This document shows, piece after piece, positions 1-42,092 of a stretch of 42,092 nucleotides of DNA. Position 1 is the stretch's first letter, and each line of letters starts with the position of its first letter. The position numbers and the translations under genes are program-made. Location of the stretch: the IMG/VR virus record IMGVR_UViG_3300022821_000042, positions 1 to 42,092 of that record; one strand, given 5' to 3'. This DNA is from a virus. The notes beneath the pieces are model-generated. The model ran no database searches, was not told the origin of the DNA, and saw only the letters and a list, made by a program, of their open reading frames with translations.

Positions 1-138
1 GGAAAACGAATCTCAGCAGTTGGTAAAACATTAGATCAAATAGCAATTAATACATTGGAAATTGAAGGGAAGATAGAGGGTATGCGTTATTTATTAGAAG
101 AAGCATATCGATTAGCAAGAGAACAACCTAAAGAATAA
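1..138 (+). CDS. C-terminal part of small head-module protein (starts at 41804)
   Basis: This is the 3' end of the gene that begins at 41804 at the other end of the window, open from base 1 in frame 1. The 45 residues seen here are predicted helical and end in QPKE. The right-hand copy ends in QSN, so the two copies are alleles of one gene. It lies between the portal gene and the next head-module gene, a place where small neck or accessory proteins are common. I do not recognise the family. Confidence 0.8.
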   Translation, partial: GKRISAVGKTLDQIAINTLEIEGKIEGMRYLLEEAYRLAREQPKE

Positions 139-186
139 TATATGGAAAAAGGAGAAAAAGAAAAACAAGAAGAATCAAAGTTCGAT
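1..186. repeat. Left copy of the end redundancy (circular overlap)
   Basis: This stretch recurs at 41906-42092. The first 126 bases are identical in both copies. They then differ around 127-139 (a substitution, a few changes and one extra base in the right copy) and agree again through the start of the next gene. The likely meaning is that the contig closes into a circle. A replicated terminal repeat should be identical, so the mismatch suggests strain variation in a mixed population or an assembly join between variants. Confidence 0.9.
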
Positions 187-561
187 GAGTACCGTGATAT
201 GAGTATCCCACTTCAAGGAGGTGGACAGATCGATATTACAGTCAATTGGAACAAAGAAGTTACACCAAGTAAGTATATTAAACTTAAATGGGATGACAAA
301 GAAGGTGTTGTATGGCGTGGTGATCTCCACAATATAATGTTGATGCTTGCTAACCTCGCGCAACAAAAGGAATTGATACAAAAAGACTTCGCTAGTGTAA
401 AGAGTTATGATACAATACTAGGAATAAAGGCTCATAGAGCTGTTGAAGTAGGAGAAGAGTTGAAGATTGCCTGCACAATACAATACGATCCAAATGGCAT
501 GAGAGAGCCAAAGATCTTTACAACAGGTAAGACTCCAATTAAATCTCAGTTTGAAATATAA
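142..561 (+). CDS. Hypothetical protein of the head module
   Basis: The 139-residue protein has a charged Lys/Glu-rich N-terminus (about residues 1-17) and then a mixed alpha/beta globular part with no motif I recognise. It starts three bases after the preceding stop, with no SD sequence, like most genes here. Its first 15 codons are repeated at 42048-42092. It sits between the portal gene and the scaffold/capsid genes on the same strand, so a role in virion assembly is likely, but this is inferred from position alone. There is no signal peptide or membrane segment. Confidence 0.75.
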   Translation: MEKGEKEKQEESKFDEYRDMSIPLQGGGQIDITVNWNKEVTPSKYIKLKWDDKEGVVWRGDLHNIMLMLANLAQQKELIQKDFASVKSYDTILGIKAHRAVEVGEELKIACTIQYDPNGMREPKIFTTGKTPIKSQFEI

Positions 562-575
562 TTAATAAGAACATT

Positions 576-1199
576 ATGAAATGTCCACATTGTGATAAAG
601 AATACAAAAGAGAGGATTTTTACAACAAACATCTAGTATCAGTTCATTCTGATATTGAACCGAATGCAACACAGTTACCGGATAGACCAGCAGATAAACC
701 GATGGAGGATGAAACAGTATCAGGTTCACCAACAGCAGATATAGATCAAGGTCCAGTAGGTAAACCAGAGGAAAACACAGAACAACCCACTCCTATTATA
801 CTTCCCACCCAACCTGAAACAAGTATAGACCCAACAAGTGATATTGATGCTGAGATAGAAGCTAAGAAGCTTAAATTAAAAGAACTTGACGACCAGATTA
901 CAGGTAAAGTAAGTTACGTTCCCGGTGAAATTCGCGCAGTAATTGATGACGTACTAGGAACCGAGTTTGAAGCAGAAGTAAACACTCGATCTGATATGCC
1001 AGTATTTGAACTAACAATCTATGTACCAGACGAATACTCATCACTTCCAAAAGAAGAGAAGGAAATGATTGGCGGACGAGATAAGAGATTTATAGTAATT
1101 AAGAATAATGAAGGAGTCGATGGAACTCGTAACTACTGTAAGCTCGTAAAACAAAATATAAAACAAAACATGGAAGAAAGAATTAAACAACCATCATAA
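576..1199 (+). CDS. C2H2 zinc-finger protein of the head module
   Basis: The 207-residue protein opens with a classical C2H2 finger: two Cys in CPHC at residues 3-6 and two His in the segment KHLVSVH about 12-18 residues later. A Pro/Thr/Glu-rich linker follows (about residues 28-90), then a short charged helix and a globular C-terminal domain (about 105-207). The finger suggests nucleic-acid or protein binding; the C-terminal domain is unknown to me. It lies 14 bases downstream of its neighbour in the portal-to-capsid interval. A classical C2H2 finger is unusual among phage head genes. Confidence 0.75.
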   Translation: MKCPHCDKEYKREDFYNKHLVSVHSDIEPNATQLPDRPADKPMEDETVSGSPTADIDQGPVGKPEENTEQPTPIILPTQPETSIDPTSDIDAEIEAKKLKLKELDDQITGKVSYVPGEIRAVIDDVLGTEFEAEVNTRSDMPVFELTIYVPDEYSSLPKEEKEMIGGRDKRFIVIKNNEGVDGTRNYCKLVKQNIKQNMEERIKQPS

Positions 1200-1240
1200 A
1201 TAAATAATCAATATAACCCAATTTGAAGGGAGGTGACAAT

Positions 1241-1588
1241 ATGAAGAAAATTAATCTAAATGTAGGGGAGATACTATCAGCACGATTGATAGTTAATGAA
1301 GTAAAAGGACTACTATCAGAAATTCGTAAGGCGTTAAAAATACTTGATAAAATCGAATTAACAGAAGCAGAACATAAAACTGTCGGAATGACAGAAGCTA
1401 CAGGTGGTCAGATTTCTTGGAAAGATCAAAAATTTACCAAAGAAGTTGAACTATCAGACGAACAAGTTGAACTTATGAAGATTCAATTGAAAGGAAAAGC
1501 AGATTTTTCAGTAGTAGGTGCTCAATATGCAGTATCACTAGCTGAAAAACTTGACCCTGAAATGTTCAAAGAAGAAGATAAAAAATAA
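1241..1588 (+). CDS. Hypothetical small head-module protein
   Basis: I place the start at the ATG at 1241 because a strong SD sequence, GGGAGGTG, lies just upstream. An earlier TTG at 1223 would put that SD inside the gene. The 115-residue product is mostly helical, with a Leu/Ile-rich N-terminal helix region and a charged C-terminus ending in EEDKK. I do not recognise the family. Position just before the scaffold and capsid genes suggests a structural or assembly role. This is one of very few genes in the window with a textbook SD. Confidence 0.75.
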   Translation: MKKINLNVGEILSARLIVNEVKGLLSEIRKALKILDKIELTEAEHKTVGMTEATGGQISWKDQKFTKEVELSDEQVELMKIQLKGKADFSVVGAQYAVSLAEKLDPEMFKEEDKK

Positions 1589-1790
1589 AATGCACATTAC
1601 AATTTAGTAAAGGGATACACTCCGTGTTTAGGGGAGCTCGCTGAAGCCTGTCTAACACACGTCTTAATTTAGTATCCCTTTATTAGGTTCGTGTTTTAGA
1701 TAGGTTCCGGTGAGTTTCTCTCGCGGGAGCTTATTTAATTTATTCAATACGCTGGCCACTTCATGCCAGTATAAAAGGAAGAGAAAACGT
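1589..1790 (+). other. Structured leader ahead of the scaffold gene
   Basis: This 200-base gap has no convincing gene. Bases 1608-1618 pair perfectly with 1672-1682 (11 bp), enclosing a 53-base loop that can itself pair (GTGTT at 1624-1628 with AACAC at 1654-1658). A second hairpin, CTGGC at 1752-1756 with GCCAG at 1765-1769, ends about 20 bases before the scaffold start. There is no T-run, so this is not a simple terminator. It could be an RNA regulating scaffold/capsid expression or a processing site. Confidence 0.5.
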
Positions 1791-2672
1791 ATGGGCGATA
1801 TAATTAACAATCCTGAGTTTGATACCTCAGGGACATTAGAGGAAGAGAAACAAGAGGAGAGCGAAGAAACTCCAGTCGAATCTTCCGACGACGAACAAAC
1901 CGATCCCAATGCCGAACCTCAAGAAGACGACACTTCTGAAGAATCATCAGAGGAAGATGAAGTTAACGAAGAGGAAGAGGATGCTGACGAAGCCGTTGAA
2001 GGTGGAGACAGTGAGGGAGATGATAGTACAGACGATGACGATGAGGACGAAGAGACAACTGGTCTATTAAACCAGAAACAGAAACTCAGAGATGAGATTT
2101 CTGACCTTCGTAGGGAAAGGAGATCGGAACGTGGAGATGATAGGTTACCTAAACAGGTTGGCCCACAAACGACTCAACCCCAAGAAAAACCTCAACCTGA
2201 TGACGACCTAAGCGATTATGATGCTGAAGAGATCGAAAGACTCGACAAATTCTTAAAAGTTAAAGGATACGTCAAAAAGGGTGACATACAAGCCACCCAA
2301 CAGGAAGACATCGAAGGAGAAGCACTCAGCACATTCATGGATACACATCCTGAATATGATGACGATGATTTATGGGCAAAATTCAGGGAGGAATCGCGTT
2401 TCTACGCAAGACCAACCGAGATGAAGCCTTCTGAATCGAGAAAATGGTACAAGACATTGTTTAGTAAAATTCACAATTCTATATCAGGTGATTCTTCGTC
2501 TAAGACTTCACAGAAAGAAATCAGCAAGAAAAAAGACACTATAAAGCGAGCCGGTGTCGGAGCTGATAAAGGTGGAGGTACTACCAAGGTCACAAGTTCA
2601 AAAAAAGGAGTCTCAGATAAAGACCGGCAACATATGCAGGGCTGGGATGACAAAGAACTTGATGATATGTAA
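1791..2672 (+). CDS. Putative scaffolding protein
   Basis: The 293-residue protein starts at the ATG at 1791, preceded by AGGAAGAG; upstream in-frame codons cover the structured leader and are not likely translated. Residues about 1-95 are extremely acidic with long Glu/Asp/Ser runs. A charged helical or coiled-coil segment follows (QKLRDEISDLRRERRSE region), then a Pro/Gln linker and a more basic Lys/Ser-rich C-terminus. An acidic, helical, low-complexity protein directly before the capsid genes is typical of phage scaffolds, whose C-terminus usually contacts the capsid protein. The function is inferred from composition and position. Confidence 0.7.
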   Translation: MGDIINNPEFDTSGTLEEEKQEESEETPVESSDDEQTDPNAEPQEDDTSEESSEEDEVNEEEEDADEAVEGGDSEGDDSTDDDDEDEETTGLLNQKQKLRDEISDLRRERRSERGDDRLPKQVGPQTTQPQEKPQPDDDLSDYDAEEIERLDKFLKVKGYVKKGDIQATQQEDIEGEALSTFMDTHPEYDDDDLWAKFREESRFYARPTEMKPSESRKWYKTLFSKIHNSISGDSSSKTSQKEISKKKDTIKRAGVGADKGGGTTKVTSSKKGVSDKDRQHMQGWDDKELDDM

Positions 2673-2695
2673 CTTACTAACTTAACGCTAAAACT

Positions 2696-3142
2696 ATGCC
2701 AGCATTTGAAATTATCGCCGATGGCGGTGACACAGCAAATGTCAAAGAGGTGACTGTTGCTTCAATAACAGCATCTGCAGGCGATCTATTAGAATTAGAA
2801 GTTGGAGCAACAGCATGGACTGTTGCAGCTGCTACTACAGAGAATTGGCAACGATTAGGAATCCTTATGGGAGACTTAACAACTGCTGATACTACTGCAG
2901 AAGTTAAAGAATTATCAGATGGTATGACAATTCGAGCAACTTCAACCAACAACAGTTCGACATCAGACAATGGTGATCGAATGGTTCTATCTTCAAAAAG
3001 TGCAGTGAATAACACTGGCACTGACAGTACAGCCGAAGAAGCTGTTTTCATTCAAGAAAACGCATCTGGAGTCACTGGAGACAAGAAGATTACAGGTCGC
3101 TTCATTCTTGGTGGACAAGGCGTTAATCCTGATGCCGCTTAA
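2696..3142 (+). CDS. Putative capsid decoration or head protein
   Basis: The 148-residue protein is rich in Thr, Ala and Val, with a beta-strand-like pattern and no Cys. It sits 23 bases after the scaffold gene and 13 before the major capsid gene. Small beta-rich proteins at this place are commonly head-decoration (cement) proteins, and this is my best reading. No catalytic motif, signal peptide or membrane segment is visible. No SD precedes the ATG. An alternative is a head-fibre or capsid maturation cofactor. Confidence 0.6.
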   Translation: MPAFEIIADGGDTANVKEVTVASITASAGDLLELEVGATAWTVAAATTENWQRLGILMGDLTTADTTAEVKELSDGMTIRATSTNNSSTSDNGDRMVLSSKSAVNNTGTDSTAEEAVFIQENASGVTGDKKITGRFILGGQGVNPDAA

Positions 3143-3155
3143 TAAAAACTAACTT

Positions 3156-4151
3156 ATGAGTCTTACAATAGGAAAAGCTGCAGATCTTATTAACAAAGCT
3201 GTTAATAAAATCTGGCTCAAGGCTAGCGAGAAAGGTACAGAAGATTTCAAGAAGTATGCCGGAGTAGAAACCGGAGTAACAGATTACTACTTCAAAGATT
3301 CTTCACTTTCTGGATTAGGTTATGCGTCTAGGATTATAGAGGATGCTGTAATTACAGAACAGACACCAGTACAAGGTTTTGATCAAACTTATACTCAAGT
3401 AAACTACGGATCTTTTATGTCGTTTTCCGAGAAAATGTGGAAATTCGGTATAAAGAAACGTGATCTTGAGAAGGTAACGAACGAAGCTTTCGCTGCGTGT
3501 TCTGACTTACGTGAACAACTTTTCGCAGAAAGATTAGAGAATGCTTTTGCAACTTCTTACACTCATTCCGATGAGGGTGGAAATTTCTCAGTAGCTACTG
3601 CAGGTGGAAACACTGTAGAGCTGATCTCTAATTCTCAAACACGAGAAGACGGTGGAACGGTAAATAATAACCGTATCACTGATGGCACGACTGTAAATAT
3701 GGCACTCGACTACGCCGGTTTGAAGGCTGCTCATAGGACTGCTTCTTTAATGAAGAGCCCTAAGGGTAAACCTTTGAACATAAATCTTGACACTATCGTA
3801 GTTGCACGTGGTTCCGCGAATCACTTCAAAGCAATCGAATTGCTTGGTGCAATTAAGAAGGGCAAGATGCCAGAATCCTTTGACAACGATGGCGCGGGTG
3901 TAATGGGGTATCAAATACTCCCATTAGCACACTGGGTAAGCAACACTGGTTATTGGTATATGATCGATTCCGCTCAAAAGAGTGGTCGTTATCCTTCATT
4001 GATGTACTTTGAAGCTCAAGGTATTCAAAAAGAAGGCCCTAACATTGTCTTTAAGACAGGTCAAATCCAACACAAAGCCAGCATGTGGTTTGCTTATGGT
4101 CACAATGACTATCGCAATATTGTCGGTTCAAAAGGAACAGACGCCGCTTAA
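3156..4151 (+). CDS. Major capsid protein
   Basis: The 331-residue product has the size and build of HK97-fold capsid proteins without a protease prodomain: an N-terminal helix, an extended loop region (about residues 45-85, with YTQVNYGSFMSFSEKMWKFG), a long central helix (about 100-130) and a beta-rich C-terminal half ending near NDYRNIVGSK. It follows the scaffold and decoration genes in the standard head order. The capsid call rests on length, layout and context rather than a catalytic motif. No separate maturation protease gene is visible nearby. Confidence 0.85.
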   Translation: MSLTIGKAADLINKAVNKIWLKASEKGTEDFKKYAGVETGVTDYYFKDSSLSGLGYASRIIEDAVITEQTPVQGFDQTYTQVNYGSFMSFSEKMWKFGIKKRDLEKVTNEAFAACSDLREQLFAERLENAFATSYTHSDEGGNFSVATAGGNTVELISNSQTREDGGTVNNNRITDGTTVNMALDYAGLKAAHRTASLMKSPKGKPLNINLDTIVVARGSANHFKAIELLGAIKKGKMPESFDNDGAGVMGYQILPLAHWVSNTGYWYMIDSAQKSGRYPSLMYFEAQGIQKEGPNIVFKTGQIQHKASMWFAYGHNDYRNIVGSKGTDAA

Positions 4152-4322
4152 CAGCCTTGATATTTGGAGTGTTATCACAGCTCTTTTACTCAATGTGGTA
4201 GAAGTTATGGGGTTCTTCTCTAAAAACCCCAATCTAATTAATTCAGATGAGAACGCTTTAAGGAAATTAGCAGGGCATGCTAATCCAAACCGAAGGCTAC
4301 TCGTCTTAGAAAGGTCAAAAAT
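4152..4322 (+). other. Structured leader before the intron-split tail gene
   Basis: No gene is evident. Three helices can be drawn. TGGGGTT at 4208-4214 pairs with 4225-4231. AGATGAG at 4245-4251 pairs with CTCGTCT at 4300-4306 (one G-T wobble) and encloses a perfect 7-bp hairpin, ATTAGCA at 4266-4272 with TGCTAAT at 4278-4284. The last helix ends 16 bases before the ATG at 4323, next to AAAGG, a weak SD. It may be a capsid terminator followed by a translational control element. Confidence 0.45.
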
Positions 4323-4556
4323 ATGCCAACAATAGATACAAATCCCTTCACAGGGATACGAAACCTGAACTTAAAGGAAGGTATACTTAGGTTTGCCGAT
4401 ACTTTTAGTTCAAACCCTGTATCAAACGATACAGCAGGATATAGTCTCTACATCAATAGCTCAGGAAGTCTAGTTTATTGGGATGGTTCTACAACAACAA
4501 CTCTTGGTGCTGCAGGTGCTGTCTCAAACTTTAGTCTAAATGATGCATACGACGAT
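4323..4556 (+). CDS. Tail/virion protein, exon 1
   Basis: These 78 codons encode the N-terminus of a virion protein and run straight into a stop (TAA at 4557) just past the exon end. The last residues, DAYDD, join in frame with GSTITVD at the start of exon 2, giving a continuous segment of the kind seen in phage structural proteins. The 5' splice site after T4556 is supported by a seven-pair P1 helix between exon bases 4550-4556 and intron bases 4565-4571, with the expected U-G pair at the cut site. The spliced product would be 554 residues. Confidence 0.8.
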
Positions 4557-4679
4557 TAATTCTAGTTGTCGAAAAATCTTCTCTGATTAATGGGGAAAGT
4601 CCTGAAGAGGATAACCCTCAAGAACCTTTACATCAAAATAGCTTGTATTCGTCCACTACTGAGTGTATAATAAGATTAT

Positions 4680-5114
4680 ATGAATAAATATGAATTATCT
4701 TATTTTGCTGGTTTAATGGATGGAGAGGGATGTTTCAATATAAACTTCAATAAGAAGAGAAACACCTATCAAGCTCGCCTTACTATGTCTAACACTGATA
4801 CTAATTTAGTTGAGTGGTGTAGAGATAGAGTCGGTGGTAAAATATACCTCCGCAAAAAATATGCTGTTCACCATAAAGATAAATATGAGTGGATGTCGTG
4901 GGGCGATAAAGATACATTATTAAAGTTACTACAAGAGACACTTCCGTTTCTTGTAGGAAAACGTGAGCAGTGTAAAACTCTAATTCGTTTTCAGAAAACC
5001 TTGAATAGAAAAGGTGAAAATAAAAGAATTAAAGAGTCTGACAAAAAGCAACGTGAATTACTTTATAAACGTATTAAAATTTTGAATGCTAATGGGCTTG
5101 CAACGACTGAGTGA
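4680..5114 (+). CDS. LAGLIDADG homing endonuclease in the group I intron
   Basis: The 144-residue protein has one LAGLIDADG motif near the N-terminus (YFAGLMDGEGCF, about residues 8-19), with the acidic residues that bind metal at the active site. A single motif implies action as a homodimer. Such enzymes cut intron-less alleles at or near the insertion site so that the intron is copied in. The gene has no SD. Its last codons (GLATTE and the TGA stop) overlap the intron P7 strand, so coding and ribozyme sequence share bases. Confidence 0.88.
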   Translation: MNKYELSYFAGLMDGEGCFNINFNKKRNTYQARLTMSNTDTNLVEWCRDRVGGKIYLRKKYAVHHKDKYEWMSWGDKDTLLKLLQETLPFLVGKREQCKTLIRFQKTLNRKGENKRIKESDKKQRELLYKRIKILNANGLATTE

Positions 5115-5246
5115 GAAGACCCTTAAAAGGGAAGCGACAGTCTGAACTCTACGTATAACAATATGAAGGTAGAGAGAGAAACCCGAAGAGGTTTCTCCGC
5201 ACATTAAAAACTTGATTTATTACGAAGATGGTACTATAATGTTTAT

Positions 5247-5777
5247 ATGGTAAAAGGCAGTAAACATACAAAAGAATCATTAAGGAAAATAAGTATTAGT
5301 CAATCTAATCGCAATATTGTAGCTTGGAATAAAGGTACAAAAGGGATTATGAAAGCTAATAAAACATCTTTTAGCAAAGGACATACTCCTCCTCATAAAG
5401 GGGAGAAGTTACGACCTGAAGCTATAGAGAATATTCGAAAAGCACATCTTCTAAGTAATAAGGGTAAAGGAAAAAACCATTATAATTGGAAAGGTGGAAT
5501 CACTGAAGAAAATCACAAAATAAGAACTTCGGTGGCATATAGAGAATTTAGAATGGGAGTATTAAGAAGAGATAGATTTACTTGTATAAAATGTGGTTAT
5601 AAAAGTAAAGGAAGTCAATGTAAAGACATTGTAGTAGACCACATAAAGCCATTCTCCCTTTATCCAAAATTACGTCTCGTTATATCTAACGGGCGTACCT
5701 TATGTAAAAAATGTGATTATAAATATGGGTATAACTATCATAGGGATAAAAATAAAATCAAGTTTAATGTGAAGTAA
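5247..5777 (+). CDS. NUMOD3/HNH homing endonuclease in the same intron
   Basis: The N-terminal half (about residues 1-90) contains NUMOD3-type DNA-binding repeats, seen as GSKHTKESLRKIS, GHTPPHKGEKL and NHYNWKGG. The C-terminal part (about 95-170) is an HNH nuclease: FTCIKCGYKS zinc pair, VVDHIKPF with the catalytic His, an N-containing segment, and LCKKCDYKYGYNYH. It ends eight bases before the 3' splice site. Its family differs from that of the LAGLIDADG gene upstream, so the intron has acquired two mobility genes, or one replaced the other and the older persists. Confidence 0.85.
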   Translation: MVKGSKHTKESLRKISISQSNRNIVAWNKGTKGIMKANKTSFSKGHTPPHKGEKLRPEAIENIRKAHLLSNKGKGKNHYNWKGGITEENHKIRTSVAYREFRMGVLRRDRFTCIKCGYKSKGSQCKDIVVDHIKPFSLYPKLRLVISNGRTLCKKCDYKYGYNYHRDKNKIKFNVK

Positions 5778-5785
5778 CAAAATTG

Positions 5786-7216
5786 GGAAGTACAATTACT
5801 GTTGATACCGGGACTATTACTCTTGATGCTAATATCACAGCCCCAGCCCTTACGATTTCACAATCTGGGTCTGGTGGAGATATTCTAGGTACAGCAAGTA
5901 CGTGGTCTGTTTCTAAAGCCGGTGTAGGTGTGTTTACTAAGCTCGACTTACTAGACAATGAACCAATCGAATTTGGAACTGGAAATGATGCAACGATTCA
6001 ATGGAACGGGTCATTATTGAATGTTGCAGGTGCAACAGACTTCGATGACGCTGTAACTACACAAGGTACACTCACAGTAGGAACTACATTTGTCGTAACT
6101 GGTGGAGCTGGTTCTGATGCTATTACACTTACTGCAGGAGACGTTCAGATTTCTGATGGGTCTCTTAATGTAGTGGATGGAGATACTGGTAATACAGTAA
6201 CTGTTACAAATAACACTCATAGTACTGGTTCAGCTACTACTGGTGGTGTTGTAGAATTTCAATCTACATCACTTACTACTGGTGCTTTACTTAATCTTGA
6301 GTTAACTGAAGCTACATTAAACGGTGGACAATACCTCCGTGCGTATGATGTAACTGGAACAGAAGATGTCTTCACTCTCGGTGAAGATGGTGCAATTGTT
6401 ATTAAGGGTAATGCTGCAGGCACAAACTCAATCACAATAACAGCAGGTGATATTACTCTAACTTCTGGGCACATTGTTCAGACTGCAGGTGATTTCACAA
6501 TGACAGTTGGTGATGCATTACTAAGTGATGGATCATTAACAATCATAGATGCTGATAATGCAAATACTGTTGCTGTAACTAACAACACTATTACTACAGC
6601 TGATTTAATGGATGTTAATTCAACATCTATATCAACTGGAGCTTTAGCTAAGTTCAATGCGAACGCAGCTGCTCACGATGGTGAAGTTCTTGAAGTTATC
6701 TCTGCTGGAGACACAACAAGTACACCTGTCGGTATTTCAGTTTCTATCCCATCTGTAACTACAGGTGCTGCTAGAGGACTTGAAGTAACTATGGCAGGTG
6801 CTACAACAACCGCTAAAGGTATTGTGGTAACTATGGATGCAATCACTACTGGTGATATGCTTTACCTCGATAACGGTGGAGCATCAATGACTGGTGATGG
6901 TAAGTTCATTAATTGTAACGATGACAATGCTTCTGTATTTGCTGTCGCTGCTGGTGGTAATACAACTATCGCTGGTACGTTAGCTGTAACAGGACAAATC
7001 ACTGCTGCTGCTGGAGTTCAAGGCATCTTAGGTACAACTGCTGACTTAACAGTCACAACACCTACAAGTGCAGAATTTGATACTGCCTTCGGAGCTGGGA
7101 ACAAAACCAAAGGTGGATTTACAGGAGTAGTTGAAGATAGTTCGTCAGGAGTAACATATCTTGTTGCATCTGATGGTACTACATGGCACTTCGCTCTTAT
7201 GACTGCTGCCGGTTAA
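5786..7216 (+). CDS. Tail/virion protein, exon 2
   Basis: Exon 2 contributes 476 residues to the spliced 554-residue protein. It has no sensible start of its own: a TTG at 5783 overlaps the intron end, and the first residues, GSTITVD, continue exon 1. The sequence is a long series of Thr/Ala/Gly/Val-rich beta repeats (such as ITLTAGDVQISDGSL and its variants at about residues 190-330), then a C-terminal domain ending TTWHFALMTAAG. Such beta-repeat proteins are phage fibre or head-fibre parts. The receptor is unknown. Confidence 0.8.
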   Translation, partial: GSTITVDTGTITLDANITAPALTISQSGSGGDILGTASTWSVSKAGVGVFTKLDLLDNEPIEFGTGNDATIQWNGSLLNVAGATDFDDAVTTQGTLTVGTTFVVTGGAGSDAITLTAGDVQISDGSLNVVDGDTGNTVTVTNNTHSTGSATTGGVVEFQSTSLTTGALLNLELTEATLNGGQYLRAYDVTGTEDVFTLGEDGAIVIKGNAAGTNSITITAGDITLTSGHIVQTAGDFTMTVGDALLSDGSLTIIDADNANTVAVTNNTITTADLMDVNSTSISTGALAKFNANAAAHDGEVLEVISAGDTTSTPVGISVSIPSVTTGAARGLEVTMAGATTTAKGIVVTMDAITTGDMLYLDNGGASMTGDGKFINCNDDNASVFAVAAGGNTTIAGTLAVTGQITAAAGVQGILGTTADLTVTTPTSAEFDTAFGAGNKTKGGFTGVVEDSSSGVTYLVASDGTTWHFALMTAAG

Positions 7217-7332
7217 CATTCAGGTTTTTGAATCTAGGGAGAAGTTCTTTCTCCTTAGTACAAAGGTCTTAATATAAAAAAATAAAGAAGTTAGTCACTT
7301 CTTATAAACTAATAAACTTAAATATAAAAAAG
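7217..7332. other. Intergenic gap with two hairpins
   Basis: There is no gene here. GGAGAA at 7238-7243 pairs with TTCTCC at 7249-7254, and AAGAAGT at 7285-7291 pairs with ACTTCTT at 7297-7303. Neither is followed by a T-run, so factor-independent termination is not clear. They may separate the intron-containing transcript from the next gene or act as processing sites. Confidence 0.35.
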
Positions 7333-7713
7333 ATGACAGGAGAATTATTCCCAGTTATAAATGGCTCAATAGCTACTGTAGCTGCAGCAGACGCAGCAAA
7401 AGTAAAGATTGGTGACGCAAGTGCTGTAACAATACAATTCACTCGCGCAGATCATGATTCAGGAAGTAGTAACTTCGAAGTTGAAGTTTCAAACGATGGT
7501 ACAAATTGGGTTGTATATAACAAATTGATTACAAATGCTACGAATACAAATGGAGAAACATTATTGAGAGCAGCTGCTCCAACACTTTCGTCTGATACAA
7601 GTGAAGTACATACAATATCACCTGAAGATTCATTCCAGTATCTTCGAGTATCTTACGTACGTACTACTGATGGAACTACCGATTGTGATGTCTGGGTACA
7701 AAGACGACAATAA
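7333..7713 (+). CDS. Small beta-rich virion protein
   Basis: The 126-residue protein has an Ig/FN3-like pattern of strands: VTIQFTRADHDSGSSNFEVEVSNDGTNW is the kind of segment found in phage tail and fibre proteins that contain a small carbohydrate-binding or discoidin-like fold. It is 13 bases upstream of the next tail gene and likely cotranscribed. No catalytic residues are seen. A virion role is inferred from position and composition. No SD precedes the start. Confidence 0.65.
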   Translation: MTGELFPVINGSIATVAAADAAKVKIGDASAVTIQFTRADHDSGSSNFEVEVSNDGTNWVVYNKLITNATNTNGETLLRAAAPTLSSDTSEVHTISPEDSFQYLRVSYVRTTDGTTDCDVWVQRRQ

Positions 7714-7726
7714 TTAATACAACACG

Positions 7727-9124
7727 ATGAAACCAACAATACGAACAAATAATTCAAATGTTGGTATAGAGGTTTTTATTCTGAATCCAGACTTAAAAAA
7801 CCTTGAATCAACATATCTAACAGCCGATGCGGCTGCTAGTGCATCGTCATTCACAGTACAACGTGGTACTGGATTTAGTGCTAATACATATATCGTTGCT
7901 GATTACAAAACAGAATACGCTGAATTGTTATTAGTTGGTGCATCTGCAGCCACAACACTATCTAGCATTTCACCATCTACTAGCTACGCTCATACACAAG
8001 ATACAGAAGTACGATTCATCCCATATAATATGGTAGAGATTTATACCTCATCTGATGATTCTACGTATTCGCTCTTGACAACAGTTGCTATTCAACCAGA
8101 CAAAGATAAAACAATATATCTTCATACAACTGGTACTGCCGCTACATACTACAAAATACGTTTCAAGAATAGTACGGACACGACATATTCCCCATACTCT
8201 GATTCATTACTTGGATCTGGGTTTGGTGACAATACTGTTTACTCAGTTAAGAAACGTGCATTAGGTAAAACAAACGAAAAGATTGGTAATGTTATTACCG
8301 ATGAATACCTCAATGACGAACTATGGGAAGCAAGGCGTATAGTACACGACTCATTAAAACGCTGGTCATTTAGACAAGAATTCCAATATGATCTTGGAAC
8401 AGTATCAGCAGGAGAACGTTCAGTCACAACTCCAACTAATCTACAAGATCGTAATACAACTAAAAACATTAGCGCAATACATATTGGTACTGAGGAGAAT
8501 ATGACAACCATGACAAAGCGTGAATGGGACGAGGAATATGAAGGAGTTGCAGTTACAACAGTAGCGACACAAACAGCATCCGGGGATACTACACTCGTAC
8601 TTGCAGACACCGCAGACCTTGAAGACAGTGGAACAGTTGCTATTTGGACATCTGGATCAAAGAACAGTATTACATACACATCAAAGGATGATGCTACTAA
8701 TACACTTTCTGGAGTACCAGCATCTGGGACTGGATCAATTGATGCAACTCACGTAGTTGGAACGAATACATGGCAAAATGGTAACTTTGGTTTACCACTT
8801 CAATTCACTGTATTTGAAAATACAATCTACTTTGATGTTGCAGTTGGCGAATCATATCATGGAGAAAACATTTGGATTGATTACTACAAAGCAGTAGTTG
8901 CAAACGATTCTGATGCAGATACATTCGATGAACCAATGTATGACTTTTATGTTAATTACCTCATCTACTCTATTCGAAAAGCTCGTAATCAAGGAGTGAG
9001 TTCTGACTCTGATCCTGATTATAAATTATTCAGTATAGGAATTGCACGTATGATGAAGAATGAAGTATCAAATCAAAAGATAAGACTCATACCACAATAT
9101 CCAAGATATAAACGAACAAAATAA
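7727..9124 (+). CDS. Virion protein, possible head-tail connector or tail adaptor
   Basis: The 465-residue protein has a beta-rich N-terminal half (about 1-155) and a mixed part containing ITDEYLNDELWEARRIVHDSLKRWSF (about 190-215), which resembles gp6/neck-type adaptor helices. A further beta domain follows, then a C-terminal helical segment around FYVNYLIYSIRKARNQG. Its last codons carry the 40-bp element repeated at 17920. The stop overlaps the start of the next gene (TAATG). The connector role is an inference from the helix pattern and gene order; a tail-fibre-base role is also possible. Confidence 0.6.
   Translation: MKPTIRTNNSNVGIEVFILNPDLKNLESTYLTADAAASASSFTVQRGTGFSANTYIVADYKTEYAELLLVGASAATTLSSISPSTSYAHTQDTEVRFIPYNMVEIYTSSDDSTYSLLTTVAIQPDKDKTIYLHTTGTAATYYKIRFKNSTDTTYSPYSDSLLGSGFGDNTVYSVKKRALGKTNEKIGNVITDEYLNDELWEARRIVHDSLKRWSFRQEFQYDLGTVSAGERSVTTPTNLQDRNTTKNISAIHIGTEENMTTMTKREWDEEYEGVAVTTVATQTASGDTTLVLADTADLEDSGTVAIWTSGSKNSITYTSKDDATNTLSGVPASGTGSIDATHVVGTNTWQNGNFGLPLQFTVFENTIYFDVAVGESYHGENIWIDYYKAVVANDSDADTFDEPMYDFYVNYLIYSIRKARNQGVSSDSDPDYKLFSIGIARMMKNEVSNQKIRLIPQYPRYKRTK
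9056..9095 (+). repeat. 40-bp perfect direct repeat, copy 1
   Basis: This segment is identical to 17920-17959 and is read in the same frame in both places (residues KNEVSNQKIRLIP). It lies near the 3' end of the connector-like gene. Identity over 40 bases within coding sequence 8.9 kb away is far beyond chance and points to a recent copy or recombination event. Confidence 0.95.
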
Positions 9125-10575
9125 TGTCAGAAGAATCATTACCAGTAATACCACTTAGAGACTTTGCATCAGGTGTTTACCGTTCTAAGGAAATATCAGA
9201 ATACATGCGTCCACTCAATTCAGTAGAATTAGGCATAAATTGTCACTTCGATTCAAAAGGAGCGATACGTGGTCGTCTAGGATACACAGCACTTGGAGAT
9301 CAAATAGTATCTGATAAAAACATACTTGGATTGTATGACTTTAGAGATGCAGGAGCCGGAACAAATAATCAAGCACTAGCAGTTGTATCTGATGGAACGA
9401 ACAATGACATTTATTACAACAATTCAGGTACATGGACTAAGACACTCGAAGACGATACGAAGGATCTAAAGACTCGGTTCGCAACATTCTCTGATTTAGT
9501 AATACGTGTTAATGGTACAGACAATGCTAAGTCATGGAACGGGAACCCAGCTACAGCTTGGGCCACAACAGGAGGAAACCTTGATATTGGAGATGCACCA
9601 GTTGGTCATTTAGTTGAAGTATACAAATCAAGACTTTATATAGGGAATAATACTGATCGTCTCTACTACTCATCCATACCAAACTCATCTGGAGTTGTTA
9701 CATGGACAGTAGCATCTGATTTTGTAGACATTAATCCGAATGATGGAGATAACTTTACCGCATTGAAACGATATGGATTAGAACTTCTTACATTCAAAAA
9801 GAATTATATCTACAGATGGCGTGGAGTTGAAGGAACAGATCCTGATCCATTAATCTCAATAGGAACATGGTCACAGGAAAGTGTTGTAGAAACAAAGATG
9901 GGTATTATGTATCACAACCCTAACGGCATATATGTATATGCAGGTGGGTACCCAAATGAAATATCACGACCAATATCTGATTTCATAGATAACGTATCCT
10001 CAAGTGAATATGGAAGTGTCGCTTCATGGGAAGACGGAGACCATGCTTACTTCTCAGTAGGTGATGTGACGCTTAGTGGCGTTACATTTACCAACGTAGT
10101 ATTGCGATACACAATCTCAAGTCAAGTATGGACTATATATTCAACAGCAGATCGAATGAGAATTGGAACACGATATATCAGCGGTACAACTGATTCACGA
10201 ATAGTAGGTGGATCTGATGGGTATGTTCATACATGGAACTCTGGGAATACAGACAACACCACAGGGATCTCGTATCAACTTGTAACTGGATATTACGAAG
10301 TTGGAGCAATAGCATCCGCCACATCAACAATTAATAAGTTAGCAACCATCGCATCAAAAGCTCAAGGAATGAAAATAGCATTCCAAGTAGATGATGAAGA
10401 ACGATGGCATCCAATAGGACAGATTAGAAAATACATTACAATCTTTGGAAGTAGTGATGTAAATATTAAAGGTCATAGAGTCCGATTCAAACTTCTAGGA
10501 GTCACATCAGCAGAACAATGGATATTCGAAGGGATAGAAATATTAAGAGGAGTTAGAAGCGGAGTAATTAAATAG
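9124..10575 (+). CDS. P22 gp10-like tail accessory / DNA stabilisation protein
   Basis: The 483-residue protein has repeated propeller-like strands: an N-terminal part with the usual ELGINCHFDSKGAIRGRLGY type segment (about residues 33-55), blades with the LVVRVNG, SRLYIGNN and LLTFKKNYIYRW pattern, then a C-terminal segment of paired strands. This is the layout of phage stabilisation/nozzle proteins, which close the portal channel of short-tailed phages. It overlaps the preceding stop by one base and precedes the fibre gene by one base. Assignment is by pattern and position. Confidence 0.7.
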   Translation: MSEESLPVIPLRDFASGVYRSKEISEYMRPLNSVELGINCHFDSKGAIRGRLGYTALGDQIVSDKNILGLYDFRDAGAGTNNQALAVVSDGTNNDIYYNNSGTWTKTLEDDTKDLKTRFATFSDLVIRVNGTDNAKSWNGNPATAWATTGGNLDIGDAPVGHLVEVYKSRLYIGNNTDRLYYSSIPNSSGVVTWTVASDFVDINPNDGDNFTALKRYGLELLTFKKNYIYRWRGVEGTDPDPLISIGTWSQESVVETKMGIMYHNPNGIYVYAGGYPNEISRPISDFIDNVSSSEYGSVASWEDGDHAYFSVGDVTLSGVTFTNVVLRYTISSQVWTIYSTADRMRIGTRYISGTTDSRIVGGSDGYVHTWNSGNTDNTTGISYQLVTGYYEVGAIASATSTINKLATIASKAQGMKIAFQVDDEERWHPIGQIRKYITIFGSSDVNIKGHRVRFKLLGVTSAEQWIFEGIEILRGVRSGVIK

Positions 10576-10576
10576 T

Positions 10577-13500
10577 ATGCCAACAATAGCCACAGAAGAA
10601 AATCCACTAGACAATCACTTACGAATTTTCGATCTCGGTTATGATAAAGGATTATATAGAGTAATAGTCGAAGGAGAAGAGGGTGACGGTAAAACTTTGT
10701 TTACATCAAAGTCTCATTTTAACTTTGTACCACAACTAGGTGGTGAAACAACTCCTTCTATTGGCAGTACGAGTCAAGGTGGTGGAGAAGCTGGTGGCGG
10801 TACACAAATCTTTACTGGTGAACTTGTCGGTGGCCAATTACACGTTCCATCTAAAAATGGTGAAGCAAACTCATTCCACGTTAGTCAATCAGGTAGTGCA
10901 TATTGGGGAGCTGAATTTAGTGACATACTTTCAAGTGAGGATAATGCAAACGCTTATATTCTAAAAACGGGTGTAGTTAAATTTATATCTGGTACGATTG
11001 CCGGGTTCACACTAGCGTCATCTACAATGACAGCAACTAATTTCATATTAGATGCTACAAACCAGAAAATCGTCCTAGGAACAGGAAATGACATATTTAC
11101 GGCAGATGCATCAGATGCGACGTATAGACTCGCCATAGGGCATGCTACGTACGCCTCAGCGCCTTTTAGAGTAGGTAAGGATGGTACATTCACTGCTACA
11201 TCAGCAACAATCACCGGATCTATCACAGCTACATCTGGTGCTATCGGAGGATGGATAGTAACATCAGATGCTATAAAAGACGCAGCAGGTCTTGTTGGTA
11301 TGTTGAGTACGGTTACCGGTGGAGACGATATACGATTCTTCGCTGGACATGCTACCCCTGCAAGTGCGCCATTCAATGTAACTGAGGCAGGTGTGATTAC
11401 CGCATCAAGCGGTACGATAGGTGGTTGGGCATTAAGCACTACAAATCTATCTAATGGAAACATGGACATTGATTCTGCCACTGGAATAAACTTTAACGCT
11501 TTATTTACAGTTGACCAATTTGGGGCTTTAACAGCTCAATCAGGGACAATAGGTGGGACTACAATTACAGCTACCGAATTATATGGTGGCATTATTAAAA
11601 CATCAGCGACAGTAGACATAGGAAACAATGGAGTAATAATGGACTCTGCTGGACTAAGAGGTTATGATACAGCGTTAGGTGAAGTATTTAATATTCCTAC
11701 AGATGGTTCCGCACCAACATTTTCAAGTGGAATAATAAACAAAACAATCTTCAATGTAGACGTAGATGGAATCATACAAACCTCAGAAACTGTTGGCGAT
11801 GGTAGTGGTGATAGTGCTGGTATTATAATTAATGCTTCTGGTATATTTGGATGTGAAGCTAATCAATTAGCAGCCGCAGCAAATGTTCGTATCTTAGTTG
11901 ATGGGACAATGAGTCTCACGACGTCAGAAACAGATGCTATTACGATTGGTCAAGGTGGTAACATAAAATTACAATATGGTGGTGATATAATCTTCCAATC
12001 TATTCCAAAACCAATAGCATGTACCGCAGCACTAGCTGGCGTGGCTGGTAATATAGACGTTGGAGACCATTATTATAAAGTTACCTTTGTAAATGACTAT
12101 GGGGAAACAGATATAGGGGCAACGTCAAACTTAGTAACAACTGTTGGTGGTAATCAACAAGTTGATTTAACAAATATTCCAGTATCAACTGTTGGGGATG
12201 TAATAGAGAGAAAAATATATAGGACCAAAGCCTCTAGTCCATCTTATTATTATCTTTTAACAACAATATTAGACAATTCAACTACAACCTATCCAGATAA
12301 TACAGCAGACGCTGGCTTAACTGGTGGAAACGCAATTTATAGAGAAAATACCACATTTGGGAGAATTCTTATAAACGATGGTGAGTATGATTTTCCTGCA
12401 ATGTTTATTGGCATAGGGAATGTTTTCCTTGGATTAAACTCTGGAGAGAATATTACAACAACAAGTTATAATGTTGGTGTTGGTGGTCATTCATTAGCGA
12501 CACTAACCTCTGGTCAGGACAATACAGCTATTGGTTACGGGACTTTATTTAATGCAGAGACAGCAGATTATAATACAGCTGTTGGTAAACAGGCGATTGC
12601 ATCATTAACAACTGGATATGGTAATATCGGGATTGGACGTGAAGTAATGTACAACACGGTGGCTGGTATTGGTAACTCAGTGATTGGAGAAAGAGCTATG
12701 TTTGGAGGTAATAGTAACTCATCTAATTATAATTCTATTCTTGGGTATAGAGCTGCATGGAGCTTAGACGGTGGTGGTAATAATACTATAATTGGGAGAA
12801 GTTCAGGTTCGTTACTATCTACTGGTTCTGAAAATATACTAATTGGTACTGACGCTGGAGATGCCTTGACTACTGAAGATGGCAATATATTTATAGGGTA
12901 TCAAGCTGGATCCGCTGCAACAGCATCAAACAAACTTTACATAGAAAATTCTAATTCAGCTACACCACTTATATACGGTGAATTTGATAATGACTTAGTA
13001 ACAATAAACGGAACACTTAATCTAGGTGGCTCTAACAACGAACTACGCTTCTACGAAGGAGCAAACTACGTAGGATTTGAAGCACCAGCACTTACAGCAA
13101 ATCAGATATGGGTTCTGCCAAGTGCTGATACTGGGACTGCTGGTTCACCGTTATATTCAGATGCTGCTGGTAATTTAGGATTTGGTGGCGCAGGAGAAGG
13201 TATTGATATATCAGCTGCAGGTGTTATCTCTGGAGAAGACGCTACAACAAGTAATAAAGGTATATCTTCTTTTGATGAAGATTCATTTACTGTAACAAGT
13301 GGAGATGTTAAACCACAGTTTATAGGCTTCAGAGCATACCTTTCGAGTAATACTTCTTACGGAGATAGTTCAACAATAGTATTTAATGCAGAAGAATTTG
13401 ATGATGGTAGTAACTATGCAACTGGTACTGGTAAATTTACCGCACCAGTTTCTGGTAAATATAGATTTACTTGCCAACTTTGGATAACAACAACAATAGC

Positions 13501-13729
13501 AAATATAAGATATGGTATCAACTTCCTTCATGAAGGAACTGTTATACGAAAATATAGAAGGGAAGCAGCGTCTACTGGTGGTCAAGCATTTCAATCAACA
13601 ACTTTGGTTAAACTTGACGCTGGTGATGACTTCTGGGTAACAAACTATGAAGCAGGTGCTGGAAGCCCAACGTACGAAGGTGATACAGACCTTACTTGGT
13701 TTGAGGGAGAATTAATAGCTAAAGACTAA
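10577..13729 (+). CDS. Tail fibre/spike with C-terminal C1q-like domain
   Basis: The 1,050-residue protein has a virion-binding N-terminus, Gly-rich linker (about 55-75), repeats ending in SGTIGGW or SGAIGGW (about 140-330), and an FN3-like module (about 476-590, with HYYKVTFVNDYGETDIG). Left-handed-roll repeats of the GNIGIGREVM type follow (about 615-790), as in trimeric adhesin heads. Residues about 915-1050 (GFRAYLSS, FDDGSNYATGTGKFTAP, SGKYRFTCQL) match the C1q fold, a trimeric jelly-roll found at the tips of bacterial and phage fibres. Receptor binding is the likely job; no depolymerase active site is evident. Confidence 0.8.
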   Translation: MPTIATEENPLDNHLRIFDLGYDKGLYRVIVEGEEGDGKTLFTSKSHFNFVPQLGGETTPSIGSTSQGGGEAGGGTQIFTGELVGGQLHVPSKNGEANSFHVSQSGSAYWGAEFSDILSSEDNANAYILKTGVVKFISGTIAGFTLASSTMTATNFILDATNQKIVLGTGNDIFTADASDATYRLAIGHATYASAPFRVGKDGTFTATSATITGSITATSGAIGGWIVTSDAIKDAAGLVGMLSTVTGGDDIRFFAGHATPASAPFNVTEAGVITASSGTIGGWALSTTNLSNGNMDIDSATGINFNALFTVDQFGALTAQSGTIGGTTITATELYGGIIKTSATVDIGNNGVIMDSAGLRGYDTALGEVFNIPTDGSAPTFSSGIINKTIFNVDVDGIIQTSETVGDGSGDSAGIIINASGIFGCEANQLAAAANVRILVDGTMSLTTSETDAITIGQGGNIKLQYGGDIIFQSIPKPIACTAALAGVAGNIDVGDHYYKVTFVNDYGETDIGATSNLVTTVGGNQQVDLTNIPVSTVGDVIERKIYRTKASSPSYYYLLTTILDNSTTTYPDNTADAGLTGGNAIYRENTTFGRILINDGEYDFPAMFIGIGNVFLGLNSGENITTTSYNVGVGGHSLATLTSGQDNTAIGYGTLFNAETADYNTAVGKQAIASLTTGYGNIGIGREVMYNTVAGIGNSVIGERAMFGGNSNSSNYNSILGYRAAWSLDGGGNNTIIGRSSGSLLSTGSENILIGTDAGDALTTEDGNIFIGYQAGSAATASNKLYIENSNSATPLIYGEFDNDLVTINGTLNLGGSNNELRFYEGANYVGFEAPALTANQIWVLPSADTGTAGSPLYSDAAGNLGFGGAGEGIDISAAGVISGEDATTSNKGISSFDEDSFTVTSGDVKPQFIGFRAYLSSNTSYGDSSTIVFNAEEFDDGSNYATGTGKFTAPVSGKYRFTCQLWITTTIANIRYGINFLHEGTVIRKYRREAASTGGQAFQSTTLVKLDAGDDFWVTNYEAGAGSPTYEGDTDLTWFEGELIAKD

Positions 13730-13751
13730 ACGAAAATCTAATCAAATAATT

Positions 13752-14021
13752 ATGGAAAACGGAGACAAAATAAAAATACACGAAAGAGTGACTACCCTCG
13801 AGGCAGATAATAAATACACTAAAGAGACTGTTAGTTACATTAAAAAACGTGTAGAGAATCATTTACCACATCAGATTGAAGAAGTGAAAAAAGAGGTAAG
13901 TGATCTAAGGGAATCTATTGTTGATTTTATGCTTTCAAATAAGAAGCAATATATTAGTATTCTTGTTTCAATAATTCTACTTCTTATAGCCGCAATAGTT
14001 GGACTTATAAAATTTATATAA
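13752..14021 (+). CDS. XhlA-like coiled-coil membrane protein, probable lysis accessory
   Basis: The 89-residue protein begins with a long charged coiled coil (about residues 8-65) and ends with one strong transmembrane helix (ISILVSIILLLIAAIVGLI, about 68-86). This is the topology of haemolysin XhlA-type proteins that help holins and endolysins. It sits just after the fibre gene, a common site for such genes, although the M23 endolysin is 9 kb further on. An alternative is a membrane-anchored ejection factor. No SD is present. Confidence 0.65.
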   Translation: MENGDKIKIHERVTTLEADNKYTKETVSYIKKRVENHLPHQIEEVKKEVSDLRESIVDFMLSNKKQYISILVSIILLLIAAIVGLIKFI

Positions 14022-14038
14022 TAAATAACAAATAATAT

Positions 14039-15172
14039 ATGGCAACACAATCAGATAATAATTATCAACTACCAAAGAATGAAACATCTCGAAAAATAAT
14101 CGATGGTTATTATCGAGCATACTTTGGTCGTACACCATCTCTTCCAGAGCAAGAGATGTGGTATGGGAAAGGAACACGTGAATTAGAACGTGCTCTTCTA
14201 AAGAACACTCAAAATATATATGGAGCAGGTAAGGGTTCAAGAGTAACTATAGTTGATCCAAGAGCAGGTACGGTTAAAACAACCTTTAGTGTAAAACCAG
14301 TGCTTACAAAACCAGCATCTAGCCCTAGTGGTACAAGTGTTACGATGAAAGCTCCACCTAAACCAATTATTCCTAGAGCTGTAGCACCTGCACCAATTAA
14401 TACATCTGACTTAAAGCATATTGGAGATCAAAGGAAGCAAGATGCTATGAGGAATTTGAGTTACGCATGGGAAGATGGTGTTGGATATGTATTAAGAAAA
14501 CCCGGTCGTGTAGATATTCCCGGGCCACTCAATGAAATATTAGACCAACTTGAAATTCAACTTGATGGCATTATCGCAAAGGGAGAACAACCACTACCTG
14601 ATATTGAAATAACTCCAGAGATAGCTGCTGGATTCTTAGAGCAAGCTAAAATAGAAATGGATCCCTACTATCAACGTATAACAGATGATGCTATTACAGA
14701 TCTTAAAACTAATTTTTCTCGTAATCTAAAACTACAAGAACAACAAGAAGCAGATTATACTAGAGGAGTAGAAGATACGTATGATGAAATCGCTGCAGGA
14801 TCTGCTGAACGTGGATTAACATTTTCTGGTAGACGACAAGAATCAGAACGTAAATTAGCAGAACAAGCAAATCGTGACGTAGGTCGATCACGAGATTCTT
14901 TACGATTTGGTATGGGTGAATCTGTATTAGCAGGTGAAAGATTCTTAGGAAGTGAAGCACTTGGACAAGGACTTGGTGCATCACAAGGATTAGCACGCCC
15001 AACATTTATAGCTGGTCAAAGAGAAGCAGAGTTTGGTGAAGAACAACCACTATATTCACTATCTGATGGTATTGAAGGAAGCTTAGAGCGTAGTAAGTTA
15101 GTGTCAGAAAAACAAAGAGCTAGCGAACTTGAAACTGCCTATAGAGCAAAAAGGTCTTTACTTTTACAATAA
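14039..15172 (+). CDS. Internal virion protein candidate
   Basis: The 377-residue protein has an N-terminal helical segment, SRKIIDGYYRAYFGRTPSLPEQEMWYGKG (about 18-46), a Pro/Ala-rich linker (about 80-125), and a long Gln/Glu/Arg-rich helical C-terminal half (about 190-377). It is the first of three adjacent helical, low-complexity virion-type genes and is likely ejected with DNA or packed under the portal, as in short-tailed phages. The function is inferred from composition and order; I do not recognise a named family. Confidence 0.6.
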   Translation: MATQSDNNYQLPKNETSRKIIDGYYRAYFGRTPSLPEQEMWYGKGTRELERALLKNTQNIYGAGKGSRVTIVDPRAGTVKTTFSVKPVLTKPASSPSGTSVTMKAPPKPIIPRAVAPAPINTSDLKHIGDQRKQDAMRNLSYAWEDGVGYVLRKPGRVDIPGPLNEILDQLEIQLDGIIAKGEQPLPDIEITPEIAAGFLEQAKIEMDPYYQRITDDAITDLKTNFSRNLKLQEQQEADYTRGVEDTYDEIAAGSAERGLTFSGRRQESERKLAEQANRDVGRSRDSLRFGMGESVLAGERFLGSEALGQGLGASQGLARPTFIAGQREAEFGEEQPLYSLSDGIEGSLERSKLVSEKQRASELETAYRAKRSLLLQ

Positions 15173-15191
15173 AATTAACTATAATAAACAT

Positions 15192-16655
15192 ATGATTAAT
15201 ACAAAACTCGCTACCCTCATTAATCCTACGACTGGTCAAAAGGAGGTTGTATTATCAGGGTCAAGACAAGCATCACAATTATTTGGTGAGGGGTTTTTCC
15301 TTATGGGCGCGAATGAACGTGCTATAGGATACGAAGGAGCACCACCAACTACTCCAATAGCTGCTCGTCCAGAGTCCCAACAATCAAGATCAACCTCACA
15401 ATTATTTGGAGGACTTACTCCTCCACCACCTGTACCTGAAGCTCCATCACAAGAGGGCTTTGGTCAATTTAATACTGCATTAATGGACGTACTTAAAACG
15501 TATCAAGGATTAAATCCAGCAAGTCTTCAGACTAGAAAGAATGCATTACTAAAAGCACAGTTTGATCGAGTTAGTGAAATTACTCCAGAAGAATTACGAT
15601 CATTATCTCCACAAGAACAATCAGCATTAAGAAGCGCTGATGCATCAGCAATTACTCCAGAGATTGAAGGTATTAATGAACAGATCACAAGTTATCAAGG
15701 ACAGATTCAAAACTTTGGTAATGTACTATCAATGGCATCTACTGTTGGTGAGAATATGAGAAGTCAAGAGATACAAGAATTTCAATTAAAGTCAGATGTT
15801 GAATCACGTAACTATCAACGACAACAAGACTTCCAAGTTGGAATACAGAACCAAGTCTTTAATATGTTCTCTACCTTTGGCCCAATGGCTTTAGAAGGAA
15901 CATCACCTGAACAAATTGCTCAACTTGAACAAGTAGCTGGTATGCCTACTGGATTGATTAGTAACGGTATGGCCGCATTACAACGTGCTGAAGAGAAAGC
16001 TGCTAATAACGCTGAGATGGAAGTATTACGCCAACTAGCATTTAGCCCAGAAGCATTAGAGTCAGGACAAGCACCTGAGTTATTCTTAAAGGCATTCCCA
16101 GAACTAAAATCAACATGGGAGGCTATGAGTCGTGTTGCACGTGAAAGATACGATCAAGAACGTGGTCTAAAAGCAGCACAAACAGCATCAGCTAATAGAG
16201 CGAATCAACCATCGGGTGATTATGAAGATGAATTTACATTTAGTACATCTAATATCAATACATTACTAGGTGCAGGGTTTTTACAAACTGATATACAAAA
16301 CTTTGAAACAAATATTCAAAATGGTAATACAGTTGATGATATTGTTGGTGCAACAGATCTTTCAGATCAACAGAAGAACGCATTGTATAGTACATTCGGT
16401 AGAGACTTAACCGAAGAAGCAGATACTGAAACAGAAAATAGACAGTTCCTGAGTGCAGATTACTTTGTAAATACATATGGTGAGACACTTAAAAAAGCAG
16501 CACAAGACGCTGGATATATGAAGGGTGGCTTCTTAGGCATAGGAGATAAAGTAGATGTAACGAAGTATGCTGAAGAAACCTATATGGCAAGAGTTAGGGA
16601 AATGCGTAATGCTGGGTATAAAGATCGTGAGATTCTAAAAGAATTACAATCATAA
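15192..16655 (+). CDS. Internal virion protein candidate
   Basis: The start is set at the ATG at 15192. An earlier in-frame ATG would overlap the previous gene by over 40 bases and has no support. The 487-residue protein has a short beta N-terminus with LINPTTGQKEVV, a Pro-rich linker (about 45-85), and long Gln/Glu/Ala-rich helices (about 90-340) typical of ejection proteins. The C-terminal part (about 350-487) is more globular. It is one base upstream of the giant polyvalent gene, so the two are surely cotranscribed. Confidence 0.6.
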   Translation: MINTKLATLINPTTGQKEVVLSGSRQASQLFGEGFFLMGANERAIGYEGAPPTTPIAARPESQQSRSTSQLFGGLTPPPPVPEAPSQEGFGQFNTALMDVLKTYQGLNPASLQTRKNALLKAQFDRVSEITPEELRSLSPQEQSALRSADASAITPEIEGINEQITSYQGQIQNFGNVLSMASTVGENMRSQEIQEFQLKSDVESRNYQRQQDFQVGIQNQVFNMFSTFGPMALEGTSPEQIAQLEQVAGMPTGLISNGMAALQRAEEKAANNAEMEVLRQLAFSPEALESGQAPELFLKAFPELKSTWEAMSRVARERYDQERGLKAAQTASANRANQPSGDYEDEFTFSTSNINTLLGAGFLQTDIQNFETNIQNGNTVDDIVGATDLSDQQKNALYSTFGRDLTEEADTETENRQFLSADYFVNTYGETLKKAAQDAGYMKGGFLGIGDKVDVTKYAEETYMARVREMRNAGYKDREILKELQS

Positions 16656-16656
16656 T

Positions 16657-19600
16657 ATGTCCTTAATACCGCTTTTACCAAAGAAGAAGTCAAACACTTC
16701 TGTAGGTAGCGGTCAAGGTTCGTCTGGTAACCTTATACCGCTTCTTACAAAAAATACTAAGAAGAAAACTCAAGTTAGTCCACTTGAGAACATTTTACGT
16801 TTCAATCCCCAACAACGAATAGGGAAGCAGTTTTTTGGTAGAGAGCCAATAAAAACCTTTACACCAAGACCGAGCAGACTGGAGTTCAATGTTGATGCAC
16901 CACGTTCCAAACCAATGACTATTAATGAGAGATTGAACCTTGGTTTAGGCCCAGTTAATGCGCAGGTTGGAGACATAGGACAACGCATACAAAAGAATGT
17001 TGTGCTAGGCCGACCATCTACAGTCGGTATTCTTCCTGATTCAGGGCAACGTAGATTTACGAAAGTAGAAGATAAGCGCAAACGTAAAGAGCAAGAGGAC
17101 ATGTCTGCTATTGAAGTATTTACTGAGAGTTTACGAGGTGGTACGCTTGCAGCAGGATCAGCACTTGGATCAACAGCAGGTGTGCTTACAAAGAAAATTT
17201 ATAAGGAGATAGGACAGAAGTTGCTTGATACAGCAAATAGCGACCAGAAACTATCTACAGTAGTTAAGGGTATTGATATTCATGATGGTCAAACATTTAT
17301 GAATAAGATACGAGACCCAAAATGGACAGCACGCGGACTTGGACAAAATCTACCTAATCTCGCAGCTAGTTATGGGATAGGTCTAGCAACACTTCCTGTT
17401 GGTGGCCCGTTTGTTGCTGGTGCTGTTGCGTTTGGAACTTCTGCTTCGCTTGAGGGTGGTTTTGCATATCAAGACGCAAAAGCATTTGGTGCAGATGATG
17501 AAACCGCAGAGAAGGTAATGTTAATGGTTGGTATTGCTAATGGTTTAATTGATACAATCCCTATTGGGAAAGCCTTAACAAGAAGTCCTATTGGTAAGAA
17601 AATGAAACGCAGTATTCTTAAAGAAGTAACACAGCGTATTCTAAAACAAGGCGCACTTGAGAGTGGTACAGAAAGTTTGCAGGAGATTGTCGCTAATGTT
17701 GTGGCACAAGTGTATGACGAGAATAGAGATGTACTTGCTGGTGTTGGTGAAGCAGCATTCTTCGGATTCTTACTTGGTGGCCCAGCAGGGCTTACAACTG
17801 ATACTGTTAGAAGTGAACAGGCTAAAGACTTTGTGAAGTCACAGACATCAGAGAACCGTGCAGGGTTTGCAAAGATTCCTTTTGTAAAAGATGAGAACAC
17901 ATCAAAAAGTCTAATGATAAAGAATGAAGTATCAAATCAAAAGATAAGACTCATACCACGATTTATAGAAGCACAGAAGTTTAAGACAGCTGAGGAGTTT
18001 ATTAATGCACAAGAAGTTTTATATCACGGGGGTTCTAAAATAGATTCAGTTAAATTAGGTAAATCAAACTTTGGCAAAACATTTTATCTAACAGATGATG
18101 CTACTTATGCCAAATCATTTGGTGGAAATAAGTCAGTAGTAAATGAAATGGTATTAGATAAATCTGCTAACCTAGCTGATATGAGAAAACCAAGTGCTGA
18201 ACTTGTATCTAAAATTGAAGAAATTGTTAATGCAAAGTTAGCTAAAAATGTTCCTTACGGAGAAAAGAATTTTAGTTTTCATCCATTTTCTACAGAGCAA
18301 GTATTAAAAGGAATAAAAGGTGGTAAAGCACATTTCGCTGAATTATCAGAAATTAAAACTATCTTAAAAAAGTTAGGATATGATGGACAAATAACAGCAG
18401 AAGTTCCTTTTGCTAAAAATATAGGAGTATGGAATAAAGACTTAATTAAAACAAAATCCCAACTAACAGATATATATAATAAAGCAAAGATTCCTGAGAA
18501 GATAGCAGGTGAAAGTGTTCCTGAGAATATGATTGAACCTGCTGCTCCAGAGACTAAGACTCCTAGTAAAGCAGAAGCTCCAAAGGCTGGGACTACCATT
18601 ACTAGTGAACCACAGAAAGGTGTTGAGTACACACCAGTAGAGACAAAGGCTACAGCTAGAGATCAATATAATAAAGCAAATGAAAAAACTAATCGCGTTG
18701 ATCTCAACGAAGGGCAAATCAAAGCAACAGTTAAAGAAAGAGGTGTGGGAGGCCTATCAAAGAAAGCAAATGAAAAAACTAAAGGCAAGTTCTTAAAAAT
18801 ACTACAAAAAGATATTACAGCAAAGATCTCTAAGAAAATACCTTTACTGAAGCAAACAAACAAGACTAAAGACATTGAGAAAATCAAGCGTAGTCTTATT
18901 GATTTTATACAAAAGAACTTAAAGCGTAGTGACGCAGGGCGCAAAGAAATCTTAGTAAAAGTAAAGAACGCAAAGACTATAAGGGATTTACAGCAATACC
19001 AAGAGCGTATTTTAGATATAACAGAGAAGTCAGAACGATCAAGCTTACGCAAAGATATTGTACAAGAGATAAGGAAAACCAAAACTAGAAGTCAATCAGG
19101 TAAACCAAGGGGGAAATACACCGCTGATGTTCAGAAAGTATTTGATACAGTACGAGATGTGATAAAACTTAAAAATGTAGCGAAAGAAGCCCGGCTGGAA
19201 GCAAATCTCAAACAATACGAGAACGAGAAGTCCGTACCACCAGAGGTAGCACTAGAGAATAGAATACTCTCCATGACTTCTAAGGACTCCGCTTCATTAC
19301 AAGAACTCTTAGGTGAGATTAGAAAGATGAGACTGTCAGGTCAGATGACTGCTGAATTGCGCAAACTTAATACGCAAGCAGAAATAGACCGCAGAAGGAA
19401 TCTCGTTGTTGATAAGGTCACTGGCAATAAAGGTATATCACCAGATCGTGCTATCGCAGCAGAGTCAAAACTTACAAGAAAAGAACGAGCGAAACAACTA
19501 TTCAAGTCTTTAGGAAAAAGCTGGGTCTTAGATTGGCAGGGGATTCTGACAGCACTTTCTTTTAATAGTAAAGTTGGGGACACAGCTCTCAACCGAGTCT

Positions 19601-21528
19601 TTAGTGTTTTGAATCAAGAAAACACATATAAAGAATCACAGGCGAAATATGTTAAGAAGTTGAGTACAATAATTTCTAAATCGTATGGCATTGAGAATAA
19701 CAAAACAGCTATCCAGAAACAGATTATTGAAAACAATGAAGAAGTATACTTAGGAACATATAGGTGGGCTGATGGAAAGACACGCGATCTTGTTATGACA
19801 AAAGATGAAATGATAAAACGGTACATGGAATTTCAAGACCCGACGCTTTTTTCAAGTTTTACAGAAGCTAATAAATATACAGAAGAAATTATGTCCACAA
19901 TCGAAGATAATCTCACAAACAAAGATAAGACATTCGCAGATAAGCAAATGGAGTTGTATCTGGAACAGTACCATAAGATCAATAAAGTATATCGAATAAT
20001 CAATGGTGTTGATTTACCATTCAACAAGTTCTATTCACCGATTCAAAGAGTTGGATTTAGAGTTGATACCTCAAAAGGTTTCGGTGAGTTCATACAAGAA
20101 GCAACATATCGCAGAGCTGTAACAAACAAGAGTCTCAAGAGTCGTGTAAATAATATCCTACCTATTGCAAAGCAAGGTAGTTTAGAAGCACTTGATAGAC
20201 ACATTACAGAAACAAACTACTACATTGCATGGGTAGACAAGATACGAGAAATGGATAGCGTCTTTTCAGATAGTAAGGTGCGTGAAGCAATCAAGCAGGA
20301 GTTTGGCAAGCCGATGTTAGAAACTATTGGAAATGTTATCAACGATTTATCAACGAACGGCAACAGAACAGCGCGAACATTTAATGCTATCGATTGGCTT
20401 CGTAAGAAGTTCACTGTTGGTGCATTGATGATAAAACCAGCTATTGCTATTAAACAGTTAGTCTCAACACTTGCATATATGGAGAAGTTATCTCCAAAAG
20501 AATTTACCGTTGGTGTTGCAGACTTCTTAAAGAACCCAATTAAGAATACACGAATCCTGTTAGACGAAAGTACGTTCATACAAGAACGTGGATCAAACCT
20601 TGAACGTGATATAAAAGCAGCAGTTGAATCTGATGTATACAAAAAGTATTCCAAGAGTCAGAACTTCTTTAATACCATGATGTTGAATGTACGTCTTGGT
20701 GATAAGAGTGCAATCCTTATGGGTGCATGGGCTATGCGTAAGTCATTACTCAAAGAAGGGAAAGCACTTGATGAGGTTATCGGTACTTATGAGGAGTTCA
20801 GTCAAGGGACACAACAGTCTTCTGATATTTCACGTTTATCACAGGCACAACGTGGAAGCAGTCTTGAAAAACTATTCACAATGTTCAAATCCTCACAGCG
20901 TTCATATTTTCAGAAGGAACTCAATGCAGTCCGCAGTCTATTTCAAGATGGTGGTGCATCTAAAAAGAACCTTACAAGAGTTGCAAAGACATTATTTATC
21001 TATCATGTATTATTGCCTGTAACATTCCAGTTCATCGCAAACTTAGGTGGTTTCAGTGACAAGGACAAGAAAGAATACTTACGTGCTGGTTTACTAGGAT
21101 CAATCAATGGCATATTTATCTTTGGTGATATTGCTGATAGTATTTTAAGAGGTGCGCTTGGTATGCAAGTCTGGGATTTAGAGATACCAGTTGCTACTAT
21201 TGCAAAAGACGTAAACAAGATAATGCGTAACCTCAGAGCAGATGACATTACAACAGAGGATTATATGCAAGCAGTTGATGGTCTTGCTGGTGTCGGTGGT
21301 TCTATTGGATTACCAACACAACAAGCATTACAAATCTCTAAGGGCATAGCTGACTTACTAGAAGGAAACGCACGAAATGGTATTGGACAGATACTCGGTT
21401 GGAGTGAATATGCTTTAAGTGGTGCAAGTGATAAGAAGAAAGAAAGTACGTCTGGATTACCAACTTTACCAAAATTACCATCAATAGGTGGCGAAGGTAT
21501 TTCATTACCGAAACTACCAAAACTATAA
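16657..21528 (+). CDS. Large polyvalent ejection protein with ADP-ribosyltransferase-like domain
   Basis: This 1,623-residue protein is the largest in the genome. Its N-terminus has LIPLLPKKK-type repeats. A Gly/Ala-rich hydrophobic region lies at about 225-275 and 355-375. Residues about 455-605 look like an ART domain: VLYHGGSK, FYLTDDATYAKSFGG and LGYDGQITAEV followed by NKDLIK, the order seen in phage ARTs. Long charged helices fill about 680-950. The C-terminal 400 residues resemble an LPD38-type domain (IKPAIAIKQLVSTLAY, GFSDKDKKEYLRAG). It probably enters the host with the DNA and modifies host proteins. The tail repeats LPKLP. Confidence 0.72.
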   Translation: MSLIPLLPKKKSNTSVGSGQGSSGNLIPLLTKNTKKKTQVSPLENILRFNPQQRIGKQFFGREPIKTFTPRPSRLEFNVDAPRSKPMTINERLNLGLGPVNAQVGDIGQRIQKNVVLGRPSTVGILPDSGQRRFTKVEDKRKRKEQEDMSAIEVFTESLRGGTLAAGSALGSTAGVLTKKIYKEIGQKLLDTANSDQKLSTVVKGIDIHDGQTFMNKIRDPKWTARGLGQNLPNLAASYGIGLATLPVGGPFVAGAVAFGTSASLEGGFAYQDAKAFGADDETAEKVMLMVGIANGLIDTIPIGKALTRSPIGKKMKRSILKEVTQRILKQGALESGTESLQEIVANVVAQVYDENRDVLAGVGEAAFFGFLLGGPAGLTTDTVRSEQAKDFVKSQTSENRAGFAKIPFVKDENTSKSLMIKNEVSNQKIRLIPRFIEAQKFKTAEEFINAQEVLYHGGSKIDSVKLGKSNFGKTFYLTDDATYAKSFGGNKSVVNEMVLDKSANLADMRKPSAELVSKIEEIVNAKLAKNVPYGEKNFSFHPFSTEQVLKGIKGGKAHFAELSEIKTILKKLGYDGQITAEVPFAKNIGVWNKDLIKTKSQLTDIYNKAKIPEKIAGESVPENMIEPAAPETKTPSKAEAPKAGTTITSEPQKGVEYTPVETKATARDQYNKANEKTNRVDLNEGQIKATVKERGVGGLSKKANEKTKGKFLKILQKDITAKISKKIPLLKQTNKTKDIEKIKRSLIDFIQKNLKRSDAGRKEILVKVKNAKTIRDLQQYQERILDITEKSERSSLRKDIVQEIRKTKTRSQSGKPRGKYTADVQKVFDTVRDVIKLKNVAKEARLEANLKQYENEKSVPPEVALENRILSMTSKDSASLQELLGEIRKMRLSGQMTAELRKLNTQAEIDRRRNLVVDKVTGNKGISPDRAIAAESKLTRKERAKQLFKSLGKSWVLDWQGILTALSFNSKVGDTALNRVFSVLNQENTYKESQAKYVKKLSTIISKSYGIENNKTAIQKQIIENNEEVYLGTYRWADGKTRDLVMTKDEMIKRYMEFQDPTLFSSFTEANKYTEEIMSTIEDNLTNKDKTFADKQMELYLEQYHKINKVYRIINGVDLPFNKFYSPIQRVGFRVDTSKGFGEFIQEATYRRAVTNKSLKSRVNNILPIAKQGSLEALDRHITETNYYIAWVDKIREMDSVFSDSKVREAIKQEFGKPMLETIGNVINDLSTNGNRTARTFNAIDWLRKKFTVGALMIKPAIAIKQLVSTLAYMEKLSPKEFTVGVADFLKNPIKNTRILLDESTFIQERGSNLERDIKAAVESDVYKKYSKSQNFFNTMMLNVRLGDKSAILMGAWAMRKSLLKEGKALDEVIGTYEEFSQGTQQSSDISRLSQAQRGSSLEKLFTMFKSSQRSYFQKELNAVRSLFQDGGASKKNLTRVAKTLFIYHVLLPVTFQFIANLGGFSDKDKKEYLRAGLLGSINGIFIFGDIADSILRGALGMQVWDLEIPVATIAKDVNKIMRNLRADDITTEDYMQAVDGLAGVGGSIGLPTQQALQISKGIADLLEGNARNGIGQILGWSEYALSGASDKKKESTSGLPTLPKLPSIGGEGISLPKLPKL
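17920..17959 (+). repeat. 40-bp perfect direct repeat, copy 2
   Basis: This segment is identical to 9056-9095 and lies directly before the ART-like domain of the 1,623-residue protein, in the same frame. Flanking bases differ at once on both sides. It looks like the scar of a recombination that brought the ART segment in, or a template switch. Confidence 0.95.
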
Positions 21529-21564
21529 AACCGTTCTTTTAACAATTTAGAAAAGGAGTCCATT

Positions 21565-21756
21565 GTGACTAACGAAGAGAAGCTTCAAGTATTGCAACGT
21601 CTCCGTGACGTAGCAAAGGCGGTTTCTGTGGCTGGTAAAATACCAACAGAATACTTCTCACCAATCGTCATCTCTATTATTTGTGAGATGGAACTATATC
21701 CAATAGCTTGGATTGAATCCCTCGAGAAAGAGATTAAGGAGATTGAAGATGGCTAA
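21565..21756 (+). CDS. Hypothetical small protein
   Basis: The 63-residue protein uses a GTG start, chosen because a good SD (AAAAGGAG) lies about seven bases upstream. It is helical with no Cys and no membrane segment. It overlaps the next gene by eight bases. It opens the small module between the ejection gene and the endolysin; the stronger SD and the compact overlapped layout set this module apart from the virion genes. I do not recognise it. Confidence 0.65.
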   Translation: MTNEEKLQVLQRLRDVAKAVSVAGKIPTEYFSPIVISIICEMELYPIAWIESLEKEIKEIEDG

Positions 21757-21955
21757 CATGCGATTTTGCCTAGACTTTGTATGCCAAGCATGCAGACAAA
21801 AGGCGGAGTTACGCATACGAGTTATCACTCATTGTCGAGCGTTCTTCAAATGTAGCTTTGCATGTTCTGAATGCGGGTGGCACAAGACAGACTGGGTTAC
21901 GGCTCAGAAATACAAACAATACTTCGCATCCCGAATAGTCGGGAAGAAATGGTAG
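21749..21955 (+). CDS. Zinc-ribbon protein
   Basis: I set the start at the ATG at 21749, which has AAGGAG upstream; a longer frame from 21713 would run through the previous gene. The 68-residue protein has two CxxC-type pairs (CQAC and CSEC) about 25 residues apart, the mark of a zinc ribbon, with basic residues between. It is followed after six bases by an HNH-like gene. Nucleic-acid binding is likely; the exact role is unknown. Confidence 0.65.
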   Translation: MANMRFCLDFVCQACRQKAELRIRVITHCRAFFKCSFACSECGWHKTDWVTAQKYKQYFASRIVGKKW

Positions 21956-21961
21956 GCATAC

Positions 21962-22267
21962 ATGCGATGTAGCAAGTGTAATAAGAAATTAAAAAAAGGT
22001 GGAAAACGTGCTAATTCCCCAAGTCGGCACCACGTCCACCCTGTACGTTGGTTCGGTAAGGGAAAGAAAAACAGAATAAAAGTTCTATTTTGTAACGAAT
22101 GTCATAGAGAGTTAGAAACGATTATTCGTCGTTTCGAAGAAAGGATCATCGCAATAATGATGAAACAAAAAAGGCTCCTAAAAAGACCATCAAAACAAAA
22201 ACAGATTCGGATCTTTAGATCAATGAAGCAGATTTATCTGCAAATGGTTAACGATTATGTTAATTAA
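21962..22267 (+). CDS. HNH endonuclease-like protein
   Basis: The 101-residue protein starts with a CSKC zinc knuckle, then SRHHVHPVRWFGKG, which gives the catalytic His pair, and FCNECHRELE, which gives the second zinc pair and final His of an HNH fold. The C-terminal half is a basic helix. Phage HNH proteins of this size may be free-standing homing enzymes or packaging helpers. It is far from the terminase genes, so I prefer a free-standing nuclease. It overlaps the next gene by 11 bases. Confidence 0.65.
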   Translation: MRCSKCNKKLKKGGKRANSPSRHHVHPVRWFGKGKKNRIKVLFCNECHRELETIIRRFEERIIAIMMKQKRLLKRPSKQKQIRIFRSMKQIYLQMVNDYVN

Positions 22268-22496
22268 ACTGGGTGGGGTCAAGAAAAAAACGGTATACAA
22301 AGTATACTGGACCGACCCCACCTCTCATATAGATTCAGAAATTGGCAGTATGACTGAACGATGGAACGTAGGTTATATCGTCAAAAAGAAAAACGAAATA
22401 CACATCGTTAGTGCTGGGTTTTCTGATAAAACAGAAAAAGATAAAGACTTTACAGTTATTCATAAAAGCTTAATAACTAAAATAGAGGGGTTATGA
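22257..22496 (+). CDS. Hypothetical small protein
   Basis: The 79-residue protein overlaps the preceding gene by 11 bases and the next by four. Its N-terminal part has alternating strands and turns (TVYKVYWTDPTSH); the rest is charged. I do not recognise it. Its first 22 codons are overlaid by a strong two-part hairpin (22272-22322), unusual inside a coding start and possibly controlling translation or RNA processing between the HNH and phosphoesterase genes. Confidence 0.6.
   Translation: MLIKLGGVKKKTVYKVYWTDPTSHIDSEIGSMTERWNVGYIVKKKNEIHIVSAGFSDKTEKDKDFTVIHKSLITKIEGL
22272..22322 (+). promoter_or_regulatory. Strong nested hairpin in a coding start
   Basis: GGTGGGGTC at 22272-22280 pairs perfectly with GACCCCACC at 22314-22322. 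Inside it, GTATAC at 22293-22298 pairs with 22302-22307 across an AAA loop and can extend by two pairs. An A-run (22281-22290) lies on one side. The element could be an RNase III site, attenuator or ribosome block. Confidence 0.55.
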
Positions 22497-23254
22497 TAAA
22501 TAGAAAAGAGTGGGAACTAGCTGTAATAGCAAATGATATTCATTTTCCATACCACGACCAAAAAGCTGTTGATTTATTCTTAATGTTTATCAAGAAAGAG
22601 AAGCCTGATGTAGTATTTTTAGATGGAGATTTAATTGATTGCTGGGCGTTATCTAAGTTTCCTAAACCACCTGACAATAATCAAGGAAGACAACTAGCAA
22701 GAGAAATAGAGATGCTGAATGAGTTTCTCGCTACAGTACGTAAGCTTGTCCCTAAGGCGAGAATAATCTATATCTTTGGAAACCACGAACATCGCTTCAA
22801 AACATACCTAATCAACGCTGAAGGGCTGTACGGGCTTAATGGAACCAAACTAGAGGATCAGATTGACCAAAGTTTAGATATAGAGATAGTTTACTCAGGA
22901 TTAAAGGAATCATATACAAAGTATGGAGCCTTGTATATTGGACACTGGAATAAGGCTTCTAAACACTCTACAGCTTCAGTTAAAAGTATTGTAGAAGACA
23001 AAGCTATCTGCGCAATACAGGGTCACTGCCATAGAATGGGTAGTTACTACAAGACTATCTATGGTGGTGGTACCCTTGTAGGGTATGAGAATGGATGCTT
23101 GTGTGACTTAAACCCTGACTGGACAGGCGATCCTAACTGGCAACATTGCTTTAGTGTTGTATATAAGAAAAAAAACAAAGACAGATTTCATCTTTATCAG
23201 ATCCCTATTGTAGATTATCAATTTTTCTACGGTGGTAAACTTTATAAAATATAA
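22493..23254 (+). CDS. Calcineurin-like metallophosphoesterase
   Basis: The 253-residue protein carries the metal-binding motifs in order: DxH (D15, H17 in ANDIHFPYHD), GDxxD (LDGDLIDCW, about residues 43-51), GNHE (FGNHEHR, about 94-100) and the late His motifs GHWN and GHCHRMG (about 162-185). Such phage enzymes hydrolyse phosphoester bonds with two metal ions; substrates range from nucleic acids to 2',3'-cyclic or protein phosphates, and none can be assigned here. GAGGGG just before the ATG is a fair SD. It overlaps the previous gene by four bases and precedes the endolysin by two. Confidence 0.85.
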   Translation: MINRKEWELAVIANDIHFPYHDQKAVDLFLMFIKKEKPDVVFLDGDLIDCWALSKFPKPPDNNQGRQLAREIEMLNEFLATVRKLVPKARIIYIFGNHEHRFKTYLINAEGLYGLNGTKLEDQIDQSLDIEIVYSGLKESYTKYGALYIGHWNKASKHSTASVKSIVEDKAICAIQGHCHRMGSYYKTIYGGGTLVGYENGCLCDLNPDWTGDPNWQHCFSVVYKKKNKDRFHLYQIPIVDYQFFYGGKLYKI

Positions 23255-23256
23255 TT

Positions 23257-23955
23257 ATGTCAAATAGATTTTGCTTAGATGAGAGAGTTATAACAGCGGG
23301 ATTCAAAGACCGGAATTACTATGCTTATTGGGGTAGACATCATTACGGTACAGATTATGTAGCGTCATTTGTAAACTTATATGCTCCAACGGGCGGTAGA
23401 ATAAAAATTATTAGCACTGGTATAACCGGTGGATTACGTATAGAATTTTTAGATGATCTAGGATACTTACATAGATTCCTACATCTCGATAAGGTTCTAG
23501 TACGTAGTGGCCAGCGAATAAATGCTGGTCAACAAATAGCTGTCACTGGAAACAGTGGTAGTATGAGAAACTCACGTGGTGTGATAATAAAATATCGACC
23601 ACATCTTCACACGGATATAGAAGATTCAAAAGGAAATTGGATAGATCCGGAGTGGTATTACAATTATATAATTAACGGTGGACTTATGCAGTTTGACAAA
23701 GCAATGAATTACAACAAGGCAATTTACAAATTCTTTTGTGATTTACCGGGTAGCAAAGAACCAACAGTATTAAAAGTATCAGCAAAATACGCTACACTAG
23801 GTGTACGTAGATCAAAGAGATGCTTACTTAGAAAATTTGATGACAATACAGTTAAAGTTCGTATTGGTGTTAGTCTTGGTGAGTTTATTGAAAGTGGCGC
23901 TGGTTTCCCAGTACCAATGAATTTACGAGATATAGAGGGATTACCAAAGTTCTAA
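23257..23955 (+). CDS. M23-family peptidase, probable endolysin
   Basis: The 232-residue protein contains the LytM/M23 zinc motifs: HxxxD (H29, D33 in RHHYGTDY) and HxH (H116, H118 in PHLHTD). This family cuts peptide crosslinks of peptidoglycan. The central segment ITGGLRIEFLDDLGYLHRFLHLDKV and GQQIAVTGNSG is the usual beta barrel. The C-terminal 90 residues may bind the wall. There is no signal peptide, so export would depend on a holin. It is the last rightward gene and meets leftward genes 42 bases on. Confidence 0.85.
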   Translation: MSNRFCLDERVITAGFKDRNYYAYWGRHHYGTDYVASFVNLYAPTGGRIKIISTGITGGLRIEFLDDLGYLHRFLHLDKVLVRSGQRINAGQQIAVTGNSGSMRNSRGVIIKYRPHLHTDIEDSKGNWIDPEWYYNYIINGGLMQFDKAMNYNKAIYKFFCDLPGSKEPTVLKVSAKYATLGVRRSKRCLLRKFDDNTVKVRIGVSLGEFIESGAGFPVPMNLRDIEGLPKF

Positions 23956-23997
23956 TCTACTTGATCTAAAAACTTTCTAAGCAAGTCCCAATTGTAA

Positions 23998-24384
23998 TCA
24001 TAATAATTTATCTTTTCTTCCTTCGATAACTCTACTCATTTCACCATTATAATATATTTCAAATGGGTACCTATCTTGATATTCTTTTGTTTTTAGTGTC
24101 TTCCATTCAATATAAAGTACATTTCTTAGTCTTTGACTAGGTGTTTTTTTACTTGATTCATCTGTAGCAGGTAGCTTAGGTAGATCAACAAGATCTTCTG
24201 GTTTAATGTCCCCATGTTTTTCTTCTATAAAACAAAAGTATCCAAACTTTTCATAGTTAGACATGATTTTTGCAACCTCTTCATCAGATAATGCTTCGTT
24301 TGTGTCTACCTGTAAACGTAAAGAACGATGCGACATTGTTTGAACTTTTGAGATTGTTGCTGGTGTCGTTAGTAGTTTGCTCAT
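23998..24384 (-). CDS. Conserved-type hypothetical early protein
   Basis: The 128-residue protein begins with TTPATISKVQTMSHRSLRLQVDT, a beta segment of a type I recall from phage early regions, followed by a helix and an acidic linker. The C-terminal part (about 85-128) has SQRLRNVLYIEWKT. No zinc site or membrane helix is present. It is the last gene of the leftward block and may act with the two genes before it (a 47-residue protein and an Hjc-like nuclease). Function unknown; single-strand binding or recombination help is only a guess. Confidence 0.65.
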   Translation of the reverse strand: MSKLLTTPATISKVQTMSHRSLRLQVDTNEALSDEEVAKIMSNYEKFGYFCFIEEKHGDIKPEDLVDLPKLPATDESSKKTPSQRLRNVLYIEWKTLKTKEYQDRYPFEIYYNGEMSRVIEGRKDKLL

Positions 24385-24385
24385 A

Positions 24386-24529
24386 TTACTTTTTTAATGA
24401 GTCATTAATAAAGTTCCTTAACACATACTCTAGTTTTGCAATATGCTTCTTAGCCTCTACGTCAGACACTTGTCCAACCATGCCAAGTTCTGCTGTTGTT
24501 TCTGCCCAATATTCTTCAAATGTTTTCAT
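24386..24529 (-). CDS. Small hypothetical protein (47 aa)
   Basis: An intact 48-codon frame lies between the Hjc-like nuclease and the 128-residue gene, with four- and one-base gaps. The product, starting MKTFEEYWAETTAEL and ending LKK, looks like two amphipathic helices. Tight packing with its neighbours supports a real gene. No function can be assigned. Confidence 0.6.
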   Translation of the reverse strand: MKTFEEYWAETTAELGMVGQVSDVEAKKHIAKLEYVLRNFINDSLKK

Positions 24530-24533
24530 ATAT

Positions 24534-24956
24534 TTATTCTAATAGTTTAATTACCTTCTTACAGGCTTGTACGAGGGTCTTTAACGCCCATGTAAGCTCT
24601 TTTCCTCCGTTGTCTGGGGTCTTAGGCTCTTGTGCGCGTTTATATAACTCAATCCAGTCATCTGATGACATACAGATAATCCATGTATCTTCAGGCATCC
24701 CATCAAAATGAACAACTACATAAGGCTTAGTGTGCGTCATCATTGCGTCTCGCTCTGATTGCTCCATTGCTTTTTTTAGATTTAGAGCTTTAACAGTCTT
24801 TACTTCAAGGTTAAGCCCTAGTGAATTATGCACATCTGACTTCGCAAGTCCAGAACCAGACCCAGAATTGCGTTTTGCATTATCAATCCCTTTTAACGCT
24901 AGCCATTTAGCAAATCTATTTTCGCCAGCATTACCTTTTTTCTTAGCATTTATCAT
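24534..24956 (-). CDS. Hjc-like PD-(D/E)xK nuclease, putative Holliday junction resolvase
   Basis: The 140-residue protein has the pattern of archaeal Hjc and phage relatives: GNAGENRFAKWL (catalytic Glu, about residues 8-19), GSGSGLAKSDVH (catalytic Asp, about 32-43) and LNLEVKT with the ExK pair (about 49-55). A helix rich in Glu and Arg follows. Such enzymes cleave branched DNA to resolve recombination or replication junctions before packaging. It is the first gene after the terminator at 25.3 kb and may have its own promoter in the intergenic region. Substrate specificity is inferred. Confidence 0.75.
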   Translation of the reverse strand: MINAKKKGNAGENRFAKWLALKGIDNAKRNSGSGSGLAKSDVHNSLGLNLEVKTVKALNLKKAMEQSERDAMMTHTKPYVVVHFDGMPEDTWIICMSSDDWIELYKRAQEPKTPDNGGKELTWALKTLVQACKKVIKLLE

Positions 24957-25382
24957 TTGATTGTTCTATTATTTTATTTATAAAATCATAGCTGTGTTAA
25001 TTGGGACTATTCCAGAGCGAGGGCGTGATGAGGGCTTTGTTCTCTTATAGAGTGAGGCATATATTAGTGTAGTTTTAATCTCTACTATATGTTTATACAT
25101 CTTACTGTGTAGGTATTAACAGGCACTAAGTAGGCATTTTACTTCGGCTGTATCCACCGAAGACAGATTGGTTACTGCACTTAGTTTATGTAACTATTCC
25201 GTCGCGTCGGACGCGAATCGGGCATAGCGAGACCGGCTTTTAACCCTGCCAGTCAGACTTATGTTCTCTAGGGTAACAAAAAACGCAGGTGTACGAGAAC
25301 CCGCGTTTCTTATATGAAAATGGTCTCGTACTTGTATGTACATAATAAACCATTCCCAATAATACGTCAAGTTTTATTCTCC
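24957..25382 (-). other. Long structured non-coding interval
   Basis: I find no gene on either strand. It contains several helices: CTTCGG with CCGAAG around 25142-25165, flanked by ACTAAGT/ACTTAGT; a GC-rich hairpin TCGCGT/ACGCGA near 25202-25218; and a terminator near 25281-25308. Its GC content is clearly higher than the surroundings. Possibilities are an untranslated leader for the three leftward genes that follow, or a small non-coding RNA. Confidence 0.5.
25278..25308 (-). terminator. Rho-independent terminator, leftward transcripts
   Basis: Read on the minus strand, a 10-bp stem (25299-25308 with 25281-25290, one G-U pair) with an eight-base loop is followed by six T (25278-25283). 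It lies downstream of the early genes that end at 25383. The loop, 25291-25298, is perfectly complementary to 25324-25331 upstream in the same transcript, giving a competing helix. Confidence 0.75.
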
Positions 25383-25562
25383 TCATCTCCTTCTATCATA
25401 TTCCCTAACTAATTTTAAGTTATTTTTTCTAAATAATTTAACTCTTTCGCTACGACATTCCTTACATATTGTAGACTTACCGTCCTTTTTCTTACTTCTA
25501 TCATTACAAAAATGATCAAGTTCTAATTCCTTTTCACACGCATTACATATTTTTGACTTCAT
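25383..25562 (-). CDS. Small zinc-finger protein (59 aa), HNH-associated type
   Basis: An intact 59-codon frame starts MKSKICNACEKELELDHFC and continues with a second pair, CKECRSERVKLFRKN. The CxxC...CxxC arrangement and the following basic helix match the N-terminal zinc module of the HNH gene at 27672, so it may be a domain left over from such a nuclease or a stand-alone DNA-binding protein. No catalytic HNH part follows before the stop at 25383. Confidence 0.65.
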   Translation of the reverse strand: MKSKICNACEKELELDHFCNDRSKKKDGKSTICKECRSERVKLFRKNNLKLVREYDRRR

Positions 25563-25581
25563 TGAATAGCTGTTCGTGGTT

Positions 25582-25731
25582 TCATACGTTCTTATTAAAA
25601 TAAGTGTTACCTAATCGTCTTGATACCTCAAGCCTACATTCATTTGAGCAAGTATTCCTAATAGTGAATCCCCTTTGTTTATAAGAGAACTGTTTATGGC
25701 AAACTTTACATGTATTAGTTTTTTCTTTCAT
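25582..25731 (-). CDS. Small zinc-finger protein (49 aa)
   Basis: The 49-residue frame starts MKEKTNTCKVCHKQFSYK and has a second pair in CSNECRLE. The spacing is that of a short treble-clef or zinc-ribbon finger. It lies 19 bases before the previous small finger gene and 10 bases after the pentapeptide gene. Nucleic-acid binding is likely, with no further clue. Confidence 0.6.
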   Translation of the reverse strand: MKEKTNTCKVCHKQFSYKQRGFTIRNTCSNECRLEVSRRLGNTYFNKNV

Positions 25732-25741
25732 ATCTCTTAGG

Positions 25742-26314
25742 TTAATCTACTACAATACCAAGTGCTTTTAAGAAGTTGTCTAAATCTTTCTTTCTGATTT
25801 TAGTATCTCCACCTTTACCGTAGAACTTTGCGTTCATTAAGTCAGCTCCACTCAGGTTAGCTCCAATCAGGTCAGCTCCATGCAGGTTAGCTTCACACAG
25901 GTCAGCTCCACTCAGGTTAGCTCCACTCAAATCAGCTCCATGCAGGTTAGCTCCATACAAATTAGCTCCATTCAAATTAGCTCCACACAAATTAGCTCCA
26001 TTCAAATTAGCTCCACGCAGATTAACTCCATACAAATTAGCTCCATTCAAATTAGCTCCACGCAGATTAGCTCCATGCAGGTTAGCTCCACGTAGGTAAG
26101 CTTCACTCAAATCAGCTCCACTCAGGTTAGCTTCACGCAGGTCAGCTTCACTGTCCACCGCCTCAACAACTGCTTCTTTTATAGTCTCCTTATCAGAACT
26201 ATAAAGTACACCACCACTCTTATTTAGAATCTCTGTTTTCTTTTTTGGTTTGTCTTCTTTCAATTGGTCTTTGATGAGTTCAAATGTCTCATCTGATACT
26301 TTGATTGTTCTCAT
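25742..26314 (-). CDS. Pentapeptide-repeat protein
   Basis: The 190-residue protein has a 55-residue charged N-terminus, then about twenty pentapeptides of the A(D/N)LxxA type (for example [15 protein letters not shown]), then a C-terminal tail [16 protein letters not shown]. Pentapeptide arrays form a right-handed beta-helix; some mimic DNA and block or protect gyrase, others have unknown scaffolding roles. The coding array is also a DNA-level tandem repeat, with a block of about 60 bases nearly duplicated. Target and role here are unknown; a protective or anti-host role in the early block is possible. Confidence 0.85.
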
Positions 26315-26329
26315 GCTTATTTATGTTAT

Positions 26330-26835
26330 TTAATTAGATTGTTCTAGTCGACTTATAACTGCTTCTACGACATTTGATACAATGCCATTTCCTAGAGTCT
26401 TGTATCGCTGCGTATCACTTAGTCCCTCTGTCCAACCATCAGGGTAAGCCATCAAGCGTTCACATTCGAGAGGTGTTAGTCTGCGGATTCTTGATTCTTC
26501 TGGAATAAATGGTTGTCTGTTTCCTCCTTGTGCTGTGTTAAGTGTTGGACTTACTCCATCTGTTCCGTAGATTCTGTCGTTGGAGTGCTTTGGTTTGTTA
26601 AGCTGTCTAATATAGGTTTCGTTAGAGTGTCCATTTGAATAGTTTGTCCTGAGTGTGTTGCTATTAGACTTTGTGTCTGCTTGTCCGATAGGAAATACTT
26701 TTCGTCTGGGTTCTCCTCCAAGATGTCGCTTAGCGAACTCGTATTGTTCGTACCTTGTGGAAAGTTGAACGCCATCATTTTTATTTTTGGATTGCATAAT
26801 AGTTTTAGTTTAAGTTTATCTATTGAATTTGCCAT
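26330..26835 (-). pseudogene. C5 cytosine methyltransferase, C-terminal part, frameshifted
   Basis: Two frames together make the target-recognition and C-terminal part of a C5 methyltransferase. The upstream frame (26835 to about 26670) reads FNFPQGTNNTSSLSDILEE and YFLSDKQT. The downstream frame (about 26670 to 26330) reads SNTLRTNYSNGHSNETYIR, then motif IX (RRLTPLECERLMAYPDGW) and motif X (LGNGIVSNVVEAVI). Removing one of the two GT units at 26673-26676 restores a continuous frame. The part carrying motifs I-VIII is at 27236-28240, beyond an inserted HNH gene. The enzyme is probably inactive unless the pieces assemble. Confidence 0.75.
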
Positions 26836-27223
26836 ACTGATTGTTTCCTGTTGCGAACTTTCTAGCGTGTTCTGATTTTTTGTAAAGTTCTAGGTTAATA
26901 ATATCGTTGTTTGTTTTGTCATGGTCTATGTGATGTATGTCGTGGCTTGGTGGTATTTTACCATTGTGGTGTTCCCAAACATCTCGGTGCATCAGAGTTC
27001 TATCCCCATCGGTTCTCCCATAGTATCCATGGTTTTTTAAGGTGTACTTATTTCCGTTAAATACTAAAAAAGGTAGTGGCTTTTTCTTTCTTGGTTTATA
27101 ACCACGCCGAGAAAGTCCATTGTGGACAGTTTGTCTAGCCACGCCAAACATTCTACCAACTTCTGCCAAGGAAAAACCCTTTTTATATACCTCGTGCATT
27201 TCTTTATATTGTTCATTTTTCAT
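26816..27223 (-). CDS. HTH-HNH endonuclease splitting the methyltransferase gene
   Basis: The 135-residue protein has an N-terminal helix-turn-helix (FSLAEVGRMFGVARQTVHNG, about 16-35) and an HNH domain of the phage AP2-less type (HRDVWEHHNGKIPPSHDIHH, then DHDKTNNDIINLEL, about 75-112). It lies exactly between the methyltransferase motif VIII end (RVFIIGVRLDLLDE) and the segment FNFPQG that should follow, with no room for a ribozyme core. It is therefore an inserted free-standing homing gene. It starts 12 bases after the truncated upstream frame stops. Confidence 0.8.
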   Translation of the reverse strand: MKNEQYKEMHEVYKKGFSLAEVGRMFGVARQTVHNGLSRRGYKPRKKKPLPFLVFNGNKYTLKNHGYYGRTDGDRTLMHRDVWEHHNGKIPPSHDIHHIDHDKTNNDIINLELYKKSEHARKFATGNNQYGKFNR

Positions 27224-27235
27224 GTATTAAGTGTA

Positions 27236-28240
27236 TCAAAACACTTGACACTCGTCAAGTAAATCTAAACGCACTCCTATAATAAAAACCCTCATACGGT
27301 TCTGCGGAACACCAAAGTTCTTTGCATTAAGTACTTCAAAATCTATTGCGTAACCGCATCCGCAAAGTTCTTCACATATTCGTTCCATGCTTTTACCTCC
27401 ATCGTGGGAGAGAAGTCCCTTAACATTTTCTGCGAGAAAGTATTTAGGTTGTTTTGCTCTAAGTATGCGAGAATATTGAAACCACATATTTCCACGCTCA
27501 TCTTCAAATCCGCCTCTTTTTCCTGCAATACTCCAACTTTGACAGGGCACTCCACCGACAAGTAAATCAAAGTCTGGGAGTTCTTTAGCATTGATTGTTG
27601 TGATGTCTCCAAAATTGGTATGTGTTGGGAAATGTTTTTCATATATTTTAGTTGCATATTTATTTATCTCACTAAATCCTACGCAAATGGGGACATTCCC
27701 CATATCTTCCTCTTGCATTGTTGCAGTTGTAGCACAGAATTTCGTATTTTGATTTATTATTTTCTTTGAGTGCGAGTTGATACATATATCCTGTTCCGTA
27801 TTTTTTTCTGTCTTTATATCCATCTTGTCGTTTATGTTCAAGTGTGAGAAATTTTTCTTCTGACTCTCCACAACAGGCACATTTTCTTCCGTACATATCA
27901 AGGATTCTTTTTCTCCTTTTTTCGTTTTGTTCTCTTGTAATCTGTTTATATTTTTCTGGGTTTCTTTTTTTCCACCTTGAAACTGCCCCTTTATATTTTT
28001 CTGGGTTTCTTTTATATCTATCATTAGCTTCTTTTCTGGAACATTCTTTACATCTCCTTGTGTTTGTTCCTGAATTATAGAACTCTGATATATCTTTTGT
28101 TTTTTTACATTTTGGGCATTGTTTTTGCATATATCTATATTATCACAATTATTATTACTTTGCAAGTTAATCAACTCATATGCTTTTTGTATTCCTAATT
28201 CAAATCCACCTATGCCTGTAAATGTTGATAAGTATTTCAT
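27236..28240 (-). CDS. C5 cytosine methyltransferase, N-terminal part, interrupted
   Basis: The 334-residue frame begins with motif I (STFTGIGGFELG, residues 4-15) and later has GFSEINKYATKIYEKHF, the catalytic PCQ motif IV (GGVPCQSWSIAGKRGG), ENV motif VI (AENVKGL) and motif VIII (QNRMRVFIIGVR). Between about residues 38 and 185, where the family is continuous, sits a Lys/Asn-rich stretch with no family likeness. It is the read-through of an HNH gene in another frame. After motif VIII the frame ends in ECQVF where the next HNH gene was inserted. Motifs IX and X are downstream at 26330. Confidence 0.75.
   Translation of the reverse strand: MKYLSTFTGIGGFELGIQKAYELINLQSNNNCDNIDICKNNAQNVKKQKIYQSSIIQEQTQGDVKNVPEKKLMIDIKETQKNIKGQFQGGKKETQKNINRLQENKTKKGEKESLICTEENVPVVESQKKNFSHLNINDKMDIKTEKNTEQDICINSHSKKIINQNTKFCATTATMQEEDMGNVPICVGFSEINKYATKIYEKHFPTHTNFGDITTINAKELPDFDLLVGGVPCQSWSIAGKRGGFEDERGNMWFQYSRILRAKQPKYFLAENVKGLLSHDGGKSMERICEELCGCGYAIDFEVLNAKNFGVPQNRMRVFIIGVRLDLLDECQVF
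27672..28130 (-). CDS. HNH endonuclease nested inside the methyltransferase frame
   Basis: The 152-residue protein has an N-terminal zinc module (CPKCKKTKDISEFYNSG and CKECSRKEAND), YKRNPEKYK-type basic repeats (about 42-65), and an HNH-type nuclease end (CACCGESEEKFLTLEHKRQ and ILCYNCNNARGRYGECPH). It starts about 35 codons into the methyltransferase gene in a different frame, and its stop overlaps the methyltransferase GFSE codons. The host frame stays open right through it. There is no space for intron structure, so it inserted as a bare gene of frame-preserving length. Confidence 0.82.
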   Translation of the reverse strand: MQKQCPKCKKTKDISEFYNSGTNTRRCKECSRKEANDRYKRNPEKYKGAVSRWKKRNPEKYKQITREQNEKRRKRILDMYGRKCACCGESEEKFLTLEHKRQDGYKDRKKYGTGYMYQLALKENNKSKYEILCYNCNNARGRYGECPHLRRI

Positions 28241-28320
28241 ATATTATTTAATAAATTCTTAATGTTATGCGTAAATGGTGGAGCATCAGGAATTTCAACT
28301 GCTTCTTCTTGTTTAGTCAT
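28237..28320 (-). CDS. Short peptide gene (27 aa), possibly a remnant
   Basis: A 27-codon frame starts MTKQEEAVEIPDAPPF and overlaps the methyltransferase start by four bases. Its first 20 bases of coding and leader (28303-28322) are identical to the start of the zinc protein gene at 29273, so it may be a product of duplication with loss of the rest. It could be a real small protein or a leader peptide. No function is assigned. Confidence 0.4.
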   Translation of the reverse strand: MTKQEEAVEIPDAPPFTHNIKNLLNNI

Positions 28321-28423
28321 AGTTCTTTTTTAACTCTATTTTGTATCCAGAGCTTTCGCCTTCAATCCAGTCTTTTATTTGTTCGGGTATATCTTTTGCA
28401 AACCCGCTAAATGTTTTCTTCAT
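28313..28423 (-). CDS. Small hypothetical protein (36 aa)
   Basis: A 36-codon frame starts MKKTFSGFAKDIPEQIKDW and ends YKIELKKNYD, overlapping the next short frame by eight bases. The sequence looks natural, with an amphipathic helix, and is packed tightly between genes. There is no SD. It may be a genuine early peptide; I do not recognise it. Confidence 0.5.
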   Translation of the reverse strand: MKKTFSGFAKDIPEQIKDWIEGESSGYKIELKKNYD

Positions 28424-28446
28424 AGTAGTTTATTTAAGAGAGTCAG

Positions 28447-29031
28447 TTAAAGTTTCTCCGTACAATCTAAACATATCCTCGATAATGAGTATTCATCTTC
28501 TTCGCCTAATTTGCCACATCCTAAACATCTTTCGTAGTTAATAAATTCTTCCTTCTGCTTATCTAGTTGTTGTTCAGATAGTGCATGATATGTTTTATGA
28601 CATTTAGGGCATAACCATATAACGAAAAGGGGTTTACTATAGTCCTGATGATGCCCATGCACTTTCTCATTGCCACAAAATAAGCATGGTTCTCGTTTCA
28701 ACTCACCAGACTTTACTGCCTTTTGCACCATAAGTCTAGCTTTGTCTTTTTCTGGGTAATCTTCTTTATTCTTTTTCATTCTATTGTATATTTTCTGTCT
28801 ATTGTTCTTATAATAATCTTTTATTTGGGATTCTCTTTTATCCTTATTCTTCTTGTAGTAATTTCTATCGTAATCCTGCCGTTCCTTGTATTGTCTGTCT
28901 AACCAGCTTTTTTCCTTTTTCTTCCCCTTATTAGCACCACCATATATACTATTTCTTTGTTCTGTGGTTAAGGTTTCGTGATGCTTTTTAATCCCAATGC
29001 TTATCCTTTCCCTAACTTCAGCACTTCTCAT
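28447..29031 (-). CDS. HNH-type endonuclease, free-standing
   Basis: The start is the ATG at 29031 with AAGGAG six bases upstream, a strong SD for this genome. The 194-residue protein has a Lys-rich helical N-terminal half and a nuclease core: PCLFCGNEKVHGHHQDYSK with the His pair, then VIWLCPKCHKTYH. A second small zinc pair follows (CLGCGKLG and ICLDCTEKL). This form of HNH is common in phages as free-standing homing enzymes. Its SD differs from neighbours, which fits acquisition from elsewhere. It overlaps the upstream gene by four bases. Confidence 0.75.
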   Translation of the reverse strand: MRSAEVRERISIGIKKHHETLTTEQRNSIYGGANKGKKKEKSWLDRQYKERQDYDRNYYKKNKDKRESQIKDYYKNNRQKIYNRMKKNKEDYPEKDKARLMVQKAVKSGELKREPCLFCGNEKVHGHHQDYSKPLFVIWLCPKCHKTYHALSEQQLDKQKEEFINYERCLGCGKLGEEDEYSLSRICLDCTEKL

Positions 29032-29273
29032 GATTTCTCCTTCTCCCAATCAGGGTTTTGTTCATCGTCACACACTTCACAATATATCTCCTCATGTACT
29101 CCGTGAATACATAGTGGACAACCCTCTCTGCGACAATTACTTGTACATTTGTGTCCGTTATTCTGGGCTTCATAACACTCCTTGCTACAATAGTTGTCTT
29201 CATAGCTTGCGACTAAGTCGGGTATAGTTGTATTACATTCTTTACATTTCTTTTGTTCTTCTTGTTTAGTCAT
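29028..29273 (-). CDS. Cys-rich zinc-binding protein
   Basis: I start at the ATG at 29273 (MTKQEEQKKC); an earlier TTG is less likely. The 81-residue protein has about a dozen Cys and His residues in several pairs (CKEC, CSKEC, CTSNC, CPLC, CEVC), enough for two or three zinc sites. It overlaps both neighbours slightly. Structure resembles tandem treble-clef fingers. The function is unknown, most likely nucleic-acid or protein binding in the early program. Confidence 0.65.
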   Translation of the reverse strand: MTKQEEQKKCKECNTTIPDLVASYEDNYCSKECYEAQNNGHKCTSNCRREGCPLCIHGVHEEIYCEVCDDEQNPDWEKEKS

Positions 29274-29418
29274 AGGGTTCAAATAATTTTTTAGCTTTAA
29301 GATATTGTTTGTAGCAACTCCAGTATCCTTTCTTCTTCATTCTATGATAGCGATCAAGTGGAGAGTTTATTTTATTGACTTGTTTTCTTTCGCCACATGC
29401 AGGGCAGGTTGTCATCAT
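29266..29418 (-). CDS. Small zinc-finger protein (50 aa)
   Basis: The start is the ATG at 29418, which overlaps the upstream stop in ATGATGA, a coupling arrangement; longer frames run through the neighbour. The 50-residue product starts MMTTCPACGERKQVN and has a basic middle and a single further Cys (WSCYKQYLK). It may bind zinc with partner residues or as a dimer. No function can be assigned. Confidence 0.55.
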   Translation of the reverse strand: MMTTCPACGERKQVNKINSPLDRYHRMKKKGYWSCYKQYLKAKKLFEPYD

Positions 29419-29891
29419 AGCTTTGCTAACACAAAGTCTTCTGAATAATCTAAGCGATCTGTTTGCCAGCGGGGACATAAGTTGCCAATGTGCACCATCT
29501 CTGGGTTTGGATTATCGTTTGGAATTTTCTCACCATTGAATATCCAGATCTGTTTTTCTATTGATAGATTCCCTCTTAGAAACTGCTCACCATCATATGT
29601 AACTTTCCACCAACCACCTTTGTCTGTACGTTCTATAAGCCACCAGTATCCTAGTTTTTGGAAGTCTGTAATTTTATTATGATTCCCTACAAATACTTCT
29701 TTAGGATTAAATGGCGTTCTTCTGTTACCACCAACAGATTTATATAGTTCTATTAGCTCCTCCGCCAAACGTCTATCCATTGTCTTACAGTATGCACGCA
29801 TTAATCTATTACAATGTGGACAGTTTTCATCACCTGTTTTTAACATTTTTACATCTAGTGTATTGCTGTTAAATATATTACCTTGTACCAT
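29415..29891 (-). CDS. Zinc-finger phage protein of the replication neighbourhood
   Basis: The 158-residue protein has a CPHCNRLMRAYCK finger (about residues 24-36), a helix RLAEELIELYKS, and a winged-helix-like part (FQKLGYWWLIERTDKGGWWKVTYDG, about 76-100) ending with strands. I recall this arrangement in phage proteins that sit beside replication genes. It directly follows the replisome-organiser-type gene, 10 bases away. DNA binding is likely; the name of the family is not certain. Confidence 0.65.
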   Translation of the reverse strand: MVQGNIFNSNTLDVKMLKTGDENCPHCNRLMRAYCKTMDRRLAEELIELYKSVGGNRRTPFNPKEVFVGNHNKITDFQKLGYWWLIERTDKGGWWKVTYDGEQFLRGNLSIEKQIWIFNGEKIPNDNPNPEMVHIGNLCPRWQTDRLDYSEDFVLAKL

Positions 29892-29901
29892 ATAATTCTT
29901 G

Positions 29902-30237
29902 TTATGCGGATGGGATTTTACTCTTTCCGCTTTTTTTTAGTCCCCATTGATATTCATCGAAGTTTGTGTATTGGATATACATCTTTCCTTCTACCTCATA
30001 TCTATCTATGAGTCCAACATCATTCATTTCTTGTAATGCTTTTTCAAATTCTTCTACCGTTTTATCTGATCCCGGCATTACTTGAAGTTTAATCCCTTGA
30101 GAATTACCATCCGTCCTACCCCAATCATCAAGATGTGGGATTATCCATGTGTACAGTAAGCGTGCAAAGTCTGATGATAATTCATTTACTTTTGTAGAAT
30201 AGCTTATAGATTTTGATAACATTCTTCTTGAGGCCAT
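29902..30237 (-). CDS. Winged-helix protein, phage replisome-organiser type
   Basis: The 111-residue protein begins ASRRMLSKSISYSTKVNELS and continues DFARLLYTWIIPHLDDWGR, with VEEFEKALQEMNDVGLIDRY and YIQYTNFDEYQ. This is the pattern of the N-terminal domain of phage replication organiser (DnaD-like) proteins, which bind the origin and load helicase. Only the N-terminal winged helix is present; the long C-terminal part of full-length relatives is missing. As no helicase or polymerase gene is seen, host enzymes would do synthesis. Confidence 0.75.
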   Translation of the reverse strand: MASRRMLSKSISYSTKVNELSSDFARLLYTWIIPHLDDWGRTDGNSQGIKLQVMPGSDKTVEEFEKALQEMNDVGLIDRYEVEGKMYIQYTNFDEYQWGLKKSGKSKIPSA

Positions 30238-30239
30238 AT

Positions 30240-30557
30240 TTATAAATCAATTTCCATTTCCATATAATTGAGTCCGTCTGACTGTTCTTCGATAAATTCT
30301 TTTCTCAATTCTGCTTTTGTTTTGAATCTATTTCTCCAATCCCCGTGCCTTTTGTCTCCTTCTTCCATGCGTATAATTGCTAGACTATGTATAACTTCCC
30401 ACGGAATACTTTTGATATATTCAATATAGTCTTCTTGCGTTATCTTTCTCAGTCCTTCGTTGTGTTTTTCAAGATAGGTACTCATTTTACATTTTCTATT
30501 ATGAATTATTCTAGGTATAAACTTTACCGATTCGTTATAATTACACGTACACTTCAT
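30240..30557 (-). CDS. Hypothetical early protein
   Basis: The 105-residue protein has a small Cys/His cluster at the N-terminus (CTCNYNESV and HNRKC) and a helical remainder with EDYIEYIKSIPWEVIHSLAI and a C-terminal acidic segment. An internal ATG (MSTYLEKH, codon 25) is an alternative start. The gene overlaps the upstream stop by one base and precedes the replication gene by two. Context suggests a role in replication or recombination; nothing more can be said. Confidence 0.6.
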   Translation of the reverse strand: MKCTCNYNESVKFIPRIIHNRKCKMSTYLEKHNEGLRKITQEDYIEYIKSIPWEVIHSLAIIRMEEGDKRHGDWRNRFKTKAELRKEFIEEQSDGLNYMEMEIDL

Positions 30558-31000
30558 TAATATGGGATGTCTTCCACATTTATATCACTACCATCATCAG
30601 AAGAATCAACTGGTGTTGGGTCTGGATCAGTATCAGTAGTTGGCATTGGTTCAGCTGTTTCATGTTCAGCGAGTTCCGTTGATCTTTGTATCAATTCTTT
30701 AGAGAATACTGTATGTAGTACTGAATTAATATCTCTTAATATAGTAACAACTTCACTCATATCAACCTTCTGAGGTACAGCGCTTGCTCCTGCTACTGGT
30801 GCTGGTGCTGGTGCTGGTGCTGGTGCTTGTTCTTTAGGAAGCCATACAGCAGTTGTATATTGTCCTTGAACATACTCTTTAGTTTTTCTATCTTGTGACC
30901 ACTTACATTCTTTATTCTTACAAGTGTAATCTGGTGACGTTGGGGATTTTTTGTTATTGGTGTTATCCCACATTAAGCCTTTACATACTGGGCAGTCCAT
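30557..31000 (-). CDS. Zinc-ribbon protein with SSB-like acidic C-terminal tip
   Basis: The 147-residue protein has a zinc ribbon (CPVCKGLMW and CKNKECKW, residues 3-33), an (AP)n linker (about 58-68), a helix (VVTILRDINSVLHTVF) and an acidic tail ending DINVEDIPY. Bacterial SSB ends in an acidic stretch closing in DDIPF, which recruits replication and repair proteins; this tail looks alike. It lies between the RecB-like nuclease and replication genes, so a single-strand-binding or recombination adaptor role is plausible. No OB fold is visible. Confidence 0.6.
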   Translation of the reverse strand: MDCPVCKGLMWDNTNNKKSPTSPDYTCKNKECKWSQDRKTKEYVQGQYTTAVWLPKEQAPAPAPAPAPVAGASAVPQKVDMSEVVTILRDINSVLHTVFSKELIQRSTELAEHETAEPMPTTDTDPDPTPVDSSDDGSDINVEDIPY

Positions 31001-31017
31001 AATTATTTTCTTATTAC

Positions 31018-31929
31018 TTAATTAGATTTTTTTTGTGCAAAATTAACCCACTTACGAACTGGGAGCGCTGAGTAGAATGTGTCGCGATCAAATTCATAAT
31101 TTTTATCAAAATTCATAATTTCAATATTATTCTCAATCATTTTATACTTATACGTCTTAGGATTCCATTCTGGTATTTCAAGTGTCTTAGGTAGGCGTAC
31201 AATGATTCGTTTATCAATCTTTATTCCATACTTTTCGAATGTTGCGACATACCCGGCAAGTTGCAATGAGTATTCATCTGAGATGTGTGATGCAAATTTG
31301 TAATCAATAATCGCAGATGATCCGTCATTCATTATCGCCATAGCATCTAGTGTCCCAGCGTATTCACGTTCTGGGTCACATACACGCGCTTCTGATAGTA
31401 GCCATAGCTTTATATTCTTCTTTTCCCATTCAAGGAATTGTTTTAATGGACGTTCAAGCATTCCTTCTGGCATATCCGGAGCCTTCTCTCCACGCATTTG
31501 AGTTTTAATATACCGCTCAATCCAATCATGTCCAATTTTACCATCGAGCATAGCATCTTTTGATTTTCTGAACGCTGCACCCTTTGCTTCCTTGAGTATA
31601 GCGACATACTGTTTGATTGTTTTACATGCTTTAATCTTTTTAAGCATTGTCTCTGCAATCTCTACGTCTTCTGGGAAGTCTGAGAACCCTAGAAACTTTA
31701 CAGATTCTTTAGCACCCCACGCTGCAAGCCATTCTTTCGGTACAAGACTCGTTACAGATGTAACGCCAGCTAATAGTTTCCCATCTGATACCCGGGTATA
31801 CGTGTGTTTACCTTCATCAAAAAGCACCTTACCCATCATATCGAGTACCGCATTTTGAATGTTCTGCTTCAATACTATAATTGGCATGTACTGCTCAATT
31901 TCAGCAAGTTTTTTTAGGTCAATTTTCAT
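31018..31929 (-). CDS. RecB/Cas4-like PD-(D/E)xK exonuclease
   Basis: The 303-residue protein has the ordered nuclease residues of this superfamily: His in GKIGHDWIERY (about 128-138), Glu in LLSEARVCD, Asp in EYAGTLDAMAI (about 190-200), the DxK in AIIDYKFAS (about 207-215) and QxxxY in LQLAGYVATFE (about 222-232). Such phage enzymes process DNA ends for recombination or degrade DNA. It is adjacent to the SSB-tail protein and upstream of replication genes, and likely works with them. An RNase H-like or helicase partner is not visible. Confidence 0.8.
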   Translation of the reverse strand: MKIDLKKLAEIEQYMPIIVLKQNIQNAVLDMMGKVLFDEGKHTYTRVSDGKLLAGVTSVTSLVPKEWLAAWGAKESVKFLGFSDFPEDVEIAETMLKKIKACKTIKQYVAILKEAKGAAFRKSKDAMLDGKIGHDWIERYIKTQMRGEKAPDMPEGMLERPLKQFLEWEKKNIKLWLLSEARVCDPEREYAGTLDAMAIMNDGSSAIIDYKFASHISDEYSLQLAGYVATFEKYGIKIDKRIIVRLPKTLEIPEWNPKTYKYKMIENNIEIMNFDKNYEFDRDTFYSALPVRKWVNFAQKKSN

Positions 31930-31940
31930 ATATATCTTTA

Positions 31941-32147
31941 TTAATCATTTTCTAAATTATATTGTACTTCGCCTCGTAACTTTTCATCTAAAAGTTTTTG
32001 ACGACTATGATGGTTTGCTAATATCTTTCTACACTTATAGCATATCTCTACTTCGAGATCTTCTGGAAATAAATCTGGATCAAATCGTACTAAGTTTCTT
32101 GATGCGCAATTCGTACATATAAATGACCACTCTTTTTTATCTTCCAT
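31941..32147 (-). CDS. Zinc-ribbon protein (68 aa)
   Basis: The 68-residue protein has two CxxC pairs (CTNC and CYKC), spaced as in a zinc ribbon, and a basic C-terminal helix (HSRQKLLDEKLRGEVQ). It overlaps the end of the gene upstream by one base and is 11 bases from the RecB-like gene. Nucleic-acid binding seems likely. It is one of a dozen small zinc proteins in this genome. Confidence 0.65.
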   Translation of the reverse strand: MEDKKEWSFICTNCASRNLVRFDPDLFPEDLEVEICYKCRKILANHHSRQKLLDEKLRGEVQYNLEND

Positions 32148-32584
32148 TATAATTCTTTTATCTTTAGATGTTTAAGTCCAAATTCATTTAAGCAATAATC
32201 GTATAGTTCTTCTCCTCCATCTCCTAGCCAAATATCTACTCTATTAGAATACGTTGTACTTGTTACTGTGTCCACTCTACGTTTTCCTATGCCTTCGATT
32301 TCTAACCATGTACCTTGAGGGAATTGATATGTAGCTACTGATACCTCATCTTCCCTGCCATTAGCTCCATGTGATTCATAGCCTGTGTAACATGATACTT
32401 CGTATGTATCCCCATTTATATTAGCTTGAGGCACTTCAGATTGCTCTGTATGGGTTTTAATTACAGGTTGTGTGGAATAGGATAGTTCATCTTGTAATTG
32501 ACTGTATGAGACGAATGTTGCCATAGCACTTATTGCCATTATCATGATGATTGCGTAGTATTGTTCCTTTGTTTGTTTTGCCAT
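32147..32584 (-). CDS. Membrane-anchored 3D-domain (double-psi barrel) protein
   Basis: The 145-residue protein has an N-terminal transmembrane or signal-anchor helix (YAIIMIMAISAMATFVS, about residues 9-26), a linker, and a C-terminal barrel resembling 3D/RlpA-type domains: GTWLEIEGIGKRRVDTVTS with VDIWLGDG (about 90-130), including conserved Asp residues. In bacteria such domains occur in wall-cleaving or spore germination proteins. In an early phage gene it could modify the cell envelope or block superinfection. The catalytic status is uncertain. Confidence 0.65.
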   Translation of the reverse strand: MAKQTKEQYYAIIMIMAISAMATFVSYSQLQDELSYSTQPVIKTHTEQSEVPQANINGDTYEVSCYTGYESHGANGREDEVSVATYQFPQGTWLEIEGIGKRRVDTVTSTTYSNRVDIWLGDGGEELYDYCLNEFGLKHLKIKEL

Positions 32585-32594
32585 TTGTTTTTGT

Positions 32595-32687
32595 TTAATT
32601 AATTAATAAATCTTTATTCTCGTGTACGTTTCCGATTTCATTTTTCTTCCAAGTTTTCTTGAAAGCTCTAACCTTTATTTGTCTCAT
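32595..32687 (-). CDS. Small basic peptide (30 aa)
   Basis: A 30-codon frame starts MRQIKVRAFKKTWKKNE and ends LLIN. It is strongly basic at the N-terminus and sits six bases after the preceding gene and ten before the next. Tight spacing supports it as a gene, but short length means chance cannot be ruled out. Confidence 0.4.
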   Translation of the reverse strand: MRQIKVRAFKKTWKKNEIGNVHENKDLLIN

Positions 32688-32693
32688 ATTAGT

Positions 32694-32921
32694 TTAGTTC
32701 AAATTCAAATTCTTAAAGCTGTTGCTCCCCACAAATATTATATTACCGGCTGGGATTATTCTGCACCTTTGCCCTTTGCGACAATTACTCTCACATACAC
32801 CATATAAAAATTTTCCATCTCCAGCTTCAGCTGGTCTACAATAGTTTTTATATACCCTTACAACAACGTCACCTTTTTTTATATGTTTTCTTGCTATTAA
32901 ATTTGGTGCTATTCTAAACAT
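32694..32921 (-). CDS. Hypothetical early protein, Cys-containing
   Basis: The 75-residue protein has a beta pattern with IARKHIKKGDVVVRVYKNY and a Cys cluster (CESNCRKGQRC). The GDVV segment and a later strand recall SAF-like small barrels, but this is weak. Its C-terminal codons (FVGSNSFKN) lie in a 26-bp repeat also found in the next gene in another frame, so the C-terminus may have been replaced by recombination. Confidence 0.55.
   Translation of the reverse strand: MFRIAPNLIARKHIKKGDVVVRVYKNYCRPAEAGDGKFLYGVCESNCRKGQRCRIIPAGNIIFVGSNSFKNLNLN
32710..32735. repeat. 26-bp direct repeat, copy 1
   Basis: Identical to 33078-33103. The copies are read in different frames in two neighbouring genes, which argues against a shared protein domain and for a recombination scar or a DNA/RNA site. 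Confidence 0.9.
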
Positions 32922-32922
32922 A

Positions 32923-33153
32923 TTATTTACATTTAATTTCCCATAGATGCTCTCCCCAACTTCTAACCTCTGCTACGTCACATGCTAAGAGAGCGTCTTT
33001 GTAATGGTCTGATTGTGTTATTTCTGCCTCTACTATGCCGGTGTCTGTTACCTCTGGGACTATTGTTGTGTTTCTGTTTCTTAAAGCTGTTGCTCCCCAC
33101 AAAATAATAAGGATTATGATGAGGAATAATAAGTAGTTGAGTAGCTTTTTCAT
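32923..33153 (-). CDS. Small single-pass membrane protein
   Basis: The 76-residue protein opens with one strong transmembrane helix (LLNYLLFLIIILIILWGAT, about residues 4-22) and a short soluble part ending in GEHLWEIKCK with two Cys. Positive residues at the N-terminus suggest that the C-terminal part faces outward. Small early membrane proteins often serve in exclusion or membrane takeover; no direct evidence. Codons ILWGATALRN lie in the 26-bp repeat. Confidence 0.65.
   Translation of the reverse strand: MKKLLNYLLFLIIILIILWGATALRNRNTTIVPEVTDTGIVEAEITQSDHYKDALLACDVAEVRSWGEHLWEIKCK
33078..33103. repeat. 26-bp direct repeat, copy 2
   Basis: Identical to 32710-32735, separated by 342 bases. 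Here it encodes the end of a transmembrane helix; in the other copy it encodes a C-terminal tail in another frame. Confidence 0.9.
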
Positions 33154-33159
33154 TATAGT

Positions 33160-33390
33160 TTAATTAATTTCAGCTAATGTAATATGGGCGTACCCATCAA
33201 ACGTATGTGAGTTGATAAGAGCATCAATAGACTTGAGGTCTGCCGTTAATACATCCATATACATATTGCCATCAATTGCATCTTGGACTGTCATTGTTGG
33301 ATTTGATAACAGATCGTGTCTCTCGGATTTAAGAGATACTATTTCTGCTTTGTGGTAGTCAGCTTGCATTAAGTGTTTTGCTTTTGTCAT
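33160..33390 (-). CDS. Hypothetical early protein (76 aa)
   Basis: The 76-residue protein is mostly helical, with KAEIVSLKSERHDLLS and LTADLKSIDALINS segments, and has no Cys. It starts a few bases after a 34-residue membrane peptide gene and ends six bases before the next. I do not recognise it. The even composition and tight spacing support a real early gene. Confidence 0.6.
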   Translation of the reverse strand: MTKAKHLMQADYHKAEIVSLKSERHDLLSNPTMTVQDAIDGNMYMDVLTADLKSIDALINSHTFDGYAHITLAEIN

Positions 33391-33394
33391 ATAT

Positions 33395-33499
33395 CTAGTC
33401 TTTAATTTTATATATTTTAGCTATGATAATTCCCATGATACATGCAAAAACTATTACTCCTGTAAGATACTTTACTGTTAACATATAGATTTCATTCAT
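33395..33499 (-). CDS. Small membrane peptide (34 aa)
   Basis: A 34-codon frame encodes MNEIYMLTVKYLTG followed by a hydrophobic helix (VIVFACIMGIIIA) and a basic end (KIYKIKD). It is a single-pass membrane peptide by sequence. It lies in an otherwise empty gap between two early genes with six- and four-base spacing. Confidence 0.5.
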   Translation of the reverse strand: MNEIYMLTVKYLTGVIVFACIMGIIIAKIYKIKD

Positions 33500-33505
33500 A
33501 TATTT

Positions 33506-33973
33506 CTAATTAATATTTATTTTTGACGCGAAGTATGTTTCCATTTCCTCTTCGCTTTTTGTCTTTGGCCACGAGATCGACTCCTCTCGTACCTCTAATT
33601 TACTTACTAAATCATTAAACCCTCGTAGTTCTCCATCTGAACATTGAATCATTACTTTCCCGAACTTCATTATTGCCCTTTGGTTTTCATAGTAGAATGT
33701 TTTTAACTTCGTCATCTCAAGATTTCCAGCAACAAATTCAGGAAGTTTCATTTTAACAGTATTCATTGTCCATTCTGAGTATCGTTCATTACATATATCC
33801 ATGCATCCGACGATTTCCTTTATAGTACGTTCATTCATAAACATCGTTTTGATTGCTTGTTGTATTGGGAGATGTTCTGATCCCTGCAATTTTATTCCCT
33901 TGAGTTTTTCATACTTATCGATAACCCCGGCGTATGCCTCTTTGGGGAACTTTGTATTCTTTCTTGTATCCAT
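33506..33973 (-). CDS. Hypothetical early protein, possibly replication-related
   Basis: The 155-residue protein is helical: YAGVIDKYEKLKGIKLQGSE, then IQQAIKTMFMNERTIKEIVGCMD, then WTMNTVKMKLPEFVAG. The first part resembles segments seen in phage proteins that bind or load replication factors, where short helices scan an origin, but I cannot name a family. It is the first large gene of the early transcript after the small regulators. No zinc site or membrane segment. Confidence 0.6.
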   Translation of the reverse strand: MDTRKNTKFPKEAYAGVIDKYEKLKGIKLQGSEHLPIQQAIKTMFMNERTIKEIVGCMDICNERYSEWTMNTVKMKLPEFVAGNLEMTKLKTFYYENQRAIMKFGKVMIQCSDGELRGFNDLVSKLEVREESISWPKTKSEEEMETYFASKININ

Positions 33974-34115
33974 AAAGATTTTTTTAATGCGTAGATTAAC
34001 TGTACTAGCCGTTATCCCCTCTGAAACACCCTACTGCTTGTCGTGATATAACATGAAGTCATATCAATAGTTTGTTAGCTGAGTAGTACAATAGGTAATA
34101 CAGTTGAGTCACGCA
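33974..34115 (-). other. Structured gap in the early leader
   Basis: No gene is seen here. TTAATGCGT at 33984-33992 pairs perfectly with ACGCATTAA at 34111-34119. Inside it AACTGTA pairs with TACAGTT, and an 8-bp hairpin (one G-U pair) with loop TTCAT lies near 34044. The nested order suggests a folded RNA between the ribbon-helix-helix gene and the next. Confidence 0.45.
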
Positions 34116-34253
34116 TTAATTTGTAAATAAGATCTCTAGTGCTTTTCTAATAACCCCGGCGAATGACATATCATGTTTCTTCGCGTACCTCTTAACCTCT
34201 ACAAAGGTTTTATTAGGCAACCATAGGTTGTAGCTTTTTTCCTTTAACTTCAT
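34116..34253 (-). CDS. Ribbon-helix-helix DNA-binding protein (45 aa)
   Basis: The 45-residue frame starts MKLKEKSYNLWLPNKTF and continues VEVKRYAKKHDMSFAGVIRKALEI. A short strand, then helix, then a turn with Ser and a second helix is the Arc/MetJ pattern. Such dimers bind short palindromes, and one candidate lies near the promoters. It overlaps the first early gene by 41 bases in another frame. It is the best candidate for the early repressor. Confidence 0.65.
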   Translation of the reverse strand: MKLKEKSYNLWLPNKTFVEVKRYAKKHDMSFAGVIRKALEILFTN

Positions 34254-34395
34254 TTGATAGGTGTTTAATTACATAAGTTCTATGCATTTTACAGAGATGC
34301 TTAAACTCTTTCTTGTTTTCTGGTTTGTATAATCCATCTAGTATGAGTGAGTCTATTCGTTGATTGATTGTTTTTGTAAATTCGTACTTTGTCAT
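34213..34395 (-). CDS. First early gene, hypothetical (60 aa)
   Basis: The 60-residue protein is helical and basic: MTKYEFTKTINQRIDSLILDG and FKHLCKMHRTYVIKHLS. It is the first gene behind the leftward promoter, with a leader of about 25 bases. The overlap with the ribbon-helix-helix gene suggests translational coupling. Early position and small basic character fit a regulator or host-takeover protein, but no family is recognised. Confidence 0.55.
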   Translation of the reverse strand: MTKYEFTKTINQRIDSLILDGLYKPENKKEFKHLCKMHRTYVIKHLSNEVKGKKLQPMVA

Positions 34396-34425
34396 ATTTT
34401 TGTTTTTATTGATCTAACATAAGGT

Positions 34426-34454
34426 AGTATACACCCTATAGTATATACCGTCAA
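34426..34454 (-). promoter_or_regulatory. Leftward early promoter with overlapping palindrome
   Basis: On the minus strand TTGACG (34454-34449) and TATACT (34431-34426) are separated by exactly 17 bases, close to sigma70 consensus. The spacer and -10 form an imperfect palindrome (GGTATATAC and GTATACTACC), a likely operator. Transcription would start near 34419, about 25 bases ahead of the first early gene. Confidence 0.75.
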
Positions 34455-34710
34455 GTGAGCTAACCTAAGGCAAAAGAAACACATTGAGATTAAATTAAAA
34501 AATTAATAGTTAATTTTAATGGCATAACCTACAATAGGTGTTGATAAGTCTGTTTTTTGGCTAACCTTCCATAAAGATTTTTTACATTGTTACATTCTTG
34601 TTACTTTTTTCTATTATGATATAATTACATGGTTTTATCATATACATTTAATCATGTATCTGGCATAATATACTGTCATTTTTAGTGATATAATTTACAA
34701 TCGTTTTCTA
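34455..34710. other. AT-rich part of the divergent control region
   Basis: No gene lies here. The segment around 34489-34521 is almost pure A and T (ATTAAATTAAAAAATTAATA type), suitable for strand opening, and several TTACATTGTTACATT-like short repeats follow near 34585-34605. With the repeats at 34711-34802 it may form a replication origin. Confidence 0.4.
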
Positions 34711-34740
34711 GAAAGTTCTGGAAAGTTCATGAAAGTTCTG
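34711..34740. repeat. Three tandem 10-mers (iteron-like)
   Basis: GAAAGTTCTG, GAAAGTTCAT and GAAAGTTCTG follow one another without gaps. GAAAGTTC is nearly palindromic. A spacing of one helix turn is typical of cooperative protein-binding sites at origins or operators. Confidence 0.8.
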
Positions 34741-34742
34741 GT

Positions 34743-34774
34743 CTAACTTAACTTAACTTAACTTAACTTAACTA
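34743..34774. repeat. Pentamer tandem array
   Basis: Five perfect TTAAC units with near-matching flanks lie directly after the 10-mers. A half-turn repeat next to 10-bp iterons suggests stacked protein binding or a flexible, easily melted stretch. Copy number may vary between isolates. Confidence 0.8.
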
Positions 34775-34781
34775 ACTCTTG

Positions 34782-34802
34782 GGTTCGAAATAAATTCGAA
34801 CC
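34782..34802. promoter_or_regulatory. Perfect inverted repeat, candidate operator
   Basis: GGTTCGAA and TTCGAACC, eight bases each, flank a five-base centre. It sits between the tandem repeats and the rightward promoter, a position suited to a repressor or activator dimer. Confidence 0.7.
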
Positions 34803-34839
34803 ATGTTGATAACTCTAGAAATACAAGACCTTTGGTTAC

Positions 34840-34868
34840 TTGCAAGTAAAAATCACCTGTGCTACAAT
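34840..34868 (+). promoter_or_regulatory. Rightward promoter
   Basis: TTGCAA at 34840-34845 and TACAAT at 34863-34868 are 17 bases apart, a good sigma70-type promoter. Transcription would start near 34875, ahead of the holin-like gene at 34910 and the late block. Confidence 0.75.
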
Positions 34869-34909
34869 ACCCCCGTGATGGTTATTCGAGCAAAAATTAA
34901 CTAACAATC

Positions 34910-35074
34910 ATGGATTTCTTAAATGGCAAAAAAACATACATCGTAGCCGGAGCGGCCGCAATCACTTTGTTTTTAGGCTTCATCGACGTAATAACACCAG
35001 TGCTTACCGAGCAGATTCTAGTGCTTCTTGGATTTGGCGGACTAGTAGCGTTACGTCATGGCGTAACAAAATAA
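34910..35074 (+). CDS. Small holin-like membrane protein (54 aa)
   Basis: The 54-residue protein reads MDFLNGKKTYIVAGAAAITL with a first hydrophobic helix, a short turn, and a second hydrophobic segment (ILVLLGFGGLVALRHG). The opening GKKTYIVA and the closing LGFGGLVALRHGV are typical of tiny phage membrane proteins often annotated as holins. Two helices and a charged tail fit this. It is the first gene of the rightward transcript, far from the endolysin at 23.3 kb. Confidence 0.7.
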   Translation: MDFLNGKKTYIVAGAAAITLFLGFIDVITPVLTEQILVLLGFGGLVALRHGVTK

Positions 35075-35084
35075 TCACAATATT

Positions 35085-35215
35085 TCAGGCGGTTGCTGAA
35101 CTCCCCCGGGAGCATCAGAACTGAAGGCGATAGGGCCATAGGCCACACAATCTCGACGTAAAAGTCTGGACAAAATGCAAATAATTCATCTATCGCCTAA
35201 AGTGTTGTGGTAATA
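35085..35215 (+). ncRNA. Candidate structured RNA
   Basis: No frame is convincing. GGCGATAG at 35126-35133 pairs perfectly with CTATCGCC at 35190-35197. A hairpin made of CTGA/TCAG around CTCC/GGAG (35096-35117) precedes it, and GGCC at 35134-35137 can pair with 35141-35144. CACAA inside the loop can pair with TTGTG downstream of the helix, forming a pseudoknot. GC content is higher than the surroundings. Whether it is a free RNA or a leader is open. Confidence 0.5.
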
Positions 35216-35225
35216 ACAAATTTTA

Positions 35226-35339
35226 ATGAATGAAGATATTAATGAAATAGAAAAAAGTATATCAGAGTGTTGCAACGCTGATATTTCGGTAATTGAGGGT
35301 TATGGATATTGCCGTAAATGCGGTGCTAAACTAAAATAA
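35226..35339 (+). CDS. Small zinc-ribbon protein (37 aa)
   Basis: The 37-codon frame reads MNEDINEIEKSISECC and ends YCRKCGAKLK, giving four Cys in two pairs, the minimum for a zinc ribbon. It ends two bases before the KH gene. Coupling to an RNA-binding gene is suggestive but not proof of shared function. Confidence 0.55.
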   Translation: MNEDINEIEKSISECCNADISVIEGYGYCRKCGAKLK

Positions 35340-35341
35340 TT

Positions 35342-35635
35342 ATGGAATTAGATCAAAAGTATTTAGAATCAATAGTAAAACCATTGTGTGAATATCCAGA
35401 GGATGTTAGTACCGAGCGCAAGGTTGATGAAATGGGAGTATTAATTTCATTACGAGTTAATGACGATGACGTACCATTCATTATAGGAAAACGCGGGTAT
35501 GTAGCATCTGCTATCAGAAAAGTTTTAAGATTATACGGCGCAAAACATAAGAAGAATATAACACTCCGGGTACTACAACCAGATGGGTATGTAAAAGAAG
35601 AAAGAGATCCTGTTACATCATTTAGGCCGATATAG
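35342..35635 (+). CDS. KH-domain RNA-binding protein, KhpA-like
   Basis: The 97-residue protein has one type II KH domain with the GxxG loop at G49-G52 (VPFIIGKRGYVASAIRKVL), a preceding strand (GVLISLRVNDDD) and a final strand (NITLRVLQPDG). It resembles bacterial KhpA, which binds RNA and acts with KhpB in cell-envelope and division control. In a phage it may steer translation or RNA decay. Its stop codon lies inside the following tRNA gene. Assignment of the fold is firm; the role is inference. Confidence 0.8.
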   Translation: MELDQKYLESIVKPLCEYPEDVSTERKVDEMGVLISLRVNDDDVPFIIGKRGYVASAIRKVLRLYGAKHKKNITLRVLQPDGYVKEERDPVTSFRPI

Positions 35636-35697
35636 CCGAATGGTAAGGCACATCCTTTGTAAGGATAAGATTGTGGGTTCGATTCCTACTATCGGCT
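35626..35697 (+). tRNA. tRNA-Thr (anticodon TGT)
   Basis: The 72-base cloverleaf has a perfect 7-bp acceptor stem (GCCGATA with TATCGGC), a D arm GCC/GGC, an anticodon loop TTTGTAA with TGT at its centre, and a T arm GTGGG/CCTAC with TTCGATT. CCA is not encoded. It decodes ACA codons, which are frequent in the virion genes. The first ten bases overlap the 3' end and TAG stop of the KH gene. Confidence 0.9.
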
Positions 35698-35704
35698 ATT
35701 TATC

Positions 35705-35760
35705 CCTGTTCGTGTGAGCCGCAAGGCAGATCCCAGATCCCATAGCACATGAGCAGAGAC
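35705..35760 (+). other. Short structured element after the tRNA
   Basis: TCGTGTG at 35710-35716 pairs with CACATGA at 35746-35752 (one wobble), and within it GCC/GGC is closed by a GCAA loop, a GNRA tetraloop (35718-35727). A near-duplicate AGATCCC follows. It may mark tRNA processing or be part of an RNA. Confidence 0.4.
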
Positions 35761-35804
35761 AAACATGATAATACTCAAAACATAAATTTCAATGAATCAA
35801 ATAT

Positions 35805-35969
35805 ATGAAAAATAACGGAATAGCAACAATAGACGCGCATTGCTTCAATTTCATGATGAGACATATTCGACGCGAAATATCTTACAGAGAAAGAGATGAA
35901 ATTATTGTTGATATAGTAAACAGCATTTGTAAGTTAAAATATGTTTATAAATCTTATATAAAGAGTTAA
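35805..35969 (+). CDS. Small hypothetical protein (54 aa)
   Basis: The frame encodes MKNNGIATIDAHCFNFMM and continues with RRE and RER charges and a helical C-terminus ending VYKSYIKS. It is a natural-looking basic small protein. It stands alone between the tRNA element and the next small gene and has no SD. No function is recognised. Confidence 0.5.
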   Translation: MKNNGIATIDAHCFNFMMRHIRREISYRERDEIIVDIVNSICKLKYVYKSYIKS

Positions 35970-35978
35970 ATAAATAAT

Positions 35979-36116
35979 ATGCCAGATACATTTTACCAAG
36001 ACAAAATTACAATCGAGGAAGCGAAGACTGAAAAGGCGTGGGGTAAATGTAAACACAACTTCCTCTTAAAGGTATTTATGAGATCGCAAATAGTACACCA
36101 ACAGAAGAAGAAATAA
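35979..36116 (+). CDS. Small hypothetical protein, possibly frameshifted
   Basis: The frame gives 45 residues starting MPDTFYQDKITIEEAKTEK and ends in KKK. From about 36065 another frame reads KGIYEIANSTPTEEEIKAQY to a stop at 36130, which looks like real coding. A minus-one shift at CTTAAAG (36064-36070) would join MPDTF...NFL to it. Either a programmed shift, an indel, or a chance frame. Confidence 0.45.
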   Translation: MPDTFYQDKITIEEAKTEKAWGKCKHNFLLKVFMRSQIVHQQKKK

Positions 36117-36134
36117 AAGCACAATACTAATTAT

Positions 36135-36296
36135 ATGAGTAAAGAAGAACTAAAACACTCATTATGCTCCAACTGTCATCGCTTAAAGACTGTTTTATAT
36201 GGAGATCATAATGGTAAGGTGTATATCCCTAATGACAAATTTACCTTTGCTAAATTTAAGGAGAAATATGGTAATAGTAAAACAATAATAAACTAA
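36135..36296 (+). CDS. Small protein with CxxC...His motif (53 aa)
   Basis: The frame encodes MSKEELKHSLCSNCHRLKT, then DHNGKVYIPNDKFTF and KEKYGNSK. The CSNCH cluster and a following His may bind one zinc ion. It precedes the small-terminase candidate by four bases and likely shares its transcript. The role is unknown. Confidence 0.55.
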   Translation: MSKEELKHSLCSNCHRLKTVLYGDHNGKVYIPNDKFTFAKFKEKYGNSKTIIN

Positions 36297-36300
36297 TATT

Positions 36301-36588
36301 ATGCCATTCAAAAGTGGTAAGGATTGGAACGGTAATGCCAATGGAAGACCTAAGAATCCCGCAATACATGAGCTTGAAGAAGCTATTAAAACAGTAGAGA
36401 AGAAGAAAAAGAAAACCTTACTTCAACATTTTGTTACCCGTGCATTCAAAGAAGACAAGGTATTAGTAGCCGTAATGAAGAAACGAGTACCTGATCTATC
36501 ATCAGTTGACATGACAGTTGATGTAGACGGTGCAATACAAATCGTTATGGATGGTAAAAAGACAGATAAACCTAACAAAAAGAAATGA
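36301..36588 (+). CDS. DUF5681-type protein, small terminase candidate
   Basis: The 95-residue protein opens with PFKSGKDWNGNANGRPKNP, the Gly/Pro/Asn-rich motif of the DUF5681 family, often found next to terminase genes. A basic helix (KKKKKTLLQHFVTRAFKED) and a short C-terminal domain follow. Position, directly before the acidic gene and the large terminase, fits a DNA-recognition subunit for packaging. The assignment is by motif and context. Its stop overlaps the next start (ATGA). Confidence 0.6.
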   Translation: MPFKSGKDWNGNANGRPKNPAIHELEEAIKTVEKKKKKTLLQHFVTRAFKEDKVLVAVMKKRVPDLSSVDMTVDVDGAIQIVMDGKKTDKPNKKK

Positions 36589-36902
36589 ATTTCAATATAT
36601 TAAAACGAATTTTCAAGAACTTATTAACTAACTTCAAACCAATGGACGAAGAAAGTACTCCAGTAGAAGCTCCTGAAGTAGAAGCTCCAACTGAGGAAGT
36701 AGCAGAAGCTCCTGTTGAGGAATCAACAGAAGAAGCTACTACTGAAGAAGCTCCAAAAGAAGACGACGAACCTTCTGGTTCAGACCCATCTTACGTTTCA
36801 GGCCCTGAAGATGCTCTTAGCGAAGAAGCAATAGCTCAAAATGCTAAAGAGAAAGAAGCAGGATCAGATCACACAGACGAAGAGAAGAAAGAAACTGAAT
36901 AG
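36585..36902 (+). CDS. Acidic low-complexity protein
   Basis: The 105-residue protein has a short basic N-terminal helix (NILKRIFKNLLTNF), then an extremely acidic stretch rich in EAPxE repeats (about 25-75) and a charged end. Such composition occurs in scaffold helpers and DNA mimics. It lies between the two terminase genes, four bases overlapped on one side and seven bases apart on the other. A start at codon 20 is possible. Role unknown; regulation of packaging or DNA mimicry are guesses. Confidence 0.6.
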   Translation: MNFNILKRIFKNLLTNFKPMDEESTPVEAPEVEAPTEEVAEAPVEESTEEATTEEAPKEDDEPSGSDPSYVSGPEDALSEEAIAQNAKEKEAGSDHTDEEKKETE

Positions 36903-36908
36903 AAATGA

Positions 36909-39404
36909 ATGCAAAAAGTAAAGTTTTCAGAACTTGCTAAGTTTTTCCCAAAGCAACTCGAAGCGAGTAAAGCTGCTTCCTCCCATAAATTCACACTATA
37001 TGGCGGAGCTATGGGAGGGGGAAAACTATTAAGACTTAATGAGGATATACCAACTCCCAATGGATGGATAAAAAATAAAGATATTATTGTTGGTGACTAT
37101 GTATTAGGTGAAAATGGGAAACCCGTCATGGTTATGGGTGTTACTGAACCAACAGAGGATGAAGCATACGAATTGTTTTTCTCTGATGGAACATCAATGA
37201 TTGCTGGACAAAGTCATCTATGGAAGACGATGACTATTCGAGAAAGAGGAATAGCATCTAGGCGAAATGATGTATATCGACTCAAAAGAAAACAAACAAG
37301 AGTAAAGCTAGGTACTGGTAAACGACCAGATCTTGCAATACTGAATACAAAACGTACCTTTAATTATTTAGAACCCTCGACTGGGACAATAAGAACCACG
37401 AAAGAAATAGCTGAAACCGTATTAGTTGATGGTAATAATAATCACTCTATAGAACAACCAGAGCCATTAGTATTGCTAGAGAAGAATCTACCGATTTCCC
37501 CTTATACACTTGGTGCTTGGCTCGGTGATGGAACCTCAATCAGTGGTGGTATAACTGGGATTGATAAAGAGATTTTTGAAAATATAGAGAGAGATGGGTT
37601 TACTGTCACTCATCATGCTAATATAAAATCACACAATATTACTGGTTTTATTGGATTGATTCGTAAATATGGATTGTATAGAAATAAGCATATACCGAGT
37701 GAATATTTAAGAGCTTCGCATAATCAGCGATTGGCACTTTTGCAAGGGGTTATGGATACAGATGGTTGGTGCGATAAAGACGGTGGTATAGGAATAACAC
37801 TTAAAGATAAACGGTTATTTGAGAATGTAGTAGAATTGATTAGAACATTTGGCATCGTTGTTCATACTTCATTGGTGGAAAAGACGTGTTACAACAATGG
37901 TAAGATAGGAATGTATCATAATGCTAAGTTTATAACTACCATCCCAGTATTCCGTTTAAGCAGGAAAGTGTCTCGACAAAAACATAAGATTAATTCTAGA
38001 AATAACAGGCGATATATCGTCGATGTACAGTTAGTTGGTAAACAGAAGATGAGGTGTATACAGATTGCAAACCATGATGGAATGTATATTGCTGGCAAGC
38101 AGTTTATACCAACTCATAATAGCTATTGGATACGTTGGCATGTAGCTGAGTATCTATTAGAGAAAACAATTGAAACTGGATTAAAAGGAATTGTAGGAGG
38201 TATATTCTGCGAGGATTATCCAGCATTAAAAGATAGACACCTTTCAAAACTAACATTTGAGTTCCCGGAATGGTTGGGAGATTTCCACGCAGATCATAAA
38301 CAGTACGGAAAAGCATTCATTGCCAAGCCACAATATGGTAGTTGGGTAATAGTATTTCGTAACCTAGATGATCCTAGTAAGTATAAATCAGCAGAATTTG
38401 CCATTATTGCAGTAGATGAGCTTACTATGAACTCAAAAGACAAGTTTGATTTCCTTAGAACGCGTCTCAGGTGGCCGGGTGTCACTGATGTACGCTTCAT
38501 TGCAGGAACAAATCCCGGTGGAATAGGGCATGGTTGGGTTAAACAATTATGGATGGATCGAGTCTTTGAAGAGACAGAGAAGGAAGCAGATCAATTTATA
38601 TTCGTTCAATCTAAAGCAGATGACAATCCCCTACTTAATAAGAGCTACTATGACTCATTAGATGGCTTACCAGAATCAATGCGTAGAGCATTCAAAGATG
38701 GTAATTGGGATGTATTTGAAGGACAAGCATTCACTGATTGGAACCAAAGTAAAGTAGTTGTAAAGCCTGAAGACATGCCGATCGAAGCTGAATATGAGAA
38801 GTTTATGTGCTTTGACTACGGTTTCACAGCTCCGGGTGCATTATACTGGTGTGCAATAGATTACGAAGGTAACATAATTGTATACAGAGAGATCTACAGC
38901 ACTGGGAAGACTTACAAAGATTGGGCTGAAGACGCTAGAGACTACTCAGGATTCACAGAGACAGAAGACCCATCACGACGTGAAGCAATCAAATACATAG
39001 TAGTTGGAGTAGATTCATTCAAGAAGAACGAACAAACGCGCAAGAGTGGTGTCGAAGTAATGCGAACAATATTCCCCATACGCTATGAACAAGCATATAC
39101 AAACAGACATCAAGGTAAGATTGAGTTCCATCAACGCTTAAAAGGCCCAACAATATTCTTCTGGAACACTTGTAAAGAAGCAATCAGAACAATACCAGAA
39201 CTCATTACAGACAAGCATGACATTGAAGATGTTGATTGTGGAGAGGATCACGCCTATGACTCGATACGATACGGAATGATGAGCAGACGTATCAAGACTA
39301 AATCAGCTGCACCACTTGATCCAGTACAACAGAAGTTCGAAGAATGGAAGAGAAAGGATAGAGATTTTGCTAGTAAGACTAATAAACGTTTCCGCTCACT
39401 ATAA
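36909..39404 (+). CDS. Terminase large subunit containing an intein
   Basis: The precursor is 831 residues. Residues 1-39 and 405-831 are the extein, a 466-residue terminase ATPase-nuclease. Walker A (GGAMGGGK then S405) is split by the intein. Walker B and catalytic acids are in FAIIAVDEL (about 496-504), the coupling motif in FIAGTNPGG, and RNase H-type nuclease acids in CFDYGF (about 633-638), VVGVDSF and a C-terminal DSIRYGM. The enzyme translocates and cuts concatemeric DNA into procapsids. Activity needs splicing, as the P-loop is otherwise broken. It overlaps the next gene by one base. Confidence 0.93.
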   Translation: MQKVKFSELAKFFPKQLEASKAASSHKFTLYGGAMGGGKLLRLNEDIPTPNGWIKNKDIIVGDYVLGENGKPVMVMGVTEPTEDEAYELFFSDGTSMIAGQSHLWKTMTIRERGIASRRNDVYRLKRKQTRVKLGTGKRPDLAILNTKRTFNYLEPSTGTIRTTKEIAETVLVDGNNNHSIEQPEPLVLLEKNLPISPYTLGAWLGDGTSISGGITGIDKEIFENIERDGFTVTHHANIKSHNITGFIGLIRKYGLYRNKHIPSEYLRASHNQRLALLQGVMDTDGWCDKDGGIGITLKDKRLFENVVELIRTFGIVVHTSLVEKTCYNNGKIGMYHNAKFITTIPVFRLSRKVSRQKHKINSRNNRRYIVDVQLVGKQKMRCIQIANHDGMYIAGKQFIPTHNSYWIRWHVAEYLLEKTIETGLKGIVGGIFCEDYPALKDRHLSKLTFEFPEWLGDFHADHKQYGKAFIAKPQYGSWVIVFRNLDDPSKYKSAEFAIIAVDELTMNSKDKFDFLRTRLRWPGVTDVRFIAGTNPGGIGHGWVKQLWMDRVFEETEKEADQFIFVQSKADDNPLLNKSYYDSLDGLPESMRRAFKDGNWDVFEGQAFTDWNQSKVVVKPEDMPIEAEYEKFMCFDYGFTAPGALYWCAIDYEGNIIVYREIYSTGKTYKDWAEDARDYSGFTETEDPSRREAIKYIVVGVDSFKKNEQTRKSGVEVMRTIFPIRYEQAYTNRHQGKIEFHQRLKGPTIFFWNTCKEAIRTIPELITDKHDIEDVDCGEDHAYDSIRYGMMSRRIKTKSAAPLDPVQQKFEEWKRKDRDFASKTNKRFRSL
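37026..38120 (+). mobile_element. Class 3-type intein with LAGLIDADG endonuclease
   Basis: Residues 40-404 of the precursor form a 365-residue intein inserted after the P-loop Lys. The first residue is Leu, not Cys or Ser. W105 (SHLWKT), C383 (MRCIQI) and T402 (IPTHN) make the WCT triplet of class 3 inteins, in which the internal Cys attacks first. The C-terminal HN and Ser+1 are intact. A two-motif LAGLIDADG domain lies at about 201-210 (LGAWLGDGTS) and 277-287 (LLQGVMDTDGW), so the element is probably still mobile. Confidence 0.88.
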
Positions 39405-39565
39405 TGAAAGTTCACTTTAGAAGAAAATCTATTCAGATACTCATACCAGTAAAAGGTGGACAGCATGAGATGAAGACTGAAACATACCAGAAGTACAAAA
39501 GAGATTCAGAAGGATTCAAGGAACTCCAGAGATTAATACAAAAGATTAAGAATGAATTTGAATAG
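39404..39565 (+). CDS. Small hypothetical protein (53 aa)
   Basis: The frame starts at the ATG overlapping the terminase stop (TAATG) and encodes MKVHFRRKSIQILIPVKGG, then charged helices ending IKNEFE. It overlaps the next gene by 14 bases. The coupled layout supports translation. No function is recognised; small proteins between terminase and portal may assist packaging. Confidence 0.6.
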   Translation: MKVHFRRKSIQILIPVKGGQHEMKTETYQKYKRDSEGFKELQRLIQKIKNEFE

Positions 39566-39791
39566 AGTAAAAATCGTATCGAGTCATAACAATGGTCATC
39601 TCCATCTGTATTTGTTACTAATACTCCATTTGCATAATTTCGAAGACATAAGCGAAGAGAAGGAACGCTTTTGGAGACAAGCTATAATAGACTCAAGTAT
39701 CATTACAGTCAACGATGTTATTGACATATACACAATATTAAAAAATAATAAATTACTTACCAAATTAAAAGATGGCAGACAAAAAGATTAA
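39552..39791 (+). CDS. Hypothetical protein between terminase and portal
   Basis: The 79-residue protein has an N-terminal region rich in His and Leu (NNGHLHLYLLLILHLHNF) and a helical C-terminus with VIDIYTILKNNKLLTKL. It overlaps both neighbours (14 and 20 bases), so all three are likely made together. No membrane role is clear, though the Leu-rich part is hydrophobic. Unknown function. Confidence 0.55.
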   Translation: MNLNRVKIVSSHNNGHLHLYLLLILHLHNFEDISEEKERFWRQAIIDSSIITVNDVIDIYTILKNNKLLTKLKDGRQKD

Positions 39792-41802
39792 AAAAGAAGA
39801 CTTCGATGAGAAGAAAGAATGGTCAAAACAGTCTGAACCAGAGATGGTTGATACTTATGATTGGCTTGATAATCGTATTGACGAGGAATTAAAACGTTCT
39901 CGCGAAAGTGTATTTGGCAAGAACCTTGATGAATTATGGAAATCCATAGACAATATTTACATACCACAGAAACTTTCAAAGCAAGACGGTGGAACAGTAG
40001 CATTCGCATCAGATGATGAGAAAGGCTGGCTATCTCGCCCAGTTAAACTCGGAGATGATGACTGGCAATCAGATATATCCACTACAGACTTCTATAGTAA
40101 GCTACAAACAGCAGTTAGTATCCTTGTAGAACGTAATCCAGAGGGTGTATTCATACCAAAGGCACGTAAATTTGAAAAAAACACAAAACTAGTAGAAGCT
40201 CTTTACAAAGACTCATGGCAAAAAGGAAAATCAAAACGAAAGTATTTACTACCATTTACATTCAACTTAGTTAAATACGGATGGTCTATTGGACGTACAT
40301 ATCCTAAACTAGAAGTACGCACAGTAGCTGATGAGGATGGTAATGAAAGAGAAATAGAAGATTACAACGGAGTATTTCGTGAAGCATTAGATCCCAAGAG
40401 ATGCTGGATTGATGACATGGCAAAGGCTGATGACCAAGATTCAGCACGTGATTGGTGTTGGGAGATTGATTATGGATACGATGTATTCAAAGAGTTATTC
40501 CCCAAAGAAGAATACAATAATATAGATTCAGTCAAACCACCTAGTAAAAAAGATGAAGACGATGAGTCAGGTGAATCATATCAAGACAAAGAAATCATTA
40601 CATGTTTATTCTATGAAAACAAAAGTAGAGATATATTCGCAATCCGTGCTAACGGAGTATGGATTCTAGTAGACTCACTACCAGCAGATCACAAGAAACT
40701 CTCATGCTCATGGACATATTGTACTGAACGAAACACAAACACTCCATATGGTATAGGACTCATAGAAGCTATGAAAGAGTCTAAGGCGCTTAAAGATAAG
40801 CTCATAAACATGACCATGGATCAACTCGTGCTCTCAATCTATAAGATGTTCTTCCATACTGGCACAGATCAGATCGATGGAGATGGACGTATAGAGATTG
40901 AACCGGGTGTAGGTATACAGGTTATGGATCCAAAGAATATCGAATGGATGAATGTTCCCGGTCCTGGACAAGAAGCATGGAAAGGTATTGATCTTGCAGA
41001 TCAACAAATCGATGAAGACTCAGGTATTACCAAAGGTGTTGAAGGTCAAGTAACAGGTGGAACACTTGGTGAAGTATTCCAAGCTAAAGAAGCTGCACTT
41101 AAACGATTAAAGATTCCTCTCTGGAATATTGTAGACGCATTAGAAGTTGATGCTCAGCTTACAATCGCTCTCAATGAGCAGATCATGTCAGTACCAGAGG
41201 TTATTCAAATAACAGATTCCGAAACTATCCGTAATTACATGCAGGAGATTCAGAGTGATCCAGAGTTATTCTTCAGAAAGGACAACGAAGAGACTGGTGA
41301 AGAAGAGTTCTTCGCTAAACGATTCCCTGAAACATATATCAACTTAGAATCAGACAAGGAAGGAAACCTCAATGAAACAGAAGACGCTCGATTCTTCAGA
41401 ACAAAACCATCTGGACTTTCATGGAACGGTATAGTCTATATCAAACCTCAATCAATCCTAGAACATACAAAGGAGCTTGATAAACAAATGACGTTAGAGA
41501 TGAGCAATCTATTGATCCCATTGATTCAACAGCATGCTGTAGGAGCATTTTATTTAGAGAAACCTATCAGACAGATCCTCAAGACATACGATCGAAAATG
41601 GGAAGACTGGATGCCTACACAAGAAGAGCAACAGCAACAAGTACAGCAAGGAGCGCCACAACAGGGTGCACCACAGCAATCTGGAGCACAAACAGTTGTA
41701 CCACCGGGTGATGTAGGTACTAAACCCAAAGAGGGTACTGGTGGATTACTCAATAGAATAGCTGGTGGAGTACGTAATATCTTTAAGGGAGAAAATAGAT
41801 AA
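39772..41802 (+). CDS. Portal protein
   Basis: The 676-residue protein has the size and features of portals in short-tailed phages: an N-terminal helical part, a middle alpha/beta domain with LVERNPEGVFIPKARKF and YGWSIGRTYP, and the segment NTPYGIGLIEAMKESKALKD followed by the long stem helix region (about 340-470). The C-terminus has Gln/Pro-rich repeats (QQVQQGAPQQGAPQQ, about 620-640). The dodecameric portal joins terminase, capsid and tail. It follows the terminase genes in standard order and overlaps the previous gene by 20 bases. Confidence 0.88.
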   Translation: MADKKIKKEDFDEKKEWSKQSEPEMVDTYDWLDNRIDEELKRSRESVFGKNLDELWKSIDNIYIPQKLSKQDGGTVAFASDDEKGWLSRPVKLGDDDWQSDISTTDFYSKLQTAVSILVERNPEGVFIPKARKFEKNTKLVEALYKDSWQKGKSKRKYLLPFTFNLVKYGWSIGRTYPKLEVRTVADEDGNEREIEDYNGVFREALDPKRCWIDDMAKADDQDSARDWCWEIDYGYDVFKELFPKEEYNNIDSVKPPSKKDEDDESGESYQDKEIITCLFYENKSRDIFAIRANGVWILVDSLPADHKKLSCSWTYCTERNTNTPYGIGLIEAMKESKALKDKLINMTMDQLVLSIYKMFFHTGTDQIDGDGRIEIEPGVGIQVMDPKNIEWMNVPGPGQEAWKGIDLADQQIDEDSGITKGVEGQVTGGTLGEVFQAKEAALKRLKIPLWNIVDALEVDAQLTIALNEQIMSVPEVIQITDSETIRNYMQEIQSDPELFFRKDNEETGEEEFFAKRFPETYINLESDKEGNLNETEDARFFRTKPSGLSWNGIVYIKPQSILEHTKELDKQMTLEMSNLLIPLIQQHAVGAFYLEKPIRQILKTYDRKWEDWMPTQEEQQQQVQQGAPQQGAPQQSGAQTVVPPGDVGTKPKEGTGGLLNRIAGGVRNIFKGENR

Positions 41803-41803
41803 T

Positions 41804-42040
41804 ATGTTTGAAGATCAACGCAACGAGCAATTAAGAAAGTTAATACAATCACCTCAATGGAAAGCGTTTGAAGATCTGGAACTATCACTTAGGGGAAAGT
41901 TACGTGGAAAACGAATCTCAGCAGTTGGTAAAACATTAGATCAAATAGCAATTAATACATTGGAAATTGAAGGGAAGATAGAGGGTATGCGTTATTTATT
42001 AGAAGAAGCATATCGATTAGCAAGAGAACAATCTAATTAA
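41804..42040 (+). CDS. Small head-module protein, intact copy
   Basis: The 78-residue protein starts at the ATG at 41804, one base after the portal stop; a longer frame from 41765 would lie in the portal gene. It is helical and charged (FEDQRNEQLRKLIQSPQWKA), with a second long helix. The C-terminus ends QSN here and QPKE in the left copy at 1-138. A neck or assembly role is inferred from position only. Confidence 0.75.
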   Translation: MFEDQRNEQLRKLIQSPQWKAFEDLELSLRGKLRGKRISAVGKTLDQIAINTLEIEGKIEGMRYLLEEAYRLAREQSN

Positions 42041-42092
42041 ATAATATATGGAAAAAGGAGAAAAAGAAAAACAAGAAGAATCAAAGTTCGAT
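41906..42092. repeat. Right copy of the end redundancy
   Basis: This is the counterpart of 1-186, identical for its first 126 bases, then variable at the end of the small head gene, and identical again from the next gene start. Removing one copy leaves a circle of about 41.9 kb. Confidence 0.9.
42048..42092 (+). CDS. N-terminal fragment of the head-module gene at 142
   Basis: The first 15 codons (MEKGEKEKQEESKFD) of the 139-residue gene at 142-561 are repeated here and cut by the window end. It is not a second gene but the same one seen across the circle join. Confidence 0.85.
   Translation, partial: MEKGEKEKQEESKFD

Follow-up and report, generated by a model that had tools for sequence, protein, structure and literature searches.

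A gene for an HNH endonuclease lies within the reading frame of a C5-cytosine methyltransferase (MTase) in a tailed-phage genome, and both frames are open over the same DNA. This double open frame recurs in four MTase lineages at two insertion sites, where stop codons are avoided specifically in the MTase frame and where the HNH protein and the MTase flanks show purifying selection. Judging from sequence comparisons, a homing-type HNH gene probably persists within the coding sequence by overprinting and is 'transparent' to the host MTase frame, a reading to which we assign a probability of about 0.82. The endonuclease would be expressed from its own frame and would move by homing, and selection would keep the MTase frame (HNH +1) free of stops. 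Ribosomes starting at the MTase ATG would read through the nested gene and yield an MTase with a long disordered loop, which would presumably be active, and neither RNA nor protein splicing would be required.

Organisation of the methyltransferase locus

The window, that is, the whole stretch of 42,092 nt that was analysed, is a tailed-phage record with a terminase at 36909-39404, and its MTase gene lies in pieces on the minus strand (Table 1). The alpha ORF matches PF00145 with E = 1.5e-59, and motifs I, IV (PCQ), VI (ENV), VIII (QNRxR), IX and X, spread across the alpha and beta ORFs, identify the product as a C5-cytosine MTase. The motif VIII sequence is QNRMR in both the window and L003, a near-identical genome, but QNRER in nearly all relatives.

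The insert is situated between motif I and the CVGFSE block, contains no MTase similarity and has a composition of K 15%, N 13.5% and Q 10% when read in the MTase frame. An earlier note on this DNA had described an HNH gene nested within an open MTase frame, with an insertion that is a multiple of three, stop-free over about 150 codons and rich in Lys and Asn. These features are borne out: the HNH ORF (28130..27672) is contained entirely in the alpha ORF (28240..27236) in a different frame, and the insert comprises 163 open codons. The host frame does resume as the note had claimed, but not exactly at GFSEINKY, since homology restarts a few codons earlier, at P-I-CVGFSEINKY. The TAG stop codon of the nested gene falls in the MTase codons for GFSE.

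Table 1. Features of the MTase locus in the window
Feature	Coordinates	Strand	Description
C5-cytosine MTase alpha ORF	27236..28240	-	334 aa, motifs I-VIII, open through insert; PF00145
5' MTase segment: start codon and motif I (MKYLSTFTGIGGFELGIQKAYE)	28175..28240	-	Kept in all nested and empty relatives
Insert in MTase frame	27686..28174	-	163 stop-free codons, hydrophilic, loop hypervariable in relatives
Spacer preceding HNH start	28131..28174	-	MTase frame open; several stops in HNH frame
Nested HNH endonuclease gene	27672..28130	-	152 aa, ATG start; MTase frame = HNH +1; phrog_2255 E=1.5e-16
MTase alpha after insert	27236..27685	-	CVGFSE..PCQ..ENV..QNRMR..GVRLDLLDECQVF*
Second HNH gene (HNH_3)	26816..27223	-	PF13392 E=2e-15; splits MTase between motif VIII and target-recognition region
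MTase beta ORF	26330..26797	-	Target recognition, motifs IX-X; separate polypeptide

Recurrence of the nested gene at two sites

Close relatives of the HNH gene are few in IMG/VR, and only four nested lineages were found there: the window with L003, L004-L006, L007/L032 and L009. The HNH homologues of the three further phage lineages are 48-62% identical and occupy two sites in the MTase. Site A, the one used in the window, also carries the gene in L004-L006; site B (EKHF..HK|NFGDIT), located further along the MTase, carries it in L007/L032 and L009. All nested copies have the MTase frame at HNH +1, and the stops in the insert frame of homologues that the earlier note had named as evidence against its reading are absent from L003, L004-L006, L007/L032 and L009 (zero in each). 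In the last three of these lineages nothing else interrupts the MTase, which is encoded as a single chain of 457, 457 and 525 aa, respectively. A start of the MTase downstream of the insert, the other possibility that the note had raised, is rejected: every nested lineage has the start and the conserved motif I ahead of the insert, and initiation beyond it would leave the enzyme lacking its SAM-binding motif.

With regard to further searches, a genome scan added one nested copy, L032 in a Scalindua bin, which encodes MTase and HNH proteins identical to those of L007. A DNA-pattern scan added 11 distinct HNH genes to the controls and no further nested copy, a search with the site-B 5' spacer pattern recovered only the two known loci, and a plasmid search gave one distant match. 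The nested rows are distributed over separate clades of the MTase tree, which requires four changes, at least three of them forced by well-supported branches; this distribution fits horizontal movement or repeated loss.

Stop avoidance in the host frame

The openness of the host frame had been called unlikely by chance, and for random DNA of the window's composition it is (P = 4e-6 over 152 codons). The HNH protein itself already lowers the stop count, and for this reason the composition-only null was replaced by synonymous resampling, in which the protein is held fixed and its codons are redrawn by the phage's own usage. Under this fairer null 4.0 stops are expected in the window and 0 observed (P = 0.004), so the claim keeps only moderate strength when taken alone; the third frame over the nested gene contains 16 stops. 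The window's own value is suggestive, not decisive, and it is the comparison across lineages that decides.

Codon resampling across the four nested lineages gave P =.004,.003,.0008 and.0006, values which, like the leucine comparison below, are not fully independent, the lineages being related. When only the codons that differ between neighbouring lineages were redrawn, a conservative procedure, the combined P was 3.7e-8. The controls outside MTases comprised 24 genes: L008, which is the closest non-nested relative, 12 distant relatives at other loci and the 11 from the pattern scan. At least one stop in the +1 frame was present in 23 of them, with eight in L008. The sole stop-free control, L129 from Arthrobacter phage Glenn, has a GC content of 60% and an unrelated locus (2.8 stops expected, P = 0.019). 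Stop-free frames thus occur in 4/4 nested lineages against 1/24 controls (2.4e-4). The contrast between nested homologues and those outside MTases supports, at the level of sequence, the proposal made in the earlier note that selection keeps the frame open so that the enzyme can be made.

Codon choice appears to be shaped accordingly. A stop in the HNH +1 frame results when NTA is followed by A/G or NTG by A, and the Leu codons of the nested genes that precede A/G are CTT/CTC in 21 of 21 instances, even though TTA/CTA are common in these phages. Before C/T, by contrast, NTA/NTG are used in 9 of 11 (Fisher 2e-6 against the A/G context, a figure overstated because Leu sites are shared by descent). 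No such context-specific choice is seen in L008.

These observations bear on the rival view that the HNH insertion inactivated the MTase and that the open frame is luck, aided by a Lys-rich, Leu-poor HNH protein. A P of 0.004 for the window alone is large enough to matter when a genome is scanned, these AT-rich MTase genes do contain long spurious ORFs in alternative frames, and in the window a second HNH gene splits the MTase as well. Luck is nonetheless unlikely and already strongly disfavoured, given the complete lack of stops in four diverged lineages, across two sites, when controls have stops, the dependence of Leu codons on context, and the conservation of the MTase flanks and of motif I upstream of the insert.

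Identity and putative mobility of the nested HNH gene

Membership of the HNH family is indicated by profile matches to phrog_2255 (E=1.5e-16) and phrog_1035 and by the invariant Cys, E98-H99 and C133..NCNN (alignment A1); the Pfam Endonuclease_7 score is 22.4, slightly below the cut-off of 23.6. A fold search with a model of the protein (pLDDT 71) returned nothing below E=0.1, the best match being an HNH nicking enzyme at 0.61. RNPEKYK is coded twice in the N-terminal half of the nested gene and not in L004, a length change that preserves both frames. As for expression signals, no clear ribosome-binding site was found for the nested gene, and a promoter scan gave nothing above chance; a TGnTATACT motif located directly before the HNH start at site B is no more than suggestive.

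Among solved structures, sequence comparison matches only the HNH restriction enzyme PacI, and that very weakly (E = 0.19). Together with the joint occurrence of HNH and MTase in four lineages, this match could point to a nested restriction-modification pair, in which the gene of the restriction enzyme sits within that of the MTase that protects against it and the overlap would persist because it couples the two. Such a pair would be very unlikely in view of the relatives, since L008 adjoins terminase genes without an MTase and the distant relatives stand alone as phage HNH genes, as seen next to DNA polymerase I or between the two ribonucleotide reductase genes; moreover, many MTases lack the HNH gene and two different insertion sites are used. 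The patchy presence on the MTase tree, the two sites and the solitary relatives point, only indirectly, to a putative mobile, homing-type HNH gene.

Selection on each frame and possible tolerance of the insert

The two frames differ in the constraint that they appear to experience. Between nested and empty relatives, dN/dS of the MTase after the insert is 0.05-0.2; the HNH frame gives ~0.2-0.3 or saturated synonymous sites, and the insert read in the MTase frame gives ~1 or above, all of these being rough ratios that ignore the interplay of the two frames. Peptide identity follows the same order, at 34-56% for the insert in the MTase frame against 52-73% for the HNH protein. On these comparisons purifying selection acts on the HNH frame and on the MTase flanks, and the MTase-frame insert peptide evolves as if neutral. 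Both members of the overprinted pair thus bear marks of selection, the HNH gene by dN/dS and the MTase by stop avoidance and conserved flanks. A dN/dS of ~1 combined with low peptide identity suggests that selection requires only openness of the insert in the MTase frame.

The site seems suited to length change. Among ~70 phage MTases, motif I and VGGxPCQ are 51 to 126 residues apart; the hydrophilic loop at site A accounts for nearly all of this variation, and the nested genes lengthen the distance to 183-244. AlphaFold modelling of the L004 MTase predicts an intact core (above 90) in which helix A and strand 2 flank a disordered insert (below 50 for residues 58-144); the shallow alignment of the insert, with few sequences, may account for part of this disorder. 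A recurrent type of site-A loop, RGG.E.T..EGQ....E..STT.RP.SE, is found in different phages (L015, L021, L049, L066 and L111).

Selection could also act on the insert peptide itself, as a functional part of the enzyme, and its conserved openness would be expected on that basis. The low peptide identity relative to the HNH protein, the dN/dS of ~1 or above and the predicted disorder of the insert make this highly improbable.

Relation to known gene-in-gene arrangements

Inteins and group I introns house homing endonuclease genes in host genes without destroying them. The present case resembles both in having an endonuclease gene inside a host gene and differs in that no RNA or protein splicing was found. 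Removal or skipping of the insert as an intron, as an intein or by ribosome bypassing, all known ways for an endonuclease gene to reside within a gene, has next to no probability: an Rfam search up to E = 1 gave no group I/II intron match, the HNH gene fills nearly the whole insert, so that an intron core would not fit, no motifs for splicing were recognised, and there would be no need to select for openness. An intein was rejected, as the HNH gene lies outside the host frame, whose insert begins LINLQS and ends NVPI.

Overprinting of a homing-type gene, the preferred reading, has partial parallels elsewhere. Free-standing homing endonucleases are known to split genes, as do mobE in Aeh1 nrdA and mobA in T4 gene 60 (PMC2988022). 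There, too, an HNH gene interrupts the coding region for a phage enzyme whose function is apparently retained, but the host gene is cut into separate chains, whereas the host frame is continuous across the first HNH gene of the window. Rickettsia palindromic elements are mobile DNA inserted in frame in genes and translated within the host protein (PMC10969869). They share the in-frame mobile insertion that becomes part of a host protein, yet they span ~150 bp and their ORF is the host-frame peptide, unlike the full endonuclease gene in another frame described here. Fungal mitochondrial rps3 is fused in frame to a LAGLIDADG endonuclease (PMC7902536), likewise joining an endonuclease to a host coding sequence, in a single frame there and in two frames over the same DNA here.

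In the open-access literature we found no description of an endonuclease gene that doubles, in another frame, as coding sequence of its host gene, and no paper combining 'homing endonuclease' and 'overprinting'. Selfish endonuclease genes are known within genes through introns, inteins and host-gene splitting; here the route would be overprinting without splicing, in which the same DNA appears to code for a working endonuclease and a harmless linker of the host enzyme. Overprinting would here have a clear natural example with a simple selective reason, namely to avoid stops and nothing else, and the replicate lineages, the relatives with empty sites and the non-nested controls make the system a test bed. 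More tentatively, and with somewhat less than even odds in our view, 'frame-transparent' endonuclease genes could constitute a distinct way of living in genes. Such an element would carry a permanently open +1 frame, take its stop codon from host sequence at the junction and move between coding sites without splicing or breaking the host gene.

Fission of the methyltransferase by the second HNH gene

The mobE and mobA situation has an exact counterpart in the second HNH gene of the window. In L014-L019 the MTase breaks at the same point, after (G)xRLDLLDxCQ[VI]F* or near variants, and a restart of the C-terminal part of the MQSKNKN.. type is present in most of these and, from a fragment, in L020. 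The same break with conserved new ends in diverged phages indicates that the fission is old and presumably functional, and the HNH_3-split MTase of L014-L020 looks like an old functional two-chain enzyme. Because of this second, older insertion, the MTase of the window works, if at all, as two chains. The same window gene thus displays both outcomes, fission by HNH_3 and transparent overprinting by the first HNH gene. A terminator-like hairpin (27242-27261) spans the last codons of the alpha ORF (LDECQ), directly before the second HNH gene.

Additional observations

Another HNH-like ORF, with cysteine pairs and without a Pfam match, lies directly upstream of the MTase in the window (28447-29049). 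The window and L003 show all six differences of 5.6 kb within 19 MTase bases (27431-27449 against 4682-4700 in L003), a cluster for which a small conversion patch and an assembly effect are alternatives. Furthermore, a 183-base segment of L003 (2673-2855) with a small zinc-finger-like ORF is absent from the window near 29250-29275. The large terminase gene contains an apparent intein with a LAGLIDADG domain at 37026-38120 (residues 40-404, ending THN|S), the first residue of which is Leu, an unusual choice.
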